Shown here: one piece after another, positions 1-64,000 of the stretch
Layout: the number at the start of each line of letters is the position of its first letter
Numbering within the stretch: position 1 is the first letter of the stretch
Assembly (NCBI GenBank): GCA_034189865.1
Contig: JAXHTV010000001.1
Span: 62,001-126,000 of the forward strand
Length of the DNA stretch: 64,000 nt
Direction of reading: 5' to 3'
Source: Pseudomonadota bacterium
Lineage (GTDB): Bacteria > Pseudomonadota > Gammaproteobacteria > UBA5335
Program-made: the position numbers and the translations under genes
Notes under the pieces: generated by a model
The model's database searches: none
Told to the model about the DNA's origin: nothing
What the model saw: only the letters and a program-made list of their open reading frames with translations

Positions 1-752
1 CTCAACGTCGATGTTTTTGGCAGAACCGTCACGCCCAACCCGCTGGCGACCATATGGCGAATGGTCTCCAGGCTACTGCCTTCTACCCCTCGCTGCATCG
101 ACCCGTTATCCCCGCGACCACACCCCGGACAGGCATCGAGCACCTGCTCTCGGAAGCAATGGCCTTCGCCCAGCAGTAACAAATTCTCACTCGCGAGCTC
201 TCGCGCCGACACGGCGTCGCGGCGAATCCAGCGATGGCTGGAAGGTATGACCACCACGAAGGGCTCATCATAGAGCGGCGAAATTTCGATCTGGGGTTGG
301 TCGAACGGCAAAGAAACAAGAATCACGTCCAATTCCCCTTGCTTCAACCGCTCGGCAAGCGTCCGCGTGTAGCTCTCTTCAATAACCAGTGGCATCTCAG
401 GCGCGAGCCGGCCAAGACGAGGAATTAAATGAGGAAGCAGATACGGTCCGATGGTATAGATGGCGCCCACGCGAAGCGGACCCACCAGTTGATCTTTGCC
501 CTGCTGCGCGATCTGCCTCACAACCGCGGCTTCTTCCAAAACCCGGCCGGCCTGTTCCACAATCCGCTCGCCGACGGGCGTCAGGCAGACTTCGTTACGT
601 CCCCGTTCGAACAGGGCGACGCCCAGCTCTTCCTCCAGTTTACGCACGGCAACACTCAATGTCGGCTGGCTGACGAAGCAACTCTCCGCTGCGCGGCCGA
701 AATGCCTTTCACGCGCGACGGCGACGATATATCTCAGTTCGGTAAGCGTCAT
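1..752 (-). CDS. oxyR: OxyR-type LysR family peroxide sensor, 3' end outside window
   Basis: LysR-family transcription activator of the hydrogen peroxide response. The 250 visible codons show an N-terminal helix-turn-helix (MTLTELRYIVAVARERHFGR...) and a substrate-type regulatory domain. The redox motif GHCFREQVLDAC places its cysteines exactly at residues 199 and 208, the numbering of E. coli OxyR, whose peroxide switch is the Cys199-Cys208 disulfide. The last visible residues (SSLETIRHMVASGLGVTVLP) also match OxyR. The family is about 300-310 residues long, so roughly 50-60 C-terminal residues lie beyond the left edge. The start ATG at 750-752 gives the full canonical DNA-binding helix. The gene lies 73 bases downstream of the HDOD/EAL gene on the same strand. 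Peroxide sensing is inferred from the conserved cysteine pair and is not shown here. Confidence 0.93.
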   Translation of the reverse strand, partial: MTLTELRYIVAVARERHFGRAAESCFVSQPTLSVAVRKLEEELGVALFERGRNEVCLTPVGERIVEQAGRVLEEAAVVRQIAQQGKDQLVGPLRVGAIYTIGPYLLPHLIPRLGRLAPEMPLVIEESYTRTLAERLKQGELDVILVSLPFDQPQIEISPLYDEPFVVVIPSSHRWIRRDAVSARELASENLLLLGEGHCFREQVLDACPGCGRGDNGSMQRGVEGSSLETIRHMVASGLGVTVLPKTSTL

Positions 753-825
753 CGACAACGTCCCTGTTCGGTCGGCACGACTGGCCGACCTCTGGGTCAA
801 ACGGCGGCGAATGTCTGTGTATGAC

Positions 826-2034
826 TCAGGCACTCACCATGAACTTCGATGCCTCATCGCACCAAGCGATGGCATCGAAATAGCACTGCCGCACGTCCGC
901 TGGAGACAGATCAAAGTAGCCTTCTGGTCTCCATGTGCCACGCTCTTGGTCTAATACGCAGGTCAGCAGCTCTCCGGCGGCACCGCCGCGATTCACTAAA
1001 GCCTCTGCGACTTCTTCGTTGAGTGGGAGCGAGTCCACGACATCCTTCATGGACATGTCCATCAAGGTGTCGAGTGTGGAAAACAACCCCATAGTAAAGA
1101 ATTTTTCGACGGACTGCTCGCCCAGCATGTCCGCAAGGGCCTCGGCCATCTTGGCCCGGATCAACGCAATTCGCATCAACTCCGCAGGCTGGTCTTCCAT
1201 TCGGGACAATATAATCAAGCTGACCCACACCTTGAGCGGCTTGAGTCCCAAGTAAATCACCGCTTCTCGGATCGATTCGAATTTGCGCACCAGGCCGAAA
1301 AACGCGGAATTGATATAACGTAGCAACTTGACGCTCAACACCACATCGTTGCGGATTATGTCTTCAAGACCTTTAACCGAAACGGCGGGATTCTCAACTT
1401 CCGCCAGCAACCGCAAGGTATGAACCCGGTTAACCGCCAGTTGCTTACCCGCGATCAGACTGGGCTTGGCGATAAAATATCCCTGAAAATAATCGAAACC
1501 CAGTTTGCGATAAAACTCGAAATCGGGCTTGCTCTCGATTTTTTGGGCTAACAACTTCACGTCGAAGTTGCGGAGTAAGGCCAATTGGTCGAGCACACCG
1601 GAACGGCCCAGCCTTTGAACATCCAGTTTGACGATATCGGCGTAGCGCAGCAGGGGGCGTAAGTGAGGCTGAAAAATGAAATCGTCCAGAGAAATGGTAA
1701 ATCCTTGCTCGGAGAAACGTCGGACGGAGTCGATCACCTCTTCGTCGACACCCACTTCGTCGAGAATCTCAAGGCCGACACGCTGCTGGTCTAATGGCAA
1801 TGGTATTCGACCGGTGACAAAGCTGCGGGTGAGATTAATAAAAACCGGACGGCTGCTGGCGATTCGGTCGAGACCGATTTCGATCATACTGTTGTTCAGC
1901 AACTGGGAAGTGGCTTCGTCTCCATCTTCGAACTCGGCCCAGTCGACCCGACTGGAACGGTAGAGCAACTCGTAGTACTGAACCTTAAGATCGCGATCAA
2001 AAATGGGTTGCCGTCCAATGTAAACGTCACGCAT
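826..2034 (-). CDS. HDOD domain protein with degenerate EAL domain (YuxH/CdgJ-like)
   Basis: Two-domain signalling protein of 402 residues. The N-terminal half (about 1-195) is an EAL-like fold beginning MRDVYIGRQPIFDRDL, where the catalytic EAL signature reads ELLYR. A working cyclic-di-GMP phosphodiesterase is therefore unlikely. The C-terminal half (about 200-390) is an HDOD domain with the usual block around NDVVLSVKLLRYINSAFFGL. HDOD-EAL proteins of this type (e.g. Vibrio CdgJ) affect motility and biofilm through protein contacts. The frame stays open to an ATG at 2148, but the ATG at 2032-2034 fits the family start and avoids overlap with hemF. A paralogue of exactly the same length lies at 53990-55198. 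It probably follows hemF in a loose transcription unit. Its partner and input are unknown. Confidence 0.85.
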   Translation of the reverse strand: MRDVYIGRQPIFDRDLKVQYYELLYRSSRVDWAEFEDGDEATSQLLNNSMIEIGLDRIASSRPVFINLTRSFVTGRIPLPLDQQRVGLEILDEVGVDEEVIDSVRRFSEQGFTISLDDFIFQPHLRPLLRYADIVKLDVQRLGRSGVLDQLALLRNFDVKLLAQKIESKPDFEFYRKLGFDYFQGYFIAKPSLIAGKQLAVNRVHTLRLLAEVENPAVSVKGLEDIIRNDVVLSVKLLRYINSAFFGLVRKFESIREAVIYLGLKPLKVWVSLIILSRMEDQPAELMRIALIRAKMAEALADMLGEQSVEKFFTMGLFSTLDTLMDMSMKDVVDSLPLNEEVAEALVNRGGAAGELLTCVLDQERGTWRPEGYFDLSPADVRQCYFDAIAWCDEASKFMVSA

Positions 2035-2120
2035 GTCCACGATAGACGGCGATACTCGGTCGCTATCACGCGCCTCGGCAGGAAGGCCCGGTGAAAATCC
2101 ATCATGAACTGACACGTCCG

Positions 2121-3053
2121 TCACACTTGTTCCAACTCCCCGAGCCAATCCCGAGGCTTGAGATACTCATCGTACAATCGCGCCTCTGGGCTACCTTGTT
2201 CGGGCTGCCAGCCGTATCGCCAGCTGACAAGCGGAGGCAATGACATCAATATGGATTCAGTTCGCCCGCCGGATTGCAGGCCGAACAAAGTGCCGCGATC
2301 GTAGACCAAATTGAACTCCACATATCGACCTCGGCGGTATAGCTGAAATTCGCGTTCCCGGTCGCCAAAGGACATTGCACGCCGCCGGGCAGCAATCGGC
2401 TCATACGCTTGCCAGAAGGCATCTCCGACACGGCGGAGAAACGCAAAACAATGCTCGAATCCACCGTCATTCAAATCGTCGAAAAACAGCCCGCCGACAC
2501 CGCGCGTTTCGTCGCGATGCCGTAAATAGAAATACTCATCGCACCACCGTTTGAATCGCGAATAAGCTTGCTCGTCAAACCCCGCACAAGCTTCTCGGGC
2601 CACCTGATGCCAATGAATCACATCTTCATGGAAGGGATAGTAGGGCGTCAGATCGAATCCGCCCCCGAACCACCATATGGGCGGTTGACCGGGTTTTTCA
2701 GCGACGAACAACCGCACATTGGCGTGAGTCGTCGGGACATACGGATTGCGCGGATGAAAAACAACCGAAACCCCCATGGCCTGGTAGCTGCGCCCCGCCA
2801 GCTCGGGACGCTGAGCAGTGGCTGAGGGCGGCAAGGCATCACCCATGACGTGGGAAAAATTCACCCCCGCCTGTTCCATCAAGCCGCCATCTCGCAGCAC
2901 CCGTGTACGTCCCCCTCCGCCGCGGACTCGCTCCCATCGGTCTTCGTGAAAACGCGCGACCGCGTCGGCTTTCTCCACCGCATCGCAAAGGCGATCTTGA
3001 AGTTCGGTCAAATAGGCCCGAACGGCCAGCACATCGACAGAGCTATCAGGCAT
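2121..3053 (-). CDS. hemF: Oxygen-dependent coproporphyrinogen III oxidase
   Basis: Aerobic haem biosynthesis enzyme that oxidatively decarboxylates coproporphyrinogen III to protoporphyrinogen IX, acting as a soluble homodimer. The 310-residue product is close to the usual 300. It carries the hallmark segments [15 protein letters not shown] and [20 protein letters not shown], the latter near the C-terminus. The frame is open upstream to 3221, but the ATG at 3051-3053 gives the family N-terminus and overlaps the end of tsaC by 8 bases, which points to translational coupling. A tsaC-hemF order is common in gammaproteobacteria. The oxygen-dependent enzyme implies that the host respires oxygen at least part of the time. 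Confidence 0.95.
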
Positions 3054-3630
3054 GACCCTTTCCCATCGCTGACGCTCCAGCGCGGAGAATCCGACCCGAA
3101 AGTGCGTGGCGAATCTCTGTTGGGCCAAGCAATCCGCCCGTCGGACCTGGAACGATATAGTCAATTTTATCGGCGAAATAACGCCGGACTTGATGAATAG
3201 AATGCGCAGCGGGGCGGCCACTGGGGTTGGCGCTGGTCGAAACCACGGCCATATCAGCTGCCAGGCACAAACGCGCTGCCTCGGGGTGGGCGGTCACGCG
3301 AACGGCAAGCTCGCCTGTACCGCCGGTAAGCAAAGGGGAAACACCTTCTGCCGCCGGCACCACCCAGGTGTAAGGGCCGGGCCAAAGCGCCGTCATTCGC
3401 GCCATGACCTCGGTGTCGATCGGCGCCAAATAAGGTCGTAACTGATCAACATAGGCCGCTAGGAGAATCAGCCCTTTACGCCAAGAGCGACCTTTCAGGG
3501 CAATAATTCGTTGGACCGCCGACTCATCGCCGGGGTCACACCCTAAGCCAAAGACGCCTTCGGTGGGATAAGCGATCACGCCGCCGGCACGCAGGATTCG
3601 ACGGGCGTGGCGAAGATGCCAGGGAGTCAC
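3046..3630 (-). CDS. tsaC: Threonylcarbamoyl-AMP synthase (YrdC/Sua5 domain)
   Basis: Makes threonylcarbamoyl-AMP from threonine, bicarbonate and ATP. This is the first step of the universal t6A37 modification of tRNAs that read ANN codons, and TsaBDE transfer the group. The 194-residue single-domain protein has the short TsaC length (Sua5 carries an extra C-terminal domain). It shows the family start [20 protein letters not shown], the basic K-x-R segment [10 protein letters not shown] that contacts nucleotide, and [10 protein letters not shown] near residue 135. It lies 33 bases downstream of topA and overlaps hemF by 8 bases, suggesting a topA-tsaC-hemF transcript. Confidence 0.94.
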
Positions 3631-3663
3631 AAACGATGCCTCCGGCCAAAGCTCAGATTGGCA

Positions 3664-5982
3664 CTAGGTGTTGGCGGACTCAGCTTCGGGGGGCGCCAAC
3701 TCCGGCGCCGGCTCGGAAAAGCCACACTCTTTTTGCGGACACACTTTTTCGGTGCCGCGGCGCTTGGTCGTCTTGACGGTCAAAATGGGCCAACCACACT
3801 TTGGACAAGGTTCCGCCAAAGGTGGGTTCCAAACCGCATATTTGCATTTCGGGTATCGGTCACAGGAGTAGAACAACTTGCCGTAACGGGACTTGCGCTG
3901 AACCAACGACCCCTGCTTGCACTCCGGACACTGGACACCGGTCTCCTGTGGCTTTTCCAACGGTTCGATATAACGGCATTTCGGGTAACTCGTGCAACCG
4001 ATAAATTTGCCGTATCGTCCCCGCCTGACCGCCAGGTCCGACCCGCATTCAGGACAGCTGCGCCCTTCCACTACTTCGCCCGGCGAATCATCCTCCGCCG
4101 ACTCATCCAGACTGCGCGTGTAGTCACACTCGGGATAACCGCTGCAACCCACGAACCGACCACGCCGGCCCAGCCGAATGGTGAGCTGACGGCCGCATTT
4201 GGGGCACGGCTCCTCGAGCGCCTCAGTGGTCACTTCAGCCCGAGTGACATTCTCCTGCGTATCATCAACCCGCGATTTGAACGGCGCCCAAAAATCTTCC
4301 AGCACCGGAACCCAATCGCTTTCTCCGCGAGAGATCGCATCCAGCCGGTCTTCCAAACGGGCAGTGAATTGGTAATCGACATACTGCGTGAAGTACTGGG
4401 TCAGGAAACGATTGACGATTCGGCCAACATCCGTCGGCACGAAGCGCTTGCGATCCATCTCCACATACTCGCGATCCTGCAGCGTGGAAATGATGGTTGC
4501 ATAGGTCGACGGCCGGCCGATCCCAAATTCCTCCAAGGCCCGCACCAGCGTGGCTTCTGAATAACGCGGCGGTGGCTCCGTGAAATGCTGTTGCGTCAGA
4601 ACATCACGCAAATCCAGCACGTCGCCTTCTTTCATGTCCGGCAGCGTGCGCTCGGCATCATCGTCGGTCTTACCCACATCATCCCGGCCTTCCTGATAAA
4701 CGGCCATAAACCCGGGGTTGACCAACGTTTGACCGGTGGCTCGAAATGCGTGCCCGGACCCCGGACTCAGCGTCACGGCCAGCGTATCGTAGGTGGCATG
4801 CACCATCTGGCTGGCAACGGTGCGTTTCCAAATCAGCTCATAGAGCTTGATTTGTTCCGCCGACAGGAACGCCGTTAAGGAAGCCGGGTCTCGTAGCACG
4901 GAGGTCGGCCGGATGGCTTCATGTGCTTCCTGTGCGTTCTTGGCGCGGGTCTTATACACCCTGGGTTTGCCAGGCATCTGGACCTCGCCGTAACGGTCAA
5001 CGATCAGCGCGCGAATTTCCGCTATGGCGTCATTGGACAGCACCACCGAATCGGTTCGCATGTAGGTGATCAGACCCACCGTCTCACCACCGACATCAAC
5101 CCCTTCGTAAAGCTGCTGTGCCACCCGCATGGTCCGCTTGGTGGTGAACCCGAGCTTACGTGCCGCTTCTTGCTGCAGCGTCGAGGTAATAAAAGGTGCC
5201 GTGGGGTTACGCCGACGTTGCTTTCGCTCGACCGACTCAACCCGTATGTGCCCTTGTGCGGCCTTCAGCAGCGCGTCGCGGACTTCTTGGGCACGCGCAT
5301 CGTTGGTGATGGAGAACTGTTCGACTTTCTCGCCATCGAACTGCGTCAGCTTGGCATCAAAAGCCTGATCCTCTTTGGCGGCTTGAGCGGCCAATGTCCA
5401 ATACTCTTGGGATTGAAATCGCTCGATTTCCTCTTCCCGCTCGACGATCAGACGTAACGCCGGGCTCTGCACACGTCCGGCCGACAGACCGCGCCGGATC
5501 TTCCGCCACAACAAGGGGGACAAATTGAATCCCACCAGGTAATCCAAGGCGCGGCGGGCTTGCTGCGCGTCCACCAAATCGCTGGAAAGCTCCCTGGGAT
5601 TGGCCATGGCGTCAGTTACCGCACGCTGCGTGATTTCGTGAAACACCACGCGGTAGACAGGTTTGCCTTCCAACAAACCACGATCTTTCAGAAGTTCGTA
5701 GAGATGCCAAGAAATGGCCTCGCCTTCGCGATCGGGGTCAGTGGCCAGATAAAGCGAATCGGCCTTTTTCAGCGCTTTACAGATCGCTTCGATGTGTTTC
5801 TCGTTGCGATCGATCACCTGGTACTTCATCGTAAAACCATGCTCGGTATCGACCGCCCCTTCCTTCGGAACCAAGTCGCGAACATGCCCATACGACGCCA
5901 AAACATGGAAGTCGTTGCCGAGGTATTTGTTGATGGTTTTCGCCTTGGCGGGCGACTCTACGATGACAAGTTTGCTACTCAT
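3664..5982 (-). CDS. topA: DNA topoisomerase I (type IA)
   Basis: Relaxes negative supercoils by passing one strand through a transient break held by a 5'-phosphotyrosine bond. The 772-residue protein has the N-terminal TOPRIM domain, with Glu9 (IVES) and the acidic triad in TDPDREGEA (residues 81-89). The active-site tyrosine is Tyr307 in GLITYMRTDS. Four C-terminal cysteine clusters (CPKCG, CPECG, CPECK, CPKCG...CPQKECG) are the zinc-ribbon repeats of the family. It is somewhat shorter than the 865-residue E. coli enzyme. The start MSSKLVIVESPAKAKTI is canonical. It follows a 359-base gap, which probably contains its promoter, and precedes tsaC. Confidence 0.97.
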   Translation of the reverse strand: MSSKLVIVESPAKAKTINKYLGNDFHVLASYGHVRDLVPKEGAVDTEHGFTMKYQVIDRNEKHIEAICKALKKADSLYLATDPDREGEAISWHLYELLKDRGLLEGKPVYRVVFHEITQRAVTDAMANPRELSSDLVDAQQARRALDYLVGFNLSPLLWRKIRRGLSAGRVQSPALRLIVEREEEIERFQSQEYWTLAAQAAKEDQAFDAKLTQFDGEKVEQFSITNDARAQEVRDALLKAAQGHIRVESVERKQRRRNPTAPFITSTLQQEAARKLGFTTKRTMRVAQQLYEGVDVGGETVGLITYMRTDSVVLSNDAIAEIRALIVDRYGEVQMPGKPRVYKTRAKNAQEAHEAIRPTSVLRDPASLTAFLSAEQIKLYELIWKRTVASQMVHATYDTLAVTLSPGSGHAFRATGQTLVNPGFMAVYQEGRDDVGKTDDDAERTLPDMKEGDVLDLRDVLTQQHFTEPPPRYSEATLVRALEEFGIGRPSTYATIISTLQDREYVEMDRKRFVPTDVGRIVNRFLTQYFTQYVDYQFTARLEDRLDAISRGESDWVPVLEDFWAPFKSRVDDTQENVTRAEVTTEALEEPCPKCGRQLTIRLGRRGRFVGCSGYPECDYTRSLDESAEDDSPGEVVEGRSCPECGSDLAVRRGRYGKFIGCTSYPKCRYIEPLEKPQETGVQCPECKQGSLVQRKSRYGKLFYSCDRYPKCKYAVWNPPLAEPCPKCGWPILTVKTTKRRGTEKVCPQKECGFSEPAPELAPPEAESANT

Positions 5983-6341
5983 TACGGAAATTCAGTGGCC
6001 TTCAGGCAAATCAGCCAATACGGAATAATTTGGACGACAACAGCCGGCAACGTTGACCCTGGAAGGCTCCGCCGCGCAGTCGGATTCTAACAGCCTTCCT
6101 GCGACGGGAAACCCCTTCCCGGCGACCGAACAGGTCAATACGAACCCAACCTGTGGTTTGAATGAATCAAAAACGAATATAGATCTCAGAGCGTCTGCCC
6201 AGAGAGCGGATCGTGGCGATCCCTCTGGCGAATAGCGGATAAAGTCGCCAGCTTCTTTAATGACGAGGCCGTATCAGCCCCGCCCAACATCCGACGCGGA
6301 GGCCAAAATTAAGGCCTGCAGCCGAATAAGCGTAGCCTAAC
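5983..6341. other. Intergenic region upstream of topA
   Basis: This 359-base gap lies between the smg stop and the topA start, both on the minus strand. I find no convincing gene or RNA. A short inverted repeat (GGCC with an AT-rich loop, about 6310-6330) lies just after smg but has no T-tract, so I do not call it a terminator. The topA promoter presumably lies here, but no clear -35/-10 pair stood out. Confidence 0.5.
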
Positions 6342-6821
6342 TCAATGAAACAAGCCGACGTTGCCGTTGAACATCAAGTCTTCCATCCAGGCGTAAGTGG
6401 CTTCCTGCCCTGGCATATTGAACAACACCATGAGGACCACCCATTTAACATGTTCGCTGTCGATTTCTTCGACATCTAACGCCATGATACGCTCGATCAC
6501 GACTTCGCGATGACTGGGCGTGAGAATTCCGTTTTCACAGAGATACATGATGAATCCCCGCGACTCCGCGTCGATTCGGTCGATTTCCGGTTGAGCAAAA
6601 ATACGGATCGCACGCTCAGTGCGTGGTGACGACTTTGCGAGATCGTCCCGATGATTGGCTAGGCCGTCCAACCAAGCCAGCGCTTTTTCGATTTCACCGT
6701 CGCGAAAACCTGCTGCCTCTAATTCGAGAATCAGGTCTTCTCGGTTCGGCTCCCAATCGCTTTCCTCATCCATATAGTTGTCGAACAGATAAATGAGGAC
6801 ATCGAGCACGTTTTCCGTCAT
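6342..6821 (-). CDS. smg: Smg protein (DUF494)
   Basis: Small acidic conserved protein of 159 residues of the DUF494/Smg family, which sits beside dprA in many gammaproteobacteria. Its molecular function is not established. The product starts MTENVLDVLIYLFDNYMDEE, the family N-terminus, and is rich in Glu and Asp with no membrane segment. It begins 10 bases after the dprA stop on the same strand, so the two are almost certainly co-transcribed. The assignment rests on sequence resemblance and on position; no role can be inferred beyond that. Confidence 0.9.
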   Translation of the reverse strand: MTENVLDVLIYLFDNYMDEESDWEPNREDLILELEAAGFRDGEIEKALAWLDGLANHRDDLAKSSPRTERAIRIFAQPEIDRIDAESRGFIMYLCENGILTPSHREVVIERIMALDVEEIDSEHVKWVVLMVLFNMPGQEATYAWMEDLMFNGNVGLFH

Positions 6822-6831
6822 ATCAGCCCCT

Positions 6832-7962
6832 CTATCGGACCCGGCTATAACGACCGCCGGGCGCGGATTCCACTAGCCCTTCAAGCTCCAATATCAGCAG
6901 CATGGAGGAAAGCTTATCCGCCGTCAATCCGCTACGGGCAACCAACTCATCCAATCCCGTCGGGCTAAAATCGAGACAGGCGAGCAACTGACGATACTCC
7001 TCGTCCAGCCCATCTTCGGGAGATGCCGTTTCAGCTTCCGGCACAATCGAACCAACCCTTTGCAAGGCGTCCGGTGAGAGTAGGGGAGCGAGTTCTTCCA
7101 AAATGTCTCGAGCTGTTTCCACCAACTTGGCGCCATCGCGAATCAAGGCGTGACAACCACGCGCCAGGGGATTGTGGATCGAACCGGGAATGGCGAATAC
7201 CTCACGCCCCTGCTCCATTGCCAAGCGGGCGGAAATAAGCGAACCGCTTTTCAATGCCGCCTCAACCACCAGCGTACCAATGGAAAGCCCGCTGATTATG
7301 CGGTTGCGCCGGGGAAAATTGCGAGCCGCCGGAGGCGTACCCGGGGGCAGTTCCGAGACCAACGCACCATCGTCCAACAAACGATGCGCCAAATCGCGGT
7401 GTCGAGCAGGATACACCGTGTCCAAGCCATTACCGCAGACCGCGACGGACAATCCACCGACGGACAAGGCGCCTTCGTGCGCGGCAGCGTCGATCCCGAC
7501 CGCCAAACCGCTTACGACGGTTAATCCGTAACCCACCAGATGGGCGGAAAATTCATGGGCTGAACGCCGACCGGCCGACGTCGGATTACGGCTACCAACA
7601 ATAGCCAGAGCCGGGACAGATAAGACATCCAAATCGCCCCGCACGAACAGCAACGGCGGGGGATCTGCAATCTGGGCGAGATGTTCAGGGTAGGCTGGCC
7701 GGCCGAGGAGCAGGATGTGGCAATCGCTCGCCTGCGCCCACCGCAGATCGGCCTCCACACTGCCCCAGTCGGGTGTTTTCAAATACTGGATGACCGCTTG
7801 CGGGGCACCAGCGTCGCGCCACGCGCTCTGACCGGCCCCGAGACAGGCTTGGCAACTTCCGAAGCAATCCAAAAGACGACGAAAGGTCGCCGGCCCCACT
7901 CCAGGGGCACGAATCAGCGCCAACGCGGCCGCCAGCTCATCCGTCGGCGTCGCTTGAATCAA
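6832..7962 (-). CDS. dprA: DNA processing protein DprA (Smf)
   Basis: Binds single-stranded DNA and loads RecA during natural transformation. It is also present in many bacteria not known to be competent. The 376-residue product has an N-terminal helix-hairpin-helix-like segment (IRAPGVGPATFRRLL), a Rossmann-like core with VGSRNPTSAGRRSA, SGLAVGIDAAAHEGAL and RNRIISGLS, and a C-terminal winged-helix-like tail. All three core motifs are intact. It sits 33 bases downstream of the LysM lipoprotein gene and 10 bases upstream of smg, the usual gammaproteobacterial order. No other competence genes are visible in the window. Confidence 0.95.
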   Translation of the reverse strand: MIQATPTDELAAALALIRAPGVGPATFRRLLDCFGSCQACLGAGQSAWRDAGAPQAVIQYLKTPDWGSVEADLRWAQASDCHILLLGRPAYPEHLAQIADPPPLLFVRGDLDVLSVPALAIVGSRNPTSAGRRSAHEFSAHLVGYGLTVVSGLAVGIDAAAHEGALSVGGLSVAVCGNGLDTVYPARHRDLAHRLLDDGALVSELPPGTPPAARNFPRRNRIISGLSIGTLVVEAALKSGSLISARLAMEQGREVFAIPGSIHNPLARGCHALIRDGAKLVETARDILEELAPLLSPDALQRVGSIVPEAETASPEDGLDEEYRQLLACLDFSPTGLDELVARSGLTADKLSSMLLILELEGLVESAPGGRYSRVR

Positions 7963-7995
7963 GAAAAGTTCCTTACGTCGGGTCGGCGTTTTCCC

Positions 7996-9156
7996 TTACG
8001 GCATCCGCAGATAGTCATGTTCGTAGATGCTGCGGGTCGACCGCATCACCAGAGCATAACTGACTCGATCATAGGTGCGAAATACCATGACCTCTCCGGC
8101 CCTGAGATCAGGCAACTCGACATGCTTTCGCGTCAGCGGATCTTTCGCCGTGCCGCCGGGCTGGTACACCGCCAATACGTGGCCGTTCGCCAAGCCGTCC
8201 CGCGCACCCCGGTTAAGAGAGACGACCTGATACTGGCCGACTTGAGCAACGGCGTTGTACACCGCGATGATCTGCCCTTCGATGGGCTTTTCGGGCGAGC
8301 GGGGGACAAACCGCTGTTTCAACAAATCGTCCCGGATCGGCAGCAAGCGGTCGCGAATAAGAATTTCACGGGTGGTGCGCGTCGCCAGGGCCAAGGCCGG
8401 GTCGCCGCCCCGTTCGATCACCGCCGCGCCGACATCAATGGCTTCGAAACCCAGACTCTCCCCCGTCTCGGGATCCAGCAGCGGGTCACCAGGACGAACT
8501 ACCTGGTAGCTGCTGGCCTGGGCATCCAAGTCCCCTCGCACATACATGCGATCCCCTGCGCCGAGCATGAGCTGCTCTTTCTCTAGCGGCCGCAACACGT
8601 AAGCGGCCCGCTCCAGTTCGTCCTCATCGACGACTCGCGGCTCGACCAAAAATGGCGCCACGTCGCTGTATGGAATGGTGGTAATGGCCTCGGCCAAAGA
8701 TTCGCTGCGCACATCGGGCTGCAACCGGGCACTCGAAGTGGGCCGGACAACTAAACGGGGCTGACCGGCCGTGCGGTCATAGGTCAATTCGATGGTATCT
8801 CCCGGGTAGATCTCCAAAATGTTGCCGGGATAGATCAGATGAGGATTCTCGATTTGCGGGTTGACGTACCAGACCTCGGGCCACAACCAGGGGTCCCTCA
8901 AAAACAGCTCGGCGATATCCCATAGCGTGTCGCCCTTTCGGACAACATACGTCTCCGGGTGGGCCGGCGCCAAGACAATCTCTGGTGCCGTTGGAGCCGC
9001 GGTCTCGGCAGAACTTGAAATTCCGGCCGGTGCCTCCACTTTAGGAGGTGGCTCGGATACAGGGGCCGTTTTTCCGGCACATCCGCCGACAACCACGGCG
9101 ACGCCTAACATGGAGAGTAAAGGCCACCGCTTCAGTGCATGATGACTGCGCTTCAT
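7996..9156 (-). CDS. LysM domain lipoprotein
   Basis: Cell-envelope protein with a LysM peptidoglycan-binding domain, of the type found next to dprA in gammaproteobacteria. From the chosen ATG (9154-9156) the 386-residue product has a basic n-region (MKRSHHALKRW), a hydrophobic stretch and the lipobox VGGC, so it is predicted to be lipid-anchored. LysM follows as YVVRKGDTLWDIAELFLRD, with the family extension LWPEVWYVNPQIENPHLIYPG. The remainder is a large periplasmic region without a recognisable catalytic motif. The frame is open upstream to 9372, but that extension would bury the signal peptide. The gene is divergent from def, so 9157-9397 probably carries promoters for both. Confidence 0.88.
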   Translation of the reverse strand: MKRSHHALKRWPLLSMLGVAVVVGGCAGKTAPVSEPPPKVEAPAGISSSAETAAPTAPEIVLAPAHPETYVVRKGDTLWDIAELFLRDPWLWPEVWYVNPQIENPHLIYPGNILEIYPGDTIELTYDRTAGQPRLVVRPTSSARLQPDVRSESLAEAITTIPYSDVAPFLVEPRVVDEDELERAAYVLRPLEKEQLMLGAGDRMYVRGDLDAQASSYQVVRPGDPLLDPETGESLGFEAIDVGAAVIERGGDPALALATRTTREILIRDRLLPIRDDLLKQRFVPRSPEKPIEGQIIAVYNAVAQVGQYQVVSLNRGARDGLANGHVLAVYQPGGTAKDPLTRKHVELPDLRAGEVMVFRTYDRVSYALVMRSTRSIYEHDYLRMP

Positions 9157-9397
9157 TTTAGGTAGATTCCTGATCATATCGCGATAATTTGGAAACCATT
9201 TACCGACCCACGTGGTCCAAACAAAGGATGCTACGGTATACTGCCCGGACGACGACTCCGACTCGTCATCCGAATTGGCCGATCTGGACACGGCAGCAGT
9301 CGATTGACTGTCACGCTCAAGATGGTGGCCACCTCGCCCGATGACGTTGTTGTAGCAGTAATAGCGACCCAACTCGACTCAACTTTACGACCCGACT

Positions 9398-9925
9398 ATG
9401 GCTGTACTCGACATCTTGCATTTTCCGGACCCACGCCTACGCGAAAAAGCGAAGGCCGTCGCTGAAGTCGATGAGCGCATCCGGCAACTGGTAAGTGACA
9501 TGCTGGAAACCATGTATGACGCCTCAGGTGTCGGGCTGGCCGCCATTCAGGTTAACGTCCGCGAACGGGTCATTGTGGCCGACGTCTCGGACAACCGGGA
9601 TGAGCCTTTGCACTTCATTAATCCCGAAATTGTCTGGCAGGAGGGTGGCAAGGAGAGCGACGAAGGCTGCCTGTCGGTCCCAGGCATTTACGAACCGGTC
9701 CGACGCGCTGAGAAGATCCGCGTCAAAGCCCTGAACACCGAAGGCGAATCGTTCGAACTCGAGGCTGATGGACTGCTGTCCGTTTGCATACAACACGAAA
9801 TCGATCATTTGAACGGCAAGTTGTTTGTCGATTACTTATCGGAACTCAAGCGGCAGCGAATTCGCAAGCGCCTAGCGAAAGCGCAGCGTCAACAACCGGG
9901 CTCGCCCGAGGCTGCAAGAATCTGA
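9398..9925 (+). CDS. def: Peptide deformylase
   Basis: Removes the formyl group from the N-terminal methionine of nascent proteins, using a metal (usually Fe2+). The 175-residue product has all three family motifs: GVGLAAIQV (motif I, GxGLAAxQ), EGCLS with the metal-binding Cys (motif II) and QHEIDHLNG with HExxH (motif III). It begins the plus-strand group def-fmt-rsmB-trkA-trkH and pairs functionally with fmt, which adds the formyl group to Met-tRNAi. Its length matches the family and the start [15 protein letters not shown] is canonical. Confidence 0.97.
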
Positions 9926-10010
9926 GTCCTCCGGGAACCAAGCGCCGGCGGCCTGAATACTTCGCTATCACAAATCAACCACCCCGCCCCGATTAATCAG
10001 ACCGAGGATC

Positions 10011-10973
10011 ATGGCCGCATCCCCGCTACGCATTGTCTTTTGCGGAACTCCCGAGTTCGCCGTTCCGTGCCTGGATATGCTGGCCGCGTCCCGACACCAG
10101 GTCGCTGCGGTCTACACCCAGCCCGACCGGCCCGCCGGCCGCGGCCGCAAACTCACGGCCAGCCCGGTCAAAGCGCGGGCACTCGCGCTGGGGATTCCCG
10201 TTCGCCAACCCAAGACCCTTCGAACTGAAGACGTTCAGATGGAACTGGCCGGCTGGAACGCCGATTTGATGGTGGTGGTAGCCTATGGACTGATCCTGCC
10301 ACCGGCCGTTTTGGCCCTGCCCACGTCGGGTTGCATCAACGTTCACGCCTCGTTGTTGCCCCGCTGGCGCGGTGCGGCACCTATTCAACGTGCTATTTTG
10401 GCCGGCGATTCGACGACTGGCATCACCATTATGCAAATGGATGCCGGACTGGATACCGGCCCCATGCTGCTCCGCAAGACCTGCCGTATCGCCCCTGAAG
10501 AAACCGGTGGCAGCCTCCATGATCGCCTGGCCACACTCGGAGCCAGTGCCCTGATGGAAGCGTTAGAGGGTGTTGTCACCGGCAACTTACACCCTCAGCC
10601 GCAGCCTGCGGACGGCATCAGTTACGCCGCGAAGCTCGATAAGTCAGAAGCCCGAATTCAATGGAACCATTCAGCGATCGCGATCGAACGTCAGGTCCGC
10701 GCGTTCAACCCCTGGCCTGTGGCACAAACCGTGCTTGAGGGCGAAACGCTTCGGGTATGGAAAGCACGCGCTTTGGAACCAGACGACAGCATCGACCGTG
10801 AGCTCACGCCGGGGACGGTGGTTGAAGCAAGCCGTGGCGGCATCAAAGTCGCGACCGGCCAAGGCGTGCTTGAATTGCTGACGGTGCAGTTACCCGGCGG
10901 AAGACAAATTTCCGCCCAAGACTTGATCAACAGCCGTGACCTGTCCGCATGCCGACTCGGCGAGACGGGATGA
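10011..10973 (+). CDS. fmt: Methionyl-tRNA formyltransferase
   Basis: Transfers a formyl group from 10-formyltetrahydrofolate to initiator Met-tRNA. The 320-residue protein has the N-terminal Rossmann catalytic domain (LRIVFCGTPEFAVPCL), the folate-binding and catalytic segment HASLLPRWRGAAPIQRA, and a C-terminal tRNA-binding OB-like domain. It is 85 bases downstream of def. Its TGA stop overlaps the rsmB ATG as ATGA, so the two are translationally coupled. Confidence 0.97.
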   Translation: MAASPLRIVFCGTPEFAVPCLDMLAASRHQVAAVYTQPDRPAGRGRKLTASPVKARALALGIPVRQPKTLRTEDVQMELAGWNADLMVVVAYGLILPPAVLALPTSGCINVHASLLPRWRGAAPIQRAILAGDSTTGITIMQMDAGLDTGPMLLRKTCRIAPEETGGSLHDRLATLGASALMEALEGVVTGNLHPQPQPADGISYAAKLDKSEARIQWNHSAIAIERQVRAFNPWPVAQTVLEGETLRVWKARALEPDDSIDRELTPGTVVEASRGGIKVATGQGVLELLTVQLPGGRQISAQDLINSRDLSACRLGETG

Positions 10974-12292
10974 GCACGCGCGCCAATCCGAAGGGCACCT
11001 TGAGCGGACGCGCCGCAGCGGCCGGCATTCTGACCCAAGTGCTGATCTCGGGTCAGTCGCTATCGGCGGCATTGACCACAGGACTGCCCCGCGCCGCTCC
11101 GGATCAACGAAGCTTCGCCCAAGCGCTTTGCTACGGCGTACTCCGACACCATGAACGCATGGCGGCATTGGCCGAACGCCTGTTGAAACGCCCCCTCAAA
11201 AGCCGCGATCAAGACATCCACGCACTGATATTGATCGGGCTGTATCAGCTGATCGACGCCGGCACACCAGCCCACGCGGCCGTGGCGGAAACGGTCTCGG
11301 CCACGCGCGAACTCAATAAAGCCTGGGCCGGCGGGCTGGTCAACGCGATACTACGCGCATTCCAACGACAGTCGACTGAACTATTACGCCAGGTGGATCA
11401 AACCGACCATGTTCGCTTCTCCCACCCACGATGGCTGCTGGAACGTATTCGGCAGGCGTGGCCGGACGACTGGGAATTAATTGTCACGGCGAACAATCAA
11501 CATCCACCCATGACTTTGCGGGTCAACCGCCAACGGATCGAGCGCGAATCTTACCTTGAGCGCCTGGCGGCTGCCGATATTCTGGCCGTGGCCACTACCC
11601 ACAGCGACACAGGGATCCGCTTGGCCGGCCCGGTTGCGGTTGATCGCCTGCCGGGCTTCGCCGACGGTTTGGTTTCCGTCCAGGACGAAGCCGCCCAACT
11701 GGCCGCCATGGTACTCGACCCGAGCGCGCAGAACCGCGTGCTGGATGCCTGTGCCGCGCCCGGCGGCAAAACCGGGCATCTGCTGGAGCGTACCCCGGAA
11801 GCAGACGTACTGGCGATCGATATCGACGGCCAGCGTATGCAACGGGTCGAGGAGAATCTGAGCCGCCTTCACCTACGGGCCGAAACCTTGGTCGCCGATC
11901 TGACCGAAGCTCAGCAATGGCCTAAACAGAGCCCTTTCGATCGGATTTTGCTCGATGCGCCCTGTTCTGCCACGGGCGTAATTCGGCGACATCCGGATAT
12001 CAAGTACTTGCGTCGCCCGGAAGACATCACGGCTTTGGTGGCGCGGCAAAGTCGGCTGCTGGATCTGGCATGGCGTCATCTCGCTCCGGGCGGTCGATTA
12101 CTGTACGCCACCTGCTCGATTCTGCCGGATGAAAATGAGCGGTGCATCACCGATTTTCTGACCCGACACCACGAGGCCAAGGCACTGGAGCTCCCGACCA
12201 CGTGGGGACGACCGGCATCCATCGGGCGCCAGATTCTTCCCGGACAGGATGACATGGATGGGTTCTACTATGCGTTGCTGGCCAAGCCTTAG
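10970..12292 (+). CDS. rsmB: 16S rRNA (cytosine-967 C5) methyltransferase RsmB
   Basis: SAM-dependent enzyme that methylates C967 of 16S rRNA. It has an N-terminal NusB-like RNA-binding domain (about residues 1-140) and a Rossmann methyltransferase domain with VLDACAAPGGKTGHLLE for SAM binding. The two conserved cysteines of m5C enzymes are in DAPCSATG and YATCS. The frame is open 21 bases further upstream, but the ATG at 10970-10972 shares ATGA with the fmt stop and gives a 440-residue protein of normal length. Confidence 0.95.
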   Translation: MSTRANPKGTLSGRAAAAGILTQVLISGQSLSAALTTGLPRAAPDQRSFAQALCYGVLRHHERMAALAERLLKRPLKSRDQDIHALILIGLYQLIDAGTPAHAAVAETVSATRELNKAWAGGLVNAILRAFQRQSTELLRQVDQTDHVRFSHPRWLLERIRQAWPDDWELIVTANNQHPPMTLRVNRQRIERESYLERLAAADILAVATTHSDTGIRLAGPVAVDRLPGFADGLVSVQDEAAQLAAMVLDPSAQNRVLDACAAPGGKTGHLLERTPEADVLAIDIDGQRMQRVEENLSRLHLRAETLVADLTEAQQWPKQSPFDRILLDAPCSATGVIRRHPDIKYLRRPEDITALVARQSRLLDLAWRHLAPGGRLLYATCSILPDENERCITDFLTRHHEAKALELPTTWGRPASIGRQILPGQDDMDGFYYALLAKP

Positions 12293-12387
12293 GCTGAGCT
12301 ACCAGACGGAGTCCGACTTCGGTCACAGATCCTCGAATGGACGACCAACTTGATTCCCACCGCACAAAGCCGTAATTTGCGACGGTC

Positions 12388-13761
12388 ATGAAGATCATCA
12401 TCCTGGGTGCCGGGCGGGTCGGATCTTCGCTGGCCCAGCATTTGGCCAGCGAAGCCAACGACATCACGGTCGTCGATCTCAACGAATCCCTACTCCAGGA
12501 GCTGCAGGCCCGGCTCGATATCCGTACGGTGAGGGGTCACGCCTCTCACCCGGACGTGCTCGCGCGCGCCGGTTGCGATGATGCCGACATGGTCATCGCC
12601 GTCACCGAAAGTGACGAGGTCAATATGATCGCATGCCAGGCTGCCTATACCCTGTTTCACACGCCGACCAAAATCGCACGAGTACGCTCCAACGAGTACC
12701 TTCGGCACGAGCGCCTGTTCGTCCAGGACGCCCTGCCGGTGGATATGCTGATCAGCCCCGAACAGCTGGTGACCGATCACATCCGTCGGCTGATTGAGTA
12801 CCCGGGCGCGCTGCAGGTGCTGGATTTCGCAGGTGGGCGTGTTCAGCTGGTGGGTGTTCGAGCCTATTATGGCGGTGCGCTGGTGGGCAAAGAGCTGCGG
12901 ACCCTGCGCGAGCACATGCCCGGCGTGGAGACACGCGTGGCAGCGATTTACCGTCGCGGCCAAGCCATTCTCCCGGAAGGCGAAACCGTCATTGAAGTGG
13001 ATGACGAGGTGTTTTTCATCGCCGCCCGCAAGCACATCAATTCCGTCATCAAGGAACTTCGGCGGCTCGATAAACGAGTCAAAAGACTGATCCTGGCAGG
13101 CGGCGGTAACATCGGCGTTCGCTTGGCCAAATCGCTGGAGCACAAATGCCAGGTCAAGATCATCGAGCGGGATCCGCGCCGGGCCAACGACATTTCCGAG
13201 ATACTGGACCGCAGTATTGTCTTGCTGGGCGATGCCGCCGACCATAATCTACTCATGGAAGAGTCCATTGACGCGGCGGATGCCTTTTGCGCCGTGACCA
13301 ATGACGACGAAGCCAACATCCTTTCGGCCATGCTAGCCAAGCGCTTGGGTGCCCGAAAAGTGATGTCTCTCATTAACCGTGCGTCTTATGTGGATCTGGT
13401 GCAAGGCAGCGTGATCGATGTCGCCATTTCGCCACAACAAGCCACTTTGGGGGCCTTGCTCGCGCATGTCCGCAGGGGGGATGTCGTCGCGGTTCATTCA
13501 TTGCGTCGCGGCGCCGCGGAAGCCATTGAAGCGGTCGCTCACGGCAACCCCAAATCATCCAAAGTTGTCGGCAAAGCCATCGAGCAGATCCCGCTGCCGC
13601 CGGGCGCAACAATCGGTGCTATTGTTCGGGGTGATGAAGCGCTCATGGCTCACCACGATACGATTATCGAGGCTGGCGATCACGTCATACTGTTCGTTGT
13701 GAACAAGCAGCACATCACCGATGTGGAAAAACTGTTCCAGGTCAGCGTCACGTTCGTTTGA
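12388..13761 (+). CDS. trkA: Trk potassium uptake regulatory subunit TrkA
   Basis: Cytoplasmic NAD(H)- and nucleotide-binding gating ring subunit of the Trk K+ uptake system. The 457-residue protein contains two tandem RCK modules, each starting with a Rossmann loop: [13 protein letters not shown] at about residues 3-15 and [14 protein letters not shown] at about 234-247. Each is followed by a C-terminal RCK-C region. It lies 31 bases upstream of trkH, its channel partner, and this pairing confirms the call. Confidence 0.96.
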
Positions 13762-13792
13762 GCCGACGGCCATAAACCAGGTTTAGAACACC

Positions 13793-15244
13793 ATGCAGAT
13801 CTTCGTTGTCCAGCGTATCGTCGGGCTACTGTCGATGATCTTCAGCCTCACCATGCTTCCGCCGATCTTGGTCTCGCTGTTTTATCGAGATGGCGCCACG
13901 ATCAGTTTCATCGCGGGCTTTTTGGTGACCCTCATCGGCGGAATGAGCTTGTGGTTCCCCGTGCGCCGGGAAAGCCGCGATTTACGTTTGCGGGACGGCT
14001 TCATCGTGGTGGTGTCGTTCTGGGCCGGACTTGGGCTTCTGGGTAGCGTGCCACTGATGTTCGGGAGCGGCGCCGATCTGGGCGTAACCGATGCGGTTTT
14101 CGAATCGGTCTCAGGACTCACAACCACCGGCGCAACGGTCATCGTCGGTCTGGATACGCTCCCACCGTCGATACTGTATTACCGACAACAACTGCAATGG
14201 CTAGGCGGCATGGGAATTATTGTGCTGGCCGTGGCCATTTTACCCATGCTAGGCGTCGGCGGAATGCAGCTCTACCGCGCGGAAACACCGGGGCCTATCA
14301 AGGACAGCAAACTCACCCCACGCATCACACAAACGGCAAAGGCCCTCTGGTATATATACCTTGGCCTGACGGTGCTCTGCGGCTTGGCCTACTGGGCCGC
14401 CGGCATGACCCCGTTCGATGCCTTGGGTCATGCATTTTCCACCGTGGCCATCGGCGGCTTTTCGACCCATGACGCCAGCCTTGGTTTTTTCGACAATCCG
14501 CTGATCCCACTGATTGCGATTGTTTTTATGCTCATATCCGGTGTCAATTTCGCCCTGCACTTCATGGCTTTTCGTCATGCCAGCCTGACCCCATACCGCG
14601 CCGACTATGAGTTTCGGATGTACATCGCCGGCATGGCGGTACTGTCAGTCGCTACCTGCGGTTACCTTTGGCTTGCTCACACCTTCGAGGACATGGGTGA
14701 AGTCATGCTGGCCGGGATTTTCCATGCCGTTTCCATCGGCACGACCACGGGTTTTACCACCGCCTCTTTCCACACTTGGCCGGGCTTTCTGCCCGTGCTG
14801 CTGCTGTTTGCCAGCTTTGTGGGCGGCTGCGCCGGCTCCACCGGCGGTGGGATCAAAGTGATTCGTTTCTTGCTGTTGCTGAAGCAAGGATTTCGGGAAA
14901 TCAACCGCTTAATCCATCCCAACGCCCAACTACCGGTCAAAATCGGTTCTCGCGTCGTGACGCCCCGCGTTATCGAAGCAGTCTATGGTTTTTTCTCCGC
15001 GTACATCATCGTCTTCGCCGCCATGCTGTTGTTTCTTATGGCAACCGGTCTCGACCAAATCACGGCATTTTCGGCGGTCGCCGCCTGCCTCAACAACTTG
15101 GGCCCAGGCTTGGGTCAAGTCGCTGCGCACTACGGAGAAATCAACGACCTGTCCAAGTGGGTGTTGGTCATCGCCATGATTCTGGGACGTTTGGAAATTT
15201 TCACCTTGCTGGTGATCATTACACCCATGTTCTGGCAACGCTAG
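13793..15244 (+). CDS. trkH: Trk potassium uptake channel subunit TrkH
   Basis: Inner-membrane K+ translocating subunit that works with TrkA. The 483-residue product is strongly hydrophobic throughout. It shows the repeated pore-loop segments of the TrkH/KtrB family, including SGLTTTGATV, AIGGFSTHD, SIGTTTGFTT and GGCAGSTGGGIKV. The glycine in each loop forms the selectivity filter. Its length matches the family (about 480). It is preceded by trkA, and the next gene starts 13 bases after its stop. Confidence 0.96.
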   Translation: MQIFVVQRIVGLLSMIFSLTMLPPILVSLFYRDGATISFIAGFLVTLIGGMSLWFPVRRESRDLRLRDGFIVVVSFWAGLGLLGSVPLMFGSGADLGVTDAVFESVSGLTTTGATVIVGLDTLPPSILYYRQQLQWLGGMGIIVLAVAILPMLGVGGMQLYRAETPGPIKDSKLTPRITQTAKALWYIYLGLTVLCGLAYWAAGMTPFDALGHAFSTVAIGGFSTHDASLGFFDNPLIPLIAIVFMLISGVNFALHFMAFRHASLTPYRADYEFRMYIAGMAVLSVATCGYLWLAHTFEDMGEVMLAGIFHAVSIGTTTGFTTASFHTWPGFLPVLLLFASFVGGCAGSTGGGIKVIRFLLLLKQGFREINRLIHPNAQLPVKIGSRVVTPRVIEAVYGFFSAYIIVFAAMLLFLMATGLDQITAFSAVAACLNNLGPGLGQVAAHYGEINDLSKWVLVIAMILGRLEIFTLLVIITPMFWQR

Positions 15245-15256
15245 GAGTGCACGCCG

Positions 15257-15574
15257 GTGGGACTTGCTGAAAACTTCGAGCGACTTCTCGCCCAAGGGGA
15301 AGACAACAAACTCATCCGATTCAGTCTAGGACAGCATTATCTCCGGATGCAGGAATATGCCGTCGCGTGCGAACATTTACGCCGTTGCCTCACCTTCGAT
15401 GCCGACTATTCGGCCGCCTGGAAGCTGTACGCCCAGGCATTGGCCGCAGACGGTCAAAGCGAAGCCGCCGTCTCAGCCTACCAACAGGGAATTGACGTGG
15501 CGGAGCGCAATGGTGATCAACAAGCGGCGAAGGAAATGCGGGTGTTTCTGAAGCGAATCACATCACCCCGTTAA
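15257..15574 (+). CDS. Small tetratricopeptide repeat protein
   Basis: Soluble 105-residue protein starting at GTG (15257-15259), 13 bases after the trkH stop, with a GGAG ribosome site overlapping the trkH end. It contains about two TPR-like helical pairs: LIRFSLGQHYLRMQEYAVACEHLRRCL and the segment from YSAAWKLYAQALAADGQ to AVSAYQQGID, together covering most of the protein. There is no signal peptide and no enzyme motif. It resembles small TPR proteins that act as protein-binding adaptors, but no partner can be named. Close linkage to trkH suggests co-transcription only. Confidence 0.8.
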   Translation: MGLAENFERLLAQGEDNKLIRFSLGQHYLRMQEYAVACEHLRRCLTFDADYSAAWKLYAQALAADGQSEAAVSAYQQGIDVAERNGDQQAAKEMRVFLKRITSPR

Positions 15575-15760
15575 CCTCGGTATAACCGTTGGGATGCTCC
15601 GAAAGGCCCTCAGAGAGCGGCGCGGCCAGCCGATAGCTCATTGGGCGAACCAGCGATCTGCAGCCAAAATCACAAGGCCTTTGCTTCTGTACGCATGGCA
15701 AGCGCTGCGGTAAGCTTGGCGCCCGCGCCAACCACGCTTCCATGTTTGGATTGACCGTTT

Positions 15761-16708
15761 ATGTCTGTCTACACGACCATCGACCGCGCTGATCTGGAAT
15801 TGTTTCTCCAGCACTACGCCGTCGGAGAACTCGTCCGCTACGAAGGCATCACCGCCGGGATCGAAAACACCAACTACTTCGTCACCACCACAGAGGGCGA
15901 GTGGGTGCTGACCATTTTCGAGACACTCACGGAAGCCGAGCTGCCGTTTTGCCTCAACCTCATGGCACATCTGGCCAACCGTGGAATTCCCTCGCCCGCG
16001 CCCGTGGAAACAGACACCGGCCAATTCTTGCTCAAACTGAAAAAGAAACCGGCGGCGTTGGTTCAACGTCTATCCGGACGCAGCGTCAAACGTCCCGAAC
16101 TAGTCCACTGCGCCGCACTGGGCACTGTCCTCGGCAAACTACACCAAGCGGGCACAGACTATCGCGAACATCGCCCGAATAGCCGCGGCCCCCACTGGTG
16201 GCGCGAAACCGCCGCCAAGGTGTTGCCGCTTTTAGCGGATGAAGATGCCCGCTTGCTGCGGGATGAACTGAGCTACCAGGGGGCGCGCCGGCACCTCAAC
16301 CTCCCCCGCGGCGTCATCCACGGTGATCTGTTCCACGACAATGCATTGTTTACCGGGGATCGGCTCTCGGGCGTGATCGATTTTTACTACGCCTGTAATG
16401 ACGTTCTGCTGTTCGACATCGCCACTGCGGTCAACGACTGGTGTGTCGAGAAAGATGGCAGTCTCGATGAGGCGCGCGTCGGTGCGGTCCTGAGTGCCTA
16501 CGCGCGGGAGCGAATGTTTACCGATGCCGAACGCAATGCCTGGGTACCGCTGTTGCGTGCCGGTGCGTTGCGATTCTGGTTGTCACGGCTACACGACATG
16601 CACTTCCCTCGACCCGGCGAACTGACCCACACCAAAGATCCGGACATCTTCAAAAACATACTCCGGCAGCGGATCGACCACCCCCCCAAATTCCCCGATT
16701 TGAATTGA
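15761..16708 (+). CDS. thrB: Homoserine kinase (APH-like, type II ThrB)
   Basis: Phosphorylates homoserine on the way to threonine. This 315-residue protein belongs to the aminoglycoside-phosphotransferase-like homoserine kinases of Pseudomonas and Xanthomonas, not to the GHMP family of E. coli ThrB. The N-terminus MSVYTTIDRADLELFLQHY and the segment GITAGIENTNYFV are typical. The catalytic loop VIHGDLFHDNALF supplies the Brenner motif HGDxxxxN, and the metal-binding ID follows in GVIDFYYA. A 186-base gap before it probably carries its own promoter. No other threonine gene is nearby. Confidence 0.92.
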   Translation: MSVYTTIDRADLELFLQHYAVGELVRYEGITAGIENTNYFVTTTEGEWVLTIFETLTEAELPFCLNLMAHLANRGIPSPAPVETDTGQFLLKLKKKPAALVQRLSGRSVKRPELVHCAALGTVLGKLHQAGTDYREHRPNSRGPHWWRETAAKVLPLLADEDARLLRDELSYQGARRHLNLPRGVIHGDLFHDNALFTGDRLSGVIDFYYACNDVLLFDIATAVNDWCVEKDGSLDEARVGAVLSAYARERMFTDAERNAWVPLLRAGALRFWLSRLHDMHFPRPGELTHTKDPDIFKNILRQRIDHPPKFPDLN

Positions 16709-16756
16709 GAATACTCGCCTGCTTCGCGATACCCTCGCGCACCCGGCGTTACAGTT

Positions 16757-17671
16757 TCAGCTCGGTGCTGCCCGCTTTTTCTTGCGGCGACGCCGGGGAT
16801 AGATAGCAGGCTCACCGGGCGGACGGCGTCGAAAGCGACGATAGGTCCATAAGTACTGATCGGGAATTTCTCGGATACAGGCTTCCACATCGCGATTCAA
16901 AGCCGCCGTAGCAGTCGACACATCGACATCGCTGATGACAGGGGAACCCAGACGAAAGTGAAGATCGAAACCGCGACCGCCGGGTAAGCGTGCAGCATAG
17001 GCCAGAATCACCTGGGCACCACTTTTGTTGGCCAATTTGGACAGCAAGACCGGGGAATGCGCGGAAACCCCGAAGAAATCGACGAAGACGCCACCGGCCC
17101 CGGGATCCTGATCAGGCAATATGCCGATCAACTCGTCACGCTTCAGCGCCGCGGACAAGGCCCGCACGCCGCGTCGATCGGCCGGCACCAACGTCGCGCC
17201 CATGCGCTCCCGGCTATCGAGAATCACCTGATCCACCGCTCCGGCCTGGGGGCGATACATCGCCGTCAAAGGATAGCGGCTCGAGAGATAGTAGTTCACC
17301 ATCTCCCAACAACCCAGATGGGGCGCGGCAATGATCACGCCACGTCCCCCAGCGAGCGCCTGTTGAATGTGCGTCTCGCCGTGAACCTCGCGAACGGACT
17401 TCAGCACCTGCTCAGGAGACCCCAGCCAGACCCGTCCCGACTCCATCACGAGGCAACCCAACTGCATCATGGCTCGACGCCACAAACGATTGCGGTCTGC
17501 CTCGCTCATGTGCGGAAAACACAATCGGAGATTGGTGAGCGCCGAGACTCGGGCTCGGCTCGGAACCCAAGACAGGAGCCAACCCAATGTCCGACCGATG
17601 CAGTGGCTGACGGGCAACGGGACGTGAGAAAGGAGACGAAGAAGTTGAACCGAAACGGGCGTCCTGCTCAA
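16757..17671 (-). CDS. Lipid A biosynthesis acyltransferase-like (LpxL/HtrB family)
   Basis: Inner-membrane acyltransferase of the LpxL/LpxM family, which adds secondary acyl chains to lipid A or related lipids. The 304-residue product has the family N-terminus (LLSHVPLPVSHCIGRTLGWLL) and the catalytic HX4E motif in APHLGCWE. It ends in a highly basic tail (PRRRRKKKR). Length matches LpxL (about 305). It could instead be a lysophospholipid acyltransferase used for ornithine or other lipids, because the subfamily cannot be fixed by eye. It is divergent from typA, separated by 173 bases. Confidence 0.85.
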   Translation of the reverse strand: MSRTPVSVQLLRLLSHVPLPVSHCIGRTLGWLLSWVPSRARVSALTNLRLCFPHMSEADRNRLWRRAMMQLGCLVMESGRVWLGSPEQVLKSVREVHGETHIQQALAGGRGVIIAAPHLGCWEMVNYYLSSRYPLTAMYRPQAGAVDQVILDSRERMGATLVPADRRGVRALSAALKRDELIGILPDQDPGAGGVFVDFFGVSAHSPVLLSKLANKSGAQVILAYAARLPGGRGFDLHFRLGSPVISDVDVSTATAALNRDVEACIREIPDQYLWTYRRFRRRPPGEPAIYPRRRRKKKRAAPS

Positions 17672-17796
17672 GCAATTTCCTATTTATTGTGATCTGCACT
17701 CGGTAATGTATTGTAGCCGGCCACGGGGTCGAAAAGGATAATCGCGACCGCCCCGACCGCCTGTCAAATACATGAAGAGATTTTCGAATAATCGCA

Positions 17797-17802
17797 TATA
17801 AT
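17797..17802 (+). promoter_or_regulatory. Probable -10 element of the typA promoter
   Basis: A perfect TATAAT lies 42 bases upstream of the typA GTG start. No good -35 match is present at 16-18 bases spacing; the nearest TTG-like sequence is too far upstream. The call rests on the exact -10 and its position in the divergent typA/acyltransferase gap. Confidence 0.5.
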
Positions 17803-17844
17803 ACGCCGTCACTTTCCTGCCAGCCGTCTAAACGGACACCACCC

Positions 17845-19662
17845 GTGATCGAAAAACTCCGAAACGTCGCCATCATCGCCCACGTCGACCATGGTAAAAC
17901 CACACTGGTCGACCGCCTACTTCAGCAATCCGGCACCTTAGATTCCCGGGCGACTCCAGTCGAACGGATGATGGACTCCAACGAGCTCGAGCGGGAGCGG
18001 GGTATCACCATTCTGGCCAAGAACACGGCCATCCGCTGGAAGGATTACCGCATCAACATCGTGGACACACCCGGCCACGCCGACTTCGGCGGAGAAGTCG
18101 AACGGGTCCTTTCCATGGTGGATTCGGTGCTGTTGTTGGTTGACGCGGTCGACGGCCCCATGCCCCAGACCCGCTTTGTTACCCAAAAGGCGTTTGCCCT
18201 CGGGTTGAAACCCATCGTGGTCATTAACAAGGTCGATCGACCCGGCGCACGGCCGGATTGGGTCCTGGACCAAACCTTCGACCTCTTCGACCGCTTGGGT
18301 GCCACGGACGAACAACTCGACTTCCCGGTCATTTACGCCTCGGCACTACACGGCTTCGCGGGCCTGAGCCCCGACGTCACCGAAGGCGACATGGAACCGC
18401 TGTTTGAATTGATTGTCGATCGCGTGCCGCCGCCGGAGGTCGATCCCGAGGGGCCATTCCAGATGCAAATCAGCAGCCTGGACTATAGCAGCTATGTGGG
18501 CGTCATCGGCATCGGCCGGATTACCCGCGGCAAGATCAAAAGCAACACCGCCATCACCGTGATAGATCGTGAAGGCGCCCAGCGACCGGGCCGGATATTG
18601 CAAATTTTCGGTTTCCTAGGACTCGAGCGGGTCGAAGTCCCCGAGGCCAGCGCCGGCGATATCGTCGCCATTACCGGCATCGAAGGCTTGGGTATTTCCG
18701 ATACCTTGTGCGCGCAAGCACACGTGGAAGCGCTGCCCGCCCTGAGCGTCGATGAACCGACCGTGAGTATGGCCTTCCATGTCAACGACTCACCCTTCGC
18801 CGGACGGGATGGCAAATACTTGACCAGCCGGCAATTGCGCGAGCGTCTGCAGCGCGAAACCATACACAACGTGGCTTTGCGGGTTCAAGACACGGATGAT
18901 CCGGATACGTTTCGGGTCTCGGGGCGCGGCGAGCTTCACCTCTCCGTGCTAATTGAAACCATGCGCCGCGAAGGTTATGAGTTAGCGGTCTCGCGGGCCA
19001 TCGTGATCCAAAAGCCCATCGACGGCGAGCTGTGCGAACCATACGAACAACTCACCGTCGACGTCGAAGAGCGGCACCAGGGCACAGTCATGGAAAAACT
19101 CGGCGAACGCCGGGGCGATCTGCAGGATATGATCCCGGACGGACATGGCCGCGTTCGCTTGGATTACATCATCCCCGCCCGGGGTCTGATCGGTTTTCAT
19201 ACGGAGTTTCTAACCGCCACCTCCGGTACCGGCTTGCTCTATCACGTATTCGATCATTGGGGGCCGGCACAAAAAACCCGCATCGGCCAGCGACAGAACG
19301 GCGTATTAATCTCCAACGGACAAGGGGCGGCCGTTGGTTATGCCCTATCTGCGCTCCAGGAACGAGGACGTCTGATGGTCGGGCCGGGCGACGAGATATA
19401 CGAAGGGATGATCGTCGGCCTGCACTCCCGCGACAACGACTTGGTCGTGAACCCGCTCAAGGCCAAGCAATTGACGAATGTTCGCGCCTCGGGCAAAGAC
19501 GACAGTTTGGACTTGTCGCCCCCATGGCGGCTGACACTGGAGCAAGCGCTGGAGTTCATCGATGACGACGAACTGGTCGAGGTCACTCCCAGCCATATTC
19601 GCTTGCGCAAAAAACACTTGAAAGAGAACGATCGGAAACGGGCCAGCCGCACAAACGCCTGA
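17845..19662 (+). CDS. typA: Ribosome-associated GTPase TypA/BipA
   Basis: Translational GTPase of the EF-G/LepA class involved in large ribosomal subunit maturation, especially at low temperature or under stress. The 605-residue length is standard. G motifs are AHVDHGKT (G1), ERERGITI (G2 region), DTPGHADF (G3) and NKVDRPGA (G4), followed by EF-Tu domain 2 and the BipA C-terminal domain. Translation starts at GTG (17845-17847), giving [17 protein letters not shown]. The gene ends 8 bases before the end of the CsrB-like RNA on the opposite strand, so transcripts from the two sides converge on the hairpin at 19678-19702. Confidence 0.97.
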
Positions 19663-19669
19663 GGCAAAT

Positions 19670-19702
19670 AAAAAAAACCCCGGGTGATTCATTCACCCGG
19701 GG
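19670..19702 (-). terminator. Strong intrinsic terminator, minus strand
   Basis: Perfect 10-bp GC-rich stem (19678-19687 with 19693-19702), five-base loop, then eight T residues on the minus strand (19677 down to 19670). The T-tract is on the minus strand only, so it ends a leftward transcript. The only candidate is the GGA-rich RNA to its right, because no protein gene on this strand reaches it. The hairpin alone may also slow typA read-through. Confidence 0.9.
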
Positions 19703-20008
19703 CCGCGTTAGCCATAATGGCTGGAGGTGTTTGAGTCCTCGTGTGCACTTCAGAGCTGAAAGTACGCTTCCCTCCGGCTTCCTGCCTCACCTGGCGTTAC
19801 AGAACATCCTTGCTCCACCAGACTCGCAGCCCTGACATGGTTTCCTTTCCTGGATGAGGCCAGTGACGACCTCAACACGGCATTCCTTCGCCGCATGTCC
19901 CGCACTCGTCCTGTGTATCTATCCATGAATGTTTTGGCATCCTGCCAATTCATCCTTGCTCGCAAGTTCCCTCTTGCGTTGCGACTTCCATGCCGCGTTA
20001 TGCTTGGG
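19670..20008 (-). ncRNA. CsrB/RsmZ-like small RNA, CsrA sponge (5' end approximate)
   Basis: Predicted regulatory RNA of about 340 nt that would bind and titrate the translational repressor CsrA/RsmA. On the minus strand between 19703 and 20000 I count 16 GGA triplets, against 2 on the other strand. Several sit in the loops of short perfect hairpins, the preferred CsrA site: 19962-19977 (stem GCAAG), 19934-19948 (stem TTGGC, loop AGGAT), 19878-19893 (stem CGGC) and 19776-19786 (stem GGC). The RNA ends in a strong terminator (19670-19702). A GacA-type box lies upstream (20068-20085), and TATGAC at 20020-20015 is a possible -10, placing the start near 20008. Length and layout match E. coli CsrB (369 nt). 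The frames in this region give no recognisable protein. Confidence 0.78.
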
Positions 20009-20067
20009 ACGCTTGTCATATTGCCCGAGCCGCAGGGGACGAACAGTCGGCGAAGACAGATAAATAC

Positions 20068-20085
20068 TGTAAGCATATTCGGACA
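20068..20085 (-). promoter_or_regulatory. Probable GacA/UvrY upstream activating box
   Basis: The known GacA box is TGTAAG-N6-CTTACA. Here, on the plus strand, TGTAAG is followed by six bases and CGGACA, so one half-site is perfect and the other matches 4 of 6. It lies about 60-70 bases upstream of the inferred start of the CsrB-like RNA, close to the spacing at Pseudomonas rsmZ promoters. Confidence 0.65.
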
Positions 20086-20133
20086 TCGCTGTGGGCACGG
20101 CACCGCCCACCATCACGACAACAAGGCGACTTC

Positions 20134-20571
20134 ATGATCGGACTCATACAACGCGTAAGCTCCGCCCGGGTCGACATCGACGCATCGACGGCGGCTGCGA
20201 TCGCACACGGCATCGTCGCCTTCATCGGCGTCGAACGGGGTGATACGGCCCAACGTGCGGACGGACTGCTCCACCGAATAGTGAACTATCGGATCTTCCC
20301 GGATAGCCGCGACCGCATGAACCTCAGCCTACTCGATATTCGCGGCGACTTGCTGCTGGTGCCGAATTTCACCCTCCCGGCCGATACGCGAAAAGGCAAT
20401 CGACCCAGCTTTACGCCGGCGGCCCCGCCGGAGTCGGCCGAGCAGCTCTTCAGTTACCTGTGCGCCCAGGCACAAGGGTCACTTGAACAGGTGGGCTGTG
20501 GACGCTTCGGTGCCGACATGCAAGTCACCCTGACCAACGACGGCCCGGTGACGTTCTGGCTGACAAGCTAA
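20134..20571 (+). CDS. dtd: D-aminoacyl-tRNA deacylase
   Basis: Hydrolyses D-amino acids (and glycine) wrongly attached to tRNA. The 145-residue length is the family norm when translation starts at the ATG at 20134, giving [15 protein letters not shown]. The conserved segments are [21 protein letters not shown] (equivalent to the usual SQFTL...KGxRPxF block) and the C-terminal NDGPVTFWL, which carries the cross-subunit Gly-Pro motif. The usual SQ before FTL reads PN here, which is a variation worth noting. The frame extends upstream to 19990, but that part lies in the RNA gene region and is not family-like. Confidence 0.92.
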
Positions 20572-20668
20572 AACCAACGCATCGAGATTCCGAATTCTTA
20601 AGAATACCGCTATTCTATTAAGCAACTTAAACGAAGCGGACACGCGTTTTTTCGCGGGACCGTTACCG

Positions 20669-21289
20669 ATGACCACGATACACGGCCAACGAACAATGAA
20701 TCCCAGGACGGCGACCGTCGAGCGAAACACACTCGAAACCCGAATCAACATCACCCTGAATCTGGATGGTTCGGGCGAATGCCGGCTCCGCACCGGCGTA
20801 CCTTTTTTTGAACACATGCTGGAACAAGTGGCCCGCCACGGCCTGTTTGACCTGGACATTCAAGCCGACGGCGACCTGGCCATCGATGCGCATCACACGG
20901 TGGAAGATGTGGGCATCACACTCGGCGAAGCTTTCCGGCAGGCCCTGGGCGACAAACAGGGCATTCAGCGCTATGGTCACGCCTACGTGCCACTGGATGA
21001 AGCCCTATCGCGCGTGGTGATCGATTTCTCCGGCCGCCCCGGTTTGGAATACGCTGTGGAATACCCCCGCGCACGGGTGGGTGAATTCGACGTGGATCTG
21101 CTCCGCGAATTTTTCCAGGGATTTGTTAATCATGCGCGCGCCACTGTGCACATCGACGGGCTCAAAGGTCGAAACGCCCACCACGTTGCAGAAACGGTAT
21201 TCAAAGCCTTCGGCCGGGCGACCCGTTATGCGGTCGCGCCCGATCAGCGAATGGCAGGCATCACGCCTTCAACCAAGGGAACGCTCTGA
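20669..21289 (+). CDS. hisB: Imidazoleglycerol-phosphate dehydratase
   Basis: Sixth step of histidine synthesis, dehydrating imidazole glycerol phosphate with a Mn2+ pair. This is the short one-domain form (206 residues), unlike the bifunctional HisB of enterobacteria, so histidinol-phosphate phosphatase must be encoded elsewhere. Metal ligands lie in DAHHTVED and NAHHVAE, and the N-terminus [17 protein letters not shown] is typical. An alternative start at 20696 ([12 protein letters not shown]) fits the family nearly as well. It leads the run hisB-hisH-hisA-hisF-hisI-hisE. Confidence 0.96.
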
Positions 21290-21320
21290 GCAACACCCGA
21301 GTTCCTAGGTTCCGTATCCG

Positions 21321-21968
21321 ATGAATCGCATTGCAATTATTGATTACGGCATGGGCAATTTGCACTCGATGGCAAAGGCTCTGCAACGCGTTGCGCCTAA
21401 AGCACAGGTTGAAATCACCGCCGAGCCGAGCCGTCTGCGGTCGGCGAACCGATTGATTTTCCCCGGACAAGGCGCTATCGGCCATTGCATGGAAGAATTG
21501 CAGCGCCGGGAGCTCCATGTATTACTCGGCGAGCTGGTAACGCAAAAGCCCATGCTCGGCGTCTGTCTTGGCCTGCAAGCGGCACTGGAATACAGCGAGG
21601 AAAACAGCGGAACGGATTGCCTGAAGTGGATTCCCGGCCGCGTTCGCCGTTTCACCGCCGACCTTCGCGAAACGCCAAACGGCGATACCATACGAATCCC
21701 GCATATGGGATGGAACCGTGTAGAGCCGCTGGACGCGCATCCATTGTGGCGTCACATTGAGCCTGGCACCCGGTTTTACTTTGTTCACAGTTATTACGCG
21801 CCCGCAGACACCCGCGGCGCGGCTGCCACGACCGCCTATGGAGTCGAGTTCGCCAGCGCCTTGGGGCAAGATCTATTTTTTGCAGTCCAGTTTCACCCAG
21901 AGAAGAGCCAGAAGGCGGGCCTTCAGTTGCTAGAAAATTTTGCGAATTGGGACGGCGGAAGCCACTAA
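21321..21968 (+). CDS. hisH: Imidazole glycerol phosphate synthase, glutaminase subunit
   Basis: Class I glutamine amidotransferase that feeds ammonia to HisF. The 215-residue protein begins [14 protein letters not shown]. The nucleophile Cys is in GVCLGLQ, and the catalytic His-Glu pair is in QFHPEKSQ. The oxyanion segment [11 protein letters not shown] is present. It is 31 bases downstream of hisB and 35 bases upstream of hisA. Its partner hisF lies two genes on, the usual operon order. Confidence 0.96.
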
Positions 21969-22003
21969 CCACTGCATCGTGCTGCATTGAGGTTGACTTG
22001 ACT

Positions 22004-22741
22004 ATGTTGCTCATTCCCGCGATTGACATCAAAGACGGCAAGTGCGTGCGCTTGCGGCAAGGACGTATGGACGATGTCACCGTCTTTTCGGACGATCCGG
22101 TGGCAGTAGCTGCCCGATGGGTATCGGAAGGCGCCAGAAGACTCCATTTGGTGGACTTAGACGGTGCGCTCAGCGGAAAACCCATGAATTCCGAAATCGT
22201 CAAGGCGATTTGCCAAGCCCATCCAGACCTCCCGGTAGAAATCGGCGGCGGCATTCGGGATGAGGAAACCGTCCAGGCCTATCTGGACGCCGGCGCCGAT
22301 TTTGTGGTGATCGGCACCAAAGCGGTCAACACGCCGCACTTCGTCAACGACCTGTGCATGGAATTTCCCGGTCACATCATTGTCGGACTGGACGCCAAGA
22401 ACGGGAAAATCGCCATCGACGGATGGTCCAAGCTGTCCCACCACGATGTCACCGACATGGCCAAGCGATTGGAAGACGATGGTGTTGAGGCCATCATCTT
22501 TACGGACATCACGCGCGACGGCATGATGGGCGGATTCAACGTCGAATCGACCGTCGACCTCGCCCAGGCCATACACATTCCGGTGATCGCCTCCGGCGGC
22601 ATCGCCAGCATGGACGACATCCGCGCGTTATGTGCTGTAGAAGAAGAAGGCGTCAGCGGTGCGATTATCGGGCGAGCGCTTTATGAAGGCAGTTTTACCT
22701 TGCCGGAGGCCCAAAAGCTGGCCGACGAGCTCAGCGGCTAA
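22004..22741 (+). CDS. hisA: ProFAR isomerase (HisA)
   Basis: Amadori isomerase converting ProFAR to PRFAR in histidine synthesis. It is a (beta/alpha)8 barrel of 245 residues. The N-terminal [20 protein letters not shown] contains the catalytic Asp in AIDIKDG. The second half carries [12 protein letters not shown], with the second catalytic Asp in TDITRDG, and the phosphate-binding [10 protein letters not shown]. The frame is open 57 bases upstream, but the ATG at 22004 gives the canonical start. It is paralogous to hisF, which follows 30 bases later. Confidence 0.97.
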
Positions 22742-22771
22742 CTCGATCCCATACCAGATAAAGTTGATCAA

Positions 22772-23545
22772 ATGGCACTCGCCAAACGCATCATTCCCTG
22801 CTTAGACGTTGACGGCGGCCGTGTCGTCAAAGGCGTCCGCTTCGTCGATATCCGCGATGCCGGCGATCCGGTGGAAGTGGCCCGTCGCTACGACGAACAG
22901 GGCGCCGACGAGTTGGCGTTTCTGGACATCACCGCCAGCTCCGACAATCGGGAAACCATCGCCCATGTGGTGGAGGCGGTAGCGGGTCAGGTTTTCATTC
23001 CATTGACCGTGGGCGGCGGGGTCCGCAGTTGCGAGGACGTTCGACGCCTGCTCAACGCGGGCGCCGACAAAGTCTCGATAAACACAGCCGCGGTGAAACG
23101 GCCGGAATTTATCAACGAAGCCAGTGACCGCTTCGGCTCCCAGTGTATCGTGGTCGCCATCGACGCCAAGCGGGTCACGGGGCCGGACGAACTGCCACGA
23201 TGGGAGATTTTCACCCACGGCGGCCGCAATCCCACCGGACTTGACGCCATCGAGTGGTCACGGCGAATGGCTGAGGCGGGCGCGGGTGAACTGCTGGTGA
23301 CCAGTATGGACCGGGACGGTACCCGTAGCGGATTCGACAATGCACTCAACAGGGCCATCGTCGAGGCGGTTCCCGTGCCGGTCATTGCCTCCGGTGGGGT
23401 AGGTACCCTGGCCCATTTACGTGACGGAATCGTCGAGGGAAAAGCCGACGCGGTTCTGGCCGCCAGCATTTTCCATTTTGGCGACCATACGGTGATGGAA
23501 GCAAAGGCGTTCCTTGCCGCGCATGGCATCGAAGTTCGCACCTGA
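22772..23545 (+). CDS. hisF: Imidazole glycerol phosphate synthase, cyclase subunit
   Basis: Barrel enzyme that, with ammonia from HisH, closes the imidazole ring to give IGP and AICAR. The 257-residue protein starts [20 protein letters not shown], with catalytic Asp in CLDVDGG. The second catalytic Asp lies in [11 protein letters not shown]. Phosphate-binding loops TVGGGVRS and IASGGVGTL are intact. It is followed by a 149-base gap before hisI, the largest inside the his run. Confidence 0.97.
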
Positions 23546-23642
23546 GACCCCAACGCTCACACGCTCGCAGCCGACAATGGCGCAGAACGTGTCATGATGA
23601 ACCCGCACTTCTTTCGGTCAGACACCTCTAAAGTAAATAGGG

Positions 23643-23664
23643 TGCCCCGGGCTTCCGCGGGGCA
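23643..23664. repeat. Small GC-rich hairpin between hisF and hisI
   Basis: Perfect 7-bp inverted repeat (TGCCCCG / CGGGGCA) with an 8-base loop, 31 bases before the hisI start. There is no T-tract, so it does not look like an intrinsic terminator. It may stabilise or process the his transcript, but its role is unknown. Confidence 0.4.
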
Positions 23665-23694
23665 GGAAACGATTCACTTCTCGAGCACCTCTGT

Positions 23695-24087
23695 ATGATT
23701 GACACAAACTCGCTCGATGCAGTGCGCTGGAACGACCAGGGTCTGGTCCCGGCCATTGCCCAGGACTCACAAACCGGCCGCGTGTTGATGGTTGCTTGGA
23801 TGAACCGCCAGGCCTTAGAAAAAACCGCGGAAACAGGCGAAGCCGTTTATTGGTCCCGGTCCCGCCAGCGCATTTGGCATAAAGGCGAGCAATCCGGCCA
23901 CATTCAACAGGTGGAGGAGATCCGCCTGGACTGTGATCAGGACGTTATTCTGCTACGAGTCAAACAAAAGGGCAGGATCGCCTGTCATACTGGAAGGGAA
24001 AGCTGCTTCTTCCAGCGGCTTGAGCACGGTCAATGGAAAACCGTAGACCCGGTGACCAAAGACCCGGAACATATCTATGGCCAGTAA
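23695..24087 (+). CDS. hisI: Phosphoribosyl-AMP cyclohydrolase
   Basis: Third step of histidine synthesis: Zn2+-dependent opening of the adenine ring of PR-AMP. The 130-residue single-domain protein has [17 protein letters not shown], the metal-binding DCDQD, and CHTGRESCF with the conserved His and Cys. It is separate from hisE, whereas enterobacteria have a fused hisIE. It overlaps hisE by 11 bases, so translation is probably coupled. Confidence 0.96.
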
Positions 24088-24430
24088 CCACATCGTGCCC
24101 GAGAATATTCTGCAACGGCTGCAAGAAACGCTAGAAGCACGCAAAGACGCGGACCCGAACAGTTCTTATGTGGCAGGGCTCTACGCGAAAGGCGTGGATG
24201 CTATTCTAAAGAAGATCGGCGAGGAAGCCACCGAGACGGTGATCGCAGCAAAAGGCGACGATCCCTCTCAGCTTGTGTATGAAGTGGCCGATCTTTGGTT
24301 TCACTGTTTGGTTCTACTCAGCCATCAGAACCTCGGTCCGGACGACATTCTGATGGAATTGGCTCGGCGTTTCGGCCTGTCGGGCATTGAAGAAAAAGCG
24401 GCACGGAGCAATACCCGCGCCGGGGAGTAA
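24077..24430 (+). CDS. hisE: Phosphoribosyl-ATP pyrophosphatase
   Basis: Second step of histidine synthesis: releases pyrophosphate from PR-ATP. It is an all-helical MazG-like fold of 117 residues. The metal-binding motif is in [16 protein letters not shown], followed by [13 protein letters not shown]. It overlaps hisI by 11 bases and ends 8 bases before tatA. The hisE-tatA junction is common in gammaproteobacteria and betaproteobacteria. Confidence 0.95.
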
Positions 24431-24438
24431 ATGACATC

Positions 24439-24678
24439 ATGCTTGGTGGAATTAGTATTTGGCAGCTATTGATTGTGCTCGCCATCGTGATCATGGTTTT
24501 CGGGACACGTCGTATGAGGAACCTGGGCGGCGACTTGGGTTCGGCAATTAAAGGCTTCCGAAACGCGATGCGCGAAGACGACAAACCGCAAGGCGAAAAA
24601 CAGCCCGACCGGCTCGTTCATGAGGAAGACGAACCTCTTGCTCACCGTGCAGAAGAACGCGACCGGGAAGCCCGCTAG
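24439..24678 (+). CDS. tatA: Sec-independent translocase TatA
   Basis: Forms the size-variable pore of the twin-arginine pathway, which exports folded proteins. The 79-residue protein has a single N-terminal membrane helix ([21 protein letters not shown]), a short hinge and an amphipathic helix ([15 protein letters not shown]), then a charged tail. The FG-T-R-R hinge segment is typical. It starts 8 bases after hisE and leads tatABC. Confidence 0.93.
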
Positions 24679-24734
24679 ATCCATCGCCCAACGACGGCCG
24701 CGGATGATCTTGATTCGCGGCATATGAGGTTCCT

Positions 24735-25028
24735 ATGTTCGACATCGGCTTCTGGGAGTTGCTGGTGGTTTTTGTAGTGGCGCTGCTGGTGCTGGGCCCG
24801 GAACGTCTGCCAACCGCCGCACGGCAGTTCGGGACATGGGTTCGCCGCATCCGGGGATTCCTCTCCACCACCCAAGCCGAAATTGAGCGCGAGTTGAGAC
24901 TTGCAGAGCTGGAACAACAACTGCGTAATTCCTCGACTATGAACCAGCTCAAAGAAGACACCGACCTGATGAATCAACGGATCTTGCCGGACAAGCCGGA
25001 ATCCGAGTCACGAGACACGCATCGATGA
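24735..25028 (+). CDS. tatB: Sec-independent translocase TatB
   Basis: Receptor subunit that binds twin-arginine signal peptides together with TatC. The 97-residue protein begins MFDIGFWELLVVFVVALLVLG, a membrane helix with the TatB-specific acidic residue near the start. The hinge GPERLPTAARQFG and a long charged helix follow. It is distinguished from TatA by this N-terminus and by its position directly before tatC. Its stop overlaps the tatC ATG as ATGA. Confidence 0.93.
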   Translation: MFDIGFWELLVVFVVALLVLGPERLPTAARQFGTWVRRIRGFLSTTQAEIERELRLAELEQQLRNSSTMNQLKEDTDLMNQRILPDKPESESRDTHR

Positions 25029-25804
25029 CGCGATCCGATCCGGACGAAGCGTCCCTACAAGAACAACCGCTGATCGCACACTTGGTGGAGCTGCGCACCC
25101 GGATTTTGCGCAGCGTAGTCGCAGTGTTGATCGTGTTCGTACCCCTGGCCTTTCTTGCCGACCAATTGTTTACCTATTTGGCAACGCCTTTGCTGGCCCA
25201 CTTGCCCGAGGGCACCAGCATGATCGCGACAGAAGTCACCACGCCGTTTCTCACGCCGTTCAAATTGGCATTTATGTGTGCGTTTTTTCTGACCGTGCCG
25301 GTGGTGCTATGGCAGGCATGGGGCTTTATCGCACCGGGTCTCTACCAACACGAACGGCGATTCGCCTACCCCTTGCTGGTCATGAGCATTTTTTTGTTCT
25401 ATGCCGGCGTGGCATTCGCCTACTACGTGGTGATGCCATTGGTATTCGGCTTTATCACTCAGGTGGTACCCGACGGTGTGGCCATGATGACCGATATCGC
25501 CCGCTATCTGGATTTTGTGCTGACGCTGTTTTTTGCTTTCGGCGTAGCCTTCGAGATCCCGGTGGTCATCATTCTCATGGTCTGGGCCGGCATCGTGACG
25601 CCCGGAAAACTGACCAAACAACGCCCCTATGTGCTGATCGGCGCCTTCGCCGTCGGCATGCTGCTGACCCCTCCGGATATCTTCTCCCAGACCTTACTTG
25701 CCCTACCCGCTTACTTGTTATTTGAAATCGGAATCATCCTGGCGCGCATACTGGTTCCCGGTCATCGGGAAGTCGACGCACAAAGAGACAGCGGCGCCCC
25801 TTAA
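25025..25804 (+). CDS. tatC: Sec-independent translocase TatC
   Basis: Six-helix inner-membrane core of the Tat translocon. The 259-residue protein has the cytoplasmic N-terminal PLIAHLVELRTRILRS with the conserved HLxELRxR, the loop FIAPGLYQHERRF, and further membrane helices. It overlaps tatB by 4 bases (ATGA). The stop codon sits in a small GC inverted repeat (CGCCCC-TTAA-GGGGCC), which may help end transcription before the convergent peptidase gene. Confidence 0.96.
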   Translation: MTRSDPDEASLQEQPLIAHLVELRTRILRSVVAVLIVFVPLAFLADQLFTYLATPLLAHLPEGTSMIATEVTTPFLTPFKLAFMCAFFLTVPVVLWQAWGFIAPGLYQHERRFAYPLLVMSIFLFYAGVAFAYYVVMPLVFGFITQVVPDGVAMMTDIARYLDFVLTLFFAFGVAFEIPVVIILMVWAGIVTPGKLTKQRPYVLIGAFAVGMLLTPPDIFSQTLLALPAYLLFEIGIILARILVPGHREVDAQRDSGAP

Positions 25805-25827
25805 GGGGCCTCGCTGTTCTTAGGCTC

Positions 25828-28602
25828 TCAACGAACCGGCCGACCATCCACATCGATCACTTCCACCGCCTCGAATCCCAAGGCCCTCACCTCGTCCTCG
25901 ATCCGCGCCAAATCGCCGACCACCACCCAAATCAGTCGATCCACTTCGATCTGACGCGAGGCTTCGGCCTGAACCTCATCGGGTTGCAAACCACGGACCT
26001 GGCTGACGAAATGATCGTAGTAGTCGTCCGCCAATCCGTACCGGATCAGGGACTCAACGCTACTGGCCACTTGGCCCGCCGTTTCATGCTGTCCCGGCAA
26101 TTTCAGCGTGAGATTATTTTGCGCCTTGGTCAGCTCGTCACCCTGGATCGGCTTGCTTCCCACGATTCCCGCAAGCTCGGCTCGCATTTCGCCGATGGCT
26201 TCCGCTGTCTTGTCGCGCTGGACCGGCGCCCAAATCATCCACGGCCGCTGCCCCTTGGCGTTTGGTAGGTTCGCACCAGCGCCATAGGCCCAGCCTTTGT
26301 CCTCTCGCAAATTCATGTTCAGCCGAGAAGTAAACATCCCGCCGAACAGCGTGTTGGCGGTTTCGAGAGCAATGTCGCCCTCGTAACCTGTGGGCGGCAT
26401 GATCTGCCCAGCAAAGATCATGCTTTGTTCGTAGTCCGGCCGATCCACCAGATAGAGCTTTTCGGCTTCGGGTCGCACTCGCCCCGGCACGTCAACTTCA
26501 ATAGGTGCTTGGGCGGGCTCACCCCAATCACCGAATACCCGCTCCAACTGGGGAACCAACTCAGCCATTGCCACGTCACCCACGACAATCAGGGTCGCAT
26601 GTCCCGGATGCACGTGACGTTCATAGAAGGTTCGAAGATCCTCGACGTCGACCGTGGCAACGGTCTCTTCCCGACCCGTGCCGGTCAAAGGCTGACCGTA
26701 AGGGTGGTCGGCACCGTACAACAGCGGCGGCAGTAAGCGCATCGCCAACGAAGAAGGCTGGGTTTTCTCCTGGGCGATGGCCGCCAATCGACGCCGTTTC
26801 AACAGCTCCAGCTCTTTCTCGGGAAACGCCGGATCACGCACCATTTCCGCGTAGAGATCCAGCGAAGGCGCCACCGTATCGCGAAGCGCGGACAAGCCCA
26901 CCACCGCGGAATCCAAACCGGCGCCGGCCCAGATACTGGCGCCCAAACGCTCTTTTTCCGCAGCGAACGCCTGCGCAGAAAGACGGCTCGTGCCTTCATC
27001 GAGCATGGCCATGGTTAAACTGGAAAGACCCGGCTGTTCGGACGGATCCGCCGCGTAACCGGCATCTAACAACATCCTGAATTCGACCACCGGCGTATCG
27101 GGACGGCGCGCCAACACCACGCTCATACCGTTGCTGAGTGTCGCCCGCGCTAACGGAGGAAAGTCCAGATCAGGCGGGGTCCCGGTATCGGGCAGCTGAG
27201 AGCGGTCGGCGGTAGAAACCTCGGTGGCATACTCCGGAAAAGGTTTGACAGCCAGGGTAAAACGCCCGTCGCCCACCCACCGGTCCATCGCCCGAATGAG
27301 ATCATCCGGAGTCGCGGACAACAAGGTTTCGAGCTCATCCCGCCACGCATCGGGACGACCACCGAACACTTCACTTTCTGCCAGCACCTGGGCCTTACCA
27401 CCAAAACCGCCCACATGTTCGATACCCCGCAGGAAGCCCGATACGATACCCATACGCGCCCGCTCTAATTCATCGGCTGTGGGCCCTTCGGCGAGAAAAC
27501 GGGCGAACTCGTCTTGAATCAACGCCTCGACGCGCTCCAACGCCACACCATCCCGCACGCTGGCCACCGCGTACAGTTGCGAGCCAATCTCCGCCGCACC
27601 CACGCTGACGCTGACTTCCGTTGCCACCTGCGCTTCTTCGACCAGACGGCGGTAAAGACGGGAGGTGCGACCGCCACCCAAAATACGTGCCCCCAGAGCC
27701 AGGTAGCTCACATCCCGGCTACCCCACTCGGGAACATTCCAGGTGATGTAAATACGCGGCTGCGCGACACGGTCTTCGATGACCATGCGACGATGGGTGT
27801 CGAGCGGCGCGATGTTGCGTCCGGGATGAACAATAGGCGGACCGGCCGGGATATCGCCAAAGTAATATCTGGCCTTCTCGAACGCGGTTTCGGTGTCGAT
27901 ATCGCCGGCGATGACAAGCACGGCGTTGGCGGCACCATAGTAGGTCTCGAACCACTCACGAACATCATCCAGTGAAGCCGCGTTCAGATCGTCCATCGAA
28001 CCGATGGTGGTCCAAGAATAGGGATGGCCACTGGGGTAGGTGTTGGTCGCCAGCAGTTCCCAGACTTGGCCGTACGGTGAGCTCTCCCGCTGGCGCTTTT
28101 CGTTTTTGACCACCGAACGCTGTTCCTCCAGCTTGTCCTGGTCGATCGCACCCAGCAAATGACCCATGCGGTCAGATTCCATCCACAAGGCCAGATCCAC
28201 CGCGGGCGATGGAACGCTCTGGAAGTAATTGGTCCGATCCCGGCTGGTGGTGCCGTTCATGCCCGTGGCACCGACTTGCTCGAAAGGCCGAAAGTAGTCG
28301 TCGTCGAAATTCTCCGAACCGTTGAACATTAAATGTTCAAACAAATGGGCAAACCCTGTGATTCCGGGCCGTTCGTTCTTGGATCCGACGTGATACCAGA
28401 CGGTGACATTAACGATCGGTGTCTTGTGATCTTCATGGACAATCACCGTCAGACCGTTATCCAAAACCTTTTTGGTAAACGGGATGTCAATGGACTCGGG
28501 GTCGATGGTGAGATTTTTTTCAGGCATGGTTGATGGACCGGCACATCCCACAATCATCAGGGAAAACAGGTAAATCCCCAGCCGATGGCCACGCAGAGTC
28601 AT
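25828..28602 (-). CDS. M16 family zinc peptidase lipoprotein, two-domain
   Basis: Pitrilysin-type metallopeptidase of 924 residues with two M16 half-barrels, like PqqL and related periplasmic proteases. The ATG at 28600-28602 gives a lipoprotein signal ending in the lipobox IVGC (Cys20). The inverted zinc motif HLFEH (HxxEH) is at residues 86-90 in the first half. The distal acidic ligand region is RSVVKNEKRQR, and the second half lacks HxxEH, as usual for the inactive domain. An upstream start at 28656 would mask the lipobox. It is likely anchored to an envelope membrane facing the periplasm, and the substrate is unknown. It converges on tatC. Confidence 0.9.
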   Translation of the reverse strand: MTLRGHRLGIYLFSLMIVGCAGPSTMPEKNLTIDPESIDIPFTKKVLDNGLTVIVHEDHKTPIVNVTVWYHVGSKNERPGITGFAHLFEHLMFNGSENFDDDYFRPFEQVGATGMNGTTSRDRTNYFQSVPSPAVDLALWMESDRMGHLLGAIDQDKLEEQRSVVKNEKRQRESSPYGQVWELLATNTYPSGHPYSWTTIGSMDDLNAASLDDVREWFETYYGAANAVLVIAGDIDTETAFEKARYYFGDIPAGPPIVHPGRNIAPLDTHRRMVIEDRVAQPRIYITWNVPEWGSRDVSYLALGARILGGGRTSRLYRRLVEEAQVATEVSVSVGAAEIGSQLYAVASVRDGVALERVEALIQDEFARFLAEGPTADELERARMGIVSGFLRGIEHVGGFGGKAQVLAESEVFGGRPDAWRDELETLLSATPDDLIRAMDRWVGDGRFTLAVKPFPEYATEVSTADRSQLPDTGTPPDLDFPPLARATLSNGMSVVLARRPDTPVVEFRMLLDAGYAADPSEQPGLSSLTMAMLDEGTSRLSAQAFAAEKERLGASIWAGAGLDSAVVGLSALRDTVAPSLDLYAEMVRDPAFPEKELELLKRRRLAAIAQEKTQPSSLAMRLLPPLLYGADHPYGQPLTGTGREETVATVDVEDLRTFYERHVHPGHATLIVVGDVAMAELVPQLERVFGDWGEPAQAPIEVDVPGRVRPEAEKLYLVDRPDYEQSMIFAGQIMPPTGYEGDIALETANTLFGGMFTSRLNMNLREDKGWAYGAGANLPNAKGQRPWMIWAPVQRDKTAEAIGEMRAELAGIVGSKPIQGDELTKAQNNLTLKLPGQHETAGQVASSVESLIRYGLADDYYDHFVSQVRGLQPDEVQAEASRQIEVDRLIWVVVGDLARIEDEVRALGFEAVEVIDVDGRPVR

Positions 28603-28953
28603 GCTCACGCTCCTTAAGTCCACGTTCGTCACAGTCACCGGATCGGTATCGCGCATGCCGGATCATTTCCAGTGCCCCTGTTGATTGAGCGCCATGGCCT
28701 ATGAAGGTTCCCTGGCGGCTGATCTGCGACACCTTAACGGGAGAACCCCGGCGCCAGCAACCCATCAGCCCGGGCCCACGGCTGGTCACGAACAAACCGC
28801 TTGTGTCATGCTGACGAGTGTCCATCCCCGATTGTATCGGCGCGGACTCCAAAGCCCCCTTGTCGAGTCGGGTTCTGCGACAACGTGTATCGTTCGGCAT
28901 CGCCCCAATCACCGCTGACGTCGCCCTATCCGCGCACCGAAGGCACAGAGATC
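28603..28953. other. Divergent intergenic region
   Basis: This 351-base gap separates the M16 peptidase (leftward) from the TauE-like permease (rightward), so it should carry two promoters. The frame of the permease stays open through part of it, but the translated sequence there is Pro/Ser/Cys-rich and not family-like. I see no convincing promoter, operator, RNA gene or repeat. Confidence 0.5.
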
Positions 28954-29742
28954 ATGCTGAGCACCCTACCGCTCTTTTTCGGCGTTGGCCTGTTGGCCGG
29001 CATCATGGCCGGATTGTTCGGCATCGGTGGCGGGTTGGTCATCGTGCCGGCACTTCTCGTGGCTTTTCGCAGTCAGAATATCCCGCCCGAACTGACCATG
29101 CATTTGGCGCTGGGCACGTCCCTGGCCACGATTGTCGTCACGTCCATTTCATCGGTCCTGGCGCACCGGGCCAAAGGCGCCATCCGCTGGGACGTGGTGA
29201 GCCGCTTGGCGCCGGGGGTCGCACTGGGCGCTATTCTGGGTGCGTTTGCCGCAGATTTCATGCCTGGTGCCCTGCTACAGGCCTTATTTGCATTGTTCGC
29301 TTTGATCATGGCACTGACCATGGCCATGGACTTCAAACCGTCAGCCCATCGCAGCCTGCCCGGCCGGTCCGGTCTACTCGTCGTCGGCAGTGTCATCGGG
29401 ACGCTATCGGCCCTCGCGGGGATCGGCGGTGGCTCGCTCACCGTCCCGTTCTTGAGTTACTGCAACGTCGCGATGCGTTATGCCGTGGGTATCGCCGCAG
29501 CGTGTGGCTTTCCGATCGCCTTGGCCGGGAGCGCCGGATACCTTTTGGCCGGCTGGGGACAAGCGGACTTGCCTGCCTACAGTACCGGCTACATCTATTG
29601 GCCCGCGTTTTTCGGTATTACCGTGGCCACCGCGACGTCAGCACCGTTGGGAGCGCGACTGGCACATCGTTTTTCGGAACGTCGGATGAAGCAGCTGTTC
29701 GCCGGGTTTTTGGTAATTGTGGGATTAAGACTGCTCTTCTAA
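28954..29742 (+). CDS. TauE/SafE family membrane permease
   Basis: Integral membrane protein of 262 residues in the TauE/SafE (DUF81) family, whose members export sulfite, sulfoacetate or related anions. The start ATG at 28954 gives MLSTLPLFFGVGLLAGIMAGLFGIGGG, with the first family motif GLFGIGGG. The internal repeat carries SALAGIGGGSLTVPFL. About eight hydrophobic segments are visible. The substrate cannot be told from sequence, and no sulfur genes are adjacent. The neighbouring genes are a peptidase and a protease, which give no functional hint. Confidence 0.88.
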   Translation: MLSTLPLFFGVGLLAGIMAGLFGIGGGLVIVPALLVAFRSQNIPPELTMHLALGTSLATIVVTSISSVLAHRAKGAIRWDVVSRLAPGVALGAILGAFAADFMPGALLQALFALFALIMALTMAMDFKPSAHRSLPGRSGLLVVGSVIGTLSALAGIGGGSLTVPFLSYCNVAMRYAVGIAAACGFPIALAGSAGYLLAGWGQADLPAYSTGYIYWPAFFGITVATATSAPLGARLAHRFSERRMKQLFAGFLVIVGLRLLF

Positions 29743-29775
29743 CCATCCTTCGGCACGGTCATAAACGGACGGCGT

Positions 29776-29803
29776 AAAAAAGAGCCGGCGATGACGCCGG
29801 CTC
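29776..29803 (-). terminator. Intrinsic terminator after the DegP-like gene
   Basis: Perfect 9-bp stem GAGCCGGCG / CGCCGGCTC with loop ATGA. Six T residues follow on the minus strand (29781-29776). It lies 26 bases beyond the stop of the leftward protease gene and so ends that transcript. The hairpin may also serve the convergent permease gene. Confidence 0.88.
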
Positions 29804-29828
29804 CAACGCGTGTTCAGGAAAGACTCGT

Positions 29829-31235
29829 TTACTTGATAACCAAAAACAGCGCTGCACGCCCGCGTTGAATGGTTAACAGCAAGCTGTCTTCCCCCTTGAC
29901 CGCCTTTTTGAAAGCCTGAAGATCTTTGACCGAAGCGCGGTTGACGGCCGATATCAAATCGCCGGGTCGCAAACCCGCAGTGGCCGCAGGACTGCCAGGC
30001 TCCAATTGCTTGACGACGACACCGTCCTGCCCTTCGGCGTTGCCGAATTCAGCCCCGATCAACTTCGGATGCAGGTCGGCAGCAGCGACAGCACCCGCCG
30101 CGGGCGCTTCGCCGACCCGGGTCGAGACCTTCATCGGTTTGCCGTTCCGCAACACCTGAAGATCCAACTTATCGCCGACACGCAGGAGGCCAATGGTGTT
30201 TCGCAAATCCCGATAGTTGCGGACTGGTTTATCGTTCACCCGGACTATGACATCCTCCGGCTTCAGTCCTGCTTTCTCTGCTGAGGAACCCGGCTCTACC
30301 TGAGCGACGACCACCCCGTCGGTACTATCCAAGCCAAACGCTTCGGCCAAATCCGGCGTGAGGTTCTGAACGATGACGCCCAGGCGCCCCCGTTTGACCT
30401 CACCGAACTCAATGAGCTGTTGCTTGACTTGCAACGCAATATTGACCGGCACAGCAAAACCGATGCCGATATTGCCGCCGCTTCGCGACAGGATGGCCGA
30501 ATTGACGCCGATCAGCTCGCCGTTCAGATTGACCAGGGCGCCGCCGGAATTTCCCGGATTGATTGAAGCGTCGGTTTGGATGTAGTCCTGAAACGAATCC
30601 GCGTCTCCGATGCCCGATCGCCCCAAAGCGCTGACGATACCCGAGGTCACGGTGTGCCTTAAACCAAAGGGATTTCCGATAGCGACGACAAAATCGCCGA
30701 CCCGGATATTGTCGGAGTCGCCCAGGGGCAGCTCCGTCAGTTTATCCGGGGAAATTTTAATTACGGCGATGTCGGTCTCTTCATCGGCACCGATCACCTC
30801 GGCCGTGAACTCACGCTCATCGATGAGCATGACTTTGATTTCTTCCGCTCCCTGGATCACATGCGCGTTGGTAATGATATAACCCTTGCGCGCATCGATG
30901 ATCACACCGGAGCCCAAACTCTGGGTTTCGCGGTACCTCGGTTCGCCATCCGGCTGACCGAAAAAGCGGCGGAAAAAGGGATCTTCAAAGAACGGGTGAT
31001 CCATGAGCGGGTTCTGTACCTGCACACGCCCCCGGGTTGAAATGTTGACGATGGCCGGGCTGGCCTGTTCGAGCATCGGCGCAAGGGTCGGTACTTCGCC
31101 ATCGTTCAAAGACATGGGAAGCGCCGCCAGAGCAGCGGGCATCGCGGTAATGACGGTCAACAAAAGTGCCGCGAATACCACACGCCGCCACCCCGAGCGG
31201 CGATTTCGCTGCACGCCATATCCAGATATCTGCAT
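29829..31235 (-). CDS. DegP/MucD-type periplasmic serine protease (HtrA family)
   Basis: Envelope quality-control protease of 468 residues. It has a signal peptide (basic start, FAALLLTVITAM core, cleavage near ALA), a trypsin-like domain and two PDZ domains. The catalytic triad is visible: His125 in TNAHV, Asp155 in TDIAVIKI and Ser230 in NPGNSGGAL. PDZ domains begin near GRLGVIVQNL and at about residue 380. A good ribosome site (AGAGGGAAA) precedes the ATG at 31233-31235, so the longer frame to 31349 is rejected. It is closer to MucD/DegQ than DegS because it has two PDZ domains and a cleavable signal. Confidence 0.93.
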   Translation of the reverse strand: MQISGYGVQRNRRSGWRRVVFAALLLTVITAMPAALAALPMSLNDGEVPTLAPMLEQASPAIVNISTRGRVQVQNPLMDHPFFEDPFFRRFFGQPDGEPRYRETQSLGSGVIIDARKGYIITNAHVIQGAEEIKVMLIDEREFTAEVIGADEETDIAVIKISPDKLTELPLGDSDNIRVGDFVVAIGNPFGLRHTVTSGIVSALGRSGIGDADSFQDYIQTDASINPGNSGGALVNLNGELIGVNSAILSRSGGNIGIGFAVPVNIALQVKQQLIEFGEVKRGRLGVIVQNLTPDLAEAFGLDSTDGVVVAQVEPGSSAEKAGLKPEDVIVRVNDKPVRNYRDLRNTIGLLRVGDKLDLQVLRNGKPMKVSTRVGEAPAAGAVAAADLHPKLIGAEFGNAEGQDGVVVKQLEPGSPAATAGLRPGDLISAVNRASVKDLQAFKKAVKGEDSLLLTIQRGRAALFLVIK

Positions 31236-31511
31236 CGGTTTCCCTCTAATTAGGAGTTCGCGTTTTTCTGACTCTGCGTCCTGCCTGTTGAAGACGCCGA
31301 ACCACCCGCCCACCGTACCTCGTCCGTGTGTGAGGTCAATCGCGACCACTCACCCCACCGACTGGGCGCGGCATGGTTCAGAATAGCGGATCGTTCATGT
31401 CACGAAAATGCGTGATTCACGTTTGAAGCGATGAATGAGACAACCTAGAAGGCCGTCGGTTCGACAGACGGGACGATAGGACAAATAGCGGCAGCACGCC
31501 AAAACACGCAC

Positions 31512-31531
31512 ACCCCCAATATATTGGGGGT
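31512..31531. promoter_or_regulatory. Perfect 20-bp palindrome with NrdR-box core
   Basis: Twenty bases, ACCCCC-AATATATT-GGGGGT, form a perfect palindrome. The core CAATATATTG matches the NrdR-box core CWATATATWG at 10 of 10 positions, although the outer C/G arms differ from the usual ACA/TGT. NrdR is the nucleotide-sensing repressor of ribonucleotide reductase genes, and nrdJa starts 315 bases downstream. Confidence 0.55.
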
Positions 31532-31707
31532 CCGAGATATCTTCGATGAATGCCGGCCGCCCCATTTCGGGGCAAAAAACAAATCGTTGAAAACTAAAGG
31601 ACTAAATTCTTAAGTTATTGTTTTAAATGAATTTCGATTGAGCTAATATGAGGCATAAACCACCCTTGACAAGGCGCATCCACCCATCTAGCCTTGTCGA
31701 CACTCAA

Positions 31708-31723
31708 CCACAATATCTTGTAC
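31708..31723. promoter_or_regulatory. Second candidate NrdR box
   Basis: Core CAATATCTTG (31711-31720) matches CWATATATWG at 9 of 10 positions. It lies 123 bases before the nrdJa start and about 40 bases downstream of a consensus TTGACA, a position where a bound repressor could block transcription. Its distance from the first box (about 194 bases) is unlike the usual 31-32 base tandem spacing, which lowers confidence. Confidence 0.5.
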
Positions 31724-31845
31724 TGACGCAGGCAATTTACCCCTATAGAGCGCAGCCACCGCTCCGGTCAATGGTTACGCCGAGTCAAAGCCATTCAACC
31801 ATTTAAAACACAATACAGAATGCTACGCATGGAGATGCTTCCCTG

Positions 31846-33996
31846 ATGAGTACCGTGCCAAAAACACTTCAAATCCAATCGCCCGCCGACATTCCACTGC
31901 AACCGGCATCCGAAGATATTTGGGATAAGAAGTACCGTTTAAAATCAAAGGACGGCGAAGTCATCGACGCCAGCGTGGATCACACCTACCGTCGGGTCGC
32001 CAAAGCCCTGTCGGAAGTGGAATCGCCCGGCGTACGGGAGCATTGGTACGAACGTTTTCTGTGGGCGCTGCGGCGCGGCGCCATTCCCGCGGGCCGGATC
32101 ACGTCCAACGCCGGCGCCTTGGAACATAAACCGGCCACTTCGACCATTAATTGCACGGTGTCGGGCAGCATTCGCGATTCCATGGACGACATTCTGGACA
32201 AGGTCCACGAAGCCGGACTGACCCTAAAAGCCGGTTGCGGTATTGGTTACGAATTCTCCACCCTGCGACCCAAAGGGGCCTACGTGTCCGGTGCCGGCGC
32301 CTATACGTCCGGCCCGCTATCGTTCATGGATATTTATGATGCCATGTGCTTTACGGTCTCCTCGGCCGGAGGACGCCGCGGCGCCCAAATGGGCACCTTC
32401 GATGTCGGCCACCCCGACGTCGTGGATTTTATTCGCGCCAAGCGCCGGGACGGTCGGCTGCGTCAGTTCAATCTGTCCTTGCTGATCACCGATGAGTTCA
32501 TCCACGCGGTCAAGGCGGATGAAGACTGGCCACTGGCGTTCCCTATCAAGCGTAAAGAAGCCGAAGCCGACGGCACCGAGGTGGAGAAGGACGATAGCGT
32601 GTTGTGGCGCGAGTGGCCCATTCATGAGGACTACATCGTCAATCCCGAGGGGCTGGTCGCCTGCAAAATTTACAAAACCATACGGGCACGGCGTTTGTGG
32701 GACCTGATCATGTCCTCCACCTACGACTTCGCCGAGCCCGGATTCATTTTGATCGACCGGGTTAACGAAGACAACAACAACTGGTTCTGCGAAAACATTC
32801 GCGCCACCAACCCCTGTGGCGAACAGCCGCTGCCACCCTACGGTTCGTGCCTACTCGGCTCGGTGAACCTGACGCGGTTTGTGGAAAACCCCTTTACCGA
32901 GGCCGCTCGCTTCAACTGGGACGAGTACCGGGAGACGGTGCGGATCTTCACCCGCATGCTCGACAATGTGGTGGAGATCAATGGCCTTCCCTTGGATCAA
33001 CAACGCCATGAAATCCACCACAAACGGCGTCACGGCATGGGCTTTTTGGGTTTGGGTTCCACCCTCACCATGCTGGGCGTCAAGTACGGTTCGGAAACCT
33101 CTCTTCAATTCACCGAAGAAGTCGCCCGGGAAATGGCCTTAGCCGGCTGGGAAGTCGCCCTGGACCTGGCGGAAGAGAAAGGACCGGCACCCATTATGGA
33201 AGAAAGCTTCGAGGTCACCCAGGAAATGCTGCGCCTGCGCCCGGAAATGGCCCGGGACGGTTACAAAGCGGGCGACCAGGTTCTGGGCAAGGTGTTGTGG
33301 GCCAAATACAGCCGTTATATGCAACGGGTCGGCAAAGTACGTCCTGAACTCATCGAGCGGCTGGCCGAGCAGGGTGGACGCTTTACTCACCACACCTCCA
33401 TCGCACCCACGGGAACGATTTCCTTGTCTCTGGCCAACAACGCCAGTAATGGCATCGAACCCAGTTTCGCCCATCACTACTTCCGTAACGTGATACGCGA
33501 AGGGAAGAAAACCAAGGAAAAAGTAGATGTGTATTCGTTCGAGCTGTTGGCCTACCGGGCGCTGATCAACGCCAAAGCGATGCCATTTTCCGAACAAGCG
33601 GACGAACAGCTGCCCGACTATTTCATTGCCGCCGATGACGTCACACCCAAGCAGCATGTGGATATTCAGGCAGCCGCACAAAAATGGGTGGATTCGTCGA
33701 TTTCCAAGACCGCCAATGTGCCCACGGATTACCCGTTTGCCGATTTCAAGGAAATCTATCTGTATGCCTATGAGAAGGGGCTGAAAGGTTGCACCACCTT
33801 CCGCTTCAACCCCGAAGCGTTCCAGGGCGTGTTGGTCAAAGAAAAAGACTTAGAAAACACCACTTATGCCTTCACCTTAGAAGACGGCTCGGTGGTGGAA
33901 GCGAAAGGGAACGAAGAGATTTATTACGACGGCGAGATGCACACCGCCGCCAATCTCTTCGACGCCCTGAAAGAAGGATACTATGGCCGGTTCTGA
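31846..33996 (+). CDS. nrdJa: Class II (B12-dependent) ribonucleotide reductase, NrdJa subunit
   Basis: Reduces ribonucleotides to deoxyribonucleotides using adenosylcobalamin to make the active-site thiyl radical, so it works with or without oxygen. The 716-residue protein is the catalytic barrel. STINCTV carries one redox cysteine (Cys103), and NPCGEQPLPPYGSC carries the radical cysteine (Cys324). The final CxxC tail is absent because it lies in the separate nrdJb, as in Pseudomonas aeruginosa. The start MSTVPKTLQIQS is 110 bases' worth of leader away from nrdJb at its far end. Candidate NrdR boxes upstream suggest repression when dATP is plentiful. Confidence 0.94.
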   Translation: MSTVPKTLQIQSPADIPLQPASEDIWDKKYRLKSKDGEVIDASVDHTYRRVAKALSEVESPGVREHWYERFLWALRRGAIPAGRITSNAGALEHKPATSTINCTVSGSIRDSMDDILDKVHEAGLTLKAGCGIGYEFSTLRPKGAYVSGAGAYTSGPLSFMDIYDAMCFTVSSAGGRRGAQMGTFDVGHPDVVDFIRAKRRDGRLRQFNLSLLITDEFIHAVKADEDWPLAFPIKRKEAEADGTEVEKDDSVLWREWPIHEDYIVNPEGLVACKIYKTIRARRLWDLIMSSTYDFAEPGFILIDRVNEDNNNWFCENIRATNPCGEQPLPPYGSCLLGSVNLTRFVENPFTEAARFNWDEYRETVRIFTRMLDNVVEINGLPLDQQRHEIHHKRRHGMGFLGLGSTLTMLGVKYGSETSLQFTEEVAREMALAGWEVALDLAEEKGPAPIMEESFEVTQEMLRLRPEMARDGYKAGDQVLGKVLWAKYSRYMQRVGKVRPELIERLAEQGGRFTHHTSIAPTGTISLSLANNASNGIEPSFAHHYFRNVIREGKKTKEKVDVYSFELLAYRALINAKAMPFSEQADEQLPDYFIAADDVTPKQHVDIQAAAQKWVDSSISKTANVPTDYPFADFKEIYLYAYEKGLKGCTTFRFNPEAFQGVLVKEKDLENTTYAFTLEDGSVVEAKGNEEIYYDGEMHTAANLFDALKEGYYGRF

Positions 33997-34106
33997 AGCC
34001 GTCGGCACCAGCGCGCCTTGAAGGCGAGCGGCCGTGAACCCTATACCGGACCTGCAGTCTCAACGGAATGACTTGAATCGCGCTTGAGCGCGGTGGAGAA
34101 CATCAG

Positions 34107-34787
34107 ATGACAACCAAGATCGACAAACCTATCGTCGGCTACAAAGTCCTCAAGAAGGACGAAAAGCCCAGCGAAGCGCCTGTGAAAGAAGCAACCGTCA
34201 TCCAAATGCACGAGCGTTTGGAACGCCCGGAAATGCTGGTGGGCTCGACTTACAAAATCAAAACGCCGGTCTCGGATCACGCGATGTACATCACCATCAA
34301 CGATATTGTGCTCAACGAAGGCACGGAGCACGAGCATCGCCGGCCGTTCGAGATCTTCATCAACTCCAAAAACATGGAGCACTACCAGTGGATCGTGGCG
34401 TTAACCCGCATTATGTCCGCGGTGTTCCGTAAGGGTGGCGACATCACCTTTTTGGTCGAAGAAGTCAAAGCCGTGTTCGATCCCCGGGGCGGCTACTGGA
34501 AGCCCGGCGGCAAGTACATGCCCTCGTTGGTGGCTGAAATCGGCGATGTGATCGAACGCCATTTGCGTTTTATCGGTATGCTGCCGGATGCGGAACTGGA
34601 CGAGCGTCAGTTGAAGCTGATCGAGGAAAAACGGGCAGAGTACGAATCCCGCACGGCCCGCGCCAAAGCCGGCAGCAGCGCCTTTCCCGAGGGCGCCCAG
34701 CTGTGCAACAAATGCCACACCAAGGCCATGGTGCTCATGGACGGGTGCATGACCTGCCTGAACTGCGGCGACAGCAAATGCGGTTAG
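34107..34787 (+). CDS. nrdJb: Class II ribonucleotide reductase, NrdJb subunit (TSCPD-like)
   Basis: Separate C-terminal part of the class II reductase that carries the shuttle cysteines for re-reducing the active site. The 226-residue protein contains a TSCPD-like domain (about 35-150, with SVFRKGG-type segments seen as MSAVFRKGGDITFLVEEVKAV). It ends in a zinc/redox tail, LCNKCHTKAMVLMDGCMTC followed by LNCGDSKCG. It follows nrdJa by 110 bases. The last codons overlap the start of the RES-domain gene by 10 bases. Confidence 0.92.
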   Translation: MTTKIDKPIVGYKVLKKDEKPSEAPVKEATVIQMHERLERPEMLVGSTYKIKTPVSDHAMYITINDIVLNEGTEHEHRRPFEIFINSKNMEHYQWIVALTRIMSAVFRKGGDITFLVEEVKAVFDPRGGYWKPGGKYMPSLVAEIGDVIERHLRFIGMLPDAELDERQLKLIEEKRAEYESRTARAKAGSSAFPEGAQLCNKCHTKAMVLMDGCMTCLNCGDSKCG

Positions 34788-35524
34788 AGGGCGAGGTAGT
34801 TGATATAGCACGTATCACCAGCACAGTCCGTTGCGACATCGTGCGAGGCAGGACGGGCCGAGAAATCGCCAATGCCGGCCTGGACCAGGTTCCCGAAATC
34901 GAGGCCTGGCTGGCGTTGGATGGCCACGCGTTTCGTGCCCATCGATGCTACGAAGACTTCTTGGAAGATGCCCAAAAGTGCCAATTCAAACCGGGCACCG
35001 GGGACCTTACGCTGTATCGTGGACGCGACTTCCCCCGCGGCCATACGCCGCAGTCGAAGGAATTCGGACCGCCCCCTGCCAACAAAAGCCCCGCCAACCG
35101 TTATAACGAGGCCGGCGAACCGGCTCTGTATCTCGCGAACACGCGGGACGGCGTGAGGCGGGAGCTGGTGAGGGGCTCCATTCCATCCCCAAGGCTATGG
35201 GTCCAGGAGTTTAAGGTCCCCTGGTCGCAACTGGTTTGGCTGGACAGTCGCTCGCAAATATCAGATGAGGCGAATTCGGTCCACTTGCTACCCGCCGTAT
35301 TCGACGTTTGCGAACACGGCAGCGACCCGGAATACGCCGCCAGCCGGAAAATCGCCGCGTTGATTCGCGAGCGGAATTTTGACGGCCTGATCGTACCCGG
35401 CGTGCAGGGAACGCGTGGCCATCATTATTTCAACGTGGTCGTTTTCGTCATCGCCAACTGGCAGCAATGGTTGGCCCCAAAACCGCCCTATCTGATGAAT
35501 ATCGACCCAAACCCATACGATTAA
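34778..35524 (+). CDS. RES-domain protein (possible NAD+ phosphorylase-like)
   Basis: Soluble 248-residue protein whose second half resembles the RES domain, the fold of MbcT/Res toxins that degrade NAD+. Visible family features are LTLYRGRDF (Arg81), RYNEAGEPALYLANTRDGVRREL (invariant Arg108 and Glu129 region, spelled here as the family consensus block) and ASRKIAALIRERNFDGLIVP. At the place of the third signature residue (Ser) the sequence reads PGVQG, so it is probably Gly208 and activity is uncertain. The ATG at 34778 overlaps the nrdJb stop by 10 bases, implying coupled translation. No Xre-type antitoxin lies beside it. It may be a housekeeping RES homologue rather than a toxin. Confidence 0.6.
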   Translation: MRLEGEVVDIARITSTVRCDIVRGRTGREIANAGLDQVPEIEAWLALDGHAFRAHRCYEDFLEDAQKCQFKPGTGDLTLYRGRDFPRGHTPQSKEFGPPPANKSPANRYNEAGEPALYLANTRDGVRRELVRGSIPSPRLWVQEFKVPWSQLVWLDSRSQISDEANSVHLLPAVFDVCEHGSDPEYAASRKIAALIRERNFDGLIVPGVQGTRGHHYFNVVVFVIANWQQWLAPKPPYLMNIDPNPYD

Positions 35525-35551
35525 CCGCGAGTTAAGAGCATCCAACCGATC

Positions 35552-36229
35552 GTGACTGATTCAGCGCTCAAAGCCGATGTCCCGGCGCCGTGGACCCTTC
35601 ACGGCGTCGGCTACATTTTGGCCATCCGTATGCCTCGGGATCTGCTGGACAACGAATCCAATATCCCGCCGTCACTGGCCGGACAACGCAAAGGCCCCAT
35701 TGCCTGCGTGATGCTGGTGGACTACGCCCAGTCCAACGCCGGGCCTTATCGGGAACTGCTTTATATTCCTGGCCTGTTTCGCTTTCCCGGGGCGATCCGC
35801 CCGTCCATCACCCGCATTTACGTATCGACCATGACCTCGGTGATGAACGGGCGGAAAAACTGGGGTATACCTAAAGATCGCTGCGATTTCGATATTCGCT
35901 ATGGCGCCGATGGAATCGACCATTTCACCATGCAAGCAGAAGACGGAACGGTGTTTGCCGAATTCAGTTTTCGACATAAAGGTTTCCAGATCCCGATCAA
36001 TACCCGGCTGATACCGAAGGCCTTTCATACGTTCTCACAGCACTGGGAAGGGACCGAATACACTTACACGCTGGAAGCGAAAGGCCGCGTGAAACCCGCC
36101 AAATTGCTCTCGGCCCGGTTCAATCCAGATTACTTTCCGGATCTCGCTCGTGGAAAGGTACTGGCTTGTGTCAAAGCAACCCAGTTCGAGATGGTGTTTC
36201 CCGTCAGCAAGACTCGGCCGCTGACATAG
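35552..36229 (+). CDS. Acetoacetate decarboxylase-like protein
   Basis: 225-residue protein starting at GTG (35552-35554). It resembles the acetoacetate decarboxylase superfamily, with YRELLYIPGLFRF, a SITRIYVSTMTSVMNGRKNWGIPKD block and a C-terminal barrel strand region. The segment GRKNWGIPK matches the family GRExxGxPKK, but the second lysine of the PKK pair is replaced by Asp. That pair is central to Schiff-base chemistry in true decarboxylases, so the reaction here is uncertain. It starts 27 bases after the RES gene and may share its transcript. There is no signal peptide or membrane segment. Confidence 0.6.
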   Translation: MTDSALKADVPAPWTLHGVGYILAIRMPRDLLDNESNIPPSLAGQRKGPIACVMLVDYAQSNAGPYRELLYIPGLFRFPGAIRPSITRIYVSTMTSVMNGRKNWGIPKDRCDFDIRYGADGIDHFTMQAEDGTVFAEFSFRHKGFQIPINTRLIPKAFHTFSQHWEGTEYTYTLEAKGRVKPAKLLSARFNPDYFPDLARGKVLACVKATQFEMVFPVSKTRPLT

Positions 36230-36277
36230 TTGTGGCCGCCCATTCAGGCTCGGCCCAATTGTTATCAGTCGGCCGGC

Positions 36278-38173
36278 TCAGCGCTTTAAAAAGCGAGTAG
36301 AAAACTCATCCGCCGGTAGTGGCCGAGACCAGTAATACCCCTGAAAAATCTGGCAACCGGAATCGGCTAGCAACTGTTTCTGCTCGGCATTCTCAACCCC
36401 TTCGGCAACAACCGTCAGGCCCAGACTCAAACCCACGGCCACCGCCGCGCGGGCGATAGCCATATCATTTCCGTCCACCTGGATATCACGAACCAGCGTC
36501 TGGTCGATTTTCAGCTTATCGAAACGAAAGCGTTTTAGATTGGCAAGTGATGAGTAACCGGAACCGAAGTCGTCCAAGGCCAAGCGGCAACCGATGCCCT
36601 GGAGCTCATCAAGCAACCGCGATGCTTCGGCATAGTCGCGGAGAAAATCCGATTCGGTCAACTCAAACTCGACCCGGGCCGCCGGGACGGCGGAGCGAAG
36701 CACAATCTCTTTGATCCGCCGGATAGAGGCGTCCTCGATCTGACGGGGAGACAGGTTGATCGATATCGATGGGGGCGGGCATCCCGCCGCCGACCAACCA
36801 CTCAACTGGTGGCAGGCTGCCTCGGTCACCCACTCGTCGAGCGCGACGATTAGCCCGGTCTCTTCGGCAACCCCGAGGAACTCCGCCGGCCCCAGCAATC
36901 CCCGCTGCGGATGATTCCACCGAACCAGCGCCTCGCAGCCTACGAGATCACCGCTAGCGCCTTCCACTTGAGGTTGATAGAAAAGCAGCAACTCGTCGTC
37001 TCGCAGGGCACGATGTAGTTCCGACTCGGTCCGAACCCGAGAACGCGCCTTTTCGGCGAACTCGGGGCAATAAAAGGAGATTCGGCTGCGACCGCGTTCC
37101 TTCGCCTGATACATGGAGGTATCGGCCTGCTTGATGAGCTGTTCGGGTGTTTGCCCATGCTGGGGAAACAGCGAGACGCCAATGCTGGCTCGCAACATGA
37201 CGTCCTGGTCGCTGATGCGGAACGGTTGCGCGAATCGGGCGATCAGTTCGTTGCCCAACTGTTCAGCCTCGGCTTGCGAGCCGAGTTTCTCTCGCAACAC
37301 CACAAACTCGTCGCCGCCCAAGCGTCCCAAGGTGTCACCTTCCTGCAAGGCGCCACGCAAACGCGCCGCGACCTGCAGCAGCAACGCATCTCCCACAGCA
37401 TGGCCGTAGGTCTCATTAATATTCTTGAACCGCGCGAGATCCAGACAAAACACACCAATCATCGTCTGGCCCTGCACGGACCGTTCCAACCTCTGCTGGA
37501 GCCGGTCGACGACCCGGTTGCGGTTAACCAAGCCGGTTAGGGGGTCATGGTAGGCGAGAAATTCAAGCTTGTCCTGGGTGGATCGAAGCTTATCGGTTTG
37601 TTGATCCCGGTACAGAACGATACCGGCCATATGGGCACATATGCCGAGCAATGTGCGATGAAAACCGCCGGGATCACCCGATTCAAAACTGGTCAGCGCG
37701 AATGAGCCAATGGTCTGTCCGCACTCGCCGCGAACGGGAACCGACCAACAGGCGCGTAAATCGAACTCCAATGCGAAATCGCGTAGATCCGCCCAACAGG
37801 CGTCATCTACCGTATTGGCGACGTAAACCGGGGCTTCCCGATAGACGGCATTACCACACGACCCCGCCCGCGGTCCGGGTCGCAAACCGTTGAGCCATTC
37901 CACACCGCGTGGTGGGATGGTCGGTGCAGCCCGGACGTTGAGCAAACCCGAGGATTGGTCCACGACCATCAAAGATGCAACCGCGTTGGGAACCAGCCGT
38001 TCCGCCAAGCGACAGATTTCATCGAGGATTGTTTGGCTGTCGGCGCCGAAGGCTACCATTTCCAGCACAGTCTGCTGTAAGCGGAGAACGCCTTCTTGCT
38101 CAGAGACCGCCAAGGCAGGCGCTATCGCCGGCGAACCCTTGTTTGGCGACGGGCCATCAGATTGATTGCGCAT
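36278..38173 (-). CDS. GAF-GGDEF-EAL cyclic-di-GMP signalling protein
   Basis: Predicted cyclic-di-GMP synthase and phosphodiesterase of 631 residues from the ATG at 38171-38173, which follows GGGGAAAGGGT; an ATG at 38206 is also possible. Domain order: GAF (about 25-190), GGDEF (about 205-365) and EAL (about 375-630). The GGDEF signature RLGGDEFVVL is intact. The product-inhibition RxxD site is not conserved (QEGD in its place). EAL catalytic elements are intact: CEALVRW, ISINLSPRQ, FELTES, LALDDFGSGYSS, KIDQTLV and VAEGVEN. The GAF domain could sense a small molecule. No two-component partner is adjacent. Confidence 0.92.
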   Translation of the reverse strand: MRNQSDGPSPNKGSPAIAPALAVSEQEGVLRLQQTVLEMVAFGADSQTILDEICRLAERLVPNAVASLMVVDQSSGLLNVRAAPTIPPRGVEWLNGLRPGPRAGSCGNAVYREAPVYVANTVDDACWADLRDFALEFDLRACWSVPVRGECGQTIGSFALTSFESGDPGGFHRTLLGICAHMAGIVLYRDQQTDKLRSTQDKLEFLAYHDPLTGLVNRNRVVDRLQQRLERSVQGQTMIGVFCLDLARFKNINETYGHAVGDALLLQVAARLRGALQEGDTLGRLGGDEFVVLREKLGSQAEAEQLGNELIARFAQPFRISDQDVMLRASIGVSLFPQHGQTPEQLIKQADTSMYQAKERGRSRISFYCPEFAEKARSRVRTESELHRALRDDELLLFYQPQVEGASGDLVGCEALVRWNHPQRGLLGPAEFLGVAEETGLIVALDEWVTEAACHQLSGWSAAGCPPPSISINLSPRQIEDASIRRIKEIVLRSAVPAARVEFELTESDFLRDYAEASRLLDELQGIGCRLALDDFGSGYSSLANLKRFRFDKLKIDQTLVRDIQVDGNDMAIARAAVAVGLSLGLTVVAEGVENAEQKQLLADSGCQIFQGYYWSRPLPADEFSTRFLKR

Positions 38174-38506
38174 ACCCTTTCCCCGGACGGACGCCGGCTC
38201 CCCCACGAAGGCCGGAAACCTTCAGAAACTCCGCCGACTCATTTTTACCGCAAAAGCGGCGTTATACTCAAAGTCAGATGATCGCTTTGGACTATTGCGC
38301 CCCTGCGTCTCTTGATTTCAGCAGCCTTCTCACTTAAGAAGATCACCCAGATTTCAAGGCCCGGCTTAAACACGGCAACCGGCACGTTCGACAACAATAG
38401 CCTGTGGCCAACCGATGTGTAGCATATCGGCCCAAACAAGGTCAGATTGAGAGATCACCAAAGTGGCCGGTACGCGCGCTATTAAAACAGTTTGCGGGTG
38501 TACGAC
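38174..38506. other. Intergenic region between GAF-GGDEF-EAL gene and Acb2-like gene
   Basis: About 330 bases without a convincing gene. TATAAC on the minus strand (38266-38261) is a possible -10 for the leftward GGDEF-EAL gene, about 90 bases upstream of its start, but no good -35 accompanies it. I see no terminator after the small gene at 38507. Confidence 0.45.
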
Positions 38507-38758
38507 TTATCGTTCGCCAATCCCCTTAACAGCCCACATCACGGCCTCTTGAAGACGAAGACGCGCCTGCTCCAAGTAGGCGTTGTTGCAACCCGCGTGC
38601 TCGGCCTCCGATAAATTGAGCTCGAACTGTTCGGCCAAGACGCGAATTGCGTTGGCCCTCGTAATCTCTTCACCGGTAAAGGGTCGAGCTTCTCTCACCA
38701 TCGGTCCACGACGTGAAACTTCCATTCCTTCTAACGTCGGAATATCCATCTCATCCAT
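38507..38758 (-). CDS. Small helical protein resembling Acb2/Tad1-type cyclic-nucleotide sponges
   Basis: 83-residue soluble protein with two predicted helices: FTGEEITRANAIRVLAEQF and, after a short turn, YLEQARLRLQEAVMWAVKGI. The second helix, with its Gln/Glu-x-x-Met-Trp-x-x-Lys/Arg-x-Ile pattern, resembles the hairpin domain of phage Acb2 proteins. Those bind cyclic di- and trinucleotides to block CBASS and Thoeris immunity. Homologues are typically phage- or prophage-borne and 80-100 residues long, as here. The resemblance is by eye over a short protein and could be chance. It stands alone between the GAF-GGDEF-EAL gene and a parvulin gene, with no phage genes nearby. Confidence 0.5.
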   Translation of the reverse strand: MDEMDIPTLEGMEVSRRGPMVREARPFTGEEITRANAIRVLAEQFELNLSEAEHAGCNNAYLEQARLRLQEAVMWAVKGIGER

Positions 38759-38944
38759 CCCATTCCTCCACGGCGGCTGATCAGGTTCGCCCTCATTGTA
38801 AGCGAACTCTTACAGTTCATAAAAAAAGTGATTCTTGACGTGAGAAAGAATTCGTTCAATCTCCGCTGAGAGGAGAGAACACCCATCTTAAGAACGAGTT
38901 GCCGCGACGTGCGCTGACCGAGATCACCTGCGGTATTATTGACT

Positions 38945-39832
38945 TCACTCAACGTCTTTTGAGGCACACGGAACGGCACGGGGCGGTTCATTGCCCACTC
39001 GCAGACGATAGCGGGATACAATCTCGCAAACCGCGCGCTCCGTTTGCTGACTTTGCGCCTGGGCGTAATAGTCAGCTAGGACCCGCGAGTAGACGGAATC
39101 AAGCAAGGGTAGCCGAGGGGATTGGCGAGTCTCTACCCACACGAGATGAAATCCAAAAGGACTTTCCCAGGGACCCTGCCACTGGCGAAGAGGCACCTCT
39201 GCGATCGTTTCCGCAAACGTTGGTCCGAACATGTGAGCGACTTCGGATAACAAACGTCCCTTGATGAATTGGCCGTGAATGAACGGATCCCCGCCATCGA
39301 CGGGCCATTGGGGGTCGTCCTCCTCGCGGAGCTGAAGCAGTCGGTCCTCGGCATCGCCGAACGCCTTCACCCCCCGTCGCTTTTCGCTAAAAAAAACATG
39401 TCGAAAATCGACCACGCCGGGCAATTCGTAGCGCTCTTGGTGGCGCCGAAACCAGTCTTCAAGCATGGCCTCAGTTGGCTCGGCCGGTGTTTGCGAGGCC
39501 TCTAGATATAGCATCAATTTGCGACCCATATGCCGTGCCAGAATCCGGTCGTGCCGATCCAGACCCAACGCCACGGCTTCCTGTCGCAGGATCTCTTCGC
39601 GTACGAAATCCCAGAAAGCGTCTTCCCGCTCGGCCGTCACCGCTTGCGGCTGTTCCATCAACAGTTGCCGGGTTTCGGGGAGGATAACGATCTCGAGGGG
39701 ATCCTGTTCCGAGGCGAGCTTTCCACCGCGCCACCCGGCCACCAGAAAAATCAAACCGCCCAGGAGCAAAAAATGCAGTAACGGCTCGGAAGAAACCCGG
39801 ATTAAAGGCCGTACCAAATAGCGGAAGTCCAT
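38945..39832 (-). CDS. Membrane-anchored parvulin-type peptidyl-prolyl isomerase
   Basis: 295-residue protein with an N-terminal membrane anchor (PLLHFLLLGGLIFLVAGW), a helical region and a PpiC/rotamase-like domain at about 125-250 (VDFRHVFFSEKRRG to SPFGFHLVWVETR). The FGFHLV segment near its end is typical of parvulins, although several active-site positions look diverged. It probably helps fold or assemble envelope proteins. Its start overlaps the end of the DUF3604 gene by 31 bases on the same strand, so the two are translated together. This linkage suggests that the isomerase serves the DUF3604 protein or shares its route. Confidence 0.82.
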   Translation of the reverse strand: MDFRYLVRPLIRVSSEPLLHFLLLGGLIFLVAGWRGGKLASEQDPLEIVILPETRQLLMEQPQAVTAEREDAFWDFVREEILRQEAVALGLDRHDRILARHMGRKLMLYLEASQTPAEPTEAMLEDWFRRHQERYELPGVVDFRHVFFSEKRRGVKAFGDAEDRLLQLREEDDPQWPVDGGDPFIHGQFIKGRLLSEVAHMFGPTFAETIAEVPLRQWQGPWESPFGFHLVWVETRQSPRLPLLDSVYSRVLADYYAQAQSQQTERAVCEIVSRYRLRVGNEPPRAVPCASKDVE

Positions 39833-41637
39833 GCCCGTTCCCGACCCTCAAATCGCGCCGCACAGATCAGGGGTTTGACTTCTTCATCCCCCAGCTCGTC
39901 GCATGCGATATCACTCCATCGAGGCGTCGGAATCTGAAGCACGCGGGCGTAATAGGCCGCAGGCCGAGAGGGGTCAAACTCGGAATCTTCCCAAACCGCG
40001 CAGAGCTCTGCTTGTCCCGACGCTTCATCAACAGCGACTGCCACATCGATGACGCTTTCCCGTCGCTCACGGTCTTCGTCGGGCCACACTTTGACGATTT
40101 GAACCCGCTCAAGTGGGGTTTGATCCTGCGTGGCCCACACCAAAAATTTCGGCTGGGCAGTCTCCACCGCAGATGTCTCGGGGAGCCGTCCGCCCATAGG
40201 GACCCCACTTTCGTATGCGTTCTCAATCATATCTGAATCTTCGCAGGCCGAGGATCCGAAATCCCACCCGCCAAAGAACCGAACCGGAATACGTGGGCCA
40301 CTGGTGGCATAGGTCTCCCGTCGGTAGAGCGCTTCGAAAAGCGCATCGCGCGAATTCTCGACCGACCAAACGGCGGCCAAACCACCACTTCCAAAATACG
40401 GCGTCTGCAACCGCTCCAGCGGATCGATTTGTTCTAATCGCTTATGGCCAATAAACTCTGACTCTTCGACCAAACCTGGCGTGGCATTGTGGGTATCGGT
40501 ACTGGCGATCACACCCAACTCGTAAGGGTTGACGCCTAACCGCTCGAACTCCACCAGTCCGGCGGCCAAGACTTCCCGGACATAGTCCATGCGGTCAGCG
40601 CACACGATGCCAAGCCCCTCACCGTCTTTGCGACAAGGTTTGATGGGTAGAAGCTCGAATTTACACAATTCATCGGCGCTGAACAGATCATTGCACTCTG
40701 AGGCGCCTTTGGTCTGGTAGATTTCCATCAACCGTTCGATTTCGGACCGGAGCTTAGCGTCTTCATACGCGCGCTCATCTCTCAATAGGAACCGTCCCGT
40801 GGCGCCGAACATACCGCCACCGGACTGGTTGCTGTTGTGGGGAATGGCGATGACTTCACAACCCGTACCGGCATCAATACATTCGTTTTTCAGGCGTTTC
40901 CAGAGCTGGTTTGGCTTGGGTGCCTCAAAATAGGAGGTAGGCGCCGCCGGAACTTGATCGTTGCGGAACAATACATTTCGATGCAAAGTTTGACCATAAG
41001 TCGCCGCCGTGTATTCGTAACCGACGAAGGTCGTGAACCGACAATCGGTACGATCGTAATAGTCTTCCGCGGCCTGCTGGGTCCGGATCCAAGTATCTTG
41101 AGATGCGTCCCGACAAGCTCGGCCATCCGTGAAACAAGCCGGCGGACGAAACGGAATCGGTAACGCACTGAGCGCAACGCCCACAACACCAATCGTGGGG
41201 TGGCGGAAAATTCGACAGTACGGCGAACCGTAGGCGGATGAACGAGGGTCGCCGCAAATCTGGGTCTCGCCCAAGAACTCTGAGTGGTCCGTCACGGCAG
41301 CAAAATCCAGCGGCCTGCTCAATTGAACGCTGCGCTCCCCCAACATCACCGCTTCGCCGCGGGCAAAACGATATGCATCCGCGGGCTCAAGTCGCAGACC
41401 ACGCTGCCAAGCATCCCACGAGAAACTTGTGTGAACATGGAGATCGCCGAAATAGAGGTTTCCGTTCAGATTTCGATCTGCACAGGCTTCGCGATTTTCG
41501 GTGTAACGAACAGGCTCTGGCTGGCTGGCTACAGCGTATTCAAAGGGCAAAACCAGAACTAACAGAAAAAAACTGACCGAAGCTGATCTCACGATTGGTA
41601 TCGTTATTGTCAATCCCCCAATCCCGCAGTCTCGCAA
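39802..41637 (-). CDS. DUF3604 family exported PHP-like protein
   Basis: 611-residue exported protein of the DUF3604 family, which looks like a metal-dependent hydrolase of the PHP superfamily but has no established reaction. An N-terminal signal peptide (SVSFFLLVLVLPFEYAVAS) precedes LYFGDLHVHTSFSWD. The HxH pair at about residues 67-69 (HVH) would bind metal. Further probable ligands are in AAVTDHSEFLGE and later AIPHNSNQSGG and IASTDTHNATPG. These match PHP-type metal sites in order. It overlaps the parvulin gene by 31 bases. The substrate is unknown. Confidence 0.85.
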   Translation of the reverse strand: MRDCGIGGLTITIPIVRSASVSFFLLVLVLPFEYAVASQPEPVRYTENREACADRNLNGNLYFGDLHVHTSFSWDAWQRGLRLEPADAYRFARGEAVMLGERSVQLSRPLDFAAVTDHSEFLGETQICGDPRSSAYGSPYCRIFRHPTIGVVGVALSALPIPFRPPACFTDGRACRDASQDTWIRTQQAAEDYYDRTDCRFTTFVGYEYTAATYGQTLHRNVLFRNDQVPAAPTSYFEAPKPNQLWKRLKNECIDAGTGCEVIAIPHNSNQSGGGMFGATGRFLLRDERAYEDAKLRSEIERLMEIYQTKGASECNDLFSADELCKFELLPIKPCRKDGEGLGIVCADRMDYVREVLAAGLVEFERLGVNPYELGVIASTDTHNATPGLVEESEFIGHKRLEQIDPLERLQTPYFGSGGLAAVWSVENSRDALFEALYRRETYATSGPRIPVRFFGGWDFGSSACEDSDMIENAYESGVPMGGRLPETSAVETAQPKFLVWATQDQTPLERVQIVKVWPDEDRERRESVIDVAVAVDEASGQAELCAVWEDSEFDPSRPAAYYARVLQIPTPRWSDIACDELGDEEVKPLICAARFEGRERAWTSAIWYGL

Positions 41638-41811
41638 ACTAATTTAATCCGTTAAATCGAGCTACTCACATTAGTCGCTGCAACTCAGATTGGCAACCGC
41701 GTAGATTATATCGATAAGCAGAACCGTTCGTGATCAACCGCGCGAGAAAACCATGGGCCGGACAAAACCTGAGAAACCCAATCGGCGGAAACGGACCTGT
41801 GCGCCGGTGGA

Positions 41812-42768
41812 TTAAATCCCTTCGATCGGAAACCGCTGACGATCCAAATTAACGAAGCCCCGAGCCGGCAACCGCCTGGACTGATCGTAAATCGTATCGA
41901 ATGGCCGACGGTAGCGCGTGTAGACGTTAAAGCCATGAAGCCGGAGAAAGGCCTCACCCATCCCGTCAACAGGCCCCAACTCCGATTCAATGGAAGGATA
42001 GCTTGCCAAAAACAATGCCACAGCACTGCGAGGACCGCTGTTCTGAAGCCCCGGCGCAAAGAACCCAACCGCCAGCGGGACAGGATCCAGCAAATTGATG
42101 TAGTGAACATAACGCGGCCCGGAGGGATACCAAGAAGCCGCCGAACCATGGGTTTCCACTTTCAACAAAGGCAAGCGATTGTTCATAGCCTCTTGGGGAC
42201 CATACCGACTAAACGCTGCCCGACGCACTTTGCCCAACGTGTCAGCAATGATAATGGTGCCTCCGCTGCCACCGCGAACATGAAACGCTTCGCCCCGCTC
42301 CATTGCAGATAACATGAGGTCCTTGAGGGTATTGATCGCCTCGCTGCGAAGCACGGGAGATTTCGGTATCGGCAAGACTCTCAGGATGTCCGCCAAGGAC
42401 TGGGATTGACTCGCGTAGTAGATGCCAATCACCGGTATGTTGCTGCTTTCGGCCAAACGCCGAAGACGATAGGGCTCCCGGCCCGGTGCCGCACCGAATC
42501 CATTCACGTAAAACAAGGGTTGTTGACGAGGACCCGAGCGGGTGCGACCAAGAAACGGCGGCACCTGATCTAGCGAGATACTACCGGGGTCGTAAAGGCA
42601 GCCGCCCTCACCGACCAAATATCCGTCGTAGGCACTGGGATCCAGTCCGGCCGGGGCAGCACGCGAGTCGTTACATGCCCATGCCGGCCCCAGGCTGATA
42701 AGCGCCAACAAACTTGCCGACGCCAAGAGAAAAAAGACCATACGACCTTGGGAGAACAACCGCCCCAT
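41812..42768 (-). CDS. Exported protein, possible alpha/beta hydrolase
   Basis: About 318 residues from the ATG at 42766-42768 (the frame opens at 42819). A signal peptide (MVFFLLASASLLALISLGPAWA) ends near AWA-C. The mature part shows an alpha/beta-hydrolase-like plan: PLFYVNGFGAAPG as the first strand and turn, FHVRGGSGGTIIIADTLGK as a nucleophile elbow with Ser in GGSGG, and INLLDPVP as a likely acidic residue. A His near the C-terminus (FLRLHGFNVYTRY) could complete a triad. I do not recognise the family. It is followed in the same direction by nothing within 170 bases, and the Gly/His-rich gene lies upstream. Confidence 0.55.
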   Translation of the reverse strand: MGRLFSQGRMVFFLLASASLLALISLGPAWACNDSRAAPAGLDPSAYDGYLVGEGGCLYDPGSISLDQVPPFLGRTRSGPRQQPLFYVNGFGAAPGREPYRLRRLAESSNIPVIGIYYASQSQSLADILRVLPIPKSPVLRSEAINTLKDLMLSAMERGEAFHVRGGSGGTIIIADTLGKVRRAAFSRYGPQEAMNNRLPLLKVETHGSAASWYPSGPRYVHYINLLDPVPLAVGFFAPGLQNSGPRSAVALFLASYPSIESELGPVDGMGEAFLRLHGFNVYTRYRRPFDTIYDQSRRLPARGFVNLDRQRFPIEGI

Positions 42769-42865
42769 CTTGCTGAGATTCGAACTCGTTGGTCCACCCA
42801 CCCACGTCAGAGGCCTCATCCGAACCCCGGAAACCCGGCGTTCGGGTCTCGACGAACATCGGACA

Positions 42866-43504
42866 CTACCGCGCCGCCATCGTATCGGCGATCAGCCGAT
42901 TTTGCTGCTCGATGTGGAGCAACATCTGGGGCATGAGGCGGGACATCACTTTCATGCGACCACCGCCTTGCTGACCGTGCCCCCCTTGAGAGTTGCCCTC
43001 ACCGCTGTCCTTCCCGCCATGTTGTCCGTGGGAACGTTCACCACCACCCCCTTTACCACCTTGGCCGTGCCGCTTTCCGCCATGCTCTCCTTGAGATCCT
43101 CCAGCACCATGGCCCTGGCGGCCATGTTCAGCGCCGGCCGCCGAATCCGAGGATTGATCTGAACCGCCGCTACAGTGACCGCCTCCTGCACCGCGGCCGT
43201 GTTCGCCTGCACCACCGGATTGCCCCTTTTCTGACTTCCCTCCGCCACAACCAGTCGATCCACGCTGTCCGGTGGAGGCAAGCAGCGTTTTCATCATGGC
43301 CATATGGCGACCAAGCATCTCCACACGTGTGGCAGGATCGTCTGTGGCCTGAATTTCCCCCATCAGCGTTTCCATGCCGGTGAGCATGGCGTCCACCATC
43401 ATATGTCGGGTATGGCCGCCACCCTGACCATGTTGCTGGGCAAACGCCGTCGAGCAAAAGAACAGTCCTAACAAGAGGCAAAAGTACGCAGGCCATTTCG
43501 TCAT
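42866..43504 (-). CDS. Gly/His-rich exported protein of unknown function
   Basis: 212 residues with a clear signal peptide (MTKWPAYFCLLLGLFFCSTAFA, cut after AFA). A helical Met-rich segment follows (about 35-80, HMMVDAMLTGMETLMGEIQ). Then comes a long low-complexity stretch (about 85-180) made of Gly, His, Ser, Gln and charged residues, with repeated GEHG, GQGG and HGG units. A C-terminal helix (MKVMSRLMPQMLLHIEQQN) closes it. The many His and Met suggest metal binding, which is inference. A perfect FNR-type box lies 87 bases before the start at a position consistent with activation when oxygen is low. No family is recognised. Confidence 0.7.
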   Translation of the reverse strand: MTKWPAYFCLLLGLFFCSTAFAQQHGQGGGHTRHMMVDAMLTGMETLMGEIQATDDPATRVEMLGRHMAMMKTLLASTGQRGSTGCGGGKSEKGQSGGAGEHGRGAGGGHCSGGSDQSSDSAAGAEHGRQGHGAGGSQGEHGGKRHGQGGKGGGGERSHGQHGGKDSGEGNSQGGHGQQGGGRMKVMSRLMPQMLLHIEQQNRLIADTMAAR

Positions 43505-43590
43505 TCGGTCGATCCATCCATCGTTGTGTCACGCACTAAGGAAGTAGTAGGCGACAAAATTATCCTAACCAAAACTCACCGGATGCCATT

Positions 43591-43604
43591 TTGATTAACA
43601 TCAA
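43591..43604 (-). promoter_or_regulatory. Perfect FNR/ANR-type box
   Basis: TTGAT-N4-ATCAA matches the FNR consensus exactly. On the minus strand GATAAT (43564-43559) is a likely -10, placing the start near 43552-43556. The box centre is then about 42-45 bases upstream, the class II activator position. The gene served would be the Gly/His-rich exported protein starting at 43504. CRP-family relatives with similar sites cannot be excluded. Confidence 0.65.
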
Positions 43605-43723
43605 AATCGATGATCAAAAAACCGCACCGACGGTGTCGAGAATTAGATTTATTCTGAAATCAATAAGCATTACTATAGATTCCCTGCTTCGCCGAATAAA
43701 TCTCAATATGGTGAAACTGCTGC

Positions 43724-44000
43724 ATGAACCCAGCCGTTCTCGGCGCCGGTTGCGTGCGAATCGGGACCACAACACTCAAAACCGCCTTGGACAGGCTTGG
43801 TTTTAGGCCGGTTAGCACATGATCAAGATGTTCGATAATCCGCCTCATGCCGAGCAGTGGTGAGGCGCGGCTGAAACCGATCACGGAAACTGGAACCCCG
43901 GTACGCGGACGCGAAAGTGATACTGGCCGTGTGTCGCACGCAAGCGTGGTACTCGCGTTCGCGGGGTTACCAGCGACTCAATCAGGACGTCAAGATATGA
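43724..44000 (+). pseudogene. Decayed sulfotransferase-family gene (Sulfotransfer_4-like)
   Basis: Fragments of a sulfotransferase-like protein occur in order but in shifted frames. From ATG 43724: AVLGAGCVRIGTTTLKTALD then RLGFRPV, the PAPS-binding start (family GxGxxRTGTxSLK). A +1 shift gives HMIKMFDNPPHAEQW (43816-43860), followed by an in-frame TGA. After another shift, from about 43902, YADAKVILAVCRTQAWY matches the family YPDAKVILTVRDPxxWY block. At least two frameshifts and one stop interrupt it, and the segment before YADAK is shortened. No intact C-terminal part is found up to 44236, where the MscS gene begins, though weak traces may persist. The gene is certainly not functional. 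Confidence 0.75.
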
Positions 44001-44236
44001 CTCCAACCGAGCGTGTAGGCATCCAATGTATAGGATAACCGGGCATCACGCTGTCACGTTCCCCGAACGCCGGCTGCTGAAAGCATATTCCCGTATGCCA
44101 GCGCCTCAGGAGAGTTCCAGCGCCACCTCATGGGCCATTCACCATTCCCGAGCGGTACACATTTACGTCATTGCCTGTGTCGCAAGCATCAAATTCTCGT
44201 CTGATTAGAACTGAAACACTGCTTAAGGAAGCAAAG

Positions 44237-45070
44237 ATGAACCCGCAAGAAATGATCGACAAAATTGATGTGGAATACTTATCTGCTTTTCTAATCGAGT
44301 TCGGTTTGAACCTGCTCGCGGCGGTTGCGATCTTCATTATCGGTCGCTGGATCGCCCGAGCACTGGCCAATCTGGCTCGTCGAGCCATGACCCGGGCAAA
44401 TGTCGACGAGACGCTGGTCGGATTTGTCGGCAATCTCACCTACATCGGCTTGCTCGCGTTCACGGTGCTGGCAGCACTCAGCGCGCTGGGCATTCAAACG
44501 ACATCCTTTATCGCCGTTTTAGGTGCCGCAGGCTTGGCGGTCGGTCTGGCACTCCAAGGTTCATTGGCGAACTTTGCCGCCGGCGTTTTGATGCTGATTT
44601 TCCGGCCCTTTAAGTTGGGGGACTTTGTGGAGGCCGCCGGTACAGCCGGAGTCGTGGAAGACATTCACATCTTCACCTGTCAACTGCGCACTCCGGACAA
44701 CAAAACAATCATCGTACCCAACGGCCACATCATGTCAGGCAACATCACAAACTATTCGGCCAAACCGAAACGGCGAGTGGATTTCGTCTTTGGCGTTGGT
44801 TACGAAGCGGATATCGACACAGTGAAAGCCGTCATCGAAGATCAAGTTAAAAAAGACGACCGCATCCTGCTAGATGACGGGATCACCATCGGTGTGTTGG
44901 AACTGGCGGATAGCAGCGTCAACTTCGCCGTGCGCGTTTGGGTCAATGCCGCCGACTATTGGGATGTTTTCTTCCATACCAACGAGGCGATGAAGAAGCG
45001 CTTCGACGCGGAAGGTATCTCCATACCCTTCCCGCAAAGGGATGTTCATCTGCATCAGGTCAACGCCTGA
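44237..45070 (+). CDS. mscS: Small-conductance mechanosensitive channel (MscS family)
   Basis: Tension-gated channel that releases solutes on hypo-osmotic shock. The 277-residue length is that of E. coli MscS. Three membrane helices precede the pore helix AAGLAVGLALQGSLANFAAG, and the beta domain begins FRPFKLGDFVE. The C-terminal cytoplasmic cage ends near GISIPFPQRDVHLHQ, as in the family. Start ATG at 44237, preceded by AAGGAAG; the frame opens earlier at 44171 but that lacks the family N-terminus. It lies just after the sulfotransferase relic. Confidence 0.94.
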   Translation: MNPQEMIDKIDVEYLSAFLIEFGLNLLAAVAIFIIGRWIARALANLARRAMTRANVDETLVGFVGNLTYIGLLAFTVLAALSALGIQTTSFIAVLGAAGLAVGLALQGSLANFAAGVLMLIFRPFKLGDFVEAAGTAGVVEDIHIFTCQLRTPDNKTIIVPNGHIMSGNITNYSAKPKRRVDFVFGVGYEADIDTVKAVIEDQVKKDDRILLDDGITIGVLELADSSVNFAVRVWVNAADYWDVFFHTNEAMKKRFDAEGISIPFPQRDVHLHQVNA

Positions 45071-45084
45071 CACCGCGCGCTTCC

Positions 45085-45138
45085 ATTCGCCGACCGGTCA
45101 CCGTCGAAAATCGCCCCCGACGGTGCCGGTCGGCGAAT
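45085..45138. repeat. Long near-perfect inverted repeat between convergent genes
   Basis: Left arm 45085-45106 (22 bases) pairs with right arm 45118-45138 (21 bases) with a single unpaired base and an 11-base loop. It lies between the convergent mscS and cytochrome genes. It lacks a T-tract on either side, so it is either a factor-assisted bidirectional terminator or a palindromic (REP-like) unit. No second copy was noticed in the window. Confidence 0.75.
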
Positions 45139-45150
45139 ATCGCCCCGCGC

Positions 45151-45633
45151 TTAAGGCTGTTGTATTTCTTTCAGGTATTCGATAACACCATCGACGTGAC
45201 GTGTCACTTCGGCGTCGCCGCCATAATGCAAGGCGGAGAAAATTGCTCCCCAAACCGGCATTTCCTTGTAACCGTGAGCGCGGATATTGGTGCGGCTCGA
45301 CTGCCGTCCATCAATCATGTCGCGCATTTCCCTCTCGGGAAACACACCGCCGTTCTGCTCGGCCATTCGAGTCAGATCCGTGGGTTTAACCGACATAAAT
45401 TCGGCAATGGGCCCATCTCCCAGCCCAGCCAAACCGTGACAACTACCGCAGTAGGCGACGTACTGTCCGCGGGGCGTTCCCAGTGGAGGGAGATCTTTTA
45501 ATGCTTCATCCGAATACTCAAGACCGCTGGCCGACGGGCCGGAGGCCGAAATGCCGCCGCTGAGGACGATCATGGATAATCCGATGGCAAGATAACTCAT
45601 TCGCCCAAGAAAACGTGTGCCCGCGATGACCAT
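45151..45633 (-). CDS. Exported c-type cytochrome (monohaem, class I-like)
   Basis: 160-residue periplasmic electron carrier. The signal region (MVIAGTRFLGRMSYLAIGLSM) runs to about residue 31. One haem site, CGSCH (Cys62, Cys65, His66), is visible in VAYCGSCHGLAGLGDGP. A Met in YKEMPVWG is the likely sixth ligand. The start may be the ATG at 45631-45633 or the ATG at 45598-45600. It resembles soluble cytochromes c-55x that carry electrons to oxidases or reductases, and the partner is unknown. It converges on mscS across the long inverted repeat. Confidence 0.88.
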   Translation of the reverse strand: MVIAGTRFLGRMSYLAIGLSMIVLSGGISASGPSASGLEYSDEALKDLPPLGTPRGQYVAYCGSCHGLAGLGDGPIAEFMSVKPTDLTRMAEQNGGVFPEREMRDMIDGRQSSRTNIRAHGYKEMPVWGAIFSALHYGGDAEVTRHVDGVIEYLKEIQQP

Positions 45634-45709
45634 TCCCTGACTCTCCCGGTTTCTGATCGAAACGTTACCGAGAACTGAGAATATCCCCCGCCGAGCCCGT
45701 AGCGTTGAT

Positions 45710-47437
45710 TCAAATCACTTTTCGGTTATCTGACGCCTTCACCACGGCCCTCAATCCACCCTCGGCCAGCACCTTGGACATCTGATCAGCGGGGGCGGGG
45801 CGACTGAATAGAAAACCCTGAGCCTGCTCACAGCCCATCTGCTCCAACGCCAGCACTTGATCGACGCGCTCAACACCTTCCGCCACTGTCGTCAGTCCCA
45901 GCTTCCTCGCCAAGGTAATGACGACCTCAACGATACCGTTGTCACGAGGGGTGTTGATTTGGGAGACAAATGATCGATCGATCTTGAGAGCATCCACCGG
46001 CAAATCGTGAATATACTTCAGGGAGGAATAGCCAGTGCCGAAGTCGTCGATGGAGATCAGAATACCCAGTTCTTTTAGACGGCCCAGTAGTTGCCCCTGC
46101 GCCCGAATGTCGTCCATCGCCATGGTCTCGGTGATCTCAACCTCCAGCCATGTGGCGGGAACGTGGGTCTGCGCCAACATACTCTCGATACGCTCGACGA
46201 GGTCTCCTCGATTCAGTTCTTTGGCCGACAGATTGATCGCGACGCGGATGTCATGGCCGGCTTGCCGCCATATTTTGATTTGCCGAGCGGCCTCCCGCAT
46301 TACCCAATCCCCCAGGCGGAAGATCGAACCGCTTTCCTCAGCCAACTCGATGAATTCGCCCGGAGGGATCAACCCCCGGTCGGGATGCCGCCAACGCACC
46401 AACGCCTCGACCGAGGCGATACGTCCCGTTGTAAGCTCCACCCGCGGTTGGTAGTGCAGTTCCAATTGACCATTGTCGATGGCCTTTTCAAGTTCGCGTT
46501 CCATTTCGACACGACTACGCAGCCGTTCGGCGTCAGCCAACTCAAAATGTGCAAACACCTGCCCACTGAGCTTTGCCTTGTACATGGCGATGTCGGCATG
46601 TTTCATGAGGTCGTCTAGATGATCTCCGTGACCTGGGAAACTCACCACGCCGATGCTGGCCGAGACTCGCAACTTGTGCCCCGCCGCCTCAATGGGCTGC
46701 TCCAGGGCGTGCAAAATCCGGCGGACGACAGTTTCAGCACGGTCCTCGTCGGTATCAGGGAGCAAAAAAACGAACTCATCACCACCCAGTCGAGCAACCG
46801 TATCACTGGCCCGCACGCAACGCCGAAAACGCCGGGCCACCTGCATCAACAATTGGTCGCCAACGGTATGCCCCCAGGTGTCATTGATATATTTAAACCG
46901 GTTCAGATCCAGATAAAGCAGCGCGAGTGGACGCTGTTGTCGCTTGGCCAGCGCGATATCCTGCGGAGCTTGCTCCTGCAACAATCGGCGATTGGGAAAA
47001 CCCGTGAGCGGATCGAAGAATGCCAAGTGGCGGATCCGTGCTTCGTGCGCCCGACGCTCGGTGTTATCGACTAATGTCCCGAATACACCCGACTGACCTG
47101 CTAATCGGGTCTTATGACCACGAACCTCGACGTGGCAGGAGGAACCGTCAGCCCGAAGCCCACGAAACTCGTAGTGCAAACAATCGGTCTCCCCATCCAC
47201 CCGCCGCTCGATATTGTTCTCGACCAGCGAACGGTCTTCCGGCACGACTAAATCCTCGACGCGCATACCGATAATCTCGTCTGGACCGGAATAACCAAAA
47301 ATATCGGCAAGCCTTGGATTGACATAGGAAAAACAACCATTTTGTATCAAATAGACGCCGAACAGCGCCCGCTCGATCAAATCGACCAGGAAACCTTCGC
47401 GCTCGAGCATGCGTAGCGTATCGGCGCTCGAACCCAT
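45710..47437 (-). CDS. PAS-GGDEF-EAL cyclic-di-GMP signalling protein
   Basis: 575 residues with a PAS domain (about 17-135), GGDEF (about 140-300) and EAL (about 310-560). The GGDEF signature ARLGGDEFVFL is intact and is preceded five residues earlier by RASD, a product-inhibition RxxD site. EAL elements are intact: VEALVRW, VAINLSAKE, VEITET, ISIDDFGTGYSS, KIDRSFV and VAEGVER. It could therefore make and degrade cyclic-di-GMP. The PAS domain is the likely sensor, and its ligand is unknown. There is no membrane segment. It differs from the GAF-containing protein at 36278 in sensor type and in having the inhibitory site. Confidence 0.92.
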   Translation of the reverse strand: MGSSADTLRMLEREGFLVDLIERALFGVYLIQNGCFSYVNPRLADIFGYSGPDEIIGMRVEDLVVPEDRSLVENNIERRVDGETDCLHYEFRGLRADGSSCHVEVRGHKTRLAGQSGVFGTLVDNTERRAHEARIRHLAFFDPLTGFPNRRLLQEQAPQDIALAKRQQRPLALLYLDLNRFKYINDTWGHTVGDQLLMQVARRFRRCVRASDTVARLGGDEFVFLLPDTDEDRAETVVRRILHALEQPIEAAGHKLRVSASIGVVSFPGHGDHLDDLMKHADIAMYKAKLSGQVFAHFELADAERLRSRVEMERELEKAIDNGQLELHYQPRVELTTGRIASVEALVRWRHPDRGLIPPGEFIELAEESGSIFRLGDWVMREAARQIKIWRQAGHDIRVAINLSAKELNRGDLVERIESMLAQTHVPATWLEVEITETMAMDDIRAQGQLLGRLKELGILISIDDFGTGYSSLKYIHDLPVDALKIDRSFVSQINTPRDNGIVEVVITLARKLGLTTVAEGVERVDQVLALEQMGCEQAQGFLFSRPAPADQMSKVLAEGGLRAVVKASDNRKVI

Positions 47438-47608
47438 GTGCCGGCCTCCTTCCTCCCCAGAAACCAGAAAGATGATCCGCCCAGCGTCGGAATGACGCTG
47501 GAGGAAAACGGAAAAGCTAAGACGCTTTCTTCAAATCTAGAGGTCGGCTGAGGGCAGTCTTTCTTGACTCATCGCCCTGTTCCCGACAAAGCGCCCGGAA
47601 ATTCCAAA

Positions 47609-47995
47609 CTATCCGCGTTTTCCGAGTAGTTCGATGGCATATCCGTCCGGGTCCCGAACGAAAGCCAGCACGGTACTGCCCCCTTTCATGGGACCGGCTT
47701 CACGGGTCACGTCACCGCCCCGGGAACGAATCGCCTCACATGCCGCATACACGTCGTCCACTTCGATGGCGATGTGGCCATAGGCGTTTCCGAGATCGTA
47801 TTGATCCGTGTCCCAATTGTGCGTCAACTCCAAGACCGCCTGCTCGGCTTCGTCACCATAACCCACGAAGGCCAGCGTAAATCGACCTGCGGGATAGTCC
47901 TTACGGCGGAGCAATCGCATGCCCAGAACTTCGGTATAGAAAGCCAGTGACCGCTCCAGGTCCGTCACTCGAAGCATGGTGTGAAGGATTCGCAT
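47609..47995 (-). CDS. gloA: Lactoylglutathione lyase (glyoxalase I)
   Basis: Converts the hemithioacetal of methylglyoxal and glutathione into lactoylglutathione. The 128-residue length matches E. coli GloA. The four metal ligands are present: His5 (RILHTMLRV), Glu in AVLELTHN, His in AYGHIAIEV and Glu in GYAIELLG. The family N-terminus starts [20 protein letters not shown], from the ATG at 47993-47995; an open frame extends only 30 bases further. A 171-base gap separates it from the PAS-GGDEF-EAL gene. Confidence 0.96.
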
Positions 47996-48124
47996 CGTCT
48001 GACTCCTCAATGGGGGTTGAATCACGAATCATAACCATGAAAACTCGAATGCCAAATCACGCAATGGCTCACACACATACCGTCGTCGCACTGGGTTCGA
48101 AACGACCCGAACCGGCACACCAAT

Positions 48125-48154
48125 AAAAAGGGCGGCCCGAGAGCCGCCCTTTTT
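48125..48154. terminator. Bidirectional intrinsic terminator
   Basis: A GGGCGGC/GCCGCCC stem, 7 bp long and extended by five A-T pairs, has a 6-base loop. A-run and T-run flank it, so it can end transcripts from either side. It lies 22 bases after the stop of the leftward acyl-CoA dehydrogenase gene, its most likely client. Confidence 0.9.
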
Positions 48155-48176
48155 AACGCATGACATCCATCGGCTA

Positions 48177-49349
48177 TTAGAACGGCAGCATGTTCGCGTC
48201 CGGTTCACCCTCAGGAATCGGCATCATGTCCGCGTATTTGGCCAAGTGATGGTCCTTGTCACCGAAATGGGCGTCGATGGCAGCCAGCCGGACAAAATAA
48301 TGCCCAACTCGCAACTCTTCGGTTTGCCCCATGCCACCGTGCAACTGCACCGCACTTTGGCCGACGAAACGCCCGGCTTTGCCGACCATGTGCTTGAGCG
48401 CATGGACATCCAGCTTGGCGTCTTCATGCCCTGCCTGGACTTCCAGGGTAGCCCGGTATAACAAAGAACGCGTCAACTCGGCGTCGACAAACATATCGAC
48501 GATCCGGTGCTTGACCGTCTGGAAGTTGGCCAGCGGATGACCGAATTGCTCGCGCTGGCTCGTGTACTCGGTCGTATCCTGATAGAGCACCTCCATCATT
48601 CCCACAGCCTCCGCACCGAGCGCCAAGATACCGCGATCCACCACCTGCTCAATGACCGAAAGGCCTTCGCCCACCTGGCCCAAAACGTCAGCATTGGTGA
48701 CTTTGACATTCTCAAAGGTCACTTCGGATGCACGCAAACCATCCACCGTGGGGTAGTCGAGCCGCGAAATCCCCTCGGCATTGGCGTCGACGAGAAAGAG
48801 CGTAATCCCGGCCGAATCGGCACGTTCCCCGCTGGTGCGGGTCGTCACGACGATGTAATCGGCCGTGGCCGCATTCATCACGACCGATTTGGTGCCGTTG
48901 ATCAGGTAACCGCCGCCACTCTCGGATGCTGTGGTGGCCACATCGGCCAGGTCATAGCGGGCCTGTTCCTCTACAAAGGCCACGGTGCCCTTGGCTTTAC
49001 CCTCGACGATTTCCGGAATGATTTTCTGTTTTTGTGACTCCGTGCCACCGAGTAGCAACGCGTTGCCCATCATGACCACGGTGGGGAAATACGGCTCTAG
49101 CACCAAACCCCGGCCGAATTCCTCCATAACCACCATAGTATCGATCAGATTACCGCCGATACCGCCGTACTCTTCTGGAAAGGGTACGCCCAACCATCCG
49201 AGCTCGGCATAGGTCTGCCAGTTCTCTTCGCTGTAACCGGGCTTTGGCTTGGCCAATTTACGCCGCGTCGGCAGCTCGTAGTTTTCGCGCACGAACTTTT
49301 GAATGCTGTCACGCAGCAACTCTTGTTCTTCCGTGAAAGCAAAATCCAT
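48177..49349 (-). CDS. Acyl-CoA dehydrogenase, small-type subunit of a pair
   Basis: 390-residue flavoprotein-like acyl-CoA dehydrogenase. It starts MDFAFTEEQELLRDSI and has family blocks GWLGVPFPEEYGG, FANFQTVKHR-like LANFQTVKHRIVDM, and LHGGMGQTEELRVGHYF. Neither usual catalytic glutamate is visible. At the long-chain/isovaleryl position it has Asp in VVDRGILALG, and at the medium-chain position AHFGDKDHH. This pattern fits partners of heteromeric dehydrogenases such as actinobacterial steroid enzymes. It is 48 bases downstream of a larger-type dehydrogenase gene. The substrate is unknown. Confidence 0.85.
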   Translation of the reverse strand: MDFAFTEEQELLRDSIQKFVRENYELPTRRKLAKPKPGYSEENWQTYAELGWLGVPFPEEYGGIGGNLIDTMVVMEEFGRGLVLEPYFPTVVMMGNALLLGGTESQKQKIIPEIVEGKAKGTVAFVEEQARYDLADVATTASESGGGYLINGTKSVVMNAATADYIVVTTRTSGERADSAGITLFLVDANAEGISRLDYPTVDGLRASEVTFENVKVTNADVLGQVGEGLSVIEQVVDRGILALGAEAVGMMEVLYQDTTEYTSQREQFGHPLANFQTVKHRIVDMFVDAELTRSLLYRATLEVQAGHEDAKLDVHALKHMVGKAGRFVGQSAVQLHGGMGQTEELRVGHYFVRLAAIDAHFGDKDHHLAKYADMMPIPEGEPDANMLPF

Positions 49350-49397
49350 GATTAATTCCTCTGTCTAACATCCTGTCATGGGCTGGTTTGGCTCGGA

Positions 49398-50555
49398 TCA
49401 GTCCTTGATATTCAGGACCTTCTTCGCGATGACGTCTTTTTGAACTTCACTGCAACCACCGTAAACGGTCGCGGCGCGGCCATTGAGATACATCATCATG
49501 CCCATCTTGGCGAACTTGGGACCGAACTTCTTGAAGCCCCAATTCAGCGAATAGGGTCCACCGGCCTCGATGGTCAGCTCTTGAATTCGCTGCTGCATGA
49601 TCGTGCCGCGAAGCTTCAAGATCGAGGAAACAGGTCCGGGCTCGCCGGTGCGCTGCGCATCGGACAAACTTCTGAGCTCAGCGATTTCGAGCGCCCGAAG
49701 TTCGATCTCCGCCTCGGCGATCTTGGCCCGGTAACCGAGATCGTCCATTAGGTTTTTGTCGCCAACCTTCACCGTCTGGGCGTTGCGCTTCAGCTTGTCA
49801 AGTGCAACGAGCGAACGGGAGATACCGGCGATGGCGCTGCGTTCATGCTGTAACAAGCCTTTCGCGTAGGTCCAACCTTTACCTTCTTCACCAACCCGGT
49901 TTTCAACCGGAACTTCGACGTTGTCGAAAAACACTTGGTTCACATGGTGACTGCCGCCGAGGGTATAGATCGGCTTCACGGTAATCCCGGGCGTTTTCAT
50001 GTTGATTAGCAAGAAAGTAATTCCTTCCTGCTTAACGCCCGTGCTTTGAGTGCGGGTCAAACAGAACATCCAATCGGCCATGTGCCCCATGGTGGTCCAG
50101 ATTTTGGTCCCGTTGACGACATACTGAGACCCGTCCTCGGACAGTTCCGCTTTGGTCTTCAAAGAAGCCAGATCGGAACCGGCGCCCGGCTCGGAATATC
50201 CTTGGCACCAATTGACTTTGTGGTCACGAATATCCGGTAAAAACCGCTCTTGTTGTTCTTGGCTGCCGTATTTCATCAGGATGGGAGCCAACATGACTTG
50301 ACCGAACGGCAAAACCGGCGGCAGGTTCTCTTTAGAAGTTTCTTTATCCCAAATATAGTGCTGGGTGGGGGTCCAGCCTGGCCCGCCAAACTCCGGCGAC
50401 CAACGCGGCACATCCCAACCGCCTTTGGCTTTTAGGGCATCGAACCATTGCTTGCGTTTTGACCAAATCTCATTCCCTTTCGGCAGATGCTCAGCCAGAA
50501 ACTGGCGCACCTCCTGCTGGAATGACTTTTCTTCCGCCGTGAACTCGAAGTCCAT
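49398..50555 (-). CDS. Acyl-CoA dehydrogenase, catalytic-type subunit of a pair
   Basis: 385 residues from ATG 50553-50555, which follows a strong AAGGAGG ribosome site (the open frame to 50597 is ignored). It has an N-terminal MDFEFTAEEKSFQQEV, the FAD/substrate segments WCQGYSEPGAGSDLA and IWTTMGHMADW, and FQKDV-type C-terminus VYGGCSEVQKDVIAKKVL. The medium-chain-type catalytic Glu is Gly here. The Glu in LLQHERSAIAG sits at the long-chain/isovaleryl position and may be the base. It is co-transcribed with the small-type gene 48 bases downstream. Probably acts on a CoA thioester of a fatty, cyclic or steroid-like acid. Confidence 0.87.
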   Translation of the reverse strand: MDFEFTAEEKSFQQEVRQFLAEHLPKGNEIWSKRKQWFDALKAKGGWDVPRWSPEFGGPGWTPTQHYIWDKETSKENLPPVLPFGQVMLAPILMKYGSQEQQERFLPDIRDHKVNWCQGYSEPGAGSDLASLKTKAELSEDGSQYVVNGTKIWTTMGHMADWMFCLTRTQSTGVKQEGITFLLINMKTPGITVKPIYTLGGSHHVNQVFFDNVEVPVENRVGEEGKGWTYAKGLLQHERSAIAGISRSLVALDKLKRNAQTVKVGDKNLMDDLGYRAKIAEAEIELRALEIAELRSLSDAQRTGEPGPVSSILKLRGTIMQQRIQELTIEAGGPYSLNWGFKKFGPKFAKMGMMMYLNGRAATVYGGCSEVQKDVIAKKVLNIKD

Positions 50556-50742
50556 CGATAGTCCTCCTTGACATGAAATATCATTTTCCGGGTCCATGTC
50601 GTTTCGGCTCGTCAGGCCGACATTTGCCCGAAAAGTGCCCTAGATTAACTGATTCGCCGACAGCAACATAGGTTTTGGCCGAGCACTTCACTCAATCAGG
50701 AGACAAAATCCAGGACATTCTCCAGCGGAAGAACGCCGAGAG

Positions 50743-50940
50743 CTAGCGTGCCTGCGCCTCCAAGGCCTCACGCTGGCGCTGATCGGCCTGCTCCAGCACG
50801 TCATTGAGGTCTTGCGCGCGCTGCAATGGCGTCGATCGTTCATCCACCGCCGAATCCGCACCGACGGAATCATGATCCGCACAGGCACCGAGCACGAGCG
50901 TGAACAACGCAATGACGAACCAACCGGCTAGACGAGCCAT
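50743..50940 (-). CDS. Small lipoprotein
   Basis: 65 residues from the ATG at 50938-50940; an ATG nine bases upstream (50949) has a stronger GAGAGGGGG ribosome site and may be used. A signal peptide (MARLAGWFVIALFTLVLGAC) ends in the lipobox LGAC. The short mature part has a charged helix (QRAQDLNDVLEQADQRQREA). No family is recognised. It lies between the leftward dehydrogenase pair and another small exported protein on the same strand. Confidence 0.7.
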   Translation of the reverse strand: MARLAGWFVIALFTLVLGACADHDSVGADSAVDERSTPLQRAQDLNDVLEQADQRQREALEAQAR

Positions 50941-51045
50941 TCCCAACATCCCCCTCTCTTGAACAGAAAGGGGCGCATCGTGCGCCCCTACAATCAACCC
51001 GTCCCATTCACAAAGCGGAATAGTGAGTCCGATAACACATCCAGG

Positions 51046-51459
51046 TCACGGCGTGGGCGTAGCCAGGCGCCGCCAGAACTCGGACATGCCCGAGAGCACT
51101 TGACCGAGATCCTCAATTTGGTCACCGACATCCCACATGGCTCGCGCACGGGCCCAGCAAACACCCGTTTGACTTGCGCAGGTACCCGCGATGTCTGTGG
51201 CTAAGCCGTCAGCCCAGTCACGACCGGCAAATACTCGCGAAGCCAGGTCACCCAACGCGTCGGCACGGGATCCCGAAATCAACTGCAGCGCCAAATCGAC
51301 CCGGTACAACACCTCCTCCATTGAAGGGCCGTACTGGCCCGATACATCCCGAAGCTCCAGATCGTCTAATGCATCCATTTCGGCATGGACAGGGGCCCAG
51401 AATAGGTATAGGAAGGAAGCCAAAATAATCGAAGCTAGTCTCATAATCTCATCTCTCAC
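51046..51459 (-). CDS. Small exported protein with a DUF6160-like N-terminal motif
   Basis: 137 residues with a signal peptide (MRLASIILASFLYLFWAPVHA from the internal ATG at 51442-51444). The mature start MDALDDLELRDVSGQYG resembles the L-D-D-x-x-L-x-x-V-x-G-Q-x-G motif seen near the start of DUF6160-type surface or pilus-like proteins of Acinetobacter and relatives. The rest contains a Cys pair (GTCASQTGVCW) that could form a disulfide and no enzyme motif. It has a 105-base gap to the lipoprotein gene in the same direction. Function unknown. Confidence 0.7.
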   Translation of the reverse strand: MRDEIMRLASIILASFLYLFWAPVHAEMDALDDLELRDVSGQYGPSMEEVLYRVDLALQLISGSRADALGDLASRVFAGRDWADGLATDIAGTCASQTGVCWARARAMWDVGDQIEDLGQVLSGMSEFWRRLATPTP

Positions 51460-51666
51460 GGTTGGGGGGTTAAGTGAGGCATACGCATCAAGCTATCGGC
51501 GAAGGGAAAAGACTCTTTAACCACGCTAAACGCAAACTCTTTGGTTTGGTTTCTTCGGTGGGAAGAACTGAGGTTCGCCACGCACCTGGGTGGGTGCTGG
51601 GAAAATTCATCCAAAGATGGCAACATCATCGCAATATGCTTATATAGCGTGGGAAAGCTCGTCGGC

Positions 51667-53883
51667 ATGATTGCCAACGCACTTTTTGATCCAGTGCCAG
51701 CCCCCAACATGAACAACGACCTACAACAGATTACCGATACAACAGCCGACAATAACGGCGGCACATGGGGCTTATTGCTTCTGGCCACTGGCTTGGCCCT
51801 TCCCGTTTTCACGCCTTATGTATTGCCGGTGACAGGCGTTTTAGTCTTTGCGCTGTTAACCGGGTTGCTGGGCAGCTTGTTTGCCTTTTTTTGGATCGGT
51901 TACCTCAATGACACCTCAATGCGGGCGTTGCCACTGGGTCGTCTCGCACTTCAGTTGGCCGGCAGTCTTTTAACGTTTGGCGTGGCGTTTGCGTGGTGGT
52001 TCGGACCACTAGGTCCCATGCACCCCATACCCAACGAGTTCGAGAGCAACTTTCGTATCCACGGCCCTATCGGTCTCGACGACGACGGCGGACTGGCGTC
52101 GCAACTCCGGCGTGACGAGATTCCGGCTTATGCAGCAACCGACGATTCACCAGCGGAAGGGCAATCCGCACCATCCAATCAACTTGGAGCGGAAGCGATT
52201 CACCAAGCGCTTGCCAGAAGGGGGGTCCCTGCCAGCGCAGCATCGACCTTGACGGCCGCACTGAGAGATCCCCAGCTTTCACCGGAGCAATTGTCCGGAC
52301 GGATAGACGAGTTCGCGACCCAGTATGACCGTGTGCGCACACGCATTCTTGAAACGCCGGAATACGGCACCAACACGGAGCAACTAAGGCTAGCTGCCAT
52401 CGGAGCCGCCGACCGGGGAGAGCTGGTCCTTGCGCAGTCACTATTACAAGAAGCCAGTCGCCCTGGATCGGAAACAGCTGGCATTGATCGTGCTGGCAAA
52501 CCCACGACCAACTCTATCAAGCAAGCCGAGATTGTCGAGTCGACATCCTCAATCAGCCAGACGGAACCGTCGGCCAACTCGCGTATCACCCCACCCCTGG
52601 GTGTCGGTGGGTTCTTACGAGTTAACGACCCCGCGACTCCAGCATCGGCGGAAGTTCTGGTAGACGTCACACCACCACCGGCAACTTCGCCGTCCGTGCC
52701 GGCGGATACGGGGTTCGATGCCAACATCCTCGGCGCGTTGCCGCCGATTGTCAGCGCGCTAGTAACCAATGCACTGCTTTCCCCTGGTGGGGAGAACATC
52801 ACTGGCAGGATCGTCAATGCAGGCGCGGACGCCACGACGATTGCCGTGCCAGCAACGCTGAACCAAATGAGTATGTCGCTGCTGCAACAAGGCGCCCTGA
52901 GTGATGCAGAAGCCATGGCCACACGCAGCTTGGAGGTCAGCCGAACGCGCTCCGACGACATCTCAGACAATGACGTCAATGCATTGAATCTGCTTGCCGC
53001 GATTTACCGCGAACAAGGGCGACCCGAGTTGGCGCGAGCCGTCCTATTCGGCACATTGGATACTCTGGTTTCGGCGAACCGAACCGGTAGCTCTGCCTAC
53101 GCCGTTACCACCGCCAATCTGGCAACCCCCTTTGCGGACACCGGCCAGCGAGACGTGGCAGAAACCCTTCTGCGACAGAGCAGCGCGCAGTTGAAAGGCA
53201 TCTCAGATGTGGATCCACAAATCCCGGCCACCGTGCTGAACAACTTGGCCCTGGTGCTTCAGCAATCCGGACGATTGGACGAAGCGCAGACGGTTCAGCG
53301 TGAGGCCGTCGACACCTTGGCCAGCGCAGGCGGCAACCCCCAAATCCTGGCGCGTTTACTGGCCAATCTCGCGGAGATCTATCGTCAACAACAACTTAGT
53401 GAGGCCGAACCCCTTCTTTTACAAGCACTCGCCCTAGCAGAAGATACCTGGGGACCCGGTCATCCCGAAACGGCCAGCATTTTGCTTAATCTCGCGAGTT
53501 TCCGTCGTGATCAAGGCGAAACACAACAAGCACTGCCACTCTACCGACGCGCCCTCGAAATTTGGGACGCCAATCTGATACCCGAACACCCGAAAATCGC
53601 GCTGGCGCTTTACAATCTCGCCACCACACCCGGTCCAGAATCCGATCTTGACCCCGAGTCTTCGAGTCGACTGCGTCAGTGGCTGGGCGGATTTGAGGAA
53701 GGCGAAGAACCGACCGAACCTCTGCTCGCCAAGCTCTGGAGACGCTTGAACGCCTCGGTCCAGATCGAAAACAAGAAACCGGACCAGAGAGATCCCACAC
53801 CCACCGACACAGATTTACAACTTCTTGCCTCGCCATTGTCGACGACACCCCCAGCCGGGGTGGTCGATACCCCTCCCAGTTGA
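51667..53883 (+). CDS. Membrane protein with C-terminal TPR domain
   Basis: About 738 residues from ATG 51667, or 724 from ATG 51709; the frame opens at 51541. Three hydrophobic segments near the N-terminus (WGLLLLATGLALPVF, VLVFALLTGLLGSLFAFFW, ALQLAGSLLTFGVAFAWWF) anchor it. A low-complexity Thr/Pro/Ser-rich linker (residues about 200-300) follows. At least five tetratricopeptide units of kinesin-light-chain type lie between about 430 and 640, e.g. ALNLLAAIYREQGRPELARA and SILLNLASFRRDQGETQQAL. The tail is Pro-rich. There is no catalytic motif. It probably forms a periplasmic or cytoplasmic scaffold, with topology not determined. Confidence 0.75.
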   Translation: MIANALFDPVPAPNMNNDLQQITDTTADNNGGTWGLLLLATGLALPVFTPYVLPVTGVLVFALLTGLLGSLFAFFWIGYLNDTSMRALPLGRLALQLAGSLLTFGVAFAWWFGPLGPMHPIPNEFESNFRIHGPIGLDDDGGLASQLRRDEIPAYAATDDSPAEGQSAPSNQLGAEAIHQALARRGVPASAASTLTAALRDPQLSPEQLSGRIDEFATQYDRVRTRILETPEYGTNTEQLRLAAIGAADRGELVLAQSLLQEASRPGSETAGIDRAGKPTTNSIKQAEIVESTSSISQTEPSANSRITPPLGVGGFLRVNDPATPASAEVLVDVTPPPATSPSVPADTGFDANILGALPPIVSALVTNALLSPGGENITGRIVNAGADATTIAVPATLNQMSMSLLQQGALSDAEAMATRSLEVSRTRSDDISDNDVNALNLLAAIYREQGRPELARAVLFGTLDTLVSANRTGSSAYAVTTANLATPFADTGQRDVAETLLRQSSAQLKGISDVDPQIPATVLNNLALVLQQSGRLDEAQTVQREAVDTLASAGGNPQILARLLANLAEIYRQQQLSEAEPLLLQALALAEDTWGPGHPETASILLNLASFRRDQGETQQALPLYRRALEIWDANLIPEHPKIALALYNLATTPGPESDLDPESSSRLRQWLGGFEEGEEPTEPLLAKLWRRLNASVQIENKKPDQRDPTPTDTDLQLLASPLSTTPPAGVVDTPPS

Positions 53884-53989
53884 CTTCGTATTGAAGAAAA
53901 CCGGGCTCCGTGCCGATAAGGCGGTCATGCGTTAGCTCGGTCTTTCCACGACCGGGGTGTCATTCAGCCGTCGGTCCTTAAGTATAACG

Positions 53990-55198
53990 ATGAGCCAAGC
54001 CTATCTCGCCCGACAACCGATATTCGACAGCCAACTGAACGTGCTCTATTACGAGCTCTTGTACCGTCATATGGTGGCTGACACCGCCGTGATTGACGAT
54101 GACGACGAGGCAACCGCTGAGCTGCTGAACACCGCGATGGTGGAAATCGGCCTGGAAAACCTCACCAACAACCGCCAAGCGTTCATTAATCTGAGCCGCA
54201 ACTACATCCTTGGCAAATGGCCTGTGCCCCTGGACGCCAAGCGCATCGGTCTCGAAATCGCCTATGACATGACCTTTGATAAAGAGCTGTTGGATGCGGT
54301 CAGAGGACTGAAGTCCAAGGGCTTTACGATCACACTGGATGGATTTGAGTACAGCCCTTCACTGGACGCCATTTTGAAGTTGGTGGATATCGTGAAGCTG
54401 GATGTTCAGCAACTCGGGCGCGAAGGGACCGTAGCTCAGTATCGAATTTTACGCCGCCTTCCCCTCAAGGTGGCGGCGAAGAAGGTAGAGAGCAAAAGAG
54501 ACTTTCGGCTCTTTCGCGAGCTGGGCTTCGACTATTTCCAAGGCTTCTTCTTCGCCCATCCAACGGTTGTAGCCGCCCGTAAACTCGCTCCCAACCAGAT
54601 CAACACCATGCAACTGTTGGCGAAGGTGCAGGATCCCGGGGTGTCGGTCGACGAGTTGGAAGAAATTATCAGCCACGACGTCGCGCTCAGCGTCAAGTTA
54701 CTGAAATACATCAACTCCGCGTTCTTCGGGCTCCCGCGAGAGTTTGAATCCATTCGTCAAGCAATCGTCTACTTGGGACTCAAACCGCTGAAAACATGGG
54801 TGAGTCTGATCATCATGTCCGGCGTTGAAGACCAGCCGGTGGAACTGATGCGGCTTTCGCTGGTACGGGCCAAGATGTGCGAGACACTGGCCGGTACTAT
54901 GGGCGACGCGGAACCGCAAAAGTATTTTCTGGCAGGACTGTTCTCCGCGCTCGATACTTTGCTCGGCGTGCCGATGCTGAAGATTCTCGAGTCACTTCCG
55001 CTAAGCGAAGGCGTTCAAAAGGCCTTACTCAATCGTGAAGGCCCCATTGGCCATGTCTTGCAGTGCGTGGTCGATCACGAACGCGGTGGCTGGGATGGCG
55101 ACACCTACGAAGAAATCGATCCCGAATCCGTCACCCGTTCATACACCGCTGCCGTCGGTTGGGCTGACGATGCCCTTCGCGTCGTTAGGGCATTGTGA
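53990..55198 (+). CDS. HDOD domain protein with degenerate EAL domain (paralogue)
   Basis: 402 residues, exactly the length of the paralogue at 826-2034. The EAL-like half begins MSQAYLARQPIFDSQLNVLYYELLYR, where EAL is replaced by ELLYR, so phosphodiesterase activity is unlikely. The HDOD half carries SHDVALSVKLLKYINSAFFGL and YLGLKPLKTWVSLIIMS. Start ATG at 53990; the open frame reaches back only 33 bases. It probably signals through protein contacts in motility or biofilm control. The neighbours are a TPR membrane protein and the rightward dehydrogenase pair. Confidence 0.85.
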   Translation: MSQAYLARQPIFDSQLNVLYYELLYRHMVADTAVIDDDDEATAELLNTAMVEIGLENLTNNRQAFINLSRNYILGKWPVPLDAKRIGLEIAYDMTFDKELLDAVRGLKSKGFTITLDGFEYSPSLDAILKLVDIVKLDVQQLGREGTVAQYRILRRLPLKVAAKKVESKRDFRLFRELGFDYFQGFFFAHPTVVAARKLAPNQINTMQLLAKVQDPGVSVDELEEIISHDVALSVKLLKYINSAFFGLPREFESIRQAIVYLGLKPLKTWVSLIIMSGVEDQPVELMRLSLVRAKMCETLAGTMGDAEPQKYFLAGLFSALDTLLGVPMLKILESLPLSEGVQKALLNREGPIGHVLQCVVDHERGGWDGDTYEEIDPESVTRSYTAAVGWADDALRVVRAL

Positions 55199-55453
55199 CA
55201 CTTTGGCTTTCACCCCAGACGGTTGACCGCAACTTCCTTCGGATAAACATTTCCTAAACTCGCAACCGTTCCGGTTCGAACACGACGAACGCTCGCCGAC
55301 TACCCCAACGCCGCTGGCCTCACCGTAAGCCGAATCATGAAGCCCTCGGCCTTGCCGATATCGCTGGATTATGGGGCAGCATGCGCCCATTCCATTGTGA
55401 TATTCTTCTTCGTCTTTCTGATCCATCGGCATGCCTGAATAGCGAGGAGATTC

Positions 55454-56635
55454 ATGAACATCGACTATTCCCAAGAGGAGTTGGAGTTCCAACAAGAAGT
55501 TCGGACGTGGTTCGCAGAAAACACGCCACCGGAACTGAAACACAAAACCGAAACCGGCGTGATGCTGACCAAAGACGAAATCGTCGCGTGGCAGCGCACT
55601 CTCAACGAGAAAGGCTGGCTGGTCACGGGATGGCCGGAACAATACGGCGGCCCGGGCTGGACCGCCACCCAACGTTATATATTTGACTCAGAGCGGGCAC
55701 GCGCCAACGCACCGATCGGCCTGTCGATGGGTATCGTGATGTTGGGACCCGTGCTGATGGCTTTCGGTACCAAAGAACAAAAGGAAACCTACCTGCCCCG
55801 GATTCGCACCTGTGACGATTGGTGGTGCCAAGGCTATTCCGAGCCGGGCGCGGGATCAGACCTGGCAAGCCTCAAAACATCCGCGGTTCTGGACGGCGAC
55901 CACTATGTGGTCAACGGTTCCAAGATCTGGACGACCTATGGACACTGGGCCAATAGGATGTTCTGCCTGGTCCGCACCAGCACAGAAGGCAAAAAGCAGG
56001 AAGGTATCTCGTTCTTGCTGATCGACATGGACACCCCTGGACTGGAAGTCCAGCCCATCATCTCCATTGACGGCGAACACCACCTGAACCAGACGTTCTT
56101 TGAAGACGTCCGAGTTCCAAAGGAAAATTTGGTGGGCAAAGAGGGTCAAGGTTGGACGATCGCCAAATACCTCCTGACCCACGAGCGCACGACTATCGCC
56201 GGTGTTGCCGACTCCAAGGTCCATCTCTCCAATCTCCGCGCCATGGCCCGGAAAAACACCAGTAACGGTCAGCCGCTGATCGAAGATCCGCAAATGCAGA
56301 TTAAATTAGCCAAAGCGGAGATCGATCTACTGGCTTTGGAATACACGAACTTTCGTACCCTGGCCGCAACAGCGGCAGGCAAAGCACCCGGCCCGGAATC
56401 ATCCCTGTTAAAACTCTCCGGCACGGAAATCCAACAGAATCTGGCCGAACTCGGCGTCGATATCTCCGGTCACTACGCGTGGCCATGGCAGACCGACAGC
56501 AAAGTCGGACCCGAGGAACTGGCCCACACCATGCAGCGCTATTGCTTCTCACGAGCTGCCACGATCTATGGTGGCAGCGACGAGGTGCAAAAAAACGTGC
56601 TCGCCAAAATGATGCTCGGCCTGAACTTCAAGTAA
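55454..56635 (+). CDS. Acyl-CoA dehydrogenase, catalytic-type subunit of a pair
   Basis: 393 residues preceded by GAGGAGA. Family blocks are GWLVTGWPEQYGGPGWT, WWCQGYSEPGAGSDLAS and IWTTYGHWANRM. The C-terminus IYGGSDEVQKNVLAKMM has Gly at the medium-chain catalytic position. The Glu in LTHERTTIAG sits at the long-chain/isovaleryl base position. It is paralogous to the gene at 49398. It ends 12 bases before its partner on the same strand, so the two form a co-transcribed pair. Confidence 0.88.
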   Translation: MNIDYSQEELEFQQEVRTWFAENTPPELKHKTETGVMLTKDEIVAWQRTLNEKGWLVTGWPEQYGGPGWTATQRYIFDSERARANAPIGLSMGIVMLGPVLMAFGTKEQKETYLPRIRTCDDWWCQGYSEPGAGSDLASLKTSAVLDGDHYVVNGSKIWTTYGHWANRMFCLVRTSTEGKKQEGISFLLIDMDTPGLEVQPIISIDGEHHLNQTFFEDVRVPKENLVGKEGQGWTIAKYLLTHERTTIAGVADSKVHLSNLRAMARKNTSNGQPLIEDPQMQIKLAKAEIDLLALEYTNFRTLAATAAGKAPGPESSLLKLSGTEIQQNLAELGVDISGHYAWPWQTDSKVGPEELAHTMQRYCFSRAATIYGGSDEVQKNVLAKMMLGLNFK

Positions 56636-56647
56636 GGATGCTTTGCG

Positions 56648-57784
56648 ATGGATTTTAATCTCTCCGACGAACAGAAAATGATTCGTGATGCGGTCGAAAA
56701 ATTCGTCCGCAATGATTATGCGTTCGATGCTCGCCGAAAGATCGTCGACTCCAAAGACGGTTTCAGCCGAGACATCTGGCAGCAGTTTGCTGAGTTCGGA
56801 TGGCTGGGTGTCGCCCTGCCTGAAGAGTATGGCGGCTTCGATGGCAGCATGATCGAAACCATGCAAGTCATGGAACCCTTCGGCAGCGCCATGGTGGTGG
56901 AGCCCTACTTGAGTACGGCGGTCCTGGGCGGAAACGCCATCAACTTGGCTGGAACAGCCGAACAAAAGCAAGCGCTATTGCCTCAATTGATTGCCGGCGA
57001 GCTGATTCTTGCGTTGGCCTACCACGAAGAAGGCAGCCGCTACAATCTGGCCGACGTGAACGCCAAAGCCGAGAAAACGGGCAACGGTTACACCATCACC
57101 GGCGGAAAGAGCGTGGTGTTGGCGGCCCCCTGGGCCGACAAGTTCATCGTCAGCGCCCGAACCAGTGGTAGCCCCTTGAGTGAAGACGGTATCTCGCTGT
57201 TTCTGATCGATGCCAAGGCCACCGGTGTGTCGGTCACACCCTACAAAACCATGGACGGATCTTGTGGCGGGAACGTCCGTCTCGAGGGAGTGCAGGTCGA
57301 CAGTGGCGCCTTGTTGGGCACGGAAGGCCAAGGCTTATCCGTACTGGAGGCCGTTGTCGACATGGGAACCGCTGCGGCTTGCGCAGAGGCTCTGGGCGCC
57401 ATGCAGTCGGCCTACCAGAAAACGCTGGAATACGTCAAAACCCGCAAACAGTTCGGTGTGCCCATCGGTTCGTTCCAAGTACTCCAGCACCGGTTGGTCG
57501 ACATGTTCTCGGCCGTGGAGATGAGCCGATCCATCAGTTACATGGTAGCCATGCGCGCGGCAAGTAACGATCCCGTCGAGCGCAAGAAAGCCGTGTCCGC
57601 CGCAAAGGCCTATATGGGAGACAAAGCGCGTTTCGTCGCTCAGCAATCCGTCCAAATCCACGGTGGCGTGGGTATGACAGAAGAGCTGGATATTGGTCAC
57701 TATTTCCGGCGCTTAACCATGTTCGGCCAACTGTTCGGTAGCACGGACCATCATCTGCAACGCTTCGCTGATCTTAGCGAATAA
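56648..57784 (+). CDS. Acyl-CoA dehydrogenase, small-type subunit of a pair
   Basis: 378 residues starting MDFNLSDEQKMIRDAVE, with GWLGVALPEEYGG and IHGGVGMTEELDIGHYF. As in its paralogue at 48177, both canonical catalytic glutamates are missing: VVDMGTAAACA at one site and QLFGSTDHH at the other. It may bind FAD only poorly or act as a partner subunit. It follows the catalytic-type gene by 12 bases. An intrinsic terminator follows 15 bases after its stop. Confidence 0.86.
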   Translation: MDFNLSDEQKMIRDAVEKFVRNDYAFDARRKIVDSKDGFSRDIWQQFAEFGWLGVALPEEYGGFDGSMIETMQVMEPFGSAMVVEPYLSTAVLGGNAINLAGTAEQKQALLPQLIAGELILALAYHEEGSRYNLADVNAKAEKTGNGYTITGGKSVVLAAPWADKFIVSARTSGSPLSEDGISLFLIDAKATGVSVTPYKTMDGSCGGNVRLEGVQVDSGALLGTEGQGLSVLEAVVDMGTAAACAEALGAMQSAYQKTLEYVKTRKQFGVPIGSFQVLQHRLVDMFSAVEMSRSISYMVAMRAASNDPVERKKAVSAAKAYMGDKARFVAQQSVQIHGGVGMTEELDIGHYFRRLTMFGQLFGSTDHHLQRFADLSE

Positions 57785-57798
57785 GCGTGAATCGATAG

Positions 57799-57833
57799 AC
57801 GGGCGTGGGGATATCAGCCCACGCCCGTTTTTT
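57799..57833 (+). terminator. Intrinsic terminator after the rightward dehydrogenase pair
   Basis: Perfect 11-bp GC-rich stem (57799-57809 with 57818-57828) and an 8-base loop, followed by a run of six T on the plus strand. It ends the two-gene transcript. Confidence 0.93.
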
Positions 57834-58072
57834 AGCCAGTCGGCCGTTGAGCTGGCCGCCGAATACGATAGACACTATTCAAAGCAGCGAACACGCTTAC
57901 CTGACGAGTGGGTCGATCTTTCTTCCGCCCCGTTAAGTTTGCGAACTTTGTGTCACAATAAAACCAACGATTGTCTCTAGGCTTTCTACTCAAGAAGGTC
58001 CCCCGGCCGCCGATCTTAGATAAGTGGGCATATCAAGTTCTCGTCGCAGCCTTCCGATTGCCCTCCACAGAT

Positions 58073-59203
58073 ATGGTCAAAACGAAAGTGCTCAATCGAA
58101 TCCGCATACGTGTTCTGGTCATGGGTTTGATACTTTCCGGGATCGTCATTGCTGCCCAGCACGATGAGCTATCTGACGGCATCGAACGAACCGATTCGAT
58201 GGGATGTTGCCTGCGCGCAGAACACACCGTATCGCCGACCCCGCAAGCCCCCGCTGACTTCCGATGGGGTTTGGTCGCCTATCATGTCGCGTTTCCCAGC
58301 TACGACTTGCGTCCCGAAGATTTCGCCCTGATTGCCGCCAACGGCATTGGATGGCTCAGCGTGGATTTCGCCTGGGCAAAAATCGAGCCGATTCAAAACG
58401 GCGGTTATGACTTCTCATATTTCGACATGATCGTGGCGGAAGCCGAACGACATGGCATCGAGGTCATGGCGAAGCTTGGCTCCGGCTACAACGGCAATCG
58501 CCCCATAGCCCCGGCCTGGACCCGCACCCTGGAACCCGGGGCGTACATCAGTGAACTAAAGGATTACACCGAAGCCACCGTGAGCCGTTACCGGGATCAC
58601 ATCAAATCATGGTCGCTGGAGAACGAACTCAACATCCCCAACGTCCATACCGTGATCGGCTGGCGAAACGGTATTTGGTTACCAAGTCATATCGATCAAA
58701 TCATGGTGACGCTGTCGGAAACCGTGCGGGCGCTCGACCCGACAGCAGAAATCGTGATCAGCGTAACGCCGTTGACGAACTACGAACGATCCATTGAGCG
58801 GATGTCGCAACTCATCGATTATGACACGGTCGGCGTCCACACTTATCCGGCTGGCTTCATCCCCGAACCCGGTTTGGCTAAGAACGTCATCGGTCAAATC
58901 GAGCGCGCTCAACAAGCCAGCGGCGGCCGCGAGGTCATTATTCTCGAAACGGGTTTTCATACCGAGGGCGGCGACTGGAACGTTCACGCGCAAGCCGAAT
59001 ACATCGAAGCGATGACCCGCGCCACGATTCGCGCCGGTGCTAAAGGAATCTTCTTCTACCAACTGCTGGACAGTCCAGAGGAAACTGGTCGGGAGCGATT
59101 CTTCGGCTTACTCACGGCCGAGCGAGAACCCAAGCCCGGTTGGTATCGCTACGGATCGGTCATTGAAAACCATCGCGCGCGAGAGGCGCTAACCTGGAAT
59201 TAA
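58073..59203 (+). CDS. Exported glycosidase-like protein (clan GH-A fold)
   Basis: 376 residues from ATG 58073, giving a signal or anchor segment (VLNRIRIRVLVMGLILSGIVI). The mature part looks like a (beta/alpha)8 barrel of clan GH-A: DFAWAKIEPIQNGGYDFSYFD early, then HIKSWSLENELNIPN with the acid/base Glu185 after Asn. The probable nucleophile is Glu292 in VIILETGFHT. The frame opens at a TTG (57971), less likely as a start. The sugar substrate is unknown, and no carbohydrate genes adjoin it. Confidence 0.75.
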   Translation: MVKTKVLNRIRIRVLVMGLILSGIVIAAQHDELSDGIERTDSMGCCLRAEHTVSPTPQAPADFRWGLVAYHVAFPSYDLRPEDFALIAANGIGWLSVDFAWAKIEPIQNGGYDFSYFDMIVAEAERHGIEVMAKLGSGYNGNRPIAPAWTRTLEPGAYISELKDYTEATVSRYRDHIKSWSLENELNIPNVHTVIGWRNGIWLPSHIDQIMVTLSETVRALDPTAEIVISVTPLTNYERSIERMSQLIDYDTVGVHTYPAGFIPEPGLAKNVIGQIERAQQASGGREVIILETGFHTEGGDWNVHAQAEYIEAMTRATIRAGAKGIFFYQLLDSPEETGRERFFGLLTAEREPKPGWYRYGSVIENHRAREALTWN

Positions 59204-59244
59204 CACGCCCAGACCAGCCTAGTCTAGCAATCCGGTATCGGAAA

Positions 59245-59856
59245 CTATCGTGTTTCCCGGTACACGCCGGCCCCTAGGTAGAGCGCAACACCGCCGAGTA
59301 GTGCGACTAGGGATAGGAGATGTCCTTCCGCGGTGACGAGTCGATGCCCCATGACACTCAAGTCAATCCCCACACCAAAGCGAACTGCCATTTCAAGCAC
59401 CGAAACGGGAAGCCATCTAGACAAGGCAAAGAAAATCCAATCGCCTATCAAATAAAACAAAGGTAAAACCCCAAACCACAGCAGGCAAGCTATCGCCCGA
59501 GTGAATCGACTGCGATGGGGGCCGACTGGCGGGGGCGACCAAATCGCCACCAAAACTGCTACAACCACCGCCGGGGTGAGAAAAGATGTGACCAACCCGA
59601 GTGCCGGGCCGGAAATCGTGGCGCCGAAAAAAACCACATCGATTCGCAGGCGGCTCAATCCGATCAACGATGGAAAACGATGAGCCAACAAGAACAAGTC
59701 GCCAGCCAACGCCGCCGCAAATACCAACGGTGTCAGGAACACCATTACCCAAGCGCGCAAATCATGATCCCCCAATAATTGCATGGCATGGTGGCAGAGC
59801 GACTCCAGTATGCCACGGCTTCTCACCCAAATTCCCAGAACCTTGCCCACAACCAA
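59245..59856 (-). CDS. Multi-spanning membrane protein of unknown function
   Basis: 203 residues, or fewer if a later start such as ATG 59784 (MQLLGDHDL) is used. Four to five hydrophobic segments are visible: AWVMVFLTPLVFAAALAGDLF, GLVTSFLTPAVVVAVLVAIW, ACLLWFGVLPLFYLIGDWIFF and LLSLVALLGGVALYLGAGV. No family motif is recognised. It is divergent from the MAPEG gene and its tail converges on the glycosidase gene. Confidence 0.65.
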   Translation of the reverse strand: MVVGKVLGIWVRSRGILESLCHHAMQLLGDHDLRAWVMVFLTPLVFAAALAGDLFLLAHRFPSLIGLSRLRIDVVFFGATISGPALGLVTSFLTPAVVVAVLVAIWSPPPVGPHRSRFTRAIACLLWFGVLPLFYLIGDWIFFALSRWLPVSVLEMAVRFGVGIDLSVMGHRLVTAEGHLLSLVALLGGVALYLGAGVYRETR

Positions 59857-59948
59857 GAACCGTCGTTTCCCCGGTGAGCGACTTTGGACTACACTTCTGG
59901 CGCTCGGTTATATCTTCAAATTCTTAATTAACCAGAAGGAGACGGGAA

Positions 59949-60353
59949 ATGACTGCTTCGGCTACCGCCATACTCGGATACGCGGGCTGGATGCTGCTCT
60001 TACTGGTTCTTGTCGTTGTTATGAGAACCGTCATCTCTCAGCGCACCGAAAAACAAGTTAACGAATTTTCACCTGGTGGCGAAGACGTACCGGGGTTCGG
60101 GCATCGTGTCACCCGCGCCCACTTAAACTGTGTGGAGAACATTGGGCCCTTCATTGCGATCATCGTCGCAGCTTACCTCAGCGATCAACTGGCGGTCACC
60201 GACCAACTGGCCATGTGGGTACTGTATGCACGAATTGCTCAATCGGTCGTTCACTTGATATCGACGGCACTACCGATGGTGATGATTCGCGGCACTTTGC
60301 TTCTCGTTCAGATCGCGCTTCAAGGATGGATGATCTTCCAACTGGCTTTCTGA
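59949..60353 (+). CDS. MAPEG family membrane protein
   Basis: 134-residue protein with four hydrophobic helices in the MAPEG family (membrane proteins in eicosanoid and glutathione metabolism; bacterial functions largely unknown, some are glutathione transferases). The hallmark RAHLNCVENIG (family RAHxNxxEN) lies at about residues 56-66. A strong ribosome site (GAAGGAGACGGG) precedes the ATG. It is flanked by a divergent membrane protein and a long non-coding gap. Confidence 0.88.
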   Translation: MTASATAILGYAGWMLLLLVLVVVMRTVISQRTEKQVNEFSPGGEDVPGFGHRVTRAHLNCVENIGPFIAIIVAAYLSDQLAVTDQLAMWVLYARIAQSVVHLISTALPMVMIRGTLLLVQIALQGWMIFQLAF

Positions 60354-60710
60354 CGCCCCACCTGACAACGCACTGGTACCAAAAAACGATCAAGCAAAAT
60401 AAGAAAGGCCCCTGGGCAAGGGGCCTAACTGAATCTGCAAGCTGGGAATCACGCCTATCAACAGGGGGTCATCCGACAGAGCTTTATTGCATTATGGGTG
60501 CTCGTGCTTTGCTTCGTGAACGGAGTATGCTGTCTCATTACGATGTCTTCACAACTTAAGTAGATGCACAATGCGTACCAAAGTTCAATTTCAGCACAGA
60601 ATTCAGCTATGAGGTTGATTTTAAAAACCCTCGTCTATGAACATTCGATTCCGACAACTTTCATCGAGCCAAACTGACCACCCGTTGCGTCAACTCGGTG
60701 ACGCTGAGCG
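60354..60710. other. Intergenic region, no gene seen
   Basis: This 357-base gap lies between the MAPEG gene (rightward) and the P-type ATPase (leftward), whose 3' ends face each other. It contains the hairpin at 60406-60426 and otherwise nothing I can identify. Reading frames here give no family-like protein. Confidence 0.5.
60406..60426 (-). terminator. Possible terminator hairpin
   Basis: Perfect 8-bp stem AGGCCCCT / AGGGGCCT with a 5-base loop. On the minus strand it is followed by a T-rich stretch (TTCTTATTTTG). It could end the leftward ATPase transcript, although 285 bases beyond its stop, or help end the MAPEG transcript. Confidence 0.5.
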
Positions 60711-63398
60711 TCAACAAGTGACGGCATCGGCTTGGCGCTCCTCGCGACTCACAATCCGATATAGGCCCTTATTCCGGACAAACCATTTTTCCGCCTCCAC
60801 GGCAACGAAAATGACCAATGGCAAAGTGAAACACACCGCCAGTTCCGTGAGCGTTAACGGTGCCGTATGGAAAATTTCGTTCAAGGCCGGAATATAAATC
60901 ACGGATAGCTGCAAGCCCACCGTGAGCAACACGGCACCCAGCAGGGACGGATTTGAGAATAATCCCAAAGTGATTAACGAATCTCGCTCCGAACGGATCA
61001 CCAAAACGTGTACCAATTGGGAAAACGTCAAGACAGTGAACACCACCGTTTGCCATTGCGGCGACCCACTGTGATATGCCCAGGCCTGAGAACCGATCGA
61101 TAGAACACCAATAAGCAAGCCGACCCAGATGATGTGCTGCCAAATGCCATAGGCGAAGACAGTTTCGTTAGGTGATCTCGGCGGCCGCCTCATAATTCCC
61201 CGCTCCTGCGGCTCCGCAGCCAGCGCCAATCCGGGCAAACCGTCGGTTACCAGGTTGATCCATAAAATCTGAATCGGTAACAAGGGAATCGGTAAGCCCA
61301 AAAACGGTGCCAGGAACAGCGTCCAAATTTCACCGGAGTTGCTGGTCATCGTGTATTTGATGAATTTTCGGATGTTGTCAAATATCCGACGACCCTCCCG
61401 AACGGCCGTCACGATGGTTGTAAAGTTGTCGTCGAGCAACACCATCTCGGCCGCTTCACGCGCCACATCCGTACCTTTCTGGCCCATGGCTACACCGATT
61501 GCCGCGCGCTTGAGCGCGGGGGCGTCATTGACCCCGTCACCGGTCATAGCGACATACTCGCCTTGCGACTCCAACGCATCGACGATGGCGATTTTTTGCT
61601 CCGGCGACATGCGCGCGTACACTTGAACGTGCGTCACCCGTTGGGTGAATTCTTCAGGCGTCAACTTGGCCAGCTCCGCGCCCGTCATGACCTCGCCGTC
61701 GTGATCCATAATCCCCAAACGATGCGCGATCGCCCGAGCCGTCCCCGGATGATCCCCGGTGATCATGACCGGTGTGATACCCGCCGTCAGGCAATCCTGA
61801 ACGGCCTGCGCCACACCTTCGCGTGGCGGATCAATCAAGCCGACCAGCCCCAGAAAACTCAACTGGCCTTCCACAGATTCGGAGATCAACTCGCTCGGCT
61901 GATCATTGAACAAACGCTGCGCGTACGCCAACACCCGATATCCTTGGTCGGCCATCGACTCGGCCTGGGCGAGGATACCTTCAGCGTCCAGTGGTTGCGG
62001 CCCGGAATCCGCCAGGCGATCGCGACAACGTCCAACGATCTGTTCCGGGGCCCCTTTAGTGTAGGCCACAAAGTGATCGTCAACGCGATGGATCGTGGTC
62101 ATCATTTGCCGATCAGAATCGAAGGCCAAAACGGCAACCTGGGGGAACATTTCCAACAACGCCGCCTTGTCATAGTGGGCGAGTTTGGCGGCTTCGAATA
62201 GCGCAACCTCGGTAGGATCACCGACGATCTCACCGGACTGCCCGGCCTCGATTTCGCTGTTAAGCGCCATCGCTCGGCCGAAATGCGTCCACCGGCCAAC
62301 GTCAGCGACCGATTCCGGCAACTCACCGCGTTGCTCACCTTCCGACCAGAGCATCTCGGTGCGCATGCGATTCTCGGTGAGGGTGCCGGTCTTGTCCGCA
62401 CAAATGTAGGTCACAGAGCCGAGTGTCTCGACCGCCGGCAAGCGACGAACCAGCGCCTGACGGCGAACCATTTTGGCCGCACCGAATGCCAGCGCGACAG
62501 TGACCACCGCAGGCAGCGCTTCCGGAATGGCGGCCACCGCAAGACTGACCGCCGTTAAAAACATGAGCGTCGCCGACTCCCCCCGTAAAACTCCGGTGAC
62601 GAAAATCACCACGCAAATACCCAGCACGGCAATGGCCAGCCGGCGTCCGAATACCGCGAGACGCTGTTGCAACGGCGTGCGTCCGCCAGCAGCCCCGCCC
62701 AACAACGTGGCCACCCGCCCCAGTTCGGTCTGCATCGCCGTGGCAACGACCAAACCCCGAGCCCGACCGCGGGTCACGACGGTGCCCTTGTAGGTCATAT
62801 TGCGTCGATCGCCGACGGGTAAGTCCGCTGTCGACAGTGTCTCTACTCGCTTTCCGACAGTCTGGGATTCGCCAGTCAGGGCCGATTCATCAACTTCCAG
62901 ATCTCCCGACTCGAAAAGACGAATATCCGCAGGCACCACATCGCCCGCAACCATCTCGACGATATCTCCGGGTACCAGACCAACGGCTGGCAGCGTTTGC
63001 CATGAACCATCCCGCATGACCCTCGCTTCCGGCGCCGCGAGCCGCTTGAGCGCCGCCACGGCCCGCTCGGCACGATATTCCTGCGCGGCACCGATGATGG
63101 CGTTCAGTAACACAATGACGACGATCGCAATGGTGTCTTCCGGTTCACCCACCAGACCGGAGACGACGGCTGCGGCGATCAGCACCATAATCATGAAGTC
63201 GGCAAACTGACTGAGAAGTATCCGGACGGGCCCGCGGCCGCCGGTCTCTCGAATTTCATTGCTGCCGAATTCTTGCAGACGTTCTTCGACCCTCGCGCTC
63301 GGCAATCCGGTGGCCGGATCAACCTGCCAATGTTGCTGAACCGCTTCCACACCGCGGGTATGCCAAGGATGATTTTTCGTCGTTTTCTCGCTCACCAT
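60711..63398 (-). CDS. P-type cation ATPase, P2A (calcium-type)
   Basis: 895-residue pump that exports Ca2+ (or Mn2+) from the cytoplasm at ATP cost. The actuator motif is LTGES, the phosphorylated Asp is in CADKTGTLT and the hinge is TGDGVNDAPALK. Ion-site residues of the SERCA type are visible: Glu in AAIPEALP (helix 4), Asn and Glu in SNSGEIW (helix 5), and Asn/Thr/Asp in NLVTDGLPG (helix 6). These argue for Ca2+ over H+ or Na+. Start MVSEKTTKNHPWHTRG is family-like. A VIT/CCC1-like transporter gene lies 45 bases upstream on the same strand, suggesting linked metal handling. Confidence 0.93.
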   Translation of the reverse strand: MVSEKTTKNHPWHTRGVEAVQQHWQVDPATGLPSARVEERLQEFGSNEIRETGGRGPVRILLSQFADFMIMVLIAAAVVSGLVGEPEDTIAIVVIVLLNAIIGAAQEYRAERAVAALKRLAAPEARVMRDGSWQTLPAVGLVPGDIVEMVAGDVVPADIRLFESGDLEVDESALTGESQTVGKRVETLSTADLPVGDRRNMTYKGTVVTRGRARGLVVATAMQTELGRVATLLGGAAGGRTPLQQRLAVFGRRLAIAVLGICVVIFVTGVLRGESATLMFLTAVSLAVAAIPEALPAVVTVALAFGAAKMVRRQALVRRLPAVETLGSVTYICADKTGTLTENRMRTEMLWSEGEQRGELPESVADVGRWTHFGRAMALNSEIEAGQSGEIVGDPTEVALFEAAKLAHYDKAALLEMFPQVAVLAFDSDRQMMTTIHRVDDHFVAYTKGAPEQIVGRCRDRLADSGPQPLDAEGILAQAESMADQGYRVLAYAQRLFNDQPSELISESVEGQLSFLGLVGLIDPPREGVAQAVQDCLTAGITPVMITGDHPGTARAIAHRLGIMDHDGEVMTGAELAKLTPEEFTQRVTHVQVYARMSPEQKIAIVDALESQGEYVAMTGDGVNDAPALKRAAIGVAMGQKGTDVAREAAEMVLLDDNFTTIVTAVREGRRIFDNIRKFIKYTMTSNSGEIWTLFLAPFLGLPIPLLPIQILWINLVTDGLPGLALAAEPQERGIMRRPPRSPNETVFAYGIWQHIIWVGLLIGVLSIGSQAWAYHSGSPQWQTVVFTVLTFSQLVHVLVIRSERDSLITLGLFSNPSLLGAVLLTVGLQLSVIYIPALNEIFHTAPLTLTELAVCFTLPLVIFVAVEAEKWFVRNKGLYRIVSREERQADAVTC

Positions 63399-63443
63399 TA
63401 CTTAGCTCTCCGTCCGGGTAACTGAGAAAGGGCGTTGCCAGCC

Positions 63444-64000
63444 TCAGGAAGTAAACCAGTAGACCAAAAGCGCGGTAAAAATCGCTACCGTCACTGTCTG
63501 TAGTCCACTCCATAACCAGAACCGACCGCTCACCCTTCCGAGGTACACACCGAGCAAGAACAAACAGCAAAACGCCAACCCAATAGCGGCAGGGATGGCA
63601 GCGTTTCCGGACAACAGCCCCACGCGCGCCAATGCCAACGGGGAAATAATTACGACGGCCAGCGAAAAAGGCGCTAAACCGTTGATCAAAGAAATTAGAA
63701 CGGGGACCACTCGGGCGGCATCGCCGTGTGGAGTACCGGAAAGATCCATCGCCATGGCACGCTCGAGCTCCATCAACGCCCGCCGCCGCTCCGATGTTTC
63801 GGCGATATAGGCGCTAGTCAGCCCACTCATGCCCAAAGCGATCGCGGCGCCGAGACACGCGCTGAGAACAACGCCCACCGGCGTTTCGTCTGCGGCATAA
63901 AATCCCATAAGCACGCCCAACGTGGTCAAAGCACCGTCAAATCCATTCACCACGAAATAGCGGCGTGCGATACCTTGCGCGCGGGCCAACCGCAGCCAGT
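63444..64000 (-). CDS. VIT1/CCC1-like membrane transporter, 5' end outside window
   Basis: About 185 visible residues of a membrane protein resembling the VIT1/CCC1 family of iron and manganese transporters. The N-terminal segment reads RRYFVVNGFDGALTTLGVLMG, equivalent to the family ANDGxxS/T-L helix, followed by SACLGAAIALGMSGLTSAYIAE and a cytoplasmic Glu-rich stretch (ETSERRRALMELERAM) that in the family binds metal. Two more helices end the protein. The frame stays open to the right edge, and the TTG at 63989 is an unlikely start, so the gene is probably cut by the window. It precedes the Ca2+-type ATPase by 45 bases. Confidence 0.75.
   Translation of the reverse strand, partial: WLRLARAQGIARRYFVVNGFDGALTTLGVLMGFYAADETPVGVVLSACLGAAIALGMSGLTSAYIAETSERRRALMELERAMAMDLSGTPHGDAARVVPVLISLINGLAPFSLAVVIISPLALARVGLLSGNAAIPAAIGLAFCCLFLLGVYLGRVSGRFWLWSGLQTVTVAIFTALLVYWFTS

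Follow-up and report, generated by a model that had tools for sequence, protein, structure and literature searches.

The gap between typA and dtd in the window, the whole 64 kb stretch of DNA analysed here, very probably carries on its minus strand a non-coding RNA gene of ~340 nt (positions 19670 to 20010) of the CsrB/RsmZ type, predicted to be activated by GacA/UvrY and to act as a sponge that titrates CsrA. As judged by sequence comparison, the RNA family to which it belongs is real, conserved, unlisted and of the CsrB/RsmZ kind, and not an artefact, and it is probably a family of GacA-activated CsrA sponges. For the RNA of the window itself we infer transcription, GacA dependence and CsrA binding. 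The features expected of a CsrA-titrating small RNA were found in its sequence, which includes many GGA triplets in hairpin loops, a GacA/UvrY box upstream, and a free-standing non-coding gene with its own terminator. A CsrA-titrating RNA had been proposed here in a sequence-only reading of the window. That interpretation is supported, but the reading had missed the conserved 3' element, a promoter element 17 nt past the box, and a syntenic family extending beyond the order.

GGA triplets and hairpin loops

The minus strand of the typA-dtd gap includes 16 GGA triplets spanning 19989 down to 19736, the number given in the sequence-only reading. That reading set them against two on the opposite strand, which holds within the predicted transcript when the one in the terminal CCTCC is not counted; over 19668-20080 there are four. 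When 300-base segments of both strands of the 64 kb were counted, the mean number of GGA was 4.75 (sd 2.26), and 16 was the maximum, found uniquely in the typA-dtd gap.

Fold and loop analysis defined GGA hairpins on the minus strand at 19981-19996 (GCGGCATGGAAGTCGC), 19961-19978 (CGCAAGAGGGAACTTGCG), 19934-19948 (TTGGCAGGATGCCAA, with TGGTGGCAGGAAGCCACTG and variants as its counterpart in genus g3), 19875-19896 (ATGCGGCGAAGGAATGCCGTGT) and 19799-19818 (GTGGAGCAAGGATGTTCTGT). With the GGA triplets held fixed and the remaining bases shuffled, 1.7 GGA were expected in loops of hairpins of at least 4 bp, and five were observed (p 0.022). Four were in loops with stems of at least 5 bp against 0.55 expected, a number reached by 0 of 500 shuffles, and the earlier claim of at least four GGA in loops of short hairpins therefore holds. 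The minus strand (403 nt) also folded better than its shuffles (z -2.5).

The same placement was seen in the family. Among 17 members, 60 of 175 GGA are located in loops whose closing stem has 4 bp or more, as compared with 19.2 expected, and none of 300 shuffles reached 60. The triplet TCC showed no comparable excess (9 against 6.4 expected), and AGG and GAA, which overlap GGA, were in excess in loops too. For two members of the order taken singly (G001 and G008), the excess of GGA in loops was not significant in the shuffle test. One alignment with unequal ends was used solely over the region that it covered.

GacA-type box and promoter

An 18-bp GacA/UvrY-type box (TGTCCGAATATGCTTACA) lies on the minus strand at 20068-20085. 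As the sequence-only reading had described, one half (CTTACA) is perfect and the other (TGTCCG) matches TGTAAG at 4 of 6 positions. A similar box was found in the same place in 19 of 19 members examined; its common form in the family is TGTAAG-N6-C(T/C)TACA-like, the window copy having just one perfect half. The UvrY site of Escherichia coli is TGTAAGNNNNNNCTTACA (PMC4682653).

The box is followed by a -35-like promoter element, CCGACT, at 20045-20050 (minus strand), which conforms to C[CT]GAC[AT] and starts 16-17 nt past the box in all 19 members. A -10-like hexamer, CAATAT, preceded by GGG, lies 21 nt past CCGACT at 20018-20023 on the same strand, and the 5' end of the RNA is placed from it. 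CANNAT or a variant, often preceded by TGG or GGG, is equally spaced in most of the 19 members, and the role of this hexamer is presumed. The comparison shows conservation of the box and promoter elements, and GacA presumably binds to the box.

Reversed control patterns were about equally frequent, so that a GacA-type box alone is uninformative. A near-perfect GacA palindrome on contig C18 has no GGA-rich RNA beside it. In the window, a perfect GacA-type palindrome (TGTAAGCGAACTCTTACA) at 38797-38814 precedes a small leftward frame (83 aa, 38507-38758) by ~40 bases. It was likewise rejected; no GGA-rich RNA adjoins it, and it may have arisen by chance.

The 3' domain and terminator

The conserved 3' domain (19670-19751, minus strand), recognised with the RNA models R1-R3 described below, comprises ...GAGGACTCAAACACCTCCAGCC, a small hairpin and the terminator, with pairing kept through changes on both sides. 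The small hairpin (AGCCATTATGGCT) was located at 19710-19722 by the 3' model and pairing analysis. The intrinsic terminator, CCCCGGGTGA-ATGAA-TCACCCGGGG followed by T8, was read directly at 19670-19702, where the strong terminator with eight T of the earlier claim is indeed present, and shows compensatory changes in relatives. In an alignment of 17 sequences, which was fitted to the structure under test and so favours it, 93.8% of cells in the small hairpin and terminator were paired, and both partners had changed in 36 cells, where shuffles gave 9.5. This signal was destroyed by sliding the partners.

The most conserved part of the family is a non-GGA 3' element (AAUCACCUCNAGCC...GGC), the best-conserved sequence being AAUCACCUC[CAU]AGCC, ahead of the small hairpin and terminator. 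The conserved letters ACACCUCC / AUCACCUCC (19723-19731 and relatives) resemble the anti-Shine-Dalgarno sequence of 16S rRNA. A GacA-controlled RNA that acts mainly by base-pairing with mRNAs via ACACCUCC, CsrA binding being secondary, would be in keeping with the conservation of this element, with the likeness of AUCACCUCC to anti-Shine-Dalgarno letters, and with its prediction as mostly unpaired in the short f3 and f45 members (0.67-0.90). However, the element is predicted to be mostly paired in the window RNA (unpaired 0.31) and is altered in genus g3, and the 13-20 loop-placed GGA in the window's order point to CsrA. We consider this explanation quite improbable.

The family might also be a two-part regulator, in which a variable GGA sponge for CsrA is joined to a strongly conserved 3' element (AAUCACCUCNAGCC) that either recruits a second protein or base-pairs with mRNAs at their Shine-Dalgarno regions. 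This suggestion is tentative and on balance unlikely; if true, one GacA-controlled RNA would act by both titration and base pairing. The conserved 3' element poses a testable question of a second function.

Distribution of the RNA family

The genome that includes the window (G000) was compared with eight others of its order. All nine have the RNA just upstream of dtd, on the strand opposite to that gene, with a GacA-like box and a GGA-rich stretch, and the terminator is found wherever the contig continues; in G007 the RNA is cut by the contig end. The sequence following the box extends over 326-398 nt and includes 13-20 GGA.

A covariance model (R1) of the 3' 82 positions, made from eight members of the order, was run over 369 genomes of the class, and the models R2 and R3 were rebuilt with the members found so far. 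Beyond the order, R1 matched G193 (37.0 bits), G276 (33.6), G166 (29.0) and G053 (28.3), which were kept because of features outside R1, such as the box (e.g. TGTAAGAAAATCCCTACA), GGA hairpins and placement. R2 and R3 added G009, G297, G051, G191, G048, G075 and lastly G188. Members occur in f1 and f2, which make up the window's order, and in six more groups of family rank within the Gammaproteobacteria (f3, f42, f45, f47, f69 and f166, f being a working family label), of which f166 is a single genome with a weaker box. As the best 12 first-look candidates per genome were scored in the large scans, these member counts are lower bounds.

Except for G166 and G053, the R1 matches below ~31 bits were set aside as ordinary terminators without box or GGA cluster, as were an R2 match after a pal-like gene (L077, 38.8 bits) and an R3 match (L096, 43.6 bits). 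One match to a contig pattern scan, in a deltaproteobacterial record, was due to chance, and no such RNA is present there.

The orthologues have in common several features that were not used in the search, namely the box, C[CT]GAC[AT] at 16-17 nt (19 of 19) and GGA hairpins, and most of them share a neighbourhood of typA, proline iminopeptidase and dtd. The RNA is ~270-340 nt with 13-20 GGA in the window's order and ~150-190 nt with 5-7 GGA in the other families. Two traits are unusual, namely the conservation of a non-GGA element at the 3' end, and an orthologous locus at which the RNA changes in length and in its number of GGA. In these syntenic orthologues, the shift of a sponge RNA between RsmZ size (5-7 GGA) and CsrB size (13-20 GGA) could be traced at one locus.

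The comparison that the sequence-only reading had called for, of GGA hairpins and box against a reading frame, came out on the side of the RNA: the order and the six further families keep the box, the GGA hairpins and the terminator, and overlapping frames have no convincing counterparts. Open frames do exist on both strands, among them one of 117 aa at 19750-20103, as would be needed for a small protein-coding gene. Against such a gene, the best tblastn match in relatives had an E value of 0.009 and matches covered short stretches, and the locus shows free length variation and compensatory pair changes, which makes coding by this or another frame extremely improbable.

Genetic context

The claimed location between typA and dtd is correct, both gene identities being supported by NCBIfam. 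The convergent neighbour, typA (bipA; 17845-19662, plus strand, start codon from the list of open reading frames), scored 932.6 bits with TIGR01394 (cut-off 757.3), and the divergent neighbour dtd, encoding D-aminoacyl-tRNA deacylase (20134-20571, plus strand), scored 160.5 bits with TIGR00256 (cut-off 101.5). In f3, f45 and f47, typA usually lies 3' of the RNA, convergent where seen, and the other side is usually occupied by a small membrane-protein-like frame and a proline iminopeptidase gene, both absent from the typA-dtd site in the window. In G048 and G009, dtd overlaps or comes after the peptidase gene, and it adjoins the RNA directly in G188, as it does in the window's order. This pattern of typA, peptidase and dtd suggests that the RNA locus of the different families is one ancestral locus.

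Given its orientation, towards typA and away from dtd, the RNA might be regarded as tied to either gene, as an extended 3' end or as an antisense transcript, its GGA richness arising from chance or composition. However, it has promoter elements and a terminator of its own, its conservation persists at loci that typA or dtd does not directly adjoin, and its loop GGA are far above shuffles. Such an origin is thus very improbable, and a separate sponge RNA gene is preferred.

In several families, a conserved small membrane-protein-like frame starting MIGKKNIVFGF... adjoins the RNA before the proline iminopeptidase gene (L056, L071, L082, L083 and L057). This frame had no match in NCBIfam.

Comparison with known RNA families

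Nothing in the whole window reached the gathering score of an Rfam 15 family, CsrC, RsmX and RsmY included. In permissive scans, the best scores for CsrB (RF00018, gathering score 71) were 18.2 bits in G003 and 17.6 in G005, and PrrB_RsmZ (RF00166, gathering score 44) reached 16.9 bits for the window and 20.2 for G002. All are far below the cut-offs, yet they are to the expected CsrB/RsmZ clan. Across the class, RF00018 found CsrB in 0 of 274 genomes, with E. coli as the positive control, and the four members beyond the order that were scanned matched no Rfam family. As no Rfam family was matched at threshold, the RNA is assigned to an unlisted family of CsrB/RsmZ type, in agreement with the claim that it was unlisted.

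Like CsrB of E. coli and relatives, the window RNA is in the ~340 nt size class, with many loop GGA, a UvrY-type box upstream, a terminator and no reading frame. Unlike CsrB, it falls short of the Rfam threshold, is located at typA/dtd rather than between syd and yqcC, and has a 3' domain of its own. The short orthologues of the family resemble PrrB/RsmZ of Pseudomonas in size, number of GGA (5-7) and GacA-type box, but differ in Rfam score, as given above for the window RNA and G002, and in neighbourhood, RsmZ being found by fdxA (PMC9788540). The putative CsrA-related small RNAs CsrR1 and CsrR2 of Alcanivorax are likewise outside the enterics and not named by Rfam. They differ in location, as CsrR1 lies in the hfq leader and CsrR2 by fdx/hpt, with no typA/dtd synteny reported (PMC9788540), a distinction made from the description of the loci. 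Among the results listed from the open-licence literature, to which the survey was confined, none mentioned the typA/dtd locus as a Csr RNA.

The Csr and Gac components and a proposed mechanism

The genome encodes the circuit expected of a host of a CsrA-titrating RNA, namely CsrA, GacA/UvrY and a BarA-type kinase. The single csrA gene of G000 lies downstream of, and beside, an aspartokinase gene. Its product matches the NCBIfam csrA equivalogs and differs very little from the CsrA chains in solved structures, being nearly identical over 54 residues to that of 7yr6. CsrA was found in 8 of the 9 genomes of the order, the exception being G001, which is 82% complete. The GacA/UvrY homologue, encoded shortly before uvrC, scored 289.7 against the curated UvrY/SirA/GacA cut-off of 280; in G008 no close full-length UvrY match was found. 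The BarA-like kinase was recognised by 35% identity over its full length, and its score is under the NCBIfam BarA cut-off (707 against 890).

In the proposed mechanism, the BarA-like kinase would drive phosphorylation of GacA/UvrY, which in this form would bind the box at 20068-20085 and turn on leftward transcription from ~20010. The RNA would fold into successive hairpins that present GGA in their loops, end at the terminator, and bind many CsrA dimers, thereby freeing CsrA-repressed mRNAs. For a set of Gammaproteobacteria that are uncultured or little studied, and in which Rfam detects no such RNA, the predicted RNA would be the output that the Gac/Csr circuit had lacked.

The number of CsrA genes varies in the order, with two in G006, G007 and G008 and one in G000 and genus g3.
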